Below, piece by piece: positions 1 to 64,000 of a stretch of 64,000 nucleotides of DNA. A model generated the notes under the pieces. It made no database searches, was not told the DNA's origin, and saw only the letters and a list, made by a program, of their open reading frames with translations. Source of the DNA: Hydractinia symbiolongicarpus (taxonomy: Eukaryota; Cnidaria; Hydrozoa; Anthoathecata; Hydractiniidae); assembly GCF_029227915.1 (NCBI RefSeq), contig NC_079878.1, forward strand, positions 27,243,501-27,307,500, written 5' to 3'. Position numbers and translations under genes: made by a program. Position 1 is the stretch's first letter. Every line of letters begins with the position of its first letter.

Positions 1-400
1 AAACAATTATGATTTTTAAACTTTTCTGGTTCATCCACGATGTGGGAAGGAACGGTTGACGCCATCGACACAAACAATACAATTTCCACGTCCTCTCACT
101 GCCAAATGTATGGATTGTGTGATGACGTCGTCCGTCGTTTCTTACATCATGTTTCTTGATATACTTGAAAATTTTTCGCACAGTCTTTCACAATATTTTT
201 AATTTTCTCATATATGGTTCTCAATGTTCATTCTCTTAAATTTTTCAATATCCGCGAATTTTTATTTCTCTCCGTTTAAATCTTACTTCGAAAATTTTAT
301 ATTTTGTTATTTTTGTTTTACACAGGTCCCTCATTGATAACAGTAACATCTACATATATCTTGTATATATTATACTGACGTAGATAAACCTGTATAAAGA

Positions 401-402
<2 letters not shown>
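1..402. other. AT-rich sequence without recognised gene
   Basis: No open frame longer than a few dozen codons with recognisable content is seen on either strand. The stretch is AT-rich and ends at a trinucleotide repeat. It lies beyond the presumed 3' end of USP element A, which is read on the minus strand. Confidence 0.5.

Positions 403-437
<35 letters not shown>
403..437. repeat. (AAT)n microsatellite
   Basis: About twelve uninterrupted AAT units. On the minus strand this is an (ATT)n run that follows the tail of USP element A. Several LINE types end in short tandem repeats, so it may mark the 3' end of element A; that link is inference. Confidence 0.8.
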
Positions 438-1282
438 GGTATAATGTTCACTATTCCAATATATTGTACTGCATGTCTATTGTAAGAGCTCTTTAATTCT
501 ATTGTTACAAATTTTTTTTTAATTATGTGTAGGTGAAAAAGGTTTACAATACAGCAAGCTGCACTGAAGTATCTTGTCTACAGGGACGGTGGATGTAAAT
601 AAAATTGGGATTAGGCTCCCAGAAGAAGGTGCTGAATACACTTTCTTGCTTATTACAAGCATGAGTACTGTCCAACTTGGACCTATAACTATTCACTGAG
701 AAAATCTTAAAGAGAAAAAACAATCCTTCAATCACAAACAATACGACACAAGACAGAGCTGACAACATAAACGGACTGGTTACAGAACAAACACAAATGG
801 AAAAATGTATATGTCAAAAATATATAATACAAAAAAGAATTATATAAAACCCTCCTGTGCGCCAGAACTTGTGACTCTGGCTGTAGCTTTCCACATGTGT
901 TACAGGGCCCCAACACTCAGCCTTACACAGGAGGTTGTCATGACAGGACCAGCCTGTACATATTTTGACTAAGGACAGCAGGGTTGTCAAGCCTGAAGAC
1001 CAAGTTAGTAAACTTGGGCACCTTACTGAACTGGGGTAAAAAGTGGGGTCGTTACACCCAAAGACAAGCTGAAAGCAAACCCCCTTGCTAAGCTTCTTTT
1101 AAGTTACCAGAGAAGAGTGAGCTGAACTCTTTACCCTCTGGGTATTGACGGCAAACTGGTTCGAATGAACTAGCTGGGGTAATATAAAACCGCTCGGATT
1201 TACATTTCCCTCCCCCATGACCCTGGAAGTACAGGTTTTATAAACGTAATGATAAATGTATAAGAAAGAAAGAAAAAGCGGA

Positions 1283-2142
1283 TCAACAGCGAACGTAACA
1301 AAGAATATAACATAAATTGTTGTTGAGAATAGGTGGAGAGCATTTGCAAACCGCTCTATCGTTGCAGTGGTACCAAGAATTTGTGGCAGGATCCTTAACA
1401 TAAGCCCAATAATGACCTGCGGTTAACGTACCGGAGTGATTAATTGTTGCTAACAATGAGTAGTTCTGATTAAACATTGTGTCCGTATCACTGACGAGAG
1501 GTAGTTGCAGGAGAGAGTCACGTAAAGAAACACATTCAACAACTCTGTTGTCTTTTACCAGATGTTCACCATGTTTTAAAAACCTTTTAAGATGCAGGAA
1601 TAAGATTTCACTACTCCTGCTGATTTGCGTTTCTCTAGTACTGTCTCTATGTGCAAAGCATTGCGGACAAAACCACTTGTTTCCATCAGTTAGAATTTCC
1701 GGTTCTAAAAATTTGCTGACACAAGATTGGATTTTAGATGTCATTGGCAGTGTTAAAATGTCCTGCATTTCGACATTTACCGAGGTGCACAGGCAGGTGT
1801 TAAAGCTTACGGACATTGAGATTTCAGTTGAGATTTTATCTGCAGCAATCGGGGAAAATCTTTAAGGGCGTCCAAAACCACAAACAAAATCTCTGCTACA
1901 TCTTGCTGAGTATTAAATTGGAAGTCCACTTTCCCATCAGAGTGCATTTGACGTTCAAGGGCCCAGAGAAAATTCGAAGGGTCAACAGGTGACAATGATT
2001 GCTTCAGCTTCGCCATGTTAAGCGAAATAGACCTCGCAAAAGGTGATAAATGAAACGATTCTGACCCACTCTGGCACCAGAGTGTTGGAATGGTACTTAA
2101 TACTTGCAAAATGGCGTTGGCGTAACAAGTGTTGTCTTTGTT
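1283..2142 (-). pseudogene. Ubiquitin-specific protease (USP/UCH) domain, element A
   Basis: The minus strand carries the USP hallmarks in order: Cys box DNTCYANAILQVL (near 2135-2095), the helical segment with NTQQDVAEIL (QQD motif), zinc-ribbon pairs C-L-C and CPQC, LHLKRF, and His box INHSGTLTAGHYWAYVKD followed by WYHCND. In functional USPs the Cys and His with an Asp/Asn cleave ubiquitin isopeptide bonds. The catalytic residues are all present, but the reading frame is broken near 2143 and again near 1850. It lies directly downstream of the endonuclease-like domain, which argues for one fused polyprotein rather than a host USP gene. The USP call is firm; deubiquitinase activity of an intact relative is inferred. 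Confidence 0.8.
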
Positions 2143-2705
2143 TAAAAACCGATGTTTTTATAGACACTAATTGGTTGAGTGTCATTTTTATTTTGGCTAA
2201 CCTTTTTAGATGGCCCCTTTCGGCGAGATGAAACACCCTTGGTCTCCACAATGGGCAAAGCCTGCTTGGATTTAGGTAATTGCATTAAGGAGTCAGTTGA
2301 CCAAACATTGGATTCACGTGCCAGCCAGATACAAAAAGAAGACCTCATACTGATTTTACCGAGATCATTTGCAGTGGAATAAGCAAGTTTGTTGGTGAAA
2401 CCCATTCTTTTTAAACAGGCAGTGGTGGTTCTTGCACAATATCCTCTTGCTCCTACTTCCACTGCGAAGAAATCAACTTGCCAGCTATTAACCATAATCA
2501 CATTCATTAAACAGGAATATTTGGCAACTTTGGTGGAGTGCCAAGCATTCATGTTTTCCTCACATGGGCTTAAGGTCATTTGAATATAACAGAAGGTCCG
2601 GTTTAAGCTCAGAAATGGCAATATGGCTAGGAAACACATAGTTCGAGTGTGTGTCAGCAACAATCTTCCAATCTTTGGTCAGGTGCAGTATACCTGACAC
2701 TTTAA
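2142..2705 (-). pseudogene. Endonuclease-like (PD-(D/E)XK type) domain of USP element A
   Basis: Frame pieces match the domain at 35.1-35.5 kb: ...VFPSHIAISELKPDLLLYSN, then ENMNAWHST, then VDFFAVEVGARGYCARTT and CLKRMGF. Proteins with the pattern 'RPDL..., short spacer, (V/I)ELT, ...EVG.RG' occur at the C-terminus of several LINE-type retroelement proteins and resemble restriction-like endonucleases; this assignment is from memory of the family. In copy A the stretch equivalent to VIELTC is deleted with a frameshift (near 2570-2585), removing the central acidic residue, so the domain should be dead. A basic linker (SRRKGPSKKVSQNK) leads toward the USP, and a one-base loss near 2143 breaks the frame between the two domains. 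Confidence 0.5.
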
Positions 2706-3503
2706 TGGACTCATGGGAAGCATACCCAATAATAAACGTAATATAGAAGCACAGATGATGAAAAGATTTTGCAGAGATGGTTTGATTTTAAACATTGACG
2801 TTCCTAACGAATATTATAATGATTTCTGTACTGATTTTACAAAACTTAAAGCTTCGTTAATGCAAAGAGGGACATTAAACACTGTTGAATTCAAGGACTA
2901 TATACCATTTATGAAGTATTGTGACTTTTCAAACGAAGCGTGGTTTGATTGCTCTTTTGTCCGAGCACTAGGAAATGGCAACACTACACCATACCAAGCT
3001 ATAATCCCACTTCTTTACAAAAATGTTACAAAGCATTGTATCCAGACTTACAAAGTTATATTGTAAGTGAATCGGCCTGGAAAACAAGTGAGTTGTATGT
3101 TGCTGATGTAGTTTATGGGAGTGGAAACTCTAGAAGCAGTCGATCGTCGTATTTACTAGCTTACTGGTGTGGTATTGACGGAAATGTCTGTCCTTATCAA
3201 AATATTGGTTTTGATGCAAGATCGGCCATAACTGTATTTTTGAAGCATATATTGTATGTCGATGAAGCTCCATATGAACATCATTTGACATTTGCGGAGT
3301 GGTATTTGCCATTACCAGATTGCATCAAAAATAGATATGGTAAACTTGTGCAGGTGTGGAGAAATAAATTGTTTGTTGTGTTAGAATCTGCTTCGTTTAT
3401 ACCAGTTCAACGTATTAAGACTAAATTTGTATATGTAGAAAAGGTGATTGATTCTACAGATGTTATTGTTGTGCTGCCTCGATTTAAGGCTTTAGATTAT
3501 TGA
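2706..3503 (+). pseudogene. Unrecognised transposable-element-type protein, frameshifted
   Basis: Two overlapping frames join into one protein: the first starts near 2713 and the second continues from about 3020 to a stop at 3503. A single base change around 3010-3060 explains the break. The C-terminal half has VYGSGNSRSSRSSYLLAYWC, then FAEWYLPLPDCIKNRYGKLV and VW...F...SFIPVQRI, followed by VVLPRF. The pattern of an aromatic 'WY' strand, VW, and 'SFIPVQRI' recurs at the C-terminus of repetitive, TE-associated proteins of invertebrates, but I cannot name the family. The 5' part is missing, probably cut by insertion of USP element A, whose border lies within about 10 bases. No catalytic motif is evident. 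Confidence 0.4.
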
Positions 3504-3955
3504 TGATAGAGAAACATTTTTGTAATCCCATATTTATTTTATACTTTGTTTGTAGTGATTTTTGTACATTCTTTTAAAACTAACAATATTGGTTGTGGAA
3601 AAATTTTATAACCCTGTGTGAAATATGCTGGTGTTTATCCTGCTATTCATCATATCCGTTAATTTGGGTAAAAAGCAACAAAAAATAATTTTGCGGATAA
3701 GATTATTAGGAGACTGTTGATTTTTTTTCTTTACTTTTTTTGTGTAAAGAAATTGTTGTCATGTTTTACGCAGTAAACAACATTGTGTTTGCATTTTAAT
3801 GTTTGGTTCTACTATTGCACTCTCTAAACATTTGTTAGCCCAAATTTTTCTTCTGGACGTTGAAATAAAAATTAGTTTCTCTTAATAAAGTTTTTTTTTT
3901 TTATTATTTCCTTCAAGTCCTTTATTATTTTTTATAGTAATTATAAAATAGACTA
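3504..3955. other. AT-rich non-coding stretch
   Basis: No gene is seen. It contains T-runs and AATAAA-like words (for example near 3862 and 3883) and could be 3' untranslated sequence of the preceding ORF. Confidence 0.4.
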
Positions 3956-4371
3956 ATGGATGCTTGCATGGAACAAGATATACACGACGATGTAAACACT
4001 GGAAAAGATCTTTCAAGGTAATGCTTATTTCTAATTGTGCTTAAAATTTCTAACCTAACATACAATTGCTTTCTAATCTAAGTTGTGGCTTTGTAAGAGA
4101 AATTGTATGCACAGCTAATTTTTACTTTTAAATAACTTCATTCATTGGGTGTGAAGCAGTTTTTTGCAAAATGTTCATTGTAATTTAAAAAAATTGCGTC
4201 AATGCTTCACTTTTTTTCAGAAGTACACGTAAGCGTTCATTGGAATAAAGAAAGGAGCGCAATAGAAAGAAAAAACTGATGCGTAGACAAAGAAAACAGG
4301 AAATTTTCTAAAGGCCCAAGAAAAGGAAATCGAAATGAAGGAACGATTTCAAGAACTAGAGCACCAGAATT
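3956..4371 (+). pseudogene. 5' exons of a basic/coiled-coil protein, with intron
   Basis: A first exon (3956-4017) encodes MDACMEQDIHDDVNTGKDLS and ends AAG|GTAATG. An intron of about 200 bases ends TTTTTTTCAG at 4220. The next exon continues in phase with RSTRKRSLE, meets a TAA, and stays in the same frame as RKERNRKKKLMRRQRKQ. After a one-base shift, KEIEMKERFQELEHQN follows: a basic stretch running into a coiled coil, reminiscent of a bZIP. Most of this (4001-4371) is duplicated at 11965-12328, including the TAA, so the stop predates the duplication. The product cannot be named. Both splice sites are intact in both copies. Confidence 0.4.
4001..4371 (+). repeat. Duplicated intron-containing segment, copy 1
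   Basis: Near-identical to 11965-12328, from GGAAAAGATCTTTCAAGG to CTAGAGCACCAGAATT. It includes the end of exon 1, the whole intron and the start of exon 2. Copy 2 lacks about 7 bases (within GAAATTTTC). Retention of the intron rules out retroposition of a spliced mRNA and favours DNA-level copying, such as Helitron capture. Confidence 0.85.
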
Positions 4372-4378
4372 ACAAATC

Positions 4379-4804
4379 ATGATATCGGTTCAAGCATATC
4401 GATCCACCATTGGTGCTTTTTATACCGCAGCTGCTAGTCACTGCGATAACAATACAGTAACAAATCATAATCACCACAAGTATTCAAATTATAAAATGGT
4501 TTTTGACACTACTGGCCAAGACTATTTTTGCTTTTTAAGAACTTTCATTTTAATGAGTTTTGTGTGCCTGCTAATCTGTAATATTAACCTTGCATCGATA
4601 AAATTACTGCTGTTGTTATCTGGTGACGTTGAAATTAATCCCGGGCCTGTTACCAATAATGATATTGACTTCCAGATTGCATGTCAGGAATCATATGCCA
4701 CGTATCTTTTCAACAACTCAAATTCTGCCAATCAAATAGTTGCACATGCTAGAAGTATTGGTCTGTCCAATGTCACAATGTGGTTTGTGATTTCGTTTTC
4801 CTGA
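4379..4804 (+). CDS. Small ORF with 2A ribosome-skipping peptide
   Basis: A 141-codon frame contains a hydrophobic segment (LILMSFVCLLICNI-like, about residues 57-72), then IKLLLLLSG and the motif D-V-E-I-N-P-G-P at 4625-4648. This matches the 2A consensus D(V/I)ExNPGP, at which ribosomes skip a peptide bond before the last proline. 2A-like peptides are known in several non-LTR retroelements and in some invertebrate genes. The stretch upstream could act as a signal peptide or membrane anchor. The frame is not that of the Helitron remains starting near 4780; the last 10-15 codons may already be Helitron DNA. Whether the ORF belongs to a retroelement or to the spliced segment upstream is not clear. 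Confidence 0.5.
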   Translation: MISVQAYRSTIGAFYTAAASHCDNNTVTNHNHHKYSNYKMVFDTTGQDYFCFLRTFILMSFVCLLICNINLASIKLLLLLSGDVEINPGPVTNNDIDFQIACQESYATYLFNNSNSANQIVAHARSIGLSNVTMWFVISFS

Positions 4805-7182
4805 AGGTGGAGTTGAACAGCCAGATGTTCTAAACACGCATCTATATAATGGCCCTGACCACATTAATCGTAAATTAAAAGGACATTACTTTCAGTATTT
4901 ACCTAACGAGTTTTACAAGGATGTCTCTATCAAAAAAAATCGTATTCTAAATTTACCTGAAAAACGCTCAGAATTACCTGATTTACCTGTTGTCGAGTTA
5001 CCGCATATTATACCTGAAGGAGACAAGGGTCCCGTGGAAAATCAATTTCAACAAGATCTACCTGATGATGATGAAAGTATCACTCGGTCAGGTTTAGTAT
5101 GCCCCATTGAACCTAAAGATGCTGACAAAGAGTTACGAACAATATTACAAAAGATTTTAGGATCGGAAGAAGCAGTCAATCGAGCTCTACAACAAGGCAC
5201 AGTTGCTAGTGCAAATTTGGAATATACCCGAGAAAGGCCAATTCGTGAATTAAAAACTCCAGGCTCTTTTACAATGGCATACCCTGCAGTTTTTATTAAT
5301 GGTCATTGTGACTTTACTGTTCCGAGGTTAAAAAAAATCAAATTTGAGGACTACATTGAACATATATACCAATGCGCAGATAACCGTGTAACCAAACATC
5401 CGTACTTAAAATTTTTCTTATTGAACATGCGATTGCGGATCCAAGCATTGCAACAGGGTAGCTTTGTTGTTTCTCAGCAATTAAATGATGCTCATCTCAC
5501 AATTGCAGAACTGAGAGAAATTTGCAAAACAATGATGATTCTGTTCCACGGAGAATCATCAGTATTGGTAAAAACTTGGTAAATACTGACCCTTACTGGA
5601 GAGAACAAAAAAAGCAGGTAGATGCCATGTTGTTTTTTAGACGCAAGGAGTTCGGTGATCTGCCAGCCTATTTTGATACCAATAGTTGTGCAGAATTTTA
5701 TTGGAAGCCCTTACACGAACTGCTGATAAAGTATCATGCATTAATAAACAATTTAGATGAACAGGTTGTGCGTAGCCAGGTAGAAAGTGATGGGAAATTC
5801 AAACGGGAATTAATCTTGCATAATCTTCACATTGTCACCCAGTACTTTGATGCCAGGACTATAAATTACTTTGCCACTGTCAACAAGGAAGTATTTCAAT
5901 ATGATGATTATTGGTGGCGCTATGAATTTGCTAAAGGCCGATGTGAAATTCATAGCCACTCTATTATATCATCCTCTAAACATGCACAAAAGGTTAAAAC
6001 AATAATGGATACTTTATCTGATGATGCTACTGACTCTCAAGAATCCCAAACTGCTGCACATGACCTTCAAAATTGGTTACAAACTACAAATGAAGATAGA
6101 GATGGGATATTTTCTCCTCAATTTACTTCATTACATCCTGCTGGAGGGACTGAAATGATAGGTGATGTCACTGGAGTTACAACGTGGGTACCAAACAAAG
6201 ATAAATGGGCAGTCCCGGAATGAACTCAAGAGCCTCCTGACTATAACCCATTGACACAACAACTTTCAGATGTTGCAAACCATGAAGGTGGTATAAAAGA
6301 ACAGCACATTTATCTTGTAAATAGAATTGGACTACATACCTGTAATTCTAGTTGTTTGCGTTACCGTCGGAAAAAAAACCCCGAAAGGGATACTGCTCCA
6401 CAAAAGTACTGCCGTTTCCACTTTGGTGATGTCGATCCACAAACCAAAAAAACAAGTGGCAAAGAAATTTATCCCTTTCACCCAATCATAACAAAAGGGG
6501 AACATCCAAGGTATGAAGGACCTATAGATCACAGCCGCATGATAATGCATATCAAGACGCGTTTACTTAGTTGGCTTGCAAACTGTAACAGTCAAATAAT
6601 AATTGACCAGGATCTTGTTGCCCTTCAAAATGCTTGCAAAGGAGCAGCTTCAACTGAAGATTTTGTACATATTTATCGACATTTAATAGAAAATGCTGCT
6701 GATGGAAGCACAGTAAAAAATTAGCTCAAAGGTTGCTTCAAAAAATTACAGGGATGGTGGATGTGCCAGCAGCTGCTGCTGATTTTATTAATAGTGGTGG
6801 TCATTTGACTAGATGTACTAGAAACTTTCGTTACATTGGTCTAAGTGAATTCCGGACCTTAAATACATCTGGTGAAGATGAAACTGTGACAAAAAGCAGT
6901 ACACTTGACAAATTTTTAAGTGATAAGCGAAGACAGACTGAACCTGAAATCACTTTATGGAATTGGAGCAAGAAATGCAATTGCACTTGTAAGGTGGATC
7001 ATGTCCCAGTATTCACAGGATTATCAACATAACCTGTTTGGCCTGTTACAGAGGACTTTGCAAAAGCCATGCTCATGATATTTTCTGTTGGAACATGGCG
7101 CACTGTGGAAGAATTAAAGGGACACCAGGAGTCGTTTGCTGGCGCATTGGCTGAGGACATAACCTCTTTAAAAAATGAACTG
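4780..7182 (+). pseudogene. Helitron copy 1: Rep part of a Rep-helicase, decayed
   Basis: Frame pieces are collinear with Helitron copies 2 and 3: FPEGGVE..., ...DDDESITRSGLVCP..., ...YFDTNSCAEF..., the HUH motif EIHSHSII (near 5945-5970), RYRRKKNPERD...YCRFHFGD and CNCTCKVDHVPVF. Helitron Rep proteins nick and join DNA for rolling-circle transposition through two tyrosines. In the intact copy these are the Tyr pair of KYIAGYACKG; here a 15-base in-frame deletion near 6628 leaves LQNACKG, removing both tyrosines. Other breaks lie near 5520-5580, at 6221 and 6722, and at 7030. The helicase half is absent. The Rep homology stops at ESFAGALA (about 7160) and runs straight into a coiled-coil exon. 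Confidence 0.8.
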
Positions 7183-7580
7183 GTAAGTGGGCTTAATCTG
7201 AAATAAAAATACTACTTCTAAAAATAATACCTACTATTTTGTTGCAAATATATACATTCGTTTTCTCATTTTGATGTAGGGTTTTGTAAGAAGCACCCTT
7301 GTAAGGTTTACAGAGGAGTCAACCTTGTTAAAAAATCAATTGGTGAATTTTTACTTAGTACTTACATTTTTATTTGCAAACACAACAAATAGTGTACTGG
7401 TTTACTTTTCATGTCTTTTTGTGTGTACTCGCTATTTATATGGGACAGCAACTTTCATAGCGTTTTTCCATTATTTAGTTACCCTTTCGGTATTTGTCCA
7501 ATAAGGCAGTTTCGATTTTTTTATAGAATGAGGAAATTAGAAGGAGAGAAGAGGAGTCAACCTCTTTAAAAAATCAGTTA
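7160..7580 (+). other. Coiled-coil mini-exons with splice sites
   Basis: Three exon-like units end in donor-like sites: EDITSLKNEL|GTAAGT (exon end 7182), a unit ending EESTLLKNQL|GTGAAT (end 7342), and NEEIRRREEESTSLKNQL|GTAAGT (7527-7580, after TTTTATAG). All carry the related coil S-(T/L)-L-K-N-(E/Q)-L. The middle donor is not a strong consensus. The units resemble tandemly duplicated coil exons and continue across the Kolobok insertion at 10491. Either a host gene ends a Helitron fusion, or the Helitron captured these exons. Confidence 0.45.
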
Positions 7581-7605
7581 GTAAGTTTAAATCAGTTCAC
7601 CTTAA

Positions 7606-10411
7606 GGTGGTAGGGCTATAAAAAATACCTTAAAACGCTAAAAATTACATTTTTTTTTCTTTTTTGGAATCTGACTATTTAATATATCTACTTTCCATTA
7701 CCAATCAATAATAATGATAAACTGATACATTTTGTGCTTTTTGAGGCTTTAGAAACTCGTTTATAGCAAGAAAGTTCCTTAGCAACGCCCATAGTTACCA
7801 CATCAAGAAGTTTTACCCAAATTTACCTCTCCCTTTATTGCCCCAAATTTAGAGACACTGATCTGGAAGAGATATTGACATATCTACTTTGCTTTCTGAT
7901 TATTTTGCCGGTCTAAAACCCACATTTTAAAATCACAAATCCCATTTAAAGTGAAGTTAGCTAGCTAGCTACTTTTTTTTGCCGAAGATTGTGTTGTGAA
8001 AAAACTATATAACGTTGTCAGTATGGATAAAAATAATGCAGATAATTAACAGGATACTAGCAAAATTACTAAAAGTAGCAATAAACAGAACTATAGTCGA
8101 AAAAGAAAAAGAAAATGGAACGGTTTTGTCCCAAAAACTTTATCTTCTGAAGTGTCAAATGTGATCGTTGCTGGTGTTGTTTATACACCTTCAAGCTCAA
8201 CTTCTAACTCCAGTTCCAGTGAAAGAAAGTTACCTTCAGCATCTAGACGTGATAATGGTAACAAAATAACTTTTTATATGTCTTTGGAAGATATTGATAA
8301 TGACTTATTTATTATCATTCATCTTAATGTGCTCAAAAATATATGTGGAGAACTTGCCTGTCCGAATTGTGCTGGTGAAGTGAGTATTTCTGATGACAAA
8401 TTAAAACGACGAGGTTTTGCTCATTCCTTAAATATCAGTTGCTTGCAGTGTGGCTGGATTAAGTCATTTTATACATCTCCTGAAACCACTACAAACAAAA
8501 ACACTCAAGGTCGTAGAGCATTTGATGTGAACACTAGAGCGGTTATTGCATTTCGGGAAATAGGATGTGGATTTTCAGCCATGGAGACATTTTCATCAGT
8601 CATGAATGTCAAATGCTTGTCATCATTTCCGTTTAAACAGCTGAATAAAAAAGCAATGATTGCATATAAAAGTGCAGCAGAAAGCAGTATGGAAGCTGCA
8701 GCAAAAGAAGTTCCAAAAATTGATTTTGTCAATGACATATCTTGTACGCGCGTTTCAATAGATGGCTCATGGCAAAAAAGAGGACATTCCTCATTACATG
8801 GGGTTGTAACATCTATCTCTGGAGACAAATGTATAGACATTGAAGTGAAATCAAGACATTGCTTTGGATGTAAAATGTGGGAGAATAAAAAAGACACCCC
8901 TGAGTATGAAATTTGGAAGCTTGAACATAATTGTCAGATAAACCATGATAAATCATCAGGCGCAATGGAGTCTGCGGGTGCTATTGACATATTTAATCGT
9001 TCGATTGCCACACGTAATCTAATTTACAAGGAATATTTAGGGGATGGAGATACTTCATCATTTAATGATGTGGTTAAGTCAAATCCCTATGAGAATCATG
9101 GCATTACACCAATTAAACTGGAATGTGTTGGACATGTTCAGAAACGCCTTGGAACACGTTTACGTAACCTTGTGAAATCTTACAAGGGTACCAAAACTCC
9201 TTTATCTGGTAAAGGAAAGTTAACAAATAAATGCATTGATTCAATGCAGAATTATTATGGCATGGCCATAAGAAATAACATTGGAAACTTGTATGCAATG
9301 AAAAAAGCAGTTTATGCCATACTTTTTCATTTTACAGATTTTGATGATTTTGCGACATGTCACCAGTTCTGTCCCCGTGATAATAGCAGCTGGTGTAAGT
9401 ACTGGTCAAAAGGTGATAGAAGGTACAAACCTTCCAACACTATACCTGTATTTATTAAAAACTTGCTCCAACCAATATTCAAAGCCCTTATGTCCGAAGA
9501 ATTATTAGAGAAATGCATGCATGGAAAAACGCAAAATGCTAATGAGGCGTTGAACAGTATTATATGGTCTCGTGTACCAAAAGCCACTTTCGTTGGCAGG
9601 GAAACCATTGAAATGGGTGTTCACTCTGCTGTCATTCATTACAATGATGGTAAAAAAGGATTGCTGAACGTTTTGAGTCATTTTGGTTTAAAAGGCGCAA
9701 TTTCCCAAATTATGGCAGAAAAGTTAGATGATTCACGCATAGCTCGTATGAATAGGAGATCAACCGACCAAGATAAAAAGCAAAGAAAGAGGTTAAGAGC
9801 CAGGAAGAAAGGTTACACAGATGATATGAAAGAAAAAGAGCCTATAGATTCTTATCAAGCTGGTGCATATTAACATAATATATACTTTTCATGTAATATT
9901 TATAAAACTTATTTTTGTTTTGTGATATTCTAACAATTGCGTTTTTCAACTAAATTCAAATTTTCAGGGTGTGTCTGCAATGCTTATGTACTTCATTTGA
10001 CAGATAGATCTTTTGTACAACTTTTTTTAACTGAAATTAATATTGTAGGAGTGAAGTTGTTTAGTGCTTGAAAGTTGGTAATTTGACTTAATCAGGACAA
10101 ATCACAATATTTTTTTAAATATTTGAATATATAAAAATTCCATCTGTTAAATGAAGTATAATATAATGTTTTGTAAGACTGCCAAAGGTTTTTTATTAAT
10201 ATTGTTGGTAACTTTAGTTATGTTGTCACAAACATTTCATTTATTTTGTCATATTTAGGTCATTTTTTCCGCCATTATGGAATACCTTTAAAATAATAAA
10301 AAAAAATTTTCCTGAAAATTTGTCTGCATTATTTACCCCACCATTTCGAAACACCAAAATGATGTTTTTATAGGTCTTTCCAAAAAAAGTGCTTTTTATA
10401 GCCCTACCACC
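7606..10411 (+). mobile_element. Complete Kolobok-type DNA transposon
   Basis: The element has 19-bp perfect terminal inverted repeats, GGTGGTAGGGCTATAAAAA at the left end and its reverse complement at the right end. TTAA flanks both sides (7602-7605 and 10412-10415). A TTAA target duplication together with the encoded transposase type points to the Kolobok superfamily. It is inserted in an intron between two coil mini-exons. The ends look intact, so it may be recent or mobilisable in trans. Confidence 0.85.
8023..9873 (+). CDS. Kolobok / Mutator-like DDE transposase, one early stop codon
   Basis: The enzyme would cut and paste the surrounding element at TTAA. The likely original start is ATG 8023; an in-frame TAA at 8047 interrupts after MDKNNADN. 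The frame is then open to 9873 with no internal break. The next upstream-most usable ATG is well inside the protein, so the annotated frame from 8152 begins without an ATG. The N-terminus has RKRKRK, a possible nuclear signal. A CPNC...CLQCGW zinc-binding pair precedes the catalytic core. Candidate acidic residues are D in IDGSWQKRGHSS (8761), D in LGDGDTSSF (9043 or 9049) and E in NEALNSIIW (9544). The D-D-E spacing and the DGSW...HSS pattern fit transposases described as Mutator-like/Kolobok. Confidence 0.8.
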
Positions 10412-10490
10412 TTAACTATCAGCAGCACAAAAAAAAACATATTTTAAATAATACCACCTGCCTACTTTGGTTATCTCATGCTTTTTATAG

Positions 10491-10911
10491 AACAACAATA
10501 AAGAAGAAATAAGTAAGCTGAAAAAAAAGCTGGTAAGTAAATATTTTTTACTTAAACTTGAGGCTTAAGTCCTTTATGATATTGAAACAAAAACAAATAA
10601 CAGTGTGTCACAGTATATAAATATAAATAATAGATATTTGTCTTTCTCTATTTAGAACGAACAAACAGAAGAAAATCAAGCTGCTAAACCATGTAAGTGC
10701 ATCCCGTGTTGCTCTGCCTTTGTTTAATATTTGTCTCAAACCAACCCCGTCTCCAGGACTTATTTGGCTTTTTTATTTGCATCTTCGAATATAAAAAGCC
10801 TAACAAGTCCTAGGGACGACGATGGTATAATTTTAGAGAACAATTTATGGTTTACATTGTTGATTCTTCTTTTTTTTAGAAGAAGAAGATATTAACGTAG
10901 CAGGACTTTAA
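10491..10911 (+). other. Further coiled-coil mini-exons downstream of the Kolobok element
   Basis: Exon-like unit 10491-10532 lies between TTTTTATAG and GTAAGTA. It is 42 bases, phase 0, and encodes NNNKEEISKLKKKL. A second unit (10656-10692) lies between CTATTTAG and GTAAGTG and encodes NEQTEENQAAKP. A last possible exon begins after TTTTTTTAG at 10880 and reads EEEDINVAGL then stop in one frame, but that frame does not join cleanly to the previous unit. The series continues the mini-exons at 7.2-7.6 kb. The gene product is unknown beyond coil-forming potential. Confidence 0.4.
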
Positions 10912-10921
10912 GAAGCACGTG

Positions 10922-11063
10922 GACGAAAACAGGTCTGTTGGTGCTTACGCTTGTGAAGAAAATTTTCACCTGTGGCGTGCTTCCGGGGGAAAAGACTTTT
11001 TCACCCGGGAGGATGCCGCACGTAAAAAACGCAGGCGTAAGCGCTAATAGACCTGTTTTCGTC
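10922..11063. repeat. Foldback (palindromic) element
   Basis: The ends are a perfect 15-bp inverted repeat, GACGAAAACAGGTCT (10922-10936) and AGACCTGTTTTCGTC (11049-11063). An inner pair follows (GCTTACGC / GCGTAAGC), and further hairpin potential lies in the centre (GTGAA...TTCAC; CCGGGGG...CCCGGG). The whole unit can fold on itself. No target duplication is evident. It could be a small foldback transposon or MITE. Confidence 0.7.
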
Positions 11064-11764
11064 ATTTGTATATTGTATATATATTGGCTGGTTGTATATA
11101 TGTTAAATAGTTATTATTAATACACGAAAAGGGTTTAAAAATATTGAGAATGTTCCTACTAAACGGAAGGTGGTAAAAAAATAAGAAATGGAGGGAGTGT
11201 AAAATACAATTTTAATGCAAAATAAGAACTTCCTTGCGCTAAATACCCAATATGATTAACTCTGAGGTCAAACATTAGCGCGAAAAAATTAACGCAAAAT
11301 GAAAACTAAGCTTAGCGTTCACTTGTGTCATGTGTTTTCCTGAGTATTTTTATCAATGTTGTGAGGCGTAGTTTACTTCTTTTGAAAATGATTTTTTTTC
11401 CTAATTAATAAACCGGGGGAGAAACCTCGAACTTCGGGGTCTTTGTCTCTTTTTTTTATAACGCCGTCCCTTTTATCAAAAAAAGCCCTTACGCTTTGCT
11501 TTGTTTGTATTACTTTTTGCGGAGCATAGTTACCAGTTGCCGTCCTTAATAATGACTTTGGATCATTTCTGTACCTTGACTTTAGAGTTATGAAAGACCA
11601 ATATTGTTAATTAAATTTATTGGTGCCAAGTTGACTTTTAATCTCAAATTTATCAAACAATGATAGTTTTTTTGACGTTATGACACCTGAATATTTTCTA
11701 ATGCTCCCGGAATATGATACAAGCTTAGAGAATACGTAATCTTTGAGTTGTAAATGGACGAATT
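11064..11764. other. Non-coding stretch
   Basis: No gene is recognised. The last part (about 11700-11770) resembles 22900-22950 (ACGTAATCTTTGA...TTTCTATTAAGG), the leader of the minisatellite repeat described next. Confidence 0.5.
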
Positions 11765-11964
11765 TCTATTAAGGCACTTGCCTACCATGCCTTGCTTACC
11801 TCTGCCTAGCTGATTCCTCTTCCTGTTTCCTTGCCGTGCTCAATGCCTTTGCCTTGCTTGTGCCTCCCATGCCTTGCCTACCCCTGCCTTACTGATTCCT
11901 CTTCCTGTTTCCTTGTCTGCCTTTGCTGTGCCCTTTGCCGTGCCCTGTTTCCTTGCTTGCCTTT
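11765..11964 (+). repeat. Pyrimidine-rich minisatellite (CCTTGCC-type), copy 1
   Basis: Degenerate tandem units built from CCTTGCC, TGCCTTTGCC and CTGATTCCTCTTCCTGTTTCC. The same array occurs at 22945-23345 in the same orientation and at 51546-51970 inverted. Apparent open frames across it are low-complexity artefacts. Confidence 0.8.
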
Positions 11965-12328
11965 GGAAAAGATCTTTCAAGGTAATGCTTATTTCTAATT
12001 GTGCTTAAAATTTCTAACCTAACATACAATTGCTTTCTAATCTAAGTTGTGGCTTTGTAAGAGAAATTGTATGCACAGCTAAATTTTACTTTTAAATAAC
12101 TTCATTCATTGGGCGTAAAGCAGTTTTTTGCAAAATGTTCATTGTAATTTAAAAAAATTGCGTCAATGCTTTACTTTTTTCAGAAGTACACGTAAGCGTT
12201 CATTGGAATAAAGAAAGGAGCGCAATAGAAAGAAAAAACTGATGCGTAGACAAAGAAAACAGGTCTAAAGGCCCGAGAAAAGGAAATCGAAATGAAGGAA
12301 CGATTTCAAGAACTAGAGCACCAGAATT
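11965..12328 (+). repeat. Duplicated intron-containing segment, copy 2
   Basis: Matches 4001-4371 with few differences, including donor CAAG|GTAATG and acceptor TTTTTTCAG|AAG. Copy 1 is followed by the 2A-peptide ORF, whereas this copy is followed by a kinase-like frame. It begins directly after the minisatellite. The same 5' exons are thus joined to two different downstream sequences. Confidence 0.85.
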
Positions 12329-12334
12329 CGAGCT

Positions 12335-12937
12335 TGTAATGTAAAAACTACTGTCAAAGGAACCGGTAGAGATGCCAATTCATTTCCGGCATCAAGGCAA
12401 TTAATGAGCATGTGTCAAGATAAGAGTCAAACATTATCCCGTTCTCTTAACTTTCAAGTGAATTATTTCGCCTCCTCTGATGTACAAAAGTTTAGTTTGC
12501 TTGGTGATGGTGTTTTTGGTAAAGTTTACAAGGGTTGTATTACGAGCATGAATCAAGTTGTGGTTGCAAAAACTGTCCCTTCAAGTCGTTTTTTGGATAT
12601 TTTAGCTGAATGCAAAATAGGAATGTTGATGGCTGGCCACATCAATTTCCCATTTATGTATGGAGTAGTAAAACTAGACACATTACTTATTGAATTTGTA
12701 CGTGATGAGTGTGGAGCACAGTCACCAACTTTAAACGACTTTTTTGAAAGATCACTTGACAGTGCTAATATGAAAAATACATTAAATATTTGCATTGATT
12801 TGTGTAAGGCTATCCATGACCTTTATGTAAATGGTATTCTACATAATGATTTACACCCTCAAAATGTCCTAATCAAAAATAACCAGTGTGCGAAAATAAT
12901 AGACTTTAGTAAAGCGACACTAGTGACTTTGTTTTAA
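12335..12937 (+). pseudogene. Truncated protein kinase domain
   Basis: An open frame ending at 12937 (first ATGs at 12404 and 12410) contains the N-lobe glycine loop LGDGVFGKVYKG, the VAIK-like VVVAKTV, an alpha-C region, and the catalytic-loop motif ILHNDLHPQNVLI (HND in place of HRD, with Asp and Asn kept). The DFG position reads IDFS. The protein ends just after this, so the activation segment and the rest of the C-lobe are missing; a complete kinase domain is about 260 residues and here roughly 150 are present. The frame upstream of the ATGs is open (RACNVKTTVKGTG...) back to the duplicated coiled-coil segment. Probably a captured or decayed fragment. It is unlikely to be an active kinase. 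Confidence 0.65.
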
Positions 12938-13124
12938 AACGTTTTTATTACTATATATAATTCTACATGTTCTTTTATGCAACAACTCTTTTTCATGAAC
13001 GCATCAAACTTACTTTTCTCTCCTACTCTCCTAAAATCACATCAACTGAGTTTTATACTATCAAGACAATGTTAACATCCTTCAAACATAGGCCATAAAT
13101 ATCACTGACTTAAATCCCTTTGTG

Positions 13125-13566
13125 CACCTGATTAGCTTGAAACTTTAGGTGGAAGGAGCTAATCAGAAGAGCTGTACGTATTTTAGCGTATAAGTTCTGT
13201 GCGTCAAACAGTTAAATTTCGCTGCTAAGAATATGTACACCTGATTAGCTTGACACTTCAGGTGGAAGGAGCTAATCAGAAGAGCTGTACGTATTTTAGC
13301 GTATCGGCTTTGTACATTATAAACGGTAGCTCCTTTTTGCATTGATTGTGGTCACTTGATTTTTACTTTTTTTTATTTCTTAATTTTTTAGGTTTTTATA
13401 TATGTAATAATGTACACTGGATGGTGTAATTTTCGATGTGACATAACACGTGTAAGCCAGGTATATTATTAAACTGCTTCTGTACAGCAAACAACCAGGA
13501 AAACAGTAATATTTTACTGTATGCACACCTGATTAGCTTGACACTTCAGGTGAAAGGAGCTAGTCA
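13125..13566 (+). repeat. Three dispersed copies of a hairpin-forming 42-bp unit
   Basis: Units at 13125-13166, 13238-13279 and 13526-13566. Each begins CACCTGATTAGCTTGA and ends AGCTAATCAG (third copy degenerate). Two alternative pairings exist: CACCTGA with TCAGGTG, and CTGATTAGCT with AGCTAATCAG. They share CTGA and so exclude each other. Each unit is followed by AGAGCTGTACG(T)-like sequence. They lie between the kinase fragment and Helitron copy 2. Confidence 0.75.
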
Positions 13567-13889
13567 AAAGGGCTGTGCGCTCTTTGTGCATGAGTCATGT
13601 ACTGTAAGTGCAAGTTTTTTTAAAAAAGAACCTCGTTTGGCTGCAGTGCTTTAAAGTATGCCTGTCTTATGCCTTTTATGTGGTCATTTACATAGATTTA
13701 GATTTAAACTGAGCAACATGTAAATAGCTTTTTTGTAAAAATTTATATGTAATATATACATACACTAGTCGTTACTCCTGGAAAATTCACATAGTAGTAA
13801 TTTTGTGCGATAATGTGTTCTGCCTTTCTTCTTATAAAGCACCGACCTCGTCGTGATTATTAGTGCTAAACCACACAACAGTCCATACC
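13567..13889. other. Non-coding stretch before Helitron copy 2
   Basis: No gene is recognised. The left end of Helitron copy 2 may lie in here, but no clear 5'-TC terminus could be fixed. Confidence 0.4.
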
Positions 13890-13911
13890 AAAAACATCAA
13901 CCATACAGTCA

Positions 13912-14560
13912 ATGTCGACAGTTGTCACAGGCAACCAGTCCAGTGATCAAGACAACATTTTTGGAAGTGAAACTGCCACCATTCATCAAAATCCCGATGT
14001 AGTGGCTGCTGTAATACAGTTTGAAGAAGGTGAGAAATTACATAGTTTATCAACCTGTAAAACTTGTCTTGAAACTCGACCAGTATTTCACGCAACACCT
14101 CCAATAAGACCTACTGCAAAAAATGAAACAAAACCAATTGCTGTTAAGCCTTGGAAAATATTCAGCGATGGTAGGTGTGATAGGTGTCACAGGGAGAGTC
14201 GTTTTAAAAAGAATGTTAAGACACCTGCTAGATTTTCAGGTATACTGTCAGCTGATAATGACGACTTGGGTCCGTTACACGATAACATTCGTCATAATGA
14301 TATGCATTTTTTACCAGTACCACCATATCTCCAAAATTTGACCATACTAGAAGTAGCATTAATTCGTCGTATTACTGTCATTATGAATATACACCTCCTG
14401 CGGTATGGCATGCTTGCATCAAAAGGTCATTGCATCAGTTTTCCTCAAAGAATGCAAATTGCTACTGAACTGCCATCATTACCGTCAGAAGTTGGAATAG
14501 TGGTTATTAAAAAGAAAGGAATTCAAAATTCAGTTCAACAGTTACTGTGCAAAGGGGTAA
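13912..14560 (+). pseudogene. Helitron copy 2: N-terminal cysteine-rich/DUF6570-like region
   Basis: Contains CKTCLETRPVF...CDRCHRES (two CxxC pairs, a possible zinc site) and then LPVPPYLQNLTILEVALIRR...MNIHLLRYGMLASKGHCISF. This resembles the DUF6570 region that precedes the Rep domain in many animal Helitrons. A one-base loss near 14540 (CAGTTACTG against CAGTATACTG in copy 3) shifts the frame just before the Rep domain. The function of this region is not established. Confidence 0.7.
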
Positions 14561-17500
14561 AGTTGAAAACGCATTACGGGGACTGTGTTTTGGATGCCCA
14601 GAAGGGGGTGTTGAAGGTCCAGATACTAAAAATAAACATCAATACAATGGCTCTGATCACATTGACAAACCTTTAAAAGGACGCTACTTCCAGTTCCTGG
14701 CGAATGAATACCAAAAGGATGTCTCAATAAAATATGACCGCATTCAAAATTTACCAGAGATGCGTTCTGAATTACCTGATTTTCCAGTTGTGGAATTGCC
14801 AAATATCATACCAGAAGGAGATAAGGGTCCTGCTGAAAATCAATTTCAACAAAACTTACCTGACGATGACGAGAGTATAACCCGTTCTGGTTTAGTTTGC
14901 CCGGTTGAACCTAAAGATGCTGACAAAGAGTTACGAATAGTACTGGAGAAGCTCTTGGGTTCTGAAGATGCAGTTAATCAAGCTCTTCAACATGGCACAG
15001 TTGCGAATGCAAATTTAGAATATACACGAGAACGGCCTATTCGGGAATTAAAAACTCCTGGGTTTTTTACTATGGAATACCCAACTGTTTTTATTAATGG
15101 AAATTGTGACTTAACTGTTCCAAGGTTAAATAAAATTAACTTTGAGGAATACATCGAACATATATATTATTGTTCTGATAATCGTGTAGCACGTCATCCG
15201 TACTTGAAATTTTTCTTATTAAATATGCGTTTGCGAATGCAAGCATTGCAGCAGGGTAGCTTTCTTGTTTCCCAACAATTAAATGATGCTCATCTCACAA
15301 TCGCTGAACTTCGAGATAATTTACAAAATGATGATGATTCAGTTCCACGTAAAATTATTAGTATTGGAAAAAACCTGGTAAATACCGATCCATACTGGAG
15401 AAACCAAAAAAATAAATTGGATGCCATGCTTTTTTTTAGACGAAATGAATTTGGCGATTTACCAGCATATTTTGATACCAACAGTTGTGCCGAATTTCAT
15501 TGGAAACCATTGCATGAACTACTTATTAAGTATTATGCGTTGATAAACAATGTAAACGAAGATGCTGTACGCCAGCAAATGGAAAGTGATAATAAATTCA
15601 AGCGGGAAATGATTCTACAAAATCTTCATATTGTGACACAGTATTTCGATGCAAGGACTATAAATTACTTCGCCACAGTTAGTAAGGAAGTATTTCAATA
15701 TGATGACTATTGGTTGCGATATGAATTTGCTAAAAGTCGAGGTGAGATACATGGACACGCAATAATATCGTCATCTAAACATGCCTGGAAAGTCAAAACT
15801 ATAATGGATAGCTTGTCTGATGATGCTGCAGACTCACAAGCATTAAAACCTGCAGCGCAAGAACTTCAAAATTGGTTACAAACAACAAATGAAGACAGTA
15901 ATGACATTTTTTCACCAATGTTTACTTCACTGCATCCTGCTGGTGGAAATGAAATTATAGATACTTCTGGAATTAAAACTTGGGTTCCAAACAAAGATCA
16001 ATGGGCCAGACCAGAGGGGACTCAAGCTCCACCGGACCATAACCCATTGGCACAAGAACTTTCGGATGTTGCTAGTCATGAAGGTGGTATAAAAGAGCAA
16101 CATATCTATCTTGTGAACAGGATTGGCCTTCATAATTGTAATTCCAATTGTTTGCGTTATCGCCGTAAGAATAAAAAAGATACTGCTCCACAGAAGTACT
16201 GTCGCTTTCATTTTGGCGATCTTGATCCACAAACCAAAAAAACAAGTGGTAAAGAGATTCATCCTTTTAATGCTGTCATAACAGAAGGGGAACATCCTAG
16301 ATATGAGGGACCACGGGATCATCCTCGCTTCATGATGCATGTAAAAACACGCCTACTTAGTTGGCTAGCAAATTGTGATAGTCAACCCATTATCGATTAG
16401 AACCTTCTCGCTCTACAAAAATACATTGCTAGTTATGCTTGCAAAGGTGCTGCTTCAACGGAAGGTTTAGTACATGTTTATCGCCATCTCATTGAAAACA
16501 CTGATGATGGAAGCACTGTTAAAAATTTGGCTCAACGACTTCTTCAAAAAATTGCGGGTTTAGTAGATGTTCCAGGTGCTGCGGCGGATTTCATTAATAG
16601 TGGTGGTCGTCTGACTAGATGTACCAGAAATTTTCGATACATTGGTTTCAGTGGTTTCCGAGCCTTGGATACGTCTGGTGAAGATGGAACTGTTACAAAA
16701 AGTAGCGCATTAGACAAATACTTAAGTGATAAGCGGAGAGAAACTGAGCCAGAAATATCATTATGGAACTGGAGCAAAAAGTGTAATTGTACCTGCAAAG
16801 TAGATCACGTCCCAGTTTTTACAGGAATATCTACAAAACCTGTCTGGTCTGTTACTGAGGACTATGCAAAAGCTATGCTCATTATATTTTCTGTTGGAAC
16901 GTGGCACAATACCGAAGATTTGAAGGGACAACATGAGTCATTTGCTGCTGCTTTGGCTTCCCTTGTTCAAACTGAAGAATGCCCATCAATATTAATTGAT
17001 TCATTGAAAGAGGCTAAACAATCATTCGATAAAAAAAGCGAGAGAACACAAAGTCACACCCGTGCAATCAATATTGAAACCAATACTCAGTGTTCGGATC
17101 AATCATCACAATATACAGATGCAAGTTCCCAATGTTCCCAAAATTCTGCCATTGCACAAATGAACATAGGTAGAGCAATAATGAGAGATATTGCTAGGCA
17201 CCATGTTGCTGATATCAATGAGCCGAATGTACAACAGGTTCTTCCTGATGGTGGGCCTACATTTGATTGGAATAATTATGCAATTCAAAGTTTTGGTAGT
17301 CAATGGCCAATTAATGCTGACATATGGTTACAATCCATATCTGAAGAAGCAGAAAAAAATGAATTGCAGCATGCTGAAGATTGTACTTTACCCCAAATAA
17401 ACATCTTAAATGCTAATGAATTACAAAGAACAGTCATTGGTATAAATCTTCAGCATTTATTACAAGTCGCAAAAGGAACTTCGCCAACAGGTACCCAGCC

Positions 17501-18982
17501 AATACGTTTATTAATACAAGGAACAGCCGGTGTCGGGAAAACATTCATCATTACCGCGCTTACTAGAATCGTTCGTCGTATTTTTAAGCAAAATTCTGCT
17601 GTACCACACAAACTTAAAAAAGATAAGAATTTAAATTCTGTCCAGCTTTCTGACTATCCGTTGGGTGATGTAGCTCTAAGAAAGCTATGAAAATATACAG
17701 GCATGCATGAAAACAATGAACTGAAATTGATTCAACTTAATATTGATGAACGTAGCATGCAGTCGAAGCTTCTAGTGGCTTGGTGTAGCCAAAGATTATG
17801 TGAGGCAACAGGAGACTTTGATAATTATTATGGAGGTGTACCAACTGTCAATTTCTTTGGGGACCTTGGTCAACTTGGACCAATTCGTGCTTTGGATTTA
17901 CATCAGCTGCCGAAACATGATGATTCCACAATCAACTTTGCTGGTTATGCAATCTATCGCTCACGATGTTATTGTTCTTACAGAAACAATGCGCCAAGGA
18001 CCCGATCAGTTGGCCCTTCTACAGCGGCTAATTAGAATACGCAATGGATCGATTACTCAACAAGACTGGCAAGATATAAATAGTCGTTATGAAAATGCTT
18101 TACCCCATGCCGAAAAATGTAACTTTTTGCATGGTCGCGTCCTTACATTAATGGAAACATGGAATGAAGTTAATGAGGAAAATCACAATAAATTAGCTAG
18201 CCTTGGTGTGCCTGTTGCTGTAATTCCATCAAGAGGCCGTGGTAAACACCACTCTTTGACTGATAAGCAACTGGGTCAAATACCGCTGAGATCTTTAATG
18301 GCAGTTGGTGCAACTGTAATACTCACTAAGAACCAAAAAGGTCTTACGGGCCTCGGTCTTAATAATGGTGCGATGGGAAAAGTAATTGCAATCCTTTATT
18401 CGCCAAATATGTCACCACCTGAATTTCCTATAGCTGTCATTGTCGATTTCCCAAATTATAAAGGCCCAATATGGATTCCAGAACATCCAACATGGATACC
18501 AATTACTGCTGTTGAAGGTCGATGTGAGTCTGATTGTTGCAGCAGAAATGGCCTGCTGTTAATGCCAGGATATGCAATAACTATTGCCAAAAGTCAGGGT
18601 ATGTCAATTGGAGATGGTAAAACTGCCACCCACATGCGTATCAAGTTACAACAATCAATTCAGATGGAAAAAATAACCTTGGTACAGCTTACACTGCATT
18701 CTCCAGATGCGAAAAAGAAAGAAATTGGGCACTTGTCGAACCAATTACTCAAGAACGACTCTTGTACATTAATTCACATCCCCGTATGAAAGCCAGACAA
18801 GAGGAAGAGAAACGCCTGAAGGCATTATCGAATAAAACTGTCAAAAAATACAATATCACTATGGAAAAGTAAATTAACTTGTTGAAAGAACTTGACCAGT
18901 TTTGTGATGATGGTATTGAAGATGCAGTTTGTCCTTCACCATCTGTAAATTGCACATGTATAATATGCCTATCTCATTCATA
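14547..18982 (+). pseudogene. Helitron copy 2: Rep-helicase protein with several lesions
   Basis: The Rep part is open to 16400, with HUH motif EIHGHAII (about 15741-15764). The tyrosine pair is preserved as KYIASYACKG (16421-16450), just after a TAG at 16398 in the place of a glutamine codon. The helicase part has Walker A GTAGVGKT (17521-17544), DERSM, GDLGQL, ETMRQ and ITIAKSQGMSIG. Lesions include loss of about 25 residues carrying helicase motif Ia near 17604, a TGA at 17688, a short deletion near 17963, a one-base loss in an A-run near 18667, and a TAA near 18870. Rolling-circle transposition from this copy is not expected. Confidence 0.85.
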
Positions 18983-19059
18983 ATGATAATTACAATCTGA
19001 ATTCACCTATTTTGCAGACAATCACAATCTTGGCCACTAAAAACCATTCTAATTATGAG

Positions 19060-19325
19060 AAAGGTGCAATTGCAACCTGAACAAGGTGCATTAACATTAC
19101 GGCTTTGTGCTGATTATTAATGGCGTTGTAAGCCAATTGCAACCTGAACAAGGTGCATTAACATTACAGCTTTGTGCTGATTATTAATGGCGTTGTAGGC
19201 CAATTGCAACCTGAACAAGGTGCATTAACATTACAGCTTTGTGCTGATTACTAATGGCGTTGTAGGCCAATTGCAACCTGAACAAGGTGCACATGCAACC
19301 TGAACAAAGGTGCAGTACAGCATTG
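19060..19325 (+). repeat. Tandem repeat, about 67-bp unit, 3' region of Helitron copy 2
   Basis: Three full units and a partial one, each starting AATTGCAACCTGAACAAGGTGC and containing ATTAATGGCGTTGTAGGCC. Units two and three are almost identical. Helitron copies 3 and 4 carry a different tandem repeat (about 145 bp) in the same position, so the tail array has been replaced between copies. Confidence 0.85.
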
Positions 19326-19810
19326 AGCTTTTTTATTTAATATGTTAATTACAACATAAGTCTGTCCTTCATTTTAGGTGTGACCTGCTGAGTCCCATTG
19401 GCTACCTTTTCGTGGTGCAGGTTGTCAAGAAGAGCTTGTAGACATCTAATATTTTTACTTGGGATATTAAAATTTAGTAAATATGTTTTTTAAATACACC
19501 TGATGTTGATAGGCATACACATTTTTTGAATAAGAAAAAAGTCTATATAAAAAACCCACAACTTACACAGGCCAAGTTTTAAGAAACATTTAAAAAACTT
19601 TATCAGGCTCAGAAATCTCTGACATCAAACTTATACATATAACATAAAAATACATACAAACATGTCATTTGTCAATGTTATTCATATATATCAAATTTAT
19701 AGTTTAAGCAGCAAATAAGGAAAATTCAAGAAACTCTAGGCTTAGCAAATGTTTAGGTTTCTTATAAAGAAACGTGTAATTAACCTCACTTTTACAAAAT
19801 TCACGAACGT
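19326..19810. other. Non-coding stretch
   Basis: No gene is recognised. It includes the possible terminus of Helitron copy 2 (19380-19445) and AT-rich DNA. Confidence 0.4.
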
Positions 19811-20226
19811 ATACTTTAATTGGAGAAACTTTCGCGAGAGAAACTTTCGCGGAAAAAAAAATTCGCGAAATTTTTTGGATAAACTTTTGCGAATGAAGAA
19901 ATTCGGAAAAAATTCGCGAGATTAACTTTCGCGAATGAAGAAACCCGCAAATTTTTGCGAGATAAACTTTCGCGAACAACGATTTTTCAGTTAGAAAAAA
20001 CTTCAAAATTCTTAGCATAATTGAAAATGTTATAAATTTTCTTTCTTGAAATAAGATTTCTAAGTATTTTGTGCGTTTTTGGTGAAAAATGATAAAATAG
20101 CTTACTGGATAAACTTTCGCGAATGAAGAAATTCGGAAACTTTCGCGAGATAAAGTTTCGCGAAAATGGCGAAAAATCGTGAATTCGCGAAAGTTTCTCT
20201 CGCGAAAGTTTCTCCAATTAAAGTAT
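19811..20226. mobile_element. MITE with 41-bp perfect terminal inverted repeats
   Basis: 19811-19851 is the perfect reverse complement of 20186-20226. Both are rich in the word CTTTCGCGAGAGAAACTTTC. If the outer bases are read as a TA target duplication, the element spans 19815-20222 (CTTTAATTGG...CCAATTAAAG), about 408 bp, consistent with a Tc1/mariner-type MITE. Internal TTCGCGAA-containing words recur about ten times. No transposase is encoded; frames across it are repeat artefacts. Confidence 0.8.
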
Positions 20227-20512
20227 GTAAAATATTATTTAACAAAAAAATGCAAAACATTAAAATTAAGTAGAATATGTGAATTTTGTCTACATGCTCT
20301 TCAACCAACAGCCAGGGCATTAAAACTTTCTGCTTTACAGGAAGTAAATTTTGTACACTTTCTTTATCCTTTTTCATGGCTAATTACAGAACAAAAGTAG
20401 AATATTTTCTACTTCCGTTAAAAGGCTTCATTTAAATGCGTCAAGATAGATATGAAACAAATACTTTATTAGTTTTAATTTATTTATAGATTTATAGATA
20501 TTTATAAATAAA

Positions 20513-21168
20513 ATGGCACAAAATGTTGCAATGGAGCATTTATTAGAAAAGGCCAATGTAAGTATTTTTATATTTTTTTTACCCATCTAGTACAATGATA
20601 AGGCATTTTTCATGATGCAAATTTTAAGATTTTTATGTGCTACTTTAAATAGTCAGTGGATAAAATAAAGTGATTAGTCTGATCAACATGCAAGGGTTAG
20701 CATAATAGGTGCAGAGTATGGAATTAATTTAATGAGGGATTTTGTTGTAGGAGTTACAGCAGAGAGTGGACTTCCTGGAAGAAAAAGTTAAAGTAAGTTA
20801 TACGTCGTAATTAGTTTGAAATGTAGAATGTGTTAAAGCAGCAACAATGCGATTAGAAAAATAGTATTAGATAAAAAGTTTACCAAGTTCACATTTTTAT
20901 GGTAGTTTAGAATGTAGCATTTCCATAAGTTGTTTCATTCATTTAGGAATTACAAACTAAGAAGGTTAATTTGAGTTGGGACGCCTTTCGGGACTTCTGT
21001 GCCGAAAAACAGTCGTTGGGAGCATTTATCAGCTCCAAAAACTACAGGTCCTGGAAGGCGTCAGGTGGTGTTTGCGTTTACACCCAGGAGGTTGACCGGA
21101 GGGGAAGAATGAACATGAAGAGGAGAGGAGGCAGCTATAGCGGGGGGAGGGGAGGGAAGTGGTTTTAG
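20513..21168 (+). CDS. Small spliced coiled-coil protein with RGG-type tail
   Basis: Three exons splice in phase 0: 20513-20557 (MAQNVAMEHLLEKAN), 20751-20792 (ELQQRVDFLEEKVK) and 20947-21168. Each is bounded by GTAAGT and a good acceptor (TTGTAG, ATTTAG). The product is about 102 residues. Residues 1-37 form heptads of a coiled coil, with exon 2 exactly two heptads. A W/F-rich module follows (SWDAFRDFC...NYRSWKASGGV), then a basic glycine-rich tail with RRGGSYSGGRGGKW. RGG tails commonly bind RNA; the coil suggests oligomerisation. It resembles the spliced gene at 53.05-53.63 kb in design. The family is not recognised. The frame is intact and the splice sites good, so it may be expressed. 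Function is unknown. Confidence 0.6.
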
Positions 21169-22529
21169 GGGTTTTTTTTGTTTTAAGTTTATTTTTTGTT
21201 AATTTGTTCCAATTTATTTTAGTTTATCAAGTTATGTGTATATATATATGAGAAAATTTAGTCGTTTTGTTGACGATGCAGCACTATAATTCTGTTCATT
21301 AACAATAGCGCCAAGATAGCTTTAGAGGGAGAAGTATAAAAGACTTAATACTTTAGTATTTTCTTATTTTGTGGTAAAGTTTAGATCGGCGTTGTTCTTT
21401 AGTTTTCGAAGGTGATTGTTTAGTTTTTATTCTATCATCAACCACTTTTTGTAATTATTTATAAACTACAGACTGCGTACTTATTACTTTACATTTTCAA
21501 ATATAAGCCTTGTTCTTTAGTTAAAATGTGAACATTTTGTTTGTTAATAATATATATATAACGTATTTACTTGAAAAAGCAACACCCCTCCCCCGAATTA
21601 TCTTCCTTTTTGGCGTAAATATTTAAAAAATGCCTTAAATAAGCGCCTCTATTTTCTCAGGAGGTGTTAATTTCACACCAACTATTTAAAGCAGCGCTTT
21701 TTTAAAATAAAATTTGTTAACATAATACACGCTTTTTTTATAAAAATAGTGTTTTTTTTGTTGAGGGTGAAGTATTCTTATGATTTAGCAAAATATGGGG
21801 GTGAAGTATTCTTAATGTAGTCTTATTTTTCAGAGTAAAGTTTTTGTTACATGTATGAACAAGAATAACTATTTTGCGACAGCTGAATATGTTTCTTTTT
21901 CTAAGCAAACTCACCCTGGAAATATTCTTAAGATATTCTTACAATTTAGGCAATTTTCACCCTGATATTCTTATAGAAGTTATTCTTTTAAAAAAAACGT
22001 GCAGTTTAGCAATCTTTCTTTGACACATACATTTTTTGTTAGATTTATTACTTTCATTGTTTAGTTTAGAGAGAAGATAGAGCTATATTGTGGTGTCCTT
22101 GATTTTATTTAATAAGTGCCTTATTTTAGAATATAAAATTATCACCCACCTTTGAAAACTTAAAATTAAATAAGAGCCGCAGGTACTCAAGTACGGTACA
22201 GTTGAATTTTAAAAATTTTGTTAATATTTATAAAAGAATATAAACCATAAAATGTTGATATTTCTTTTTGAGAAGTTCCTTCTTTGTTTCCCGTTTATAG
22301 GTGTCATTCATTTATATCAAAATCATAGTCCAAGCGGCAAAAATAATTTTTATGGTTAAAAAAGGAAAATTTAAGAAACTACAATTATTTGAGCCTGAAT
22401 CTGTTCTCATTTTGTTTTTATTTTTTGGAAAAATTTGAGTGCTTGTCTCTTATGAAATTGTTCTTATAAAAATACGTATATTTTTTTCGATATGCCGTTT
22501 TTACTTCCTAAAACAGTGAATAATTTTAT
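21169..22529. other. AT-rich non-coding stretch
   Basis: No gene is recognised. The first part is probably 3' untranslated sequence of the small coiled-coil gene. The motif ATTCTTA recurs between 21770 and 22000. Confidence 0.5.
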
Positions 22530-22670
22530 GCCCCGTTGGTCTAATGGCTACGACACTCATGCAAATGAGAGATCCGGGTTCGAATCCTGGACGGGGCTAG
22601 GAAACACAATTATGCATCTAACAACGGCCAGGTAATCCGTCGGTATACCTTATGGAGGGAAAAAAAAAAA
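22530..22670 (+). repeat. tRNA-derived SINE-like repeat
   Basis: 22530-22598 resembles a tRNA: acceptor stem GCCCCGT / ACGGGGC, a D-arm-like GGTCTAATGGCTAC (box A-like), and a T arm CCGGG-TTCGAAT-CCTGG (box B). The anticodon arm is too short (CTCAT-GCAA-ATGAG), so it is not a working tRNA gene. About 60 bases of unrelated sequence follow and end in an A10 run, the design of a SINE. Confidence 0.6.
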
Positions 22671-22944
22671 CGAGTAAATTCGAGGTTTGGTGGGTTTCCC
22701 CCGACCAACATTTCCCCCATGTTTTTTCCCTGATGAGATACAAAGTCAGGGAGCCAGGGGTCAAAATTGGACAATCAAGGGCGGCAATTGACTTTGCTTT
22801 TATTCAAATACCCCAAATTTAACAAAATTAAATGTTGCCCATCGAACTTTTACTTATAGATTAATTTGTATTTAATTTGAAATTCCCGGACTATATATAC
22901 CTTAGAAATATTAAGTATACGTAATCTTTGATTTGTAGGGGGAG

Positions 22945-23345
22945 AGTTTCTATTAAGGTGCCTGCCCCTGCCTTGCCGTTGCCTTGCCAGCACTTACGGT
23001 GCCTTTGCCTACCCTTCCTATACCTTTTCTGCTGCCTGCCCACTATGCCCTTGCCTGTGCCTCCCATGCCTTGCCTACCCCTGCCTTGCTGATTCCTCTT
23101 CCTGTTCCCTTGCTTGCCTTGCCAGCACTGACCATGCCTTTCTTTACCTGCCCTTCCTATGCCTTTTCTGGTGCCTGCCTACTAAGTCCTTGCCTGTGCC
23201 TCTCATGCCTGTGCCTCGCATGCCTTGCCTACCCCTGCCTTCCTGATTCCTTTTCCTGTTTCCTTGCCTGCCTTTGCCCTTTCCTTTCCTTGCCGTGCTT
23301 AATGCCTTTGCCTTGGCAACCTCTCCGCAACACTTTCTATACTGG
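22945..23345 (+). repeat. Pyrimidine-rich minisatellite, copy 2
   Basis: Same degenerate units as at 11765-11964. The last 45 bases (GCCTTGGCAACCTCTCCGC...) are the reverse complement of the start of the array at 51546. It sits next to similar leader sequence (TACGTAATCTTTGA). Confidence 0.8.
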
Positions 23346-23685
23346 TACATACTTTTTTAATAAAAAAGAACATAAAATGATGATTTAATAAGTTTTATCT
23401 ATCCTACATCTCCCGTCCTTCGAACTTGTCCTCAAAAAACATTGATGGAGGGTGACCTCCGAGATAAAGTGTATTTGAAAAAAATATGATGGTTCTAAAT
23501 CGCGCTACATCTAGCCACTACCGTTTCCTTGCCTGTCTTCGCCGTGTCCTTTTACTTTCTATATTGATAACAGTATCATTTAGCGATGAGCGAAAAGAAA
23601 ACATTTTTTTTAGTTTTGCTACACGATTTTGTGTATTAATAGAAAATATAATGGATTGAAAGTATTGCGCCAGCACTAGAAAGAA
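23346..23685. other. Non-coding stretch
   Basis: No gene is recognised; a short pyrimidine-rich fragment of the minisatellite type recurs near 23520-23550. Confidence 0.45.
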
Positions 23686-24330
23686 TATCAATCAATCAAT
23701 CAAGCTTATTTCATTCTGACAACTCTTACAAAAAAATCGTCGTACAATGTAAAATAAATAGATAACTATATAATATATAAGTTATATAACTATTTTAAAT
23801 TACTGTTAGGGAGTCACACGAGGTTAAGCAATAATAGATAAACTAAAAAATGTGGCTACCTAAGTTAGAAGGATATGTAAGTAAGTAAGTAACTGAAAAT
23901 GTATTCTAAATAAATACTAAAGTTATATTCGTAAACAAAATCTAGGTGCAAAAATATATACACAAACTAAATCTTGGTAGCAAAAAAGAGTCTAACCAAG
24001 TGTTGTTGCAAAAAGTATTTACAGTAGTGTACATAGTGCAAATCAATTCTTTTATTGACTCAATAACTCTTTTCAGGTTGTAAATGAAGGTACATTTAAG
24101 GGTACTTTTTTCAATATCTAAGCAATATCGGTTCCAGTAAGATGGTCCAAATTAGGGCAGTGAAAAATATGTTTTTGTGAGGAATATTAAGACCCATGTT
24201 ATGTGATTGTCTAGTGTCACGATCATGAAATTTATTTGAGTATTTAAAAAGTTTACAAATGTTAAGTTTTTATAATGAAAGTGATATCACAGACCACAGC
24301 TATTAGTGATAAATATTTGATTAAGTGTTA
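23686..24330 (-). mobile_element. 3' end of a CR1/L2-like LINE, 5'-truncated
   Basis: Read on the minus strand, a frame gives NICKLFKYSNKFHDRDTRQSHNMG then NIPHKNIFFTALIW and a stop. This matches the C-terminal style of CR1/L2 reverse transcriptase proteins (H-x-x-x-TR...N...P). An AT-rich 3' region and an (ATTG)n-type repeat follow at 23686-23704. The fragment ends where USP element B begins. Confidence 0.5.
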
Positions 24331-24335
24331 ATAGG

Positions 24336-24980
24336 TTTAAGTCTGTGGATACATTGCAACGATAGAGCAGTAATTTTCTGTGATGACCGCATTATTAACA
24401 GTCACGAGTCATATGTTTTCTTTTTAGAAGAGCTGAGATAAGAATATTTTAAGCAGAATGAGTCAGCAGGGGGGCTTGACTACACTCAGTCTTGTCTTTG
24501 GAGAGTGACGACTCCACTTATTATCCCAGTCAAAAAACAAAATCAAATAAAATTAAGTTAGCAAGGGGGTTTGATCACACATGATCTTGTCTTTGAAGAG
24601 TAACCACTCGACTTATTACCCCAGTTAAAAAAAAAAAAATAGCAGGGGGGTTTGATCACACATGATCTTGTCTTTGGAGAGTAACGACTCCACTTATTAC
24701 CTGAGTTAAAAACAAAGAATAGCACAGTTGAACAGAAAGTGGTCAAAGTTTACTTTAGGAAGATAGGGATGTCTAGTTTCTGCTTATGACCGTCGGCGGA
24801 CCTCTTCGAGGTGACCCAGCTAGACATCCAGGGTACTTAGGTTCAGAAACCTACCTGCCCTTGGTTAAAGTTCTGTTCATCTTTTCAAATGTGTTGTGTC
24901 CTTTTTATTTTTTTAAATATTTTTTTAAATAATTCCTTTTAAAAAGGGAGATATGTGTATTTAGGGGCATTTTCTCTAGA
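24336..24980 (+). mobile_element. USP retroelement-like copy B, left part
   Basis: Starts inside the last USP codons (WIHCNDRAVIFCDD..., from about 24338). The family tail follows: three hairpin modules (24470-24530, 24562-24630, 24645-24710), then the inverted pair GGATGTCTAG (24767-24776) / CTAGACATCC (24820-24829). Twelve bases present in copy E (TATGGGTCGAAA) are missing here. The tail is interrupted at 24980 by a LINE and resumes at about 31754. Heavily 5'-truncated. Confidence 0.75.
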
Positions 24981-25237
24981 GATAAGATAAGATAAGATAA
25001 TTTTATCAATCAAAAACAGCTGTACAGTTCAAATAATTAAATAAATTTTAATATGAAGAGAAAAAACAAACAAACTATTTTTGAAGGGAGACCTTACCTA
25101 ATAGCAGAAGATAAGACGAGGATAAGGCCACCCTTGGACGAGTACAATAGACTGTACAGGACACACAAGACGGCACGAACATATATAATCACCAGAAAAA
25201 TGAACCGTGTGAGAACAAAGGGAAAATTTGTTACAAA

Positions 25238-28200
25238 TTAATAAGAGGCAATAAAATACTTCTTTAGATCACTTTTCAGACCAAAGTAATCTATGGAAAC
25301 AAATTTTTTAGTCATTGATGTCTGTATCTTATTCCAGGATTTAATGGTGTTAAATCTAATAGAATTTTTACCAAAACAAACCGGATTTTACAGTAGGAAG
25401 ATTGATCAAGCCAGCCTTTTCTGCACGAGTGCTCTGGGCATGGTTGAAGTCAACCGCAAAAGTATTCTGGATAGTAGCAGGCATTTTATTATGAAAGAGC
25501 TTATGCAAAAACAGAATGTTCTGACACTGGACAATATCATTGAATTTGAGGATTTCCAGGTTGCCATAGATGATACTGGATGATGCTCTTCGAGATTCAA
25601 AAGTCATTAGTCTGATAGCAAAATTTTGTAAAACAGCAATACGATTAACATCAAAACTATTTGGTTGACCCCAAATTTGATTACAATATTGCAGGTGGGA
25701 ATGAAAAAAAGGCATAGTAGACTAGGATAAGGACATTTTGAGGCACAAAATGACGAAGTTTAGCTAAAGCTCCATTAGCCCTCTTGAGCTTGGCAACAGT
25801 ATTATTGATCTGAGTCTTCCAGCTTAAATCAGAATCTAATAGAACACCAAGATATTTAATAGAATCACTAGGCATAAGCCTTTTACCATTGATGAGAAGC
25901 CTAAAATCATAATTAAGAGGTCTATCCCAGCAAACACAAAGACGTCTTAAAGACGTCTTTTCTCGTCTCTAGCTCGTTCGGACGTCTTTCGACCAGAAAA
26001 AGACGTCTTAAAGACGTCTTTATAAGACGAGTCAAATCTCGTTTAAAAGAAACGTCTTAAAGACGTCTTTATTTGGTCTCCGTTAGACCAGTTACATCTC
26101 GTTCTAAAGAAACGTCTCAAAGACGTCTTTATTTGGTCTCTGTAAGACCAGTAAAATCTCGTTCGAAAGAAACGTCTCAAAGACGTCTTCATTTGGTCTC
26201 TGTAAGACAAGTATAATCTCATTTGAAATGAATGTCATCATTTCTTTTCGTTAGGATAATTTCACAAGAAACAAATAACTACGTTATTTCTTTGCCCATT
26301 TGCAATAATTGGCGTAGAAATAAACGTTTTTGATATTTCAGAATTTCTTATACAGAGGTAGCCAAAAATTCGAATTAAATTTGTCTAAAAAAGGATACAT
26401 TTTACAATGAAAACAGCGTTCGAAAGACCGCATAGAATAAACTTGTAAAGAACATCGTTCCATTTCAACAAATGTTACATTTGACGTTTACTTTTGAAGT
26501 TAAAGGAATAATGTGCTCCATAAAACAACAAGTAAATGGTAAAGCAAAAGGCTGTTTTTACCCGAGATATGAATGGACAATGAAGAAAATATTTTGGTGA
26601 TTAAAAGTAAGTATCTTAGATATTCTTTTTTGTACTTTCTCGGTCAGGAACATTTGTGATTTTTGGTCTTTCAAGGGGAGCTTTCATTAATACTTGGGAA
26701 AATAATACTTTAAATGCTTAGTTTTAGCTATTCATTTTGCTCCAAGTGCACGTCACACATGTTCGAAAGCTTTAGACCTATAAAGTTTGTTCTTGAAAAA
26801 AAAGCAGTAGCTACTTTATATATTGGTGTAATGACTGAAATGCATTTTATTAAAGGGTTGTTTGGATATAACTTCAAAGAATAAACACATCATCCAACGT
26901 GCACAATATGACAGACATATTTTACAAGCAGGGCTCAGGCCAAAGTGTTACTGATTGGCGAAATAAAATGACGCTGTTGTTCAAGACAACCTTCAAAGAT
27001 ACTAACTGTTATTGTTTATGGTCAACAATTTTAAATATTTCTAGTATTAGCTACGCTGTATATTTTTTTGAATGCACGCTTTTTTATAAGCAAAACAGCA
27101 GTTTAGCTTAATGAATCTTAGGTTATTCTGTTTTAAATGCTTGATTGTTGCTTATCTGTTGCTCATTGAACATTCATCTTTTAGAACAAGAAAAGTTTCC
27201 GAAAGTATATAATGAATTTGTTCTCGTTGTTGTTGCTTATAAAAAAGCTTGTATGTGATATTATTTTATTCTTATTAAACTGTTTATTTATATAAATGAT
27301 AGATATATAAATTTTCTATTAAATACTACATCGTCGTTTTTTTAACCCTTTTCTTGTTTTGGTTTGTCACACCTCCATCAGAATTAAAATTACTAAAATC
27401 CTAATACGCATAGGCTAAAATTATTTGAAGCAGGCCTGCCTTGGCAGTATAACGTTTGAAACAGACTAAATATGGACGTCCTTAAGACGTTTTGATACCT
27501 ACGGGAACGTCTCTTAAACGTCTTTAAAACGTCTTTAACACGTCGCAAAAAGACGTCTTTTTTACGTTTCTTAAAGACGTCTTTAGGCGTTACGCTTTTA
27601 GACGGGTCAGAGACGTCTTAGAGACGTCTCATCTGGTCTTTAAAAGACGTTTTAAAGACGTGTTTAAGACGTCTCGTGTTTACTGGGATGTGCATGTTTA
27701 AATATAATGTATTCTGTCTTGCAAGCATTAAGAGAAGTCTTATTAGCATTCAGCCAATGGCAGAGAAGCTTGAGGTCTAAATTCATTTGTTTGGCCAGTT
27801 GTTTCAAACAGTTACTGAAATGCAGGAGGTTTGTATCATCAGCAAAGTGGTGTACCATAGAATAGTTAATTGCACAATTCAAGTCGTTTATATAAATTAA
27901 AAATAAAAGTGGTCCTAAAACAGAGCCTTGAGGGACACCATGTCTGGTAAGATTATTTGCTGATCTAGCTCCATTTAAAGACACAAATTGTTGACGACCT
28001 ATTAAGTAGGACCTAAATAAAGAGAGTACCTCGAATTCCATAATGATGAAGCTTTGTAAGCAGAATTTCATGATCAACAGTATCAAAAGCCTTCTGGAGA
28101 TCAATAAACACTCCACATGCATAATTTCCTTTATCAAGAGCATCCATAATTTTTTGAGAGATATTCATTAGTGATTGACAGGTTGAGTAATTTTTTCTGA

Positions 28201-30262
28201 AACCAAATTGTTGCTTATACAGGACATTGTTAGCTTCAAGAAACCGATACACCCGTTTATATTCAAGTTTTTCAAATATCTTATCAATGTTTGAAAGTAA
28301 GGATATAGGTCGATAATTTGTAAGTTCCAATTTGGATCCTTTTTATGAATAGGGATAACCCTGGCAGTTTTTAAATTAGAAGGAAAAATGCCTGAAGTAA
28401 AAGACATATTTATAAGTTTAGAGAGTGGAACGGATAATTCAGTTTTAACAGTAGAAAAAATTTGGGAAGGAATGCTAAATGGCCCAGAAGATTTACCAAG
28501 GTCCAAGGAAGAAATACAATGGAGAACTTCAATATCATCAGTTGGTGAAAGAAACATTGAATTAGGAACAGAATCTTTTAAGAAGGAAGAGAAATGTTTT
28601 GATGTGAATGGGATGCCCATTCTTATATTGTCAGCAATTGATGAAAAATAATTATTAAAAGAGCTAGCAATTGTCACTGGATCAGTGACAAGTAAGTTAT
28701 CAATGTTCATACAGGTTGGAGAAGCAGAAGCAGAAGAACGAACAGAAATTATATTTTTAACACCTTTCCAAATGTTGCCAATATTTTTTTGGTTATCACT
28801 AAAATATTTATTGAAAAAAATACTCTTGCTCAATCTACACAGAGTTACAATTTTATTGCGGTACTTTTTGAAACGCTCTAACAAGAGAGACTTAGAATAT
28901 GGATCTTTTTCTCTTAAAAAATGTTTATGAAGAAGGTCACTTTTAGTAATAGAGGTAAGGATACCATTAGTAATCCAAGGATTGGATTTTTTTCTACTTT
29001 TTTTATTACAAGTCGTTTTTTAATGGAGCGTATTTATCCAAAAGACTGTTGAAACTGTGGTAAAAATTATCAAACGATACATTGGGATCATCTGTGCTTG
29101 GTTGAAGTATAGCATCCCAATCCGTATATTGTAGTTCAGTGCGAAAGGCATCATGACTGAATTTTTTCCAGTTATGAGCATAAATATCATTAGATACATG
29201 AGCCGGATTGACAGCAGACAAATCTCTTAACACCAAGAACTGGGGGAAATGATCAGATATTGAATTAATAATATTACCACACAAAGTATCCCACTTGGCA
29301 GAGTTAAAATATATATTATCTATAATTGTGCTGGTAGATTCAGTGACTCTTGTGGGCAAATTTATGAGGCATTAAATTAAACTGGGAGGTAATATTAATA
29401 TAATCAGAAACTTCTTTAACCGATTCGGACATTAGAAGGTCAATATTAAAATCACCAAGGAGAAAGATTGGCTTATTTTCAGAAGACGCTTTCTCAAGAA
29501 GGGGCATTAAAAATTGGTTGTTGAACTCATCAACAGACATTGAGGGGTGTCTATAAATGCGTCCTACAATCATGTTTTTATCTTTAGCCTCTATAATTTC
29601 AATGAATTTAGATTCAAGTTCACTGCCTTTGTATGCAAGTGTATCAAGATCAAGACGTTCAATAAATTGCAAGTGATTAGAAACATACAACAGAGCACCA
29701 CCTTTTTCACCTTCAGTAGGCGTGTGTGTGAAGGAGTAACCAGGTAGATCACAATTAATAGGAGGGACATTAATCTGGAATTTATTTTCAGTGATACCAA
29801 TAATACTAAAGTCATGCCCAAGTTGTTGTAATAGAAGCTTCAATTCATCAAGATGTTTTGACAGAGATGCAATATTCATATGGAAAAGGGAGAATTTATG
29901 AGAAGTAACTTGAAGGTCAGTGAATTCATTTGGATCATAATATTTGCAGTTGACACACCACCCATGATTTCAGGGATGTCATTGATTTTAAGAGTATTAA
30001 GCTTTGTAAGAAATGTTTTGATTTCAAGGGAAGAAAGTGACTTGTCGTAGACTAGAGGGGGAGCTTTTATGCCAAAGGGGAGAATTTCATTATTACATTT
30101 ACAGCAAAACCATTTCTGGGTAGAATTTTGAAGAGATTCATAATCCTTGACGTTGAGACCATTACATTTAATATGAATCCAGAAATCACAAATATAACAC
30201 TGAATTGCCTTTTGATTACAGTTTACAGACTTCCCACATAATCCACACGGATAATTTATCAT
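25238..30262 (-). pseudogene. LINE ORF2: PHD finger, APE endonuclease, reverse transcriptase
   Basis: The N-terminus (MINYPCGLCGKSV...CYICDFWIHIKCNGL...WFCCKC) is a PHD-type zinc finger. APE endonuclease motifs follow: ITENKF, LLGDFNIDLL and SISDHFPQF. The RT has YRPISLLSNIDKIFEK, GFRKNYST, FIDLQKAFDTVDH (motif A), GVPQGSVLGPLLFLIYINDL (motif B) and HFADDTNLL (motif C). The catalytic Asp residues are present. The frame breaks several times (near 29880, 29350, 28900, 28320, 28060, 25690 and 25390). A TIR element at 25926-27687 splits the codons between HAH and RPLNYD. The C-terminus ends ...NTIKSWNKIQTSMTKKFVSID... with a stop at 25238. This enzyme would nick the target and prime reverse transcription; this copy cannot. 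Confidence 0.85.
25926..27687. mobile_element. 1.76-kb TIR element with AGACGT subterminal repeats
   Basis: Ends are CCCAGCAAACAC...GACGTC on the left and the reverse complement of CCCAGTAAACACGAGACGTC on the right. AT flanks both sides, and removing the element joins the interrupted LINE codons with one AT. Many copies of AAAGACGTCTTT-like palindromes lie in the first 300 and last 220 bases, including an approximately 62-bp tandem unit (TCTCGTT(C/T)...GGTCTC..TAAGACCAG) between 26030 and 26220. The interior (26300-27400) has no recognised transposase; the 70-codon frame at 26899 is not informative. Probably non-autonomous. Superfamily not assigned. Confidence 0.8.
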
Positions 30263-30899
30263 AAATATAGAGAGAAAACAAAAATTACATAAAACAAAAA
30301 ACTATAGTATATACAAAAGTTTATTTAACAGACTCTATAGGCTTTCCCCTTCCCTAAACAACAAACGAGAGGAGGAAAGGCAGAGTCAGTAAAACTCCAG
30401 AACACTAAAAGCAGAACTAGCCAGTTGCTAAAATAAATAAATAAAACAACAGTTTAAAAGTTTATAACAGGAAATGATGTTGGGATGTATAATACCCAAC
30501 AAAGAGGCGAGAGAACCCGCCCCCTCTTGGGAATTCAGTTCAATCGATACATACACCACATGAGACAGCAACAATGTGCAATAAATATAAGAATTATCTA
30601 TTGGATGAAACAAATGTTAGGCTATAAGAAACAAACCAAATTAAATTGGAAAATATATATGCTGGAACGTCTGATAAAAGACAGCCATGTTTAGGATTCA
30701 TAATGACAACTAAATTTACGGTACACCGATCATAAGATAAAGTATGATCTCGGTAGGCACAACATACTATAATACTATAAATATATATGGAAAAGGCGGC
30801 GGGAAAAAAAATAAAAATAAAAGTACGCCTTTTTATCCAAACAAAGAACAGAGAACAAAAATGGCGCGAAACTCGACAAATAAAACATGAAAAAAAAAA

Positions 30900-31601
30900 T
30901 CAATCAAGAAGTTCACTAATATTGATATTTGGAAACAATTCTTGTAAATCAGTATCATGTAAGATTGAATTTACGATGCCATCTTCATTAATATTAACCT
31001 TCACTGTTCCATTTGAAGTCCAAAAGCCAGAGATACCGTTATTGTAAAGTTTTTTACATCTCGACCAGAGACTACGGTACATCCCACACAAACTTTCATT
31101 TATATATAATTTGGTACCGCCATCAAAACCAAACTTTGTTGAATCAATATCTTTAAGTTTTTTTTATTAGAAAGTATGGATTGCACATCCTTACGCCTAG
31201 ACAATTTAACAATCGTACGACCTAGTTTGATGCGGTGACAGGCTTCTACGTTCACACTTTGAATATTTACATTTATTGAACTGAAAATGTCTAAAACTTT
31301 ATCTTCAAGTAAATCATGGGAAACAGATTCCGGAATACCCACTAACTCCAAACATTCACGCCTGGAATACTGTTCTGACATACCGCATCTTTTTTCAAGT
31401 TCTCTTACTCTTGCAGAGAAGGGAAGTAACATTCTGCGAAATCGCTATGTCGCTATTAAGTGCTTCAAATTTAGAATTAATGGCGTCAAATTTATCATGT
31501 ATTTCCTTCAATGCATCTCTCTCTGCCTGTATGTCAACAAACTTTTCAATCAGTTCATCTTTTTTAGACTTTAAATCAGTTTTAGTTAAAGCATAAGCCA
31601 T
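30900..31601 (-). pseudogene. LINE ORF1 (coiled coil, RRM-like)
   Basis: The start is taken at 31601 (MAYALTKTDLKSKKDELIEK), followed by heptads (FDAINSKFEALNSDIAIS). The next frame gives EQYSRRECLELVGIP...DKVLDIF...VEACHRI...RTIVKLSRR. This is the RRM-like nucleic-acid-binding core typical of ORF1p of CR1/L2/L1-like elements. A C-terminal piece ends ...ELFPNINISELLD. Two frame breaks (near 31400 and 31100) separate the three pieces. ORF1 proteins bind the element RNA and form a ribonucleoprotein with ORF2. Confidence 0.7.
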
Positions 31602-31753
31602 TTCAATGTAAGTTAAAGAAATAAAAAATGATACTTCCGTTATATTAGCAAAGGCTGTCTTCGAGCTTTCTAGTGCATGAGTACACTTGGATAAACACGG
31701 ATGAAAACACGTCCGATCAATTCGGAGGTGAGTAAGTGAATGAACACATCGTT

Positions 31754-31847
31754 GAGAGAAGTACAACCTCTAGTTTATTTCCAAAGACCTAACAGGTTGA
31801 GTTCATCATTGCGGTGCCTAGCAACCTCTCTGTATTTTTTTTTCATA
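31754..31847 (+). mobile_element. USP retroelement-like copy B, right part (tail end)
   Basis: Continues the tail broken at 24980: AGTACAACCTCTAG..., TTTCCAAAGACCTAACAGG, TTGAGTTCATCATTGCGGTG. It matches the end of copy E (51350-51425) and the short tail insert inside copy D. It abuts the 3' tandem repeat of Helitron copy 4. Confidence 0.8.
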
Positions 31848-33628
31848 ATTACGAATTCATGGGCAGACCGTCGCTTTGAGAAACAACTATTCTGTCTGTT
31901 GAACTTAAAATATGTAACATGATTCTTGGATACAGCTTACTACGCATTGATATTAAATCAAGTGTTTTACTTCGGCTTATTACATCTAATAATTACGAAT
32001 TCCTGGGCAGACAATTGTTTATTTTGTCTATTTTCTAAATCAAAATTTTACTTCACTATGCAGTGTTTTTCAATGTATAACATCTGCAAAATAGGTGAAT
32101 TTAGGTTGTAATTATCATTATGAATTACATAGGCATATTATCTACAGATGGTGAAGAACAAACTGCATCTTCAATACCATCATCACAATACTCGTCAAGT
32201 TCTTTTAACAAGTTGATATATTTTTCTATAGTAATATTGAATTTTTTGACAGTTTCATTAGATAATGCTTTTAGTCGTTTCTCTTCCTCTTGTCTAGCTT
32301 TCATACGGGGATGTGTATTAATATACAACAGTCGTTCTTGTGTAATTGGTTCGACAAGTGCCAATTTCTTTCTTTTTCGCATCTTGAGAATGCAGTGTAA
32401 GCTGCACCAAGGTCTTCATTTCCATCTGAATGGATTGTTGTAACTTGATACGCATATGGGTGGCAGTTTTACCATCTCCAATTGACATATCCTGACTTTT
32501 GGCAATAGTTATTGCATATCCTGGCATTAACGCAGGCCATTTCTACTGCAACAATCAGACTCACATCGACCTTCAACAGCAGTAATTGGTATCCATTTCG
32601 GATGTTCTTTAATCCATGACGGACCTTTATAATTAGGAAAATCGACTACAACAGCTATTGGAAATTCAGGTGGTGACATATTTGGTGAATAAAGGATTAC
32701 TTTTCTTATGGCACCATTATTTAGGCCAAGGCCTGTAAGACCCTTTTGGTTCTTGGTAAGGATTACAGTTGCACAAACTGCCATTAGAGATCTTAGTGGT
32801 ATTTGACCCAGTTGCTTATCAGTGAAAGCGTGATGTTTTACGTCCTGATGGAATAACAGCAACTGGCACACCAAGGTTAGCTAATTTATTATGGTTTTTT
32901 TCATTAACTTCATTCCATGTTTCCATTATTGTAAGGACGCGACCATGATAAAAGTTACATTTTTCGGTTTGGGGCAAAGCATTTTCATAACGACTATTTA
33001 TATCTTGCCAGTCTTGTTGAGTAATCGATCCATTGCGTATTGTAAGTAGCCGCTGTAAAGGGCTAACTGATCTGAACCTTGGCGCATTGTTTCTGTAAGA
33101 ACAATAATATCGTGAAATGAGCGATAGATTGCATAATCAGCAAAGTTGAATTTGAAATCCAAATCCAAAGCACGAATTGGTCCAAGTTGACCAAGGTCCC
33201 CAAAGAAATGACAGTTGGTACACCTCTATAATAATTATCAAAGTCTCCTGTTGCCTTACATAATCTTTGGCTGCATCAAGCCACTAGAAGCTTCGAGTGC
33301 ATGCTACGATCATCGATATTAAGTTGAATTAATTTCAGTTCATTGTTTTCATGCATGCCTGTATGTTTTCTTAGCTTTCTTAGAAGTACATCACCCAACG
33401 GATAGTCGAAAGCTGGACAGAATTTAAATTCTTATCTTTTTTAAGGTTGTGTTGTGGTGGAGTCATTGAGTGTATAGTGCAACCATTAGGTATGAGGACT
33501 GATGCTGCACCAATTGGGGCCAAGTTCATAACAGCAGAATTTCGCTTAAAAATACGACGAACGATTCTAGTAAGCCCGGTAATGATGAATGTTTTCCCGC
33601 CACCGGCTGTTTCTTGTATTAATAAGAA
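31848..33628 (-). mobile_element. Helitron copy 4, helicase-end fragment
   Basis: The minus strand holds the 3' part of a Helitron: tandem-repeat tail (31848-32040, same unit as 57.5-58.1 kb) and the helicase C-terminus to motif Ia. Recognisable pieces are ITIAKSQDMSIG, LTKNQKGLTGLGLNNGA, the GDLGQL region and the Walker A neighbourhood ending near 33600. Frameshifts and small deletions are common. It is cut at about 33628 by USP element C and resumes at about 34770. Confidence 0.85.
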
Positions 33629-34033
33629 TTGTCAGGTGGCAACTCGTACTTCTGTCACTACTGCAATAGTTACCAAACTGCAACAGTTGAAAAAGAGGTC
33701 GCAGAGTGCAGTTCAATTTTAGTTCTGCAATTAAAGCGCTTTGCCTATAACAAAGGTCTTGTGTCTAAGGTTTGTTCTCCTGTCACATCTTACCCGGGCA
33801 CCGTTTCTATACCTATCACTGTAGACAGTGAAGTCTCTTGTCGCAAGCACTACAACTTAAGGGCTGTAATTAACCACTCCGGAAATTTGAACAATGGCCA
33901 TTACACTACTGTTGCTTATAACCAAGTGCATGGTAAGTGGTTTCATTGCAACGACAGAGCAGTGGTCCCTTGTAAACAAAGCTTGCTTAATGGTGTGCAA
34001 CCTTACATCCTTTTTCTTGAAGAGGTTAGGTAA
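33629..34033 (+). pseudogene. USP domain C-terminal fragment, element C
   Basis: An uninterrupted frame begins in the zinc ribbon (FCHYCNSYQTATVEKEV), then ILVLQLKRFAYNK, the His box INHSGNLNNGHYTTVAY, WFHCNDRAV and a C-terminal YILFLEEVR. The catalytic Cys half is missing because the copy is 5'-truncated, so it cannot act alone. It shares more with elements B and E (NNGHYTT..., CNDRAV) than with A and D, defining a second subfamily. Confidence 0.8.
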
Positions 34034-34769
34034 ATTGCAGTCAGCACCACAACTTCCGGCTTATGTCAGCAGGGGGTTTGACTATTCTTATATCTTTTTA
34101 TTTATTTTTATTTTTTTATTATTATTATTATTATTAATATTTTTTTGTTTGTTTGTAGTCTTGTCTTTGGAGAGTGACGACTCCACTTATTACCCCAGTC
34201 AAAATAAAAGCAAAAAACAAAAAAAAAATTACGCCAGCAAGGGGGTTTGACTGTACCAGGTTCTATCTTTGGAGAGTGACGACTCCACTTATTACCACAG
34301 TCAAAAAGAAAAAAACAAAAAAAACAAAAAACAAAATAAAAATTATGTCAGCAAGGGGGTTTGACTGCACTGGTCTTATCTTTGGAGAGTGACGACTCCA
34401 CTTCCTACCCCAGTTACACAAGATTGTACAGAGTAGGACAGATAAAAAGTTATGGATGAAAAAAATGTCTAGTTCCTGCTGAAGACTGTTCGAAGACCTC
34501 TTTTGAGGTGACTCAGCTAGACATTTTGGGTACCTTGGTTCAGGAATATGAGTCGAAACCCTTGTACCCTTTACAGAAGTCCTGTCCTACTCTCTATGTC
34601 TGTTTCTTTGTTTAATTTTTGTGCCAATTTCCTCCTTGGGAAAAGGAAGAATTGTGTTCCTTTATATGAGCATGTTCTTTAGAGGAGCAAAACCTCTGGA
34701 ATTTAAATTTTAAGACTTAACTGGTCGAGTTTATCATTGTGCGTGCCTTTTGTAATTTTTATTCTTTCT
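33629..34769 (+). mobile_element. USP retroelement-like copy C, inserted in Helitron copy 4
   Basis: Helitron sequence stops at ATTAATAA (33628) and resumes at TGGCTGGGTACC (about 34770). In the intact copy (59745-59770) these are nearly adjacent, so this is a clean 1.14-kb insertion in the opposite orientation. It contains the C-terminal third of the USP, three hairpin modules (about 34065-34205, 34237-34306, 34354-34425), the inverted pair ATGTCTAG (34465-34472) / CTAGACAT (34517-34524), and the family 3' end. Strongly 5'-truncated, as expected for target-primed reverse transcription. Confidence 0.85.
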
Positions 34770-35092
34770 CTATTGGCTGGGTACCTTTTGGCAAAGTTTC
34801 TTTTGCGACTTGTAATAAATGCTGAGGATTTATACCAATGACTGTTCTCTGTAATTCATTAGCATTTAAGATGTTTGTTTGGGCTAAAGTACAATCTTCA
34901 GCATGCTGCAGTTCATTTTTTTCTGCTTCTTCAGATACAGATTGTATCCATATGTCAGCATTAATTGGCCATTGACTACCAAAACTTTGAATTGCATAAT
35001 TATTCCAATCAAATGTAGGCCCGCCATCATGAAGAACCTGTTGTACATGGTGCCTACCAATATCTCTCATTATTGCTCTACCTATGTTAATC
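34770..35092 (-). mobile_element. Helitron copy 4, middle fragment
   Basis: Minus-strand frame with ...PTFDWNNYAIQSFGSQWPINADIW..., ...ILNANELQRTVIGINPQHLLQ, collinear with 59761-60100 of Helitron copy 3. It is bounded by USP element C on the left and USP element D on the right. A short internal deletion removes the ADINEPD stretch. Confidence 0.85.
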
Positions 35093-35099
35093 TCCTGGT

Positions 35100-35495
35100 A
35101 AAAAGTCTAAACTTAAAGGTCTTTTACATCTCGCCTGCGATTGGATAATTTTGTCTGACTTAAAGGACGGATTTGTTTTCCCTGGGCATATTGCTTTAAC
35201 ATCACTCAGGCCAGATCTCGTTATCTATTCCAACAACAGGAAGCATGCGATTGTGATAGAGCTTACCTGTCCCTGCGAGAAAAATATGGAAAATTGGCAT
35301 TCAACTGAGATGTCCAAATACAATCCTCTGGTGAACATCATCAAACAAAACGGTTGGCATATAGATCTTTTTGCCATCGAAGTAGGTGCCAGAGGCTACT
35401 GCTCTCGATCTGTTTCTTCGTGTTTGAAAAGACTGGGATTGGATCGCAGAAAAACTTTTGTGCATGAAAGCTTCTTTCTGTATTTGGGTCGCTAG
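35100..35495 (+). CDS. Endonuclease-like domain of USP element D
   Basis: The frame is open from the 5' border and gives LLHLACDWIILSDLKDGF, then VFPGHIALTSLRPDLVIYSNN, HAIVIELTCPCEKN, NWHSTEMSKYNPLVNIIKQN, and HIDLFAIEVGARGYCSRSV...CLKRLGLD. The RPDL strand, the IELT strand and the ExxxxY helix have the order of a PD-(D/E)XK restriction-like endonuclease, as at the C-terminus of R2/NeSL-type and related LINE proteins. Such enzymes nick the target DNA. It ends at a TAG (35493-35495) followed by stops before the USP frame; in element A the two domains are separated only by a one-base shift. The nuclease assignment is from motif pattern, not a search. Confidence 0.55.
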   Translation, partial: KKSKLKGLLHLACDWIILSDLKDGFVFPGHIALTSLRPDLVIYSNNRKHAIVIELTCPCEKNMENWHSTEMSKYNPLVNIIKQNGWHIDLFAIEVGARGYCSRSVSSCLKRLGLDRRKTFVHESFFLYLGR

Positions 35496-35558
35496 AAATA
35501 CAAAGGTATGAAATGACACATCCCTATTTCAACCAACTATTCCATACCCACTCCTCTA

Positions 35559-36602
35559 ATGCCAAAGTCCAAACAACCCACAGTCAACAAGCCCAATACA
35601 CCTGTTAAAGTAGGCCCAGACCCACCTACCCACAGCAAAGTAGATCACGCAGGATTAATAAATAAAGGAAACACCTGTTACGCTAATTCCATCCTGAAAG
35701 CATTAACTGCAATCCCATCATTTTGGTTACATTGTGCTTCGGAATCTTCTCTTGTTAATCCTCTATTGAAGTCTGTTATGCTGAGTATGTCCATGCTGTC
35801 CCAGTCTTCCACAGCTGTTGACCATTCCGCCTTCTTAAGAGCCTTGCAGCGTGAGATGTCCAGCATTAGAAAGACTCCATTCGATATTATTACCCATCAG
35901 GACGTGCCAGAATTACTGCTTCATGTCTTGGGTGAATTAACAGGCCCTTCGGTTATCGCAAATAATATTATCACCAACATTATAAGCACTACGATGTAGC
36001 TTATTTCCAAAGACCTGACAGGTTGAGTTCATCATTGCGGTGGCTTGCCACCTCTTTGTAAATTATTTTCTCATGTAATGCATTCTTCTTACCAACAAGC
36101 AGGAAGAGGAAAGTATGCCTATTTTGCCACTCCCTCAGAAATCTCAGAATGCGTTACAGGTTCAATTAGTTGTTTTTTGCAGCCCGAAAATTTGTCTGGA
36201 AATGACAGGTGGCTTTTCCCGCAGTGCTCTTCTTATCAAGACAGTACAAGCGAAACGGTTTTCACCCAGTGTGGAGACATTCTAATTATCCAACTGAAGA
36301 GATTTACGTTTCTTGATGGAAGAACCCTAGAAAATAACAAATTTGTTACCTGGCTTTCTTCAAATGACGACATTTTTAGAGTTCGCTCTCAGCCAACGGA
36401 TGACATATCATTTAACAACAAATATTCGTTAGCTGCCACTATTAATCATTCGGGCACCCTAGGAGCAGGTCACTATTGGGCATTCATTAAAGATCGCAGC
36501 TGTGGCTCATGGTTAAGATGTGACGATAAATCATTTGTTAGAGTTGCACCATCCGATTTAAATAACTCTTCTGTGTATGTGTTGTTTTTTGTGAAAATGT
36601 AA
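35559..36602 (+). pseudogene. USP domain, element D, split by a short tail insert
   Basis: The N-terminal part (35559-35998) has a basic leader (MPKSKQ), Cys box GLINKGNTCYANSILKAL and THQDVPELLLHVL. Then 35997-36070 is an insertion of the family tail end. The second part (to 36602) has zinc-ribbon remnant FPQC (first Cys replaced by Phe), IIQLKRF, His box INHSGTLGAGHYWAFIKD, WLRCDD and VYVLFFVKM. The catalytic Cys, His and Asp are present, but the insertion and the loss of the first zinc cysteines would inactivate it. Intact USP domains hydrolyse ubiquitin linkages. Confidence 0.8.
35997..36070 (+). mobile_element. Tail-only insertion inside the USP frame of element D
   Basis: 74 bases match the extreme 3' end of the B/E subfamily (TTTCCAAAGACCT(A/G)ACAGG, CATTGCGGTGGCTTGCCACC, TTTGTAAATTATTTTCT). 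The matching sequence is at 51365-51435. This looks like an extremely 5'-truncated insertion or a template-switch product. GGTGGCTTGCCACC is a perfect small hairpin. Confidence 0.75.
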
Positions 36603-37331
36603 AAATTGTCTGATTAACATTCACATAAAAGGGGGAGGGTTATCTTTCCCTAGCGGTTTTGTATTACCCCAGATGTTTCTGTCACAAACAGTCTACCGTG
36701 AACCTAGAGTTTGCTCACTCTTCACTCTCTTATACAGTAATCATAAAAAGCATAGCAAGGGGGTTCGACTATGTCCTGTCTTTGGGTGCGACAACCCCAC
36801 TTTTTACCCCAGTCCAGTTGGAAGGCCAAAATTTGCTCACTTGGTCTACAGTGTTAACGATCCTGCTGTACCCATAGTTATTCTTGTAAGAAGCTCTGCA
36901 AGGGGGTGTGAAATTTCTCTTTCATGTCTTCGTGGTTTTACGCCCACGCATATCCCCCCAGTAACTTCAGGCTGGTCCTAAGCATCAATCACCTGTGTAA
37001 GGCTGAGTGTTGGGATCCCGTAACACGTGTAAAGCTACAGCCAGGTTCACAAGTTCTGGCACATAGGTAGTTGTTTGACCCCCTTTTTATAGTTTTTATT
37101 TATTTGTATATATATACGTTTTATGTCAATATATGTTTTTGTTTTGTTGTTGCAATATTTGTATTGTCCAGAGGGTTGCTTTTTCAACTAACTTGGTTGT
37201 ACAGAACATCCTTGTAAAAGGGAGATCTTGCTTTGCATAGAGATCTTTAGAGGGTTTAACCTCTACCACTTAAAATAAGAGTCATTAGACTAGTCGAATC
37301 ACTTCGGCTTGCTGTTTTGTTATCTCATAAT

Positions 37332-37616
37332 CATTGTGCAATGCCAGAATTTTCGGAACATTGCGTCTGTATATTGTGATGATTGATCGAAGACTGAGTA
37401 TTGGTTTCAATAATCATTGCACGGGTGTGACTTTGTGTTCTCTGGGGTTTTTTTTATCGAATGATTGTTTAGCCTCTTTCAATGAATCAATGAATTATTA
37501 CTGATGGGCATTCTTCGGTTTAACAAGGGAACCAAAGCAGCAAATGAGTCATGTTGTCCCTTCAAATCTTCGGTATTGTGCCACGTTCGAATAGAAAATA
37601 TTATGACCATAGCTTA
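37332..37616 (-). mobile_element. Helitron copy 4, third fragment
   Basis: Collinear with 60105-60390 of copy 3 (serine/glutamine-rich linker, then the ESFAAAL region), with many substitutions. It ends at GACCATAGCTT, after which sequence is unrelated. Together the three fragments are one Helitron copy split twice by USP elements. Confidence 0.8.
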
Positions 37617-37989
37617 AACTAAACTGTACCACATGTTCAGGCAGAGCACTTTAGTACAGGTATGCAGTATATCAAGTGCAACACACACACACAGCCATTA
37701 AGGTGTAATATATATTTTAGAAAATATATTTTCTTCAACTTTAGCTGAAATAAAAACACAATTTTTATATTTTACCATGTCATAGCGAAAACAGTCAGCA
37801 AACTTTTTTTAATTTTCACAAAATGTTCCTGGTATTTAAAATATATGTGTACTTTAGTGAACCATTAGTATAGGTAAACGAACCTTTCCAAAAAAAAATT
37901 TAGCCCAACTTTTGTTAAATAGAAACACAGCTTGTCCAGGTTGCGTGATTAGTACAAGTATACTGTGTCACCTCACACATACGTTTTGG
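37617..37989. other. Non-coding stretch
   Basis: No gene is recognised; a short (CA)n run lies near 37680. Confidence 0.5.
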
Positions 37990-38440
37990 CATAATACCCT
38001 TTTCAAAAACAAATAAAAATTATGTCAGCAAGGGGTTTGACTGCATTGGTATTATCTTTGGAGAGTGACGACTCCACTTCCTACCCCAGTTACACAAGAT
38101 TGTACAGAGTAGGACAGATAAAAAGTTATAAAGTTGAAAAAAATGTCTAGTTCCTGCTGAAGACTGTTCGCAGTTCGTTTTGAGGTGACTCAGCTAGAGA
38201 TTTTGGGTACCTTGGTTCAGGAATATGAGTCGAAACCCTTGTAACCTTCACAGAAGTCCTGTCGTACTCTCTCTGTCTCTTTGTTTGTTCAATTTTTGTG
38301 CCTATTATCTCCTTGGAAAAAGAAAGAATTGTGTTCCTTTATATGAGCATATTCTTTAGAGGAGCAAAACCTCTAGAATTTAAATTTGAAGACTTAACTG
38401 GTCAAGTTTATCATTGTGCGTGCACTTTGTAATTTTTTCA
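37990..38440 (+). mobile_element. Solo tail of a USP element (subfamily B/C/E)
   Basis: Matches 34320-34740 of copy C almost throughout: one hairpin module (38027-38094), TGTCTAG...CTAGAGA (one arm mutated), TGAGTCGAAACC, and the end ...AACTGGTCAAGTTTATCATTGTGCGTGC. No USP codons are left. It is the product of a strongly truncated insertion. Confidence 0.8.
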
Positions 38441-39000
38441 TTTTTCTTTGTTTAAGTGAGTGAAGCTATTCGCGCTCAAAACAAAGGATATCCGTACATT
38501 GACGAAGTGAGAAGTAAGCAATATGGTAGCCAATCAAAAAGAGCGGTCAGTATTCTGAAAAAATATCCTGCAACATTTTATGGGAAAAGTTCCTGTGCAA
38601 GATCAAAAATTAATCGTGAAATCTGATATGTACATTTTCAAAAAAAAGTTTATTCCACCTTCGGTTTAAATAAAAACTGCGGAAACAGCTCATTGTTACT
38701 CTGTCCAGCTAATCACAACAGTTTTTTTGGAGAACAAGTTCATGACAATAGGATAAAAAAAATTTATTCCCAACTGAAGAGACACTTCAAAACAGTAGCA
38801 ATTAATTGGGCTAGCTTGGTACATAATATTTTTTACACTCATGATAAAATATGCTGTTAATTTTTTTTGATTTGCTATGTCATCAAAGCACTTGACCCCT
38901 CCCCCATTCCCCATCCCCATAATCAAGCGTAAGTAATTTCGATGAAAATTTGGCTCTCCACTCCCCCTGAATGTTAGAAACACATGCCCTTTGTGGCTAA
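38441..39000. other. Non-coding stretch
   Basis: No gene is recognised on either strand; the minus-strand frame at 38.7-39.0 kb has no recognisable content. Confidence 0.45.
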
Positions 39001-39175
39001 GCGGCGCCGTAGATTAGTGGTTATAGCTCTCGTACTCTGTGCGGGAAACCGGGGTTCGATTCCTCTTGGCGGCAATTCAACATGGGCGAGTAAATGTTAC
39101 CATAGCCCTGGGTTAATCCATTCTCCCTCAATGTTAAAAACAGCCCTTAGCAACGTAAACAATTATTACACCTTC
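39001..39175 (+). repeat. tRNA-derived SINE-like repeat
   Basis: Box A-like TAGATTAGTGGTTATAG (from 39010) and box B GGTTCGATTCC (39053-39063) lie at tRNA spacing, and the 3' acceptor side is TGGCGGC. The 5' acceptor strand pairs poorly, so it is not a functional tRNA. About 100 bases of body follow (CATGGGCGAGTAAATG...), ending in an A-rich stretch. Confidence 0.55.
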
Positions 39176-39394
39176 ATGTAAAAAATAATAATTGAGAACA
39201 GAACGTACTACGAACTGCAAAAAATATGTATGAACAGCTATGTTAATTTCCTGACTTTGCTAAACTTTTTGGTTCTTGATCTTTGGTATAAAGTTGACAA
39301 ACACAACAAATTGTATGGACGATTGTAGCTAGAACCAGCTATCTGATGGGGCATTCCTATATTGTAGAATTATCCCACTCACTGTGTAGAAAAT

Positions 39395-39665
39395 GTATAT
39401 AAAGGTAGCTAGCTAGCTAGCTATAGTTAGAAAATGTAGCTGAAAGAATATTTCTATTAGCAAGCTATTTTGCTGATTTTATGAGAGGCAAAATAGCTAA
39501 TTTTATGCTAGAAACAGTTACCCCAACTAAGTAGTTAATTTTAAGCTAGTCTTGTAGCTACTTGTGCTAACCATAGGTACTGTTTGCTCTTTTTATGCTA
39601 GCTAGCTAAATACTATCTAAGTTCTATTATTATTCTATCTAAAAATGCAGTTTTAAGCTAGCTGG
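39395..39665. repeat. AGCTAGCT-rich low-complexity region
   Basis: GCTAGCTAGCTAGCTA at about 39407 and many further GCTAGCTA/TAGCTA words. No gene. Confidence 0.7.
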
Positions 39666-39959
39666 CTTTAGGTGTGAGCTGATATACCCTTTCTTCGTTT
39701 TCTTGAACAAGCCCTTTTGTCAGTTGCGATATCGCCTAGATTAACGAAAGTTTAAGTTTAAGCCGCTATGTGTCTAAGAAAAAATCATATGATATTAGTA
39801 AAATTGATTTATGTATCACGTGGCTAAAATTTGTAGACAAATTTAGTCTGAACTGGAAGCAGTAATATATACGCTTGACACTATCTTTAAAAGGCAACAA
39901 AATCTTCATCACCGTGCTAAAAACATGTTGTCTCGCTCATTAAAAATGTAATAGAGAAT

Positions 39960-41400
39960 CTGGGAAACTGACATAAAAACAGTCAAGTTAAAAGTCCACA
40001 CGAGTAGCACCACGAGTGGCCACGAATGACCACCAGTGACTGCGAGATTGTAAGGTATGGTAACGACTACAAGTCACATCTGATTGTAACCAACAAGATG
40101 GCATCACAGGTGGTGCAAACCCTAACGGTTTGCACATTGCAGGGGGTTGTGTTTGAGCAACTGCTTGGTACATTGTAGATGGTGCGAAGAAGTGAGCTGC
40201 AAATGGCATGTAGACAGAGATGTTACGGCTGATGGATCAGGAACAGCACTTGTATTGGTAGATGGTGGAGATGACACTTTTCTAAAAACTTTTTTTCCCT
40301 ATGTCGTTTTTTTTAAGTCCCATTTCCTTATTTGTTTTTGAATCTTCTACTGCTTTTGTGACGTTTACCACTGTGCCTCGTCTTTTTTGTTTTGCTCTGA
40401 GCTTTTTCAACAGCTCTACTATGTAATTGAAAGTTATGTTCACCTCAGCACCTACTGCGAGTGTGTGGTAGCAAAAGTCATATATGAAATATATGAGACA
40501 ATCACATGTTAAAAAAGTACGTGACAGAAACAATATGCGGTGTTTCACTGCACATACTTTTGGCAGTTCGCATTGATGGATTATTGGAATTTCTTTTGTG
40601 ATACAGCCTGGATTATTGAGGGGACGTTTGGCTTTTGTAAAAAATCCTCTAACCACATTATCAGGCAAGTCAAATTGGGTGAAAGGAAAGTCTTCTGCTT
40701 CAAGCGGAAGCTTTCCTCGTCGTGTGTCACTTATGATGGTGGCAGAAGTACTTGGTCTAGGGACACAGTCGGCGTTACCAACATTCGGCTGCTGTTCAGC
40801 AGTGACTGGTAGAAGATCATCTCTTTAAGACCGCGTTGTTTGGCAAATCGATGAAAAATTTGTTCAGAAGGTTTTCTTCGATGCTCTTGGCAAGTCTTTA
40901 AAATCGTCGTAAGCATGTAACAACGACAAGTATGGTCGTGGCATTTGATATCGACCTTCGTTTTATATTGCTTTTTGTCTATCGCGATAAAGACAAATTG
41001 ATCTGTTTTTTTAACTTTTGGAGTGTCACAGTCAGGGAAACATCTGTGTGACTGTTTGATGTTTTGATGAGAGTCTATCTCATTTTTACTCAAAAAATTT
41101 AACCACTCAATTGGATTTTTGGCCATAATTTTCTTCGAAATAACTTCTTCCTTGTGCATGTAATGTCATTGTTTTTTTGAATAGTTTTCTTTTATATTTC
41201 TCAAAATAATCCAAAAACGATTTCCTTTAAGTTTTGTGTGGGAACACTCAATGTTTCTCCGTTTTAGAAAGGACTTCTCTACAAGACTTTCGTAAGCCTG
41301 TTCTGATTCACATGTATATAAAGCTTCATTCCGAGAATTAAGTGGATCACCAATTATGTCGTTCACAATAGTACTTGAAACTGACTTTGGAAAGGAAAGT
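39960..41400 (-). pseudogene. Unrecognised protein-coding remnant(s)
   Basis: Minus-strand frames follow one another: NDIIGDPLNSRNEALYTCESEQAYESLVEKSF... (41366-41166), then MAKNPIEWLNFLSKNEID...CDTPKVKKTDQFVFIAIDKKQYKTK...CHDHTCRCYMLTTILKTC (41159-40731). After a frame break come RGFFTKAKRPLNNPGCITKE... and VGAEVNITFNYIVELLKKLRAKQKRRGTVVN... (to 40282). The codons after the first frame break continue sensibly, so these are probably exons or pieces of one decayed gene. CHDHTCRCY could be a zinc site. The upstream end is fused to an RT fragment. I do not recognise the family. Confidence 0.35.
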
Positions 41401-41820
41401 TTCTCTGATATAAATAGTCGTGAGGGTTTACGATACGTGTTGATAATGTAAGCAGATAGTACCGGGCGTATTATTCGGATATTGTGTAAGGTACTGAGAG
41501 ATTCATTGAATTGAAAGCGTTCTTTGCATCTATAAGTAGGACTGCATCGTTTGGTTCAGTTTTAAAAATTTCCCTCGTAGCATGAATTGCCGCCTCTGCA
41601 CCTGCGCCATGACCTGCACACGTTTGCAGTGGTCCAGCAGCTGCTTTTATTTCGATGTTAACTGTCGACGTTATTACCTTGCCAACAATCCTTCTAAGTA
41701 ACTCTCCGACTGCTATTGGTCGTATACCGAGGTTTTTGTCGAGTGGTATTAATCGCGATGAAGTGAATGCTTCTAGGAGATCTGGGTGATAATACTATGT
41801 TACGAGGTTCTTTGCCATTC
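41395..41820 (-). pseudogene. Reverse transcriptase fragment
   Basis: On the minus strand: SSRLIPLDKNLGIRPIAVGE, LLRRIVGKVI, AAAGPLQTCAGHGAGAEAAI, AVLLIDAKNAFNSMN, then INTYRKPSRLFIS. This matches an RT family common in marine invertebrate genomes (GxRPIxxGE, ...QxCAG..AG.EAA.HA, LLID..NAFNS). Only RT motifs 1-A are present and at least one stop occurs. It joins the unrecognised gene remnant at about 41395. Which retroelement class it belongs to is not certain. Confidence 0.6.
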
Positions 41821-42420
41821 GTGCGATCTCTTCCCTCAATTCCTTTCCTTGGATGCTAAAATTTTTGAAACATAAGATGCAGTGATATATATCAGAATCC
41901 ATCCTGGAACGACCAGCAGATGCCTTAGTTCTCAGACTAGTTCTAAAATAGGTTGTTCATTAATAGTCAAAAATGTGCGAGAGTACATAATCAATAGGTC
42001 CGTATATGAGCACGTTAATTTCCTTATAGATGTTATTTATTGTTTTTTTTTATAAATTGTGCATAATAATGTACATTTCCCAAAAATCGTTGTTGGACGT
42101 GAGTATGTTTTTTGGAATGATATTAATGAGTGGTAAATTCGCTTCATTGATGGTATTTACTAAATCCAATGTAAGTTGTGACGGAGTGTCTTATTCGGGT
42201 GCATCCTCTGTACATTACTGCAATGGTCGTTTTGTGCACGAGTTCATATGACGTTTCAATCCATGAGTACTTCTACAAACCTTTTTACAATGGAAGTATG
42301 TATGTGTGGTAATTTTGATGTGTTGTAATTTCTTTAGTACTCACCATTGTAATAATGATCGTACTTGTTGTTGTTACTCTTAAATTCTGTAAAGACTTTA
42401 TCTGCGATATTCGAAATTGA
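41821..42420. other. Non-coding stretch
   Basis: No gene is recognised. Confidence 0.45.
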
Positions 42421-42429
42421 CACAAATTT

Positions 42430-42800
42430 GTCAATTAGTACCAAGTACCCTCTTGTCTTCTATAGTGGCAACCAGTACAACTTTTAAAAACTTGTTACCC
42501 AGTACCATATCTCTTTCTATGAAAGTACGCAGTAATCCTTAAAGGTTGTAACCCAGAACAATATCTTTCTCTACAATAGCAACCAGTACTATTTTGAACT
42601 TAGTTTCCAGTGCAATATCTTTCTCTAAGACAGTGCGCAGTACTCTTTTAAGCTTGTAACCAAGTACAATATTTTTCTCTACAATAGCACCCAGTACTAT
42701 TTTTAATTTAGTATACAGTACCAAATCTTTCTCCGTAGTAGCACCCAGTGCTATTTTAAACTTGGTACGTAGTGCCAAATTTACCTCTACAGTAGCACTC
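42430..42800 (-). repeat. 60-bp tandem repeat encoding a 20-residue unit
   Basis: About six degenerate units of 58-60 bases with the core AATATCTTTCTCTA(C/A)A(A/G)TAGCA. On the minus strand they translate without stop as repeats of roughly VEKDIVLG-K-KIVLGAI. The period is a multiple of three, but no start or flanking coding sequence is recognised. Confidence 0.65.
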
Positions 42801-42998
42801 AGTATTATTTTAAAAGACTCCTATAGCGTTTCAAAATTAATTCACATTCGGGTTATTCTAGAGTCAATTTCAAAAGCTTTAATGTCACCTTTATGTGCTT
42901 ATTTAAATACATCTAAGACGCATTATTTAAAGGTTCTGAAATCTGTTATAAATTTTTTTAAAAGGGACCAATAAGTGGCAAAACGACATAAAGGCACT

Positions 42999-43143
42999 AC
43001 ATATCAACTGTCAAAGGCCACATGGAATATAAATTATGTAATAATCTATTGCTTGTTTCCCAATCATCCCTATCAACAAAACGGCAGATAGTATCAGCTT
43101 CAGTATTCAGATTTCTGGAAATGTCCTTTGACAGTTGATATGT
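42999..43143. repeat. 19-bp inverted repeat at an inversion joint in the DIRS remnant
   Basis: ACATATCAACTGTCAAAGG (42999-43017) is the exact reverse complement of 43125-43143. Both arms encode PLTVDM, on opposite strands. The repeat therefore marks a duplicated joint of an inverted segment rather than a terminal repeat. Confidence 0.75.
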
Positions 43144-44170
43144 TCGCTGACTCACGTAACCATAAAGTAAATAGATTTATTTCAAAGTTTTATTGTTTAG
43201 GAAGTGAAGTTGTTAACGCTTTTTTGCAGCCTTCGACTATTGAGAACAATTATTTAGTTCTCCCGACTGATGAAATAGTTTTGGTCGTAATTTTATTTTC
43301 GCAACAAATGTTATACATGTTATACATTTTCTGTTATTATCCAAAACCCATGTTCCTAAAGCATATTTGCTTGCATCAGAGAAAACAAATAATTAATGTA
43401 AACCGTCTAAACATCTGTAATTAAGTCGATCAAGGTTGCTATCCAGAAAAAGTAATTCTTGATGAACGGCTGGGAAGTTCAAAATATTATTTAGAAACTA
43501 ATTTCATAGTCAATTTAGCCAGCTTTCTAGCTGTAGCATAAGGATAGTATAAGTATAAGTATAAGCTGTAGTATAAGTGAAAGAAGAGATCGTAAATAAA
43601 TTTTTGTAGAGCTCATGCGATTTTCTGACACTTTAATGATGTTTGTTTTGCAATCTAAGGTAAGTTCTAACCAAGTAAGATTTTTGGGAAGGGGCGACGC
43701 AAATCCTGCTTTTTCTAAAGAATCTTTAAGAAAATTAGCGTAATTTTTTGCTATGTTAAACTATTTTTAATTCCTGCTCCGTCATCTAAATAAACACTAA
43801 TCTTAATTCCATTTTCGTGCCAAAAAGCTACTAGCGGGCGAACCACTTTTGTTAAAACGAATGGGGCAGTACTTAATCCAAAAAGCAAGACTGCATTTTC
43901 AAAGTACTTTTTTATTCTATCTATAACCCCGAAAAACCTAAATAGGTTTGGTGTTCTTCAAAAAGTTAAATATGATGATAACCTTGTCCAACTTGTATGC
44001 GTGACTGTGCTTTGTTGCAAAAGATCTGAAAGATGTCCAATCATCAAATTTGATGTAATCTCTAGCCAGTTGCTTATTAACGTATCGTAAATCTAGAATC
44101 GGCCTTTTCTTCCCTGATGAGTTTGTACTAACATTCAAAGGAATAATAATTTTTGAAAGCACGGGAGACT
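42999..44170 (-). pseudogene. DIRS-like retroelement: RT and RNase H remnants, rearranged
   Basis: Minus-strand RT pieces: IPLNVSTNSSGKKRPILDLRYVNKQL (near 44130), then FGLSTAPFVLTKVVRPL and VYLDDGAG (catalytic YLDD, about 43780-43796). RNase H pieces: LFSDASKYALGTWVLDNN (near 43390-43340) and SRNLNTEADTICRFVDRDDW (near 43110-43060), ending WPLTVDM. Motif order and wording fit DIRS-type tyrosine-recombinase retroelements. The intervening segment 43125-43310 is inverted: read on the plus strand it gives PLTVDMFADSRNHKVNRFIS and FYCLGSEVVNAFLQ, which belongs downstream of WPLTVD. The recombinase is not seen. Inactive. Confidence 0.65.
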
Positions 44171-44990
44171 CAACTATTCGCCCACTTTCTAATAATTCTT
44201 TAATACTGTCGGAAACAAAATTATTTTCTACAAGAGCAGATTTATTATTTTCAAAGTAAGAATTTTTAGTGGTAGAGATGAATGTATCCGGTTTTTAAAA
44301 TTTCTAAAATGGTAGAGCTAGCACCAATTTCTTCCCAATATTTTAAGTTGGCTCTTAAATTCCCTTTAACACGACCAATACTAGAACACATATTAGACAA
44401 TTGATAACTCTTTCCAAAGAATGGAGCGTGGCAGATTTCGAAGCATAAAAGTTAACTGGGTGGTGAAGTGAATTACTTGTTTAAGTTCGAGACGATATGC
44501 AATGGTTTTCTGGGTTTCCCCCGCTGGGTTCCAAGTCTACCTTTCTAAGGGGCGGTTTCTTGGTCAGCCCGAGCATTACGATACGATTTCTCAAGTGTTC
44601 ATGTCTAAGGTCAGAAAGTTTTTTTGTTTCCAGTTTTCCTGCTTTTCATTCTGTGCCACAACCTTTCTAAGGACTGGGTTCCAAGTCTACCTTTTTTAGC
44701 CCTGGGCTCTGTGTCAGTAGGTAAAAGCAACAACGATCGACTCTTCTTTTTCCAACGTTTAACAAAAGTTATTTGTTTTGGCGGATGGTGTCAATGAATG
44801 TTCCTGGTGTCTTGTAGGAGGCAGGGGATGCTTACTCTAGGGCCCGCACCAGATCCCAAGCGTGGGTGAATTTCACCAATCCTCATGTTTCCACATTCAA
44901 AGGTGTTTGTTTCAGTACAGCCGAAATCCATTAGCTTTTCGATCATCCCTGTAAAGTGGCTTCTTATTCTTTTTTTTCATTAACATCTCT
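44171..44990. other. Probable further decayed DIRS-like sequence
   Basis: Some minus-strand stretches in 44170-44440 look like weak continuation of the RT region but with many stops. 44500-44720 contains a short direct repeat (GGTTCCAAGTCTACCTTT twice). No gene can be called. Confidence 0.3.
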
Positions 44991-44993
44991 GTC

Positions 44994-45794
44994 TTAAAAG
45001 GCTAGTTATATCTGCATTGCGATGAAATTACTCCTATTCTCTCTCTCTCTTAGGATGTTGGGCAGTCTCTTGCCAGTATCCAGCTTTTCCGCACAGCAAG
45101 CAGATGTCGGTTGTGTAGGAATTCGACTGTAGGTGTCTCTGTAGGCAAGCCCCCTGAAATTGATTTATTGGATGAACGAGGGTTTGTAGAAGACTCTGGA
45201 AAACGACGTACAGGTTTGTTTATCCTTTTCTTCGCAAAAGCCTTTTTTTCTGCTCCACGTATTTTACGTTCGTCCTCACTGTCACTGGCTAACTCATCAG
45301 ATTCGTATTCTGCCACAGGGTTCCATCCTTTAGGATATCGGTCGGCAAGTTGAATCAGCTTGTTACAACGTTTGATTGAACCTCTACATTCCTTAAGGCT
45401 TTTCAGCGGTTTAGAGGAGTAGCCGTCTTTGATTGGGGTTATGGATTCATCAATTTTCTCGGGTACTTTCCTAAAAACAGAATCTCAATCAAATCTTATT
45501 TAATTTATTGCACAGATTTTTGAGAACATCTTAAAGGTACTGTCCGGTAAAAAAATAAAACTTGATATTACTAAAATCTCGGTACAAAAGTAAAGAAAAA
45601 AGCATTTAATACAACCACAATTGTCTTTCAAAAGTTTAAACTAAATTTGGTTTCTTGTCCATGCCATTCTCAATCGCCATCTTTACTGAACTTCGAACGC
45701 GGAAAAAGGACTGAACCTCCTTTTTTTAATTGAACTTTCCGTCTTAAAAGGCTAGTCATATCTGCATTGCGATGTAGTTACTCCTATTCTCTCC
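44994..45794. repeat. Direct repeat of about 50 bp around a gag-like fragment
   Basis: TTAAAAGGCTAGT(T/C)ATATC and the following TGCATTGCGATG...TTACTCCTATTCTCTC occur near 44994-45045 and again near 45743-45793. They flank the zinc-knuckle-like fragment. They could be split direct repeats of a DIRS/Ngaro-type element or a local duplication. Confidence 0.55.
45050..45480 (-). pseudogene. Gag-like fragment with degenerate zinc knuckle
   Basis: The minus-strand frame MAEYESDELASDSEDERKIRGAEKK...KKRINKPVRRFPESST is acidic, then basic. In an adjacent frame it continues CLLCGKAGYWQETAQ, a decayed CCHC knuckle. This layout is typical of Gag-like proteins of DIRS-type elements. The upstream part (about 45320-45480) continues as a decayed frame. 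It fits the DIRS remnant located 900 bases downstream on the same strand. Confidence 0.45.
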
Positions 45795-48155
45795 GTAGTG
45801 ATTGGCGCGTGCAGAAAGAGAAATGAAGAAAAAAATTTAATGTTATTCCCATTCAAATTTATTTTACGTTTTTTAATCATGTTCACAAACAGAAGTGTAA
45901 TCATAATTGGATTTCAGTTTAAGCCACAACGACACAATAACAAACAACAAATTCACTCTTATAATGACGATAAAGCAGACGCACAAGAATCACCCGCTGC
46001 TTCTCGCACACATATAGATGTCAGTGGGTGGTGCTTATGTGAAAAGTGCCTTCAGCTGTTAAGTGTTTGTGCTGTAACGAGGTGGACACTATGAAATACT
46101 TCCAGCTACAGGGTACCTATATAATTTGACCTTATGTTTTTCTACTAAAAATAAATAAATAAGCGCTTGGGTACAAGGTTTTTATTGTGTATTAGATAAG
46201 AAATGTACAACAGACCAGGAAGATTTTAACAGGGTTGTGATTTTAAAGAACACTTTGTGGACAGCGTTAGTCGCTCTTCACGATCGGAAAAGCCGTGGAC
46301 TTAAAAAAAGGACGAAGTTTCTAACAAGTAAGTCGCTAGCACTCTTGAAATTTCTGTTGCCATAGTATATATTTCCAATCTTATTTGAGGATGATATTTT
46401 TAGATCTTATCGATATGCGGCATACCGCCAATTCTATTGGTTTGTTCATAACCACTTGGGAAAAGGCTTTTGTCGGGTGATACCGTCTTGTGTCGTGTCT
46501 AGGATGCGTAGAGAATATCCAAGTCCGAATAGGGTGTATACTGGCTTCAAAGAAGGTGAAGAAATACCTGAAATTGATTTTTCTTGGACAAATGAAGTTG
46601 ACGACCAGATTACTTGATTGTAAATTAAAAACAACCTCTCACTCAGTACTTTTTTAAATTTGAAAATAAACAGCAAGCTGTACTTAAAACGATGTTGCAC
46701 AATTTTTGCACAAGTATTTACAGTTGGTTAAAATATATACATATAAAAAGTGTGATTATGAATAACCTGGAACTAATTTCTTTTTGTTTGCTAATTGAGA
46801 GGGATAGAATAGGGGTACTGGGAACGAGTTTTATAATCTAGGAGATATAAAAGTACATAAACCACAATTTATTTAATGCGTTTGTATTTCAATGCATTTT
46901 CTATAATTTGTTCTTTCGCTGGTCGGTTTCTGGAGCAATCTTTAATGAATATTTTCGTTCCAAACGACTTTTTATGGTAGCTTTCCGCTTGCATGAAGAC
47001 CGTTTTAAGACTCTGATGTAAGTTAAGTAGTCATAACTTTTATCTTATTTTATAATTTTTGCTCCGTATCTTCGATTTGTTTTAGAGTACGCGATTTTGA
47101 ATATGGTTATCTTTGCACCTTCCTCGTCAATACTGTATTTCTAAATAAATACATTAATTGATGATTTGGTCGACAGTGTGTAAACACGTACTTTAGGTCG
47201 ACACCATTAATTTGGCTCAGAGAAAAGCTGATGTGTAGAACTGACTCTGCAATAATTTTTGACACGGTCTATTTTCTCATAGAACGTTTGAATTCGATTT
47301 AAATAAATTTTTAGCATTATTTGTCGACATAAGGTTTTTTCTACAACTTCGCGTCATTAGGTGCACAGATAAATGTCTAACGGTCTCGTGAAAAGTTTTA
47401 AAACTTTCCCAAGTTGCTCAATATTTCGCGAATATACTCTCAGCCTAATGTTTCTTATAAAAAAACGAGTAATTTTAAATTGCTGAGTTCTTTTTTGTTA
47501 TGAGCACAACATGTGTTTATGTGCACGTTTATTTTTTGTCAGCCTCATTATTCTTATGAAAACTTCTTATTTTAGCCTCAAAATATGTTAACACAGTAAT
47601 TGATGTTTTTTATTTTCTCATTCCTCTCTTTATTTCAAGAGGTCTTCTTTGCACAGCATGCCCAAACTATTGAAGCTCCTAATATTTAGTTCGAGCAGTT
47701 TTCTGCAAAGAGGACTGGAGGAGAAATCATTGGGAAATAAGACAGACAGATTTAAGAGAAATGATATATTTAAAACAGAAGTGATATATTAAAAACAGAA
47801 GCTAGAAATAAATGAAATAAACTTGATTACTTTTTTTCTGCATCAGAGATCTCATTTTTCTACGATGACATGAAACCTCCCTCTCTTTGAACAAAATGGA
47901 TCCCAGCACAAAAAAATGATACTAATATCCACGTTAGCACGAAATCGTAGTGTCCCATTTAAGAAATGTTTTTTCCCCAAATTTAACAGAATATTCCCTA
48001 ATGAAGAAATTTATGCAGCACTTCTCCATCACCATCGTAAAAATATCTCTTTAATCACAAAAGTTGCATCCGCAACTTATTTCACCATATAACACATCTG
48101 ACCAAACGAAATTAAAACAACCTAACAAGACAAACAGTTAGATTTTACAGTCAGT
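45795..48155. other. No recognised genes
   Basis: AT-rich DNA. Short frames (45798-46094 plus; 46446-46700 minus, with STSFVQEKSISGISSPSLKPVYTLF) have no recognisable content and no splice or repeat support. Confidence 0.45.
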
Positions 48156-48159
48156 TGAA

Positions 48160-48835
48160 ATTAACCCGGCTGTTTCTGTCACAAGCATCTACCGTGAACT
48201 TTGCTTACTCTTCACTCTCTTATACAGTAATCATAAGAAGCATAGCAAGGGGGTTCGACTATGTCTTGTCTTTGGGTGCGACGACCCCACTTTTAACCCA
48301 GTCCAGTAGGGGAGGCCAAGTTTGCTCACTTGGTGTACAGGGTTAACGATCCTCCTGTACCCATAATTATTCTTGTAAGAAGCTCTGCAAGGGGTGTGAA
48401 ATTTCTCTTTCATGTCTTCGTGGTTTAACGCCCACGCATATCACCTCAGTAACCTCATGCTGGTCCTGACCAAGGCTGGTCCTAAGCATCAATCACCTGT
48501 GTAAGGCTGAGTGTTGGGATCCCGTGATACGTGTAAAGCTACAGCCAGGTTCACAAGTCCTGGCGCATAGGTAGTTGTTTGCCCCCTTTTATAATTTTTA
48601 TATATTTGTGTATATATACGTTTTATGTCAATATATGTTGTTGTTGTTTTTTTTGATTTGTTGTTGCAATATTTTTATTGTCCAGAGGGTTGCTTTTCCA
48701 ATTAACTTGGTTGTACGGACCATCCTTGTTAAAGGGAGATCTTGCTTTGCATAGAGATCTTTAAGGGTTTAAAATAAGAGTTATTAGACTAGTCGAATCA
48801 CTATAGCTTGCTGTTCTGTTATCTCATAATCTTAT
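48160..48835 (+). mobile_element. Solo tail of a USP element (subfamily A/D)
   Basis: Nearly identical to 36660-37320: GTTTCTGTCACAA..., hairpin modules at 48244-48302 and 48387-48453, CTGTGTAAGGCTGAGTGTTG, and the 3' end ATTAGACTAGTCGAATCACT...TTATCTCATAATC. CTTATCGTAAGATCGTAAGAT-type repeats follow. USP codons are absent. A 14-base direct duplication (GCTGGTCCTGACCAAG) distinguishes it from copy D. Confidence 0.85.
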
Positions 48836-48839
48836 CGTA

Positions 48840-49635
48840 AGATCGTAAGATAAAAATGTATTTACCAGAAACGCTTGCTGCCTTTCTCTGATTCAATTCT
48901 ATGGAATAATAAAATTCGTGTGATACTTTCGATATATTGAACACAAAAGCAGTTCACATAGGTTAGTCTATATTAAAGACACACTATAAATAAGGCTTCT
49001 CTAGTTGCTTTACGAGGTCTCCCTCTACGACGTTGACCTTGGGCGATTTTTAGTCTGTAAGGAAATGTCATTAAATCGACCAACATTATTTTTTTATACT
49101 TTTATATTCAAGCAACCACAACTCATTCCTGCTCAAGTATGCAAGGATTCCTAATTATTCAATTTTAGCGTAAACGTTTATTCAGACAGGGTAATTATTT
49201 GAGACCTCAGTTGTTCGTGTTTTTTCTTCTGTAGGTAATTTATTTTTACCTTTCTTTCATTGACGGAAGAGATTTTGGAGAATTGAAATCTTGTGGATAA
49301 CAAATTGGCACCCAAATTAATTTCTTCGACGCTCACCAAATCAATTTTCCGCCATTTTTTTTTTTTTTTTGCCGGACTCTAAATAAAATTCTTGCCAATT
49401 TCTTATTGCTATCCGCCAATGTTTTTGGATTTTAATGGACATGATTTCGATATTGAAGAGTGGCTTACTTTTTATCTAACTTTGTATTAAAAGATATTGC
49501 CTGATTTACAAAGAAAAAAACACGTTTTTTAAAAAAATATATTTCAATTTTTTATGGACTAAGTTCCGCACATTTCATTGAATTCCCTTACTAACCAAAT
49601 TTCTTCCCGCCAATTTTATTTCCTAAGGTAGACTG
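48840..49635. other. No recognised genes
   Basis: AT-rich sequence with a T-run at 49357-49370; nothing recognised. Confidence 0.45.
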
Positions 49636-49637
49636 AA

Positions 49638-49987
49638 TTAAAGGTTGAAAGAAGTTCTGATCAACATATCGGATCGAGTGCTTCTGAAAAACCACCTCTT
49701 TCGTCCCAATCTTAGTCGTTTATTTGGGTACAACATATAACTTTTTAACATATTACTTTTCGGTTTGTTTTGGAAAATCTCATAACAATCAGAACTACTC
49801 TCTTCTTCCTCAGACGGATTCAATATTTCAAAATTTTCATCAGATGAATCATTCAAATCTACGAGATAAATATGCGAAATTATTGTTTGTTTGTTTGTTT
49901 GTCTGTACCATTAAATTGATTGTCATTAATATTTACCTTCTTCGCATTTCATATCAAATTTCCTCTTTCTGGGTTCCTTTTCGTACT
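49638..49987 (-). CDS. Two possible exons of an unrecognised acidic/basic protein
   Basis: On the minus strand an exon at 49987-49937 (after TTTTTTAG) reads YEKEPRKRKFDMKCEE and ends in GTAAAT. The next exon (49858-49638, after TCTCGTAG) continues in phase as DLNDSSDENFEILNPSEEEE..., then YEIFQNKPKS and a basic end ...TRSDMLIRTSFNL, then stop. The in-phase join supports real splicing, but an exon upstream near 50070-50115 has no compatible frame. The protein has an acidic stretch followed by a lysine/arginine-rich one and no known domain. It may be a fragment. Confidence 0.3.
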
Positions 49988-50039
49988 CTAAAAAAGTACA
50001 TACAAATTTCACTTTCTCCCTTGATATATATTTGACAAA

Positions 50040-50675
50040 ACATAATTCTTATCAAAGAAATTCATAGAAATGTACCTCCTTGGAGTTGTTAGGGTTTACT
50101 TTTGTTGACCGTTCTCATTCTGAAACAGTAATCTAAATAAAGAATACTTTTTATTATCGAAGATAATATATAAAACCCTGAAGTTTCTTAACTATTTGCC
50201 TGACTTTGCGACTTAACCCAACAGCAAAACTATTGCGCAGTGCAACATTGCGCTCTGGACTTAAAATATTCAAAAGTTATTTACAATGCTTTGCGACACA
50301 GTGGCAAAACTATCGCGCAACGTTGTGCTAAAGACTAAATTGTTTGTTAACTATTGATCGAGGGTTTTAAAATATGTTTCACCTATATGGACTAAATAAG
50401 AAAGCTGTACTTGTGAAAATCCTCAAATGCATTTTTCGCTTCTTTAACAGTCAAAAGTTGGCATCTGCTCACCCATGGGTTTAATTCCTTTTCGCAAGGT
50501 TATGACAGGGTAATAATTGAAGATATAGAACGTACTCAATTATTCAATGAACATAAAAAACAATTTTAATCTCAATGTCATTGTATAATATATTGTTTAT
50601 TTCAAGAATGCACAACTACTACTACCAATCTTTTATCACTATTTTTCTGCTCGATAAAACGGCAACTTAAATAAT
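50040..50675. other. No recognised genes
   Basis: Two related stretches (CAAAACTATTGCGCAGTGCAACATTG near 50225 and CAAAACTATCGCGCAACGTTG near 50300) form a short degenerate direct repeat; otherwise nothing recognised. Confidence 0.45.
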
Positions 50676-51435
50676 GGTCACTACACAACCATAGCCTTCG
50701 ACCAAATGGTACACAGGTGGATACATTGCAACGATAGAGCAGTAATTTTCTGTGATGACCGCCTTGTTAACAGTCACGAGTAATATGTTTTCTTTCAGCA
50801 AGGGGGCTGGACTACACCAGTCTTGGTCTTTGGAGAGTGACGACTCCACTTATTACCCCAGTCAAAAATAAAACAAAATCAAATAAAAATTAAGTTAGCA
50901 AGGGGGTTTGATCATACTAGGTCTTGTCTTTGGAGAGTGACGACTCCACTTATTACCCAATTAAAAAAAATAAAAAAAATAAAAAAAAAATATTAGCAGG
51001 GGGGTTTAATCACACATGATCTTGTCTTTGGAGAGTACCGACTCCATTTATTACCTGAGTTAAAAACAAAGAATAGCACAGTTGAACAGAAAGTGGTCAA
51101 AGTTAATTTTAGGAAGATAGGGATGTCTAGTTTCTGCTGATGACCGTCCGCGGACCTCTTCGAGGTGACCCAGCTAGACATCCAGTGTACTTAGGTTCAG
51201 AAATATGGGTCGAAACCTACCTGCCCTTGGTTAAAGTTCTGTTCATCTTTTCAAATGTGTTGTATCCTTTTATTATTTTTTTTTATATATTTTTTTTAAT
51301 TCCTTGTAAAAAGGGAGAATTGTGCTTTTAGAGGCATATTCTCTAGAGGAGTACAACTTCTAGCTTGTTTCCAAAGACCTAACAGGTTGAGTTCATCATT
51401 GCGGTGGCTTGCCACCTCTTTGTAAATTATTTTCT
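50676..51435 (+). mobile_element. USP retroelement-like copy E
   Basis: Begins in the USP His box (NNGHYTTIAFDQ..., WIHCNDRAVIFCDDRLVNSHE), then three hairpin modules (50799-50867, 50899-50970, 50998-51064). The paired arms GGATGTCTAG (51121-51130) and CTAGACATCC (51174-51183) follow, with inner hairpin ACCTC-TTC-GAGGT (51154-51166). GGTCGAAACC comes next, and the copy ends GCGGTGGCTTGCCACCTCTTTG. It is the most complete tail of subfamily B/E and the reference for the interrupted copy B. Confidence 0.8.
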
Positions 51436-51545
51436 TTCTTTTAAAAAATTTAATCACCTTAACATCTTTATAATTTTGCTTATTTACATCATGTTTTTTC
51501 CTATCAGTAACTGCAGGCATTTGATTATCAGCCTTTGCCAAGGTT

Positions 51546-51970
51546 TCCTTGGTAACCAGTATAGAAAGTGTTGCGGAGAGGTTGCCAAGGCAAAGGCATT
51601 AAGCACGGCAAGGAAAGGGCACGGCAAAGGCAGGCAAGGAAACAGGAAGAGGAATCAGCAAGGCAGGGGTAGGCAAGACAGGGGTAGGACAGGGGTAGCA
51701 AGGAAAGGGCACGGCAAAGGCAGGCAAGGAAACAGGAAGAGGAATCAGCAAGGCAGGGGTAGACAAGGCATGGGAGGCACAGGCAAGGGTACAGTAGGCA
51801 GGCACCAGAAACGGCAAAGGAAGAGTAAGGGTGTATTATTAAGCAGGGCAAGGTAAGGGCACGGCAAAGAAACAGGAAACAGCAAAGCAGGGATAAATTA
51901 GGCATGGGAAGCGTAGGCAAAGGCATTAAGGACGGCAAGGAAAAGGCACGGTAAGTACCGGCAAGGCAAG
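51546..51970 (-). repeat. Minisatellite of CCTTGCC type, copy 3 (inverted)
   Basis: Reverse complement of the array at 22945-23345, including its end (AGAAAGTGTTGCGGAGAGGT). Two nearly identical subunits of roughly 60 bases occur at 51605-51665 and 51698-51758. It starts about 110 bases after copy E. Translations across it are low-complexity artefacts. Confidence 0.8.
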
Positions 51971-53045
51971 AGAAATGTCTGCTTTATGTAGGTTCCCTTT
52001 ATTTAAACCCCTTCTATTAAGCCCCCCCGTCTAAAACCTCCCTAATTTATCCCCTCCCCCGCGGGGGCTAAAAAGAGGAATTACGGTATTAGTATTAGAG
52101 GTGTTAGAAAAAAAAAATCTGAGATAAGATGTATAATTTTAACCCTCTTTCCCCACCGGTCTAGCTATCCAAGCGAGACATAAAAATTATGCTTTGTAAC
52201 AATTGTGGTTTCTAACAGCGGTATTTTATGAATAGCGATAGCGTAAATGGGACTAAAGTTTTTCTACTCTTACCCTCACCCTATAAGAACAAAAAACGAA
52301 AGGACAATTGGGCAGTTAATTAATGAAGTGCGGAGCAATCATATACTTAAATCAACACCTTTTAATCTAATGTGGAAACAACTTAAAAAGAAATAGTCGG
52401 TGGCCCGTGGAAAAATCCACGGTTCGTCCGTCTTTTTTATACAGCACTGCGTGCGTCTCGCTACTTGCGCAGCTAAGCTACCATTTTGCGTTACAGACAG
52501 AAGGACAGACGTAAACGGGTATTATAATATAGATAAAAAGGATTAAATGAAATAGAATTCTTTAATTCATACTAATAAAATAAAGTAATAAATAATTAGA
52601 AGGGTTAACCTTCAGTAGAACGAGAGGAGAGCAACTTCGAAGTCTGTGTCTCAGGCGGATGTTAACTGAAGCACTTGCTATAAAACGTAATTGACGAAGA
52701 AACAGGAATTATAGGATTTACGGGACCTTAAAAAATCAATGCTACAAATGATTGCACGATGAAACTTTGTAGACAACTCATAACAATTTTAACTATCTTT
52801 ATTGTGAATATCACATCACAATCTCTCGTTTGTATTTTGTGGACCGGAAATGATGACCATTTTACCCAAATACCATTTGTAGTGAATATCCGCGTATATT
52901 TTACATATTAGACCGTTTAGTTACTCAAAAATTACTTTTGTCACTGACTTATGGAGTACGAAATTCTAAATCAAAAGGACTTGTTCTTGTTGAGATCTTA
53001 CGTCATTCTACTAAAGGTTAACAGACGAAATTAAAAAAAAACAAA
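51971..53045. other. Mostly unrecognised; possible MITE remnant at 52395-52530
   Basis: No gene. 52395-52425 has a hairpin (CCGTGG-AAAAAT-CCACGG). The following GCGTTACAGACAGAAGGACAGACG and GGGTATTATAATATAG look like a repeat unit, but its limits are not clear. Confidence 0.4.
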
Positions 53046-53051
53046 AAAACA

Positions 53052-53625
53052 TTAGTAAGGTCTGATACGACCCCCCCGACCACGTTGACCTCCACGACCG
53101 CGTCGGCCACCACGACTGCTTCCTTCACCCTTGCTTTTTCGGAATTCTCTTCCGCCATTATGGACCCAACGTCCAAACACCTCAGCCTCCATTGAACCAC
53201 TGTGGGTCAATCTGTACCTTAGAAATCGAGTCCAGACATTCACTAAAGGAAAAATAAAGGAAAGGTTAATTCAATAAATTTCATAGATAAAACTGAAGTA
53301 TATATACCATAGTTTAATTACGTAACACGAACTTTGAACATTTGAAAATTGATATCTTACTTAATTCCACGTCTGGCGATGTTTCCGTGGCATCTTCCCC
53401 CTCCGTCCATTCCACACCACCTTGCTTGAGCCACCGGCCAAACGATCTGTACCCCGTTGACCCGGGATGTTTAATACGGTGCTCGATGAATTTACCATAA
53501 AGCGCGACTTAAAAGGACGATTATTTGCGATAAGTTTTTTATTCATGCATACGACTAATGATAACAATAACGATAATATACTTACCAAGTTGGCAATCAA
53601 TTTGACCTTCAATTTGACCTTCCAT
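53052..53625 (-). CDS. Small spliced gene: duplicated FGRW domain with RGG tail
   Basis: Three exons on the minus strand join without a frame error: 53625-53586 (MEGQIEGQIDCQL), 53507-53361 and 53242-53052. Introns have GTAAG donors and acceptors CTTTTAAG and CCTTTAG. The product is 125 residues. Exons 2 and 3 each hold one repeat: YGKFIEHRIKHPGS...FGRWLKQGG and WTRFLRYRLTHSGS...FGRWVHNGG. Exon 2 is 147 bases with phase 1 on both sides, the signature of exon duplication. The tail SSRGGRRGRGGQRGRGGRIRPY is an RGG box, usually RNA-binding. It shares design with the gene at 20.5 kb: short N-terminal exon(s), W/F-rich GG module, RGG end. The family is not recognised. An intact frame and clean splicing argue that it is a real gene. 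Confidence 0.65.
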
Positions 53626-53699
53626 TTTTTGTTATTTTTTGTTTTGCTAAAAAATACAAATGAAGCAGTTGCAAAAATCACAAAACAGGCCATTTTTTC

Positions 53700-54815
53700 T
53701 TCACTTTTATTTTGATTTCGGATACTTTTAGTTTGTATTTGTTTATGTAGCGCTCTTATGTTCGGTAACCACCAGTCTTTGGAGAGGAGGGTTAGTATTT
53801 TTGGTACATATAATATCAGAAAAGGGGGTCTAATTGGAAGTAATTAAGATTTACTGCTAGGGTGCTTTTAGGTACTTCATAATTTCCCGCAAACTACAGC
53901 ATGCTCTATTTCGGTATTTATATTTTTTTACAGATATGTTATCATTCGGTCCCTTGATAATCTGGTTCAGACGATATAGTCAAATAATTCAAAAAGCCTT
54001 CTATATACTTGTATTTTTAATTTAATACAACTTTTCACAAAATTGATTTTTTTTCTCTTCTTTAACTGTTAACGTTAAAATTTATGATCTATTATATATA
54101 GTGCTAGGTAATTTAGGAAAATAATAATGAAAATCGTGACAAAATAGAGACATATCTAAGGCCTACTTTATACAGGTATAATAGCATCGCATCAAAATGA
54201 TTTCAACAGACCAGTACGTATGCAGAAGATGTTATAATGTAAATAGGCAATCAGCTTCCTGTCACTGAAACATCGTACTAGATCTGAATTCCACACGACA
54301 TTAATGCGACTGTATAAACTAGACATAACAAACTAACAAGCTAAATATATTAACTGCAATACTTCTAATGAATTTTTCCAATATGCAAAGTTCTCATGAG
54401 CAACAACTATACTAATATTTGATATACACAGGGGCTGATCCAGAAATTTATTTTGGCGTCGATAGCGCCGCAGATAGAAAAACCTTTAGGGCAACAAAAA
54501 TACATGGCTTTAGCATATCGTTTTATTTTTTAGTATAGAACATAGTTTCTTTATGAACATATATATCTTCTCTGTGATTGAAGATATATATATATAAATA
54601 TAATATGAGATATAAATTATCCAGAAAATAAGAAATAATGCAATTCTCAAGCATTTTAAATTATGTGTTTCTAAGTTGGGCGCCCAAATTAGATGTCCCC
54701 AAAATCGGTATACCGATGTCCAAATTGGCTTGGATCAGCCCTTGATACACAAGTAAATGTAACAAGTCTACTTTATAACGCTCACAATATGCTAGATAAA
54801 GCAAAAAGGAAAATA
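53700..54815. other. No recognised genes
   Basis: AT-rich DNA upstream of the small RGG gene (its promoter would lie in 53626-53800). The region 54600-54800 has no recognisable coding content. Confidence 0.45.
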
Positions 54816-54818
54816 TGA

Positions 54819-55276
54819 CCTTATTGATACTAATTTTTCGCGCACCGGAAAAAAAATTATTATTTTGCGTAATAATTTTCGCGCAATAGTAATAGTAATG
54901 AATTTTGCGCGGATTTATTTTTATGCACAAAATTCAATTCCCCCAAAAATTCCGAGCTGAAAGTGACGGCCAAACCCTTTATATAGCCGAGCTTTCTAAG
55001 AATAGCCTCGTTTTCAAAATAATTATTTTCTTTAAATCTAAATAAAATCCAACTAGAATATTATATTGCTCTAAAAACTTCATTTTTGTCATGATAATTT
55101 GATATTCTATCTGAATATCTTTATTAGAAGAGCATAAAACTTTTATAAAATTTTGGATGACGTCATAATTATTATAATTTATGAAATTCGGGAAAGGTAT
55201 TATATTTTTGCGCTTTATAATTTTCGCGCAAAACCTAACTTTTTTGCACAAATACGCAAAATTAGTACGAATAAGG
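54819..55276. repeat. Possible MITE with imperfect inverted ends
   Basis: The left end CCTTATTGATACTAATTTTT and the reverse complement of the right end CCTTATTCGTACTAATTTTG match at most positions. Both ends are followed inward by TTTTCGCGC(A/G)-type words on both strands. About 458 bp; no TSD was identified. Confidence 0.4.
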
Positions 55277-57533
55277 TATTGAAATTCGTTTTTCAAAAAG
55301 AAGTATTCTACAAGAATGAATTTTTGCAAAATCGACAAAAACGTGCTAAATTAATTCCCTTATGGTAGCTAAATTTTTACTGACTAAACTCAAAAATAAT
55401 CTATGTAGCAACTTATCTAGCCTACTTTATACGGCCATCTCGATTTGAATTCTAGGTGACGTTAATGCTGCCGTAAAAGTAGACCTAAGACACAAGTTTA
55501 AACTGTCTATTAACTGCAATACTCGCAAGGTTCTAACAATTTTTCTCACTTTGAAACTTCGTTGTGACTAACAACCATGAAGGATCCTATAACGGTTAAA
55601 TACTATACTAATAACTGATATAAGGGATTATTTGAGGATTATGATGATTGAAAAATTGTGTAAATGCTGAAAAATAAAGTTAAGACAATTACATTTCCTA
55701 ACACAGGCTAGAACTAAGCATCTATCACTTCCCACCCTCATTGCTATGATTTTAGAAAAAAGCTTGTAGAGTATATGCTTACCAAATAAATCCTTCATGT
55801 ATGTTTCATTGATACCATTGCCAGGGTGCGTCATGGATACCATTGTTAGTGTAGAGAATTTTCCTAAATGATTTACAAATTTACATTATGAATTGCGCAG
55901 TCCAAAAATTAAATGACATGACAAGTATCATTTGGCCGTCCTAACTCACTGTGAAAGAGTAGTTATGAAAAATAATGATATGAAAAATTAAAAAAAAATT
56001 CACTGGCGGTACAATCTCTTAATAATGTCACATTTTATACAGAAGTGAAATTGAAACGAGTGTGGTTCCAAAATTGTTAAATTAACTTAAAAATTACATT
56101 ACATAATGAAAATGGCAGTCCCACCTATGAAATATAAAATTAATTAATAAGAGCTACTTATCTGGTTGTTTTTCATTTAAAATAACTGCCACGTTATATC
56201 TTCCATTAGAATTTGAAAAAACTTGCTAACGTCTTCTACAAATTCCTTGGATTTTTTTTTATAGTACCTGAAAACAGGAAAAAGACAAAAGCGAGCAACA
56301 AAGGAACAGGAAGTGTACAGTATCAGTGAAATTACAAAATACATTAATTTTCAAATATTTGGTGCTAATTTGATTCCTTTTTAACTGATTGTACCTTATG
56401 CGTATAACTTATTTTTGTGGATTTGGCTGAAAACCGCAAAACTAAGATCTGTGAAAAATTTAAAATCTCTTATCCGTAAAAATGTTCTATTTGTTCGTAC
56501 TTCAAACCTAAACCTCAGACATTGAGTTCTTTGTTTCACATTTGAAAATACTTTTTTCTGAAGACCTTTACTAATCTTTTGGCATGTGCAAAAATTTATT
56601 TCTCATATTTCTGGAAAACGAAGTCATCTAAAAATATAGCATTTTGGGCCAGCACCACAAAAATTTTGTATGCATAAGGTATTAATTGCCGTTCTCCTCC
56701 ATCCCCTTACAACCGGACCTATCCTTACCAATATATCTCCTTAATGTCCTCACATAATTTTTAGGTTTTTTCCTTCATGGTTTGAAATCAAGACTGTGTG
56801 ATATCTTAGGGGATCATAGTATCATTATGGTCAGTTAAAAATTATTTTCATTGTTATATAGTGAAAGTCTTTCCATTGTACTGATTTTGAGGAATATTAA
56901 AGTGTCAAATTTGACATTTCAGGATTTACTGACATTGGTTACAAAAGTCAATGATGATGATACTTAATTTGTAAAATAAAAATAAAAACACAAAAATTGT
57001 TTTAGTGAACTTAGTAAAACTTGAAACTTAGTAATCCCCCTGGGATAATTGTAAGTATACATACTAGACACGGAACTAAATGTTTAGAATGTCATACACA
57101 TTAACACATAAAATTTAGTACAAAAAAAGGGGAGGAAACCAAGAAGTGACCCACTTTTAAATTGACTTAGCTTAATGTTAAAAACCTTTTGTTTTACATT
57201 CTTAGAAGGAAAAAAGACAAGAAGGTAAATCAACTCAAAAGTCAGGTTACAAACTTGATTATATTAGGGCCTTCAGTAACTTAAGACTTGGTATGTGTTA
57301 ATGAGCATGTATTTTAGACAAAAAGCCTTGTAAATAAAAGATTTTTCAGTGTTAAATAAGGACAATTTAAATTTGATGCACAAATTATCAAAATTTTAAG
57401 AAACTCTGAGTGCACACAAATGCTTAGGCTTCTTACAAAAAACGAGGATTAATTTGCCTTTAAATTGAGTTTGTTGATAATAATCACACATCTTGATGCC
57501 TGATTTTAGGCAGAGTATTTTTAGTTTATTTTA
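55277..57533. other. No recognised genes
   Basis: AT-rich sequence without a convincing frame, splice pattern or repeat, up to the tail of Helitron copy 3. A small hairpin (TGCCT-GATTTT-AGGCA) near 57499-57514 might belong to the Helitron 3' terminus. Confidence 0.4.
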
Positions 57534-58080
57534 ACCATGATTCTTGGATACAGCTTACTATACATTGATATTAAATCGAGTATCTGACTTCGGCTTATTA
57601 CATCCAATAATTACGAATTCATGGGCAGACGGTTGTTTTGAGAAACAACTATTCTGTCTGTTGAACTAAAAACTTGTACCATGATTCTTGGATACAGCTT
57701 ACTACACATTGATATTAGATCAAGTGTTTGACTTCGGCTTATTACATCCAATAATTACGAATTCATGGGCAGACGGTTGTTTTGAGAAACAACTATTCTG
57801 TCTGTCGAACTAAAAATGTTTACCATGATTCTTGGATACAGCTTACTACACATTGATATTAGATCAAGTGTTTGACTTCGGCTTATTACATCCAATAATT
57901 ACGAATTCATGGGCAGACGGTTGTTTTGAGAAACAACTATTCTGTCTGTTGAATTAAAAATGTTTACCATGATTCTTGGATACAGCTTACTATACATTGA
58001 TATTATAATCAAGTATTTGACTTCGGCTTATTACATCCAATAATTACGAATTCATGGGCAGACGGTTTTTATTTTGTTTA
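57534..58080 (-). repeat. Tandem repeat of about 145 bp in the Helitron 3' region
   Basis: Nearly four units, each with CATGATTCTTGGATACAGC, GACTTCGGCTTATTACATCC and AATTACGAATTCATGGGCAG. The same unit, once and partly twice, forms the tail of Helitron copy 4 (31848-32040). Copy 2 has an unrelated array here. Confidence 0.85.
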
Positions 58081-58196
58081 TTTTCTAAATCAAAATTTTA
58101 CTTCGCATATTGTTTTCACAACAAATATATGAACATATACAATGTTTTTTAATGTATATTATCTGCAACATAGGTTAATTTCAGTTGTGATTATCA

Positions 58197-61100
58197 TTAT
58201 GATTGAGATGTGCATATAATACATGAGCAATCTGCAGATGGTGAAGGACAAACTGCATCTTCAATATCATCATCGCAAAACTCGTCAAGGTCTTTCAGCA
58301 AGTTAATATACTTTACTATAGTGATATCAAATTTTTTGATGGTTTCATTTGATAATGCTTTCAGCCGTTGCTCTTCCTCTTGTCCGGCTTTCATACGAGG
58401 ATGTGTATTAACGTACAAGAGACGTTCTTGAGTAATTGGCTCGACAAGTGCCCAATTCCTTTCTTTTTCGCATCTTGAAAATGCAGTGTAAGCTGTACCA
58501 AGGTTATTTTTTTCCATCTGAATTGATTGTTGTAACTTGATACGCATGTGGGTGGCAGTTTTACCATCTCCAATCGACATACCCTGACTTTTAGCAATTG
58601 TTATCGCATATCCTGGCATCAATGGCAGGCCATTTCTGCTGCAACAATTAAATTCACATCGACCTTCAACAGCAGTAATTGGTATCCATGTTGGATGTTC
58701 TGGAATCCATATTGGGCCTTTATAATTTGGGAAATCGACAATGACAGCTATAGGAAATTCAGGTGGTGACATATTTGGCGAATAAAGGATTGCAATTACT
58801 TTTCCCATCGCACCATTATTAAGACCAAGGCCCGTAAGACCTTTTTGGTTCTTAGTGAGTATTACAGTTGCACCAACTGCCATTAAAGATCTCAGCGGTA
58901 TTTGACCCAGTTGCTTATCAGTCAAAGAGTGGTGTTTACCACGGCCTCTTGATGGAATTACAGCAACAGGCACACCAAGGCTAGCTAATTTATTGTGATT
59001 TTCCTCATTAACTTCATTCCATGTTTCCATCAATGTAAGGACGCGACCATGCGAAAAGTTACATTTTTCGGTTTGTGGAAAAGCATCTTCGTAACGACTA
59101 TTTATATCTTGCCAGTCTTGTTGAGTGATCGATCCATTACGTATTCTAAGTAGTCGCTGCAAAAGAGCTAACTGATCTGGGCCTTGACGCATTGTTTCTG
59201 TAAGAACAATAACATCTTGAAACGAGCGATAGATTGCATAGCCAGCAAAGTTGATTGTCGAATCATCGTGTTTTGGTGGCTGATGTAGATCCAAAGCACG
59301 AATTGGTCCAAGCTGACCAAGGTCACCAAAGAAATTGACAGCTGGTACACCACCATAATAATTATCAAAGTCTCCCTTAGCCTCGCATAATCTTTGGCTG
59401 CACCAGGCCACAAGAAGCTTCGACTGCATGCTACGTTCATCAATATTAAGTTGAAATAATTTCAGTTCATTGTTTTCATGCATACCTGTATACTTTCTCA
59501 GCTTTCTTAGAGATACATCACCCAACGGATAGTCAGAAAGCTGGACAGAATTTAAATTCTTATCTTTTTTCAGTTTGTGTGGTGGTGGAGTCATTGAATG
59601 TATAGTGCGACCATTAGGTATGAGGACTGATGCTGCACCAGTTGGGGCCAAGTTCATAACAGCAGAATTTCGCTTAAAAATACGCCGAACGATTCTGGTG
59701 AGCGCAGTAATGATGAATGTTTTCCCAACACCAGCTGTTCCTTGTATTAATAAACGTAATGGCTGGGTACCTGTTGGCAAAGTTCCTTTTGCAACTTGCA
59801 ATAAATGCTGAAGATTTATACCAATGACTGTTCTCTGTAATTCATTAGCATTTAAGATGTTTATTTGGGGTAAGGTACAATCATCAGCCAGCTGCAATTC
59901 ATTTCTTTCTGCTTCTTCAGATATAGATTGTAACCATGTGTCAGCATTAATTGGCCATTGACTACCAAAACTTTGAATTGCATAATTATTCCAATCAAAT
60001 GTAGGCCCTCCATTGGGAAGAACTTGTTGTACATCCGGCTCATTGATATCAGCAACGTGATGCCTTGCAATATCTCTCATTATCGCTCTGCCTATGTTCA
60101 TTTGTGCAATGACTGAATTTTGGGAACTTTGAGAACTTGCATCTGTATATTGTGATGATTGACATGAAGACTGATTATCGGTTTCATTATTGATTACACG
60201 AGTGTGACTTTGTTTTCTCTCACTCTTTTTATCGAATGATTGTTCAGCCTCCTTCAATGCATCTATTAATATAGGGGGACAGTTTTCAGTTTGAACAAAG
60301 GAAGCCAAAGCAGCAGCAAATGACTCATGTTGTCCCTTCAATTCTTCAGTATTATGCCACGTTCCAACAGAAAATATAACGAGCATAGCTTTTGCATAGT
60401 CCTCAGTAACAGGCCAAACAGGTTTTGTAGATATTCCTGTAAAAACTGGCACGTGATCTACTTTGCAGGTACAATTACATTTCTTGCTCCAGTTCCATAA
60501 TGATATTTCTGGCTCAGTTTCTCTACGCTTATCGCTCAAGTATTTATCCAATGTGCTATTCTTTGTAACGGTTCCATCTTCACCAGACGTATCCAATGCT
60601 CGGAAGCCACTGATACCAATGTATCGAAAATTCCTGGTACATCTAGTCAAACGGCCACCACTATTAATAAAATCTGCCGCAGCACCTGGTACATCTACTA
60701 GACCAGCAATTTTTTGAAGTAGTCGTTGAGCCAAATTTTTAACAGTGCTTCCATCAGCAGTGTTTTCAATGAGATGCCGATAAACATGTACCAAATCTTC
60801 AGTTGAGGCTGCCCCCTTGCAAGCATAACCAGCAATGTATTTTTGAAGAGCCAGAAGATCCTGATCGATAATGACTTGACTGTCACAATTTGCTAGCCAA
60901 CTAAGCAGACGTGTTTTAACATGCATCATTAGGCGAGGATGATCGCGTGGTCCCTCATATCTAGGATGTTCCCCTTTTGTTATGACAGCATGAAAAGGAT
61001 GAATCTCTTTGCCACTTGTTTTTTTGGTTTGTGGATCAAGATCACCAAAATGAAAACGACAGTACTTTTTTGGAGCGGTATCCTTTTCCTTATTATTCTT

Positions 61101-61463
61101 ACGACGATAACGCAAACAACTGGAATTACAATTATGGAGACCTATTCTATTAACAAGATAAGTATGTTGCTCTCTTATACCACCTTCATGGTTAGCGACA
61201 TCTGCAAGTTCTTGCGCCAATGGGTTATGGTCTGGAGGAGCTTGACTCCCTTCTGGTGTTGGCCATTGATTTTTGTTTGGAACCCAAGTTCTAATTCCAG
61301 AGGTATCTATAATTTCATTCCCCCCAGCAGGATGCAGTGAAGTAAATATGGGTGAAAAAATGTCATCACTGTCTTCATTTGTGGTTTGGAACCAATTTTG
61401 AAGTTCTTGTGCAGCAGTTTGGGATGCTTGTGAGTCAGGTACATCATTCGACAATCCATCCAT
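58197..61463 (-). CDS. Helitron copy 3: C-terminal Rep and PIF1-like helicase
   Basis: One open frame of 1088 codons. Its first ATG (61463) is only the first Met after a stop; the true protein begins far upstream. The Rep catalytic tyrosines are in KYIAGYACKG (Tyr209 and Tyr213 of this frame). CNCTCKVDH is a cysteine cluster. Superfamily 1 helicase motifs follow in order: Walker A GTAGVGKT (575-582), motif Ia LAPTGAAS (605-612), IDERSM (DE at 675-676), GDLGQL (713-718), ETMRQ, and ITIAKSQGMSIG with TAFSRCEKER near the end. Helitron helicases unwind the displaced strand during rolling-circle transposition. All motifs look intact. A single TAA at about 61470, in place of a lysine codon, separates it from the Rep HUH part. 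Confidence 0.9.
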   Translation of the reverse strand: MDGLSNDVPDSQASQTAAQELQNWFQTTNEDSDDIFSPIFTSLHPAGGNEIIDTSGIRTWVPNKNQWPTPEGSQAPPDHNPLAQELADVANHEGGIREQHTYLVNRIGLHNCNSSCLRYRRKNNKEKDTAPKKYCRFHFGDLDPQTKKTSGKEIHPFHAVITKGEHPRYEGPRDHPRLMMHVKTRLLSWLANCDSQVIIDQDLLALQKYIAGYACKGAASTEDLVHVYRHLIENTADGSTVKNLAQRLLQKIAGLVDVPGAAADFINSGGRLTRCTRNFRYIGISGFRALDTSGEDGTVTKNSTLDKYLSDKRRETEPEISLWNWSKKCNCTCKVDHVPVFTGISTKPVWPVTEDYAKAMLVIFSVGTWHNTEELKGQHESFAAALASFVQTENCPPILIDALKEAEQSFDKKSERKQSHTRVINNETDNQSSCQSSQYTDASSQSSQNSVIAQMNIGRAIMRDIARHHVADINEPDVQQVLPNGGPTFDWNNYAIQSFGSQWPINADTWLQSISEEAERNELQLADDCTLPQINILNANELQRTVIGINLQHLLQVAKGTLPTGTQPLRLLIQGTAGVGKTFIITALTRIVRRIFKRNSAVMNLAPTGAASVLIPNGRTIHSMTPPPHKLKKDKNLNSVQLSDYPLGDVSLRKLRKYTGMHENNELKLFQLNIDERSMQSKLLVAWCSQRLCEAKGDFDNYYGGVPAVNFFGDLGQLGPIRALDLHQPPKHDDSTINFAGYAIYRSFQDVIVLTETMRQGPDQLALLQRLLRIRNGSITQQDWQDINSRYEDAFPQTEKCNFSHGRVLTLMETWNEVNEENHNKLASLGVPVAVIPSRGRGKHHSLTDKQLGQIPLRSLMAVGATVILTKNQKGLTGLGLNNGAMGKVIAILYSPNMSPPEFPIAVIVDFPNYKGPIWIPEHPTWIPITAVEGRCEFNCCSRNGLPLMPGYAITIAKSQGMSIGDGKTATHMRIKLQQSIQMEKNNLGTAYTAFSRCEKERNWALVEPITQERLLYVNTHPRMKAGQEEEQRLKALSNETIKKFDITIVKYINLLKDLDEFCDDDIEDAVCPSPSADCSCIICTSQS

Positions 61464-61469
61464 GATTGT

Positions 61470-62719
61470 TTAGACCTTTTGAGCGTGTTTAGAGGACGAT
61501 ATAATTGCGTGACCATGTATCTCACCTCGACCTTTAGCGAATTCATATCGCCACCAACTATCATTATATTGAAACACTTTCTTGTTGACTGTGGCAAAGT
61601 AATTTATAGTCCTTGCATCAAAATACTGTGTGACGATATGAAGATTTTGTAGAATCATTTCCCGCTTGAATTTGCTGTCGTTTTCCATTTGTTGCCGCAC
61701 AGTATCTTCGTTTAAATTGTTTATTAAGGCATGATACTTAATAAGTAATTCATGTAATGGTTTCCAATGGAATTCTGCACAACTGTTGGTATCAAAATAG
61801 CCCGGTAAATCGCCAAACTCCTTTCGTCTGAAAAACAATAGAGCATCCACTTTTTTTTTTGGTCTCTCCAGTATGGATCAGTATTCACCAGGTTTTTTCC
61901 AATACTAATAATTTTTCGTGGAACTGAATCATCGTCATTTTGTAAATTATCTCTCAGTTCAGCAATTGTGAGATGTGCATCATTTAATTGTTGGGAAACA
62001 AGAAAGCTACCCTGCGGTAGTGCTTGCATTCGTAAGCACATATTCAATAAGAAAAATTTTAAGTATGGATGACGCGCTACACGATTATCAGAACAATAAT
62101 ATATATGTTCGATGTATTCTTCAAAGTTAATTTTACTCAACCTTGGAACCGTTAAGTCACAATTTCCATTAATAAAAACAGTTGGGTATGCCATAGTAAA
62201 AAAACCAGGAGTTTTTAATTCTCGAATAGGCTGCTCTCGTGTATATTCCAAATTTGCATTCGCAATTGTGCCATGTTCAAGAGCTTGATTAACTGCATCC
62301 TCAGAGCCCAAGAGCTTCTGCAGTATTGTTAGCAACTCTTTGTCAGCATCTTTAGATTCAAGTGGACAAACTAAACCAGAACGGGTTATACTTTCATCAT
62401 CTTGAGGTAAGTTTTCCAGAAATTGATTTTCAGCAGGACCCTTGTCTTCCTCTGGTATAATATGTGGCATTTCAACAACAGGCAAGCCAGGTAATTCAGA
62501 ACGCATCTCTGGTAAATTTTGAATGCGGTCATATTTTATCGAAACATCCTTATAGTACTCATTCGGTAGGAACTGAAAGTAGCGTCCTTTTAAAGGTTTG
62601 TCAATGTGATCAGAGCCATTGTATAGATGTTCACTATTAGTATCTGGATATTCAGTGCCACCTTCTGGGTATCCAAAACACAGCCCTCGTAATGCATTTT
62701 CAACTTTACCCCTTTGCAC
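61470..62719 (-). pseudogene. Helitron copy 3: Rep domain with HUH motif
   Basis: Two frames overlap: one from 62719 (GKVENALRGLCFGYPEGG...) to about 61860, the other from 61850 to 61470. They are joined across an 11-base A-run on the minus strand (near 61850-61860) that has slipped by one base. The second frame has YFDTNSCAEFHWKPLHELL and the HUH motif EIHGHAII, the metal-binding pair that works with the two tyrosines downstream. Copy 2 reads through the slip site. The first frame is one codon-level change away from the DUF6570-like region. Confidence 0.8.
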
Positions 62720-63240
62720 AGTATACTGTTAAACTGAATTTCGAGTTCCTTTTTTTTTTAATAACCACTATTGCAACCTGAGATGGTAACGATGGCAATT
62801 CTTTAGCAATTTGCATTCTCTGAGGAAAACTGATACAATGTCCTTTTGATGCAAGCATGCCATATCGCAGGAGGTGTATATTCATGATAACAGTGATACG
62901 ACGAATCAATGCTACTTCCAGTATGGTCAAATTTTGAAGATATGGTGGTACCGGTAAAAAATGCATATCGTTATGGCGGATGTTATCGTGTAATGGGCCC
63001 AAATCATCATCATCAACTGACAGTATACCGGAAAATCTAGCAGGTGTTGTTACATTCTTTTTAAAACGACTAAGGCACTCCCGATGACACCTGTCACACC
63101 TTTCATCGCTGAAAATTTTCCAAGGCTTTACCGTAATTGGTTTTGTTTCATTTTCTGCAGTAGGACTGATAGGGGGAGTAGCATGAAATACTGGCCAGGT
63201 TTCACGACAAGTTTTACAGGTTGCCAAGCTATGTAACTTC
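62706..63240 (-). pseudogene. Helitron copy 3: cysteine-rich and DUF6570-like region
   Basis: CKTCRETWPVF...CDRCHREC, then PARFSGILSVDDDDLGPLHD and LPVPPYLQNLTILEVALIRR...RYGMLASKGHCISF. These are collinear with copy 2. The frame is lost at an A-run near 62752-62760, and a TAA near 62728 stands where copy 2 has a glutamine codon. A one-base change near 63240 (FEEGEKL in copy 2, shifted here) breaks the upstream join. Confidence 0.75.
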
Positions 63241-63384
63241 TCACCTTCCTCAACTGTATTACGGCTGCCACAACATCAGGATTTTGATGAATGGTGGAGG
63301 TTTCATTTCCATAAATTTGATCTTGGTCAGTGGTCTGGTTGTCTGTGACAATTGTAGGCACTGACTGTGTGGTTGGTAAATTAT

Positions 63385-64000
63385 TCACCTGGTTGTGTGT
63401 AATAATTGGAAGTGTATTAGGTGGCGGGCACATGTACGTTTACAGGCAGGTGGTTTTTTCAAATTAGCATTTTTCTGCTTATCCATGGCTGTTTTAGAAA
63501 CGGTTTTTTTGCAGCTATAACTTATTCGCCTGTGTCTGTTTATTGTTTCGATACTTGTTTCATTAACTTTAGGTTCTTCGTATTTAATATTTAACTGAAG
63601 ACACTTTAGCTTTAAAGCAGGTTCTTTATTATAATTTGGCTTGGGTTTAGGCTTGGATTTAGGCTTAACTCTTGTTGGTATTATAGCAGTAGACATATAA
63701 GATTTCATTATTTTCTCTACTAGGAGGTCTTGATTTTGATTCAAAGTAGTAACTTTCTTTTCACCAGGTTTTTGATTGGTTATATTTTCAGGATATTTCG
63801 ATGATAAACGACGAATTTTTTTAGATGGACTAAGTGGCGTGGATGATGGAACAGAAGGATTGCTCACATTGTCATCAAAGACCAAGGATTGGTAGTGATT
63901 TTCATTAACCCTTCCAAGCAAAATAAAAGCACCAGCAGTGGTACCATCAGTCAATAGATGTGCCATTTGTTGTTCACCAGCAATATTGTGTGTTTCATCA
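63385..64000 (-). CDS. Helitron copy 3: N-terminal region, end of an OTU-like domain
   Basis: The frame is open to the window edge, so the start lies outside. Its first residues are DETHNIAGEQQMAHLLTDGT, then FILLGRVNENHYQSLVFDDN, followed by a long low-complexity basic linker (KPKSKPKPKPNYNKEP, then KRTC). The pattern 'strand, NxHYxSL' is how OTU cysteine-protease domains end, with the catalytic His. OTU domains are known at the N-terminus of many animal Helitron proteins. The catalytic Cys would be outside the window. The OTU reading is inference from a short stretch. Confidence 0.45.
   Translation of the reverse strand, partial: DETHNIAGEQQMAHLLTDGTTAGAFILLGRVNENHYQSLVFDDNVSNPSVPSSTPLSPSKKIRRLSSKYPENITNQKPGEKKVTTLNQNQDLLVEKIMKSYMSTAIIPTRVKPKSKPKPKPNYNKEPALKLKCLQLNIKYEEPKVNETSIETINRHRRISYSCKKTVSKTAMDKQKNANLKKPPACKRTCARHLIHFQLLHTTR

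Follow-up and report, generated by a model that had tools for sequence, protein, structure and literature searches.

The stretch of DNA analysed here (the window) comprises 64,000 nucleotides of Hydractinia symbiolongicarpus (contig NC_079878.1, positions 27,243,501 to 27,307,500), and its locus at 35093-37332 raises the question of why sequence of a ubiquitin-specific protease (USP) should follow closely on that of an endonuclease-like domain. An earlier note, made from the letters alone, had assigned both to one mobile family and not to a host USP gene, and had predicted one long open reading frame (ORF) with reverse transcriptase (RT), endonuclease and USP. Both proposals were followed up with the copies in the window and with their relatives among predicted proteins.

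Results

Copies of the element in the window

The window was found to consist of animal-like repeat DNA. Its self-comparison revealed nine copies with common 3′ ends, USP sequence being present in copies A, B, C, D and G, and the tail only in E, F, H and a piece nested in D. Copy D (35093-37332, plus strand) was identified as a 5′-truncated retrotransposon copy inserted in a Helitron, and all of its parts lie on the plus strand. It starts within the end of a restriction-like endonuclease (RLE; 35094-35492) that contains RPD, X14 and E, followed by EX2KY and EVGARGYC. After a junction with two stop codons (35493-35558) come the linker and the N-terminal half of the USP (35559-35996, Cys box GNTCYANS), the C-terminal half of the USP (36081-36599, with the His box GHYW and CDD) and a 3′ tail of type 1 (36603-37332), which is common to A and F. 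The two USP halves are separated by a nested piece (35999-36072), a 74-nt 3′ end of a G-type copy flanked by ATGTA, which showed 97% identity to G over 75 nt and has one in-frame stop at its edge and another inside.

Copy A (438 to about 2700, minus strand) is also 5′-truncated, with a tail reaching to about 438, and has the same order of RLE and USP as D; its RLE lies in two pieces (2703-2569 and 2576-2316), as does its USP (2148-1864 and 1861-1283), all on the minus strand. The two copies matched each other by tblastn in the RLE (E 6e-25) and in the USP (E 3e-35), with amino-acid identity of 42-53% across both. Neither of them reads through, D being interrupted by four stops (two in the junction of RLE and USP, one at the border of the nested piece and one within it) and A by frame changes. 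The 5′ ends of A and D were about 20 nt apart in the element despite a protein identity of only about 50%, and we cannot explain this near-equality other than by chance.

The remaining copies are all on the plus strand. The USP end and a tail of type 2 were found in B (24346 to about 24900, the 3′ end being approximate) and G (50658-51439). Copy C (33626-34769), which shares its Helitron with D, has its truncation point inside the USP and keeps its tail. Copies E (38005-38440, 93% identity to the C tail) and F (48160-48831, 86% identity to the D tail, with the same terminal letters as D) consist of tail only, and H (31752-31835) is a very short 3′ end with 90% identity to that of G. The endonuclease-like domain followed by a USP, as described earlier for A and D, was borne out by the UCH matches, the RLE motifs and the mutual tblastn matches. 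The USP end with a tail, once ascribed to B, C and E, was recovered in B and C, and E proved to be tail only. It had also been stated that no copy contains an RT. This is true of the window, where the zinc knuckle is absent as well; all of the copies are truncated at the 5′ end, which accounts for the missing RT, and the RT was found in the long relatives below.

The endonuclease stretch

The identification of the RLE in A and D draws on motifs, relatives and a profile match. Searched against Pfam, the stretch gave no model at cut-off (for D one row with E 0.23, taken as chance, and for A none), and NCBIfam gave no match. The PDB search with the RLE of D alone returned no match up to E 10, and with A2 (D plus the two A pieces) a single row with E 1.3, also taken as chance. 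With profile A5, which extends from the knuckle to the RLE, three R2 proteins ranked first (E 9e-5 to 4e-4) and the next row had E 0.25. The RLE of R2 has been described as PD..(D/E) with a shifted catalytic Lys (PMC5678591, PMC10499050), and the shifted-Lys motif reads KX2KY in A and EX2KY in D. The GXW position after the fourth strand reads GARGYC in both copies, and R2Tg aligns there as GARG; the RH motif is absent from A and D through truncation. Judged from its sequence, the endonuclease is specifically an R2-type RLE.

The structure prediction proposed earlier as a check of both folds was of little help on the window sequences, since the AlphaFold models were poor, with mean pLDDT of 43.9 for the RLE and 38.5 for D read through. 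Foldseek with this poor RLE model (pLDDT 43.9) placed R2Tg at the top (E 3.3e-3), and R2 was absent among the best 50 entries listed by VIA-align with the same model. The RLE queries revealed no relative in viral contigs or prokaryote genome contigs.

Long relatives with RT, RLE and USP in one predicted protein

The RLE residues of D only were used as the query of a search that admitted long proteins and reached fairly close relatives, and 19 of 104 candidates were kept. According to the precomputed Pfam annotation, RVT_1 was present in 17 and UCH in 18 of these 19 predicted proteins; both occurred in 16, UCH only in P0169 and P0171, and RVT_1 only in P0175. The USP was not selected for in this search, as the query was the RLE alone, and the excess of USP carriers is not an effect of length, as an RT-RLE protein without USP passes the gate too, which P0175 did. 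The prediction of a long ORF encoding RT, endonuclease and USP was thus borne out by these 16 relatives.

The domain order in the long relatives was RT, zinc knuckle, RH motif, RLE, linker and USP. When six of the 16 were analysed by hmmscan, each showed RT followed by UCH, and three had an intervening zf-RVT match below cut-off; in P0157, RVT_1 covered residues 352-621 and UCH residues 1165-1451. Among solved proteins, the RT of P0157 matched R2 best (E 3.9e-28), with R2Bm at E 2.3e-14 and LINE-1 at E 1.7e-11. The motif scan detected an RPD..E-like motif in 19/19 long relatives (CPD in P0164), RH in 19/19, a CCHC-like knuckle in 19/19 under a loose pattern (with a long insertion in P0168), K..[K/R]Y after the E in 17/19, and the RT box in 18/19, P0169 starting inside it. 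D read through was 45% identical to P0159 over 525 columns. A second group (P0168, P0170, P0172, P0173 and P0174) had long N-terminal extensions and longer linkers, the RLE end motif and the USP Cys being 166-333 residues apart. One of the RT-RLE-USP proteins, P0167, is filed under a Pseudomonadales MAG; used as a query it was not found in prokaryote genome contigs, and it is probably animal DNA binned with a bacterium.

Shorter relatives were also collected. The RLE of D retrieved 43 proteins of 47 candidates, all of them short by the length gate, and five of the 43 had UCH in the precomputed Pfam annotation. The search with P0030 retrieved 166 proteins, and in the 19 examined among those listed, RH was present in all 19 and a knuckle upstream of the RLE in 17. 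Relatives from H. symbiolongicarpus itself, among the matches listed, were P0001 (90% identical to the RLE of D), P0016, P0065, P0100, P0136 and P0151.

The USP domain, constraint and joint inheritance

The Pfam UCH model matched the two USP halves of D (E 2.5e-9 and 3.6e-19), A (2.8e-19) and C (1.1e-19), and D read through covered positions 1-254 of the 254 of the model with E 4.4e-30; the match in P0157 had E 1.7e-31. The USP Cys was kept in 18/18 USP-bearing long relatives and the His box in 17/18, P0160 stopping short of it. These matches indicate a complete UCH domain with the predicted Cys, His and Asp/Asn of a USP (peptidase C19), and since the residues are kept, the USP is most likely an active deubiquitinase.

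In six comparisons among A, C and D, pN (0.30-0.50) was lower than pS (0.68-0.85), although the ratios are rough, as synonymous sites are near saturation. In the USP, pN < pS was found in all four A/C/D stretches compared. The USP diverged faster than the other domains, with a mean identity of 0.34 compared with 0.57 for the RT and 0.52 for the RLE in 11 proteins.

Distances and trees were calculated for those USP proteins, 11 out of 18, in which both RT and USP are complete. The pairwise distances of RT and USP were strongly correlated (r 0.95, permutation 1 in 5001), and the RT tree and the USP tree showed an identical split into two groups with full support. Within the larger group the trees were mostly unresolved and discordant, P0164 being outermost in the RT tree, and P0162 in the USP tree, where P0164 had a long branch. 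The correlation and the common split indicate that the USP was inherited jointly with the RT, and was probably gained once without a swap between the two groups.

Insertion sites, tails and surroundings

Both C and D lie within one Helitron fragment, and the empty sites are present in two other Helitron copies of the window. At the target of C about 3 nt were lost and no duplication was found. TAATC was observed at both junctions of D, and ATGTA either side of the piece nested in it; TAATC could be part of the element end and not a duplication, since F has the same terminal letters. The traces of target-primed reverse transcription (TPRT), common 3′ ends and variable 5′ truncation, are present in the window copies with the exception of the near-equal 5′ ends of A and D. 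TPRT fits these copies, as their 5′ ends differ and their 3′ ends are common.

The tails share a conserved motif, AGCAAGGGGGTTTGACT...TCTTTGGAGAGTGACGACTCCACTT, about 60 nt long (24452-24736, 34158-34444, 36736-36844, 38012-38120, 48226-48334, 50784-51090 and 999-1107), with 11 strict matches in A-G and a tandem arrangement in B, C and G. The earlier note had described the tails as repeated and structured. Their recurrence and sequence conservation were confirmed; the fold received no support from covariation. A pseudoknot-like pairing of the motif had 87.9% paired cells, but no covariation beyond that of shuffles was detected (the score was reached by 301/500), and RNAalifold found double changes in 0/9 pairs. 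The folding z of the whole D tail was -2.86 (20 shuffles). The structured tail was set aside for lack of covariation, and our claim is limited to sequence conservation. In the Rfam scan of the window no family reached the gathering score, and 33000-39000 gave one sub-threshold row (E 0.67).

Other repeats and coding fragments surround the copies. Helitron copies at 13.8-19.0 kb and 58.1-63.4 kb are mutually alike, the second with a PIF1 helicase, and an unrelated LINE with RVT_1 lies at 27.7-28.2 kb. The open frame 8050-9873 encodes a Mutator-like transposase of 607 aa (Pfam Mutator, E 1.1e-66), and 12317-12937 is a protein kinase fragment (Pkinase, E 2.4e-16). A 144-bp minisatellite array occurs at 57528-58070 and 31766-32099, near Helitron ends and copy H. 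The ORF at 4280-4804 contains DVEINPGP, which we take to be a 2A-like ribosome-skipping motif.

Discussion

The copies in the window are very probably dead, 5′-truncated insertions of an RLE LINE whose intact protein joins RT, CCHC knuckle, R2-type RLE, linker and complete USP. The domain order, the conservation of catalytic residues, the constraint on both domains, the joint inheritance of RT and USP and the anatomy of the insertions were all observed in the predicted proteins and the window copies. The protein of the intact element would be a single chain of about 1,400 residues, with greater lengths in some relatives.

The stops in D suggested at first that the USP might be a separate downstream ORF on the same element RNA, with its own ATG, and not a fused domain. 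Of the 22 codons that separate RLE and USP in D, two are stops, compared with no stop in the 452 further coding codons, counted without the nested piece and its borders; A and D both have an ATG at the corresponding position, and P0001 ends exactly at that site. The relatives mostly contradicted this arrangement, and it was retained as a rival only, an improbable one. A remains open across the linker where D stops and breaks later, just before the Cys box, a break that may be common to copies, since P0151, 94% identical to A over 141 residues, stops there too. The earlier note had considered that the two domains might never share a transcript, whereas the H. symbiolongicarpus gene models P0016 and P0065 lack the two stops and read from RLE into USP as single predicted proteins. 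Together with six more they make up the 8/68 short proteins with the RLE end motif that run on to the USP Cys box; in the others, the end may reflect either missing sequence or a stop. As these proteins cross that point, the stops in D look like damage, P0001 being the evidence against, and RT to USP lies in one predicted protein in 16/19 long relatives. Even less probable is a non-autonomous family of RLE and USP only, mobilised by the RT of another element. It would account for the 5′ ends of A and D some 20 nt apart, for which a rough hand estimate gave 1-2% under independent truncations, but no start codon precedes the RPD motif in A or D, and the Hydractinia proteins P0065 and P0151 include the RH motif upstream, and P0065 the knuckle as well.

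The location of C and D inside a Helitron, and the Helitron with deubiquitinase-like domains on record (cited in PMC7599744), could also point to a host USP gene or a Helitron-borne USP lying merely beside retroelement pieces. This can be almost entirely discounted, as the two other Helitron copies have empty sites, the order of RLE and USP recurs in A elsewhere in the window, and the relatives have RT and USP in one protein. Rather than the single-copy host gene that the earlier note had allowed for, five USP-bearing copies (A, B, C, D and G) were present in the window alone, and these, with the common 3′ tails, the 5′ truncation and the empty sites, identify a mobile family. The possibility of a USP without catalysis, which would only bind ubiquitin or be carried along as a decaying passenger, deserves more weight, though we consider it unlikely. 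Its activity is deduced from sequence, and its faster divergence (mean identity of 0.34, against 0.57 and 0.52, in the 11 proteins) would suit such a role; the retention of the Cys in all 18 proteins and of the His box in all except P0160, which ends earlier, argues against it, as does pN < pS in four of four USP stretches.

For the fused RT-RLE-USP protein, a course of integration can be proposed by analogy with R2. The RLE would nick the DNA, and there the RT would copy the element RNA by TPRT, beginning at the 3′ tail, early stops of copying giving rise to the 5′ truncations. The USP, as an active deubiquitinase, would travel with the integration complex and may strip ubiquitin either from the element protein, which might thereby escape the proteasome, or from proteins of chromatin or repair at the site of the nick. 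We regard the chances that an active USP removes ubiquitin within retrotransposition as about evenly balanced. More tentatively, and at slightly less than even confidence, one ancient RLE LINE lineage may have captured a host USP once and fused it behind the endonuclease, its deubiquitinase activity having been needed ever since for retrotransposition, with either the nick or the integration complex of the element as its place of action.

The R2-type RLE LINEs R2Bm and R2Tg likewise contain RT, CCHC knuckle, RH motif and RLE. In the Hydractinia element, unlike in R2, the RLE is followed by a linker and a full USP, and copies C and D lie in a Helitron and not in 28S rDNA. P0175 has RT, knuckle and RLE in the same order, with an RLE 44% identical to that of D over 90% of the RLE; differently from the USP-bearing elements, it ends after the RLE. 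Among other elements, Dualen has an OTU protease. NeSL and Utopia-1_TSP are RLE LINEs with a Ulp1-like N-terminal cysteine protease (PMC4640811), and the Hydractinia element likewise combines the RLE with a cysteine protease of ubiquitin/SUMO-peptidase type, but this protease is a USP (peptidase C19) and C-terminal. No Ulp1 model was among the hmmscan matches of the six relatives, in all of which UCH was C-terminal, and the window copies are without the N-terminus. Insertion into spliced-leader or U2 genes, as in the NeSL/Utopia type, was not encountered in the window, C and D being in a Helitron and no Rfam family being present at gathering score. Deubiquitinase-type proteases have also been described in DNA transposons, with OTU or Ulp1 domains in Ginger1, Mutator and Helitron elements and peptidase C19 in a Trichomonas transposase, and a general link of ubiquitin pathways with transposition has been suggested (PMC2836005). 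The Trichomonas case concerns the same protease family, which is thus not new to mobile elements, but none of these are RT/RLE elements. The earlier note had held that the arrangement may be new, and the literature search (titles and abstract openings, with most subscription journals outside its scope) found no USP described in a LINE. An RLE LINE with a C-terminal USP is a variant of the RLE LINE and not a new kind of element.

The C-terminal USP on an R2-like RT-RLE protein makes the role of ubiquitin in TPRT accessible to experiment. R2-type elements are under study as tools for gene insertion, and an add-on domain beside the endonuclease may therefore have practical interest. If the USP was indeed captured once, as tentatively proposed above, LINE-type elements would have recruited the ubiquitin system by one more independent route.
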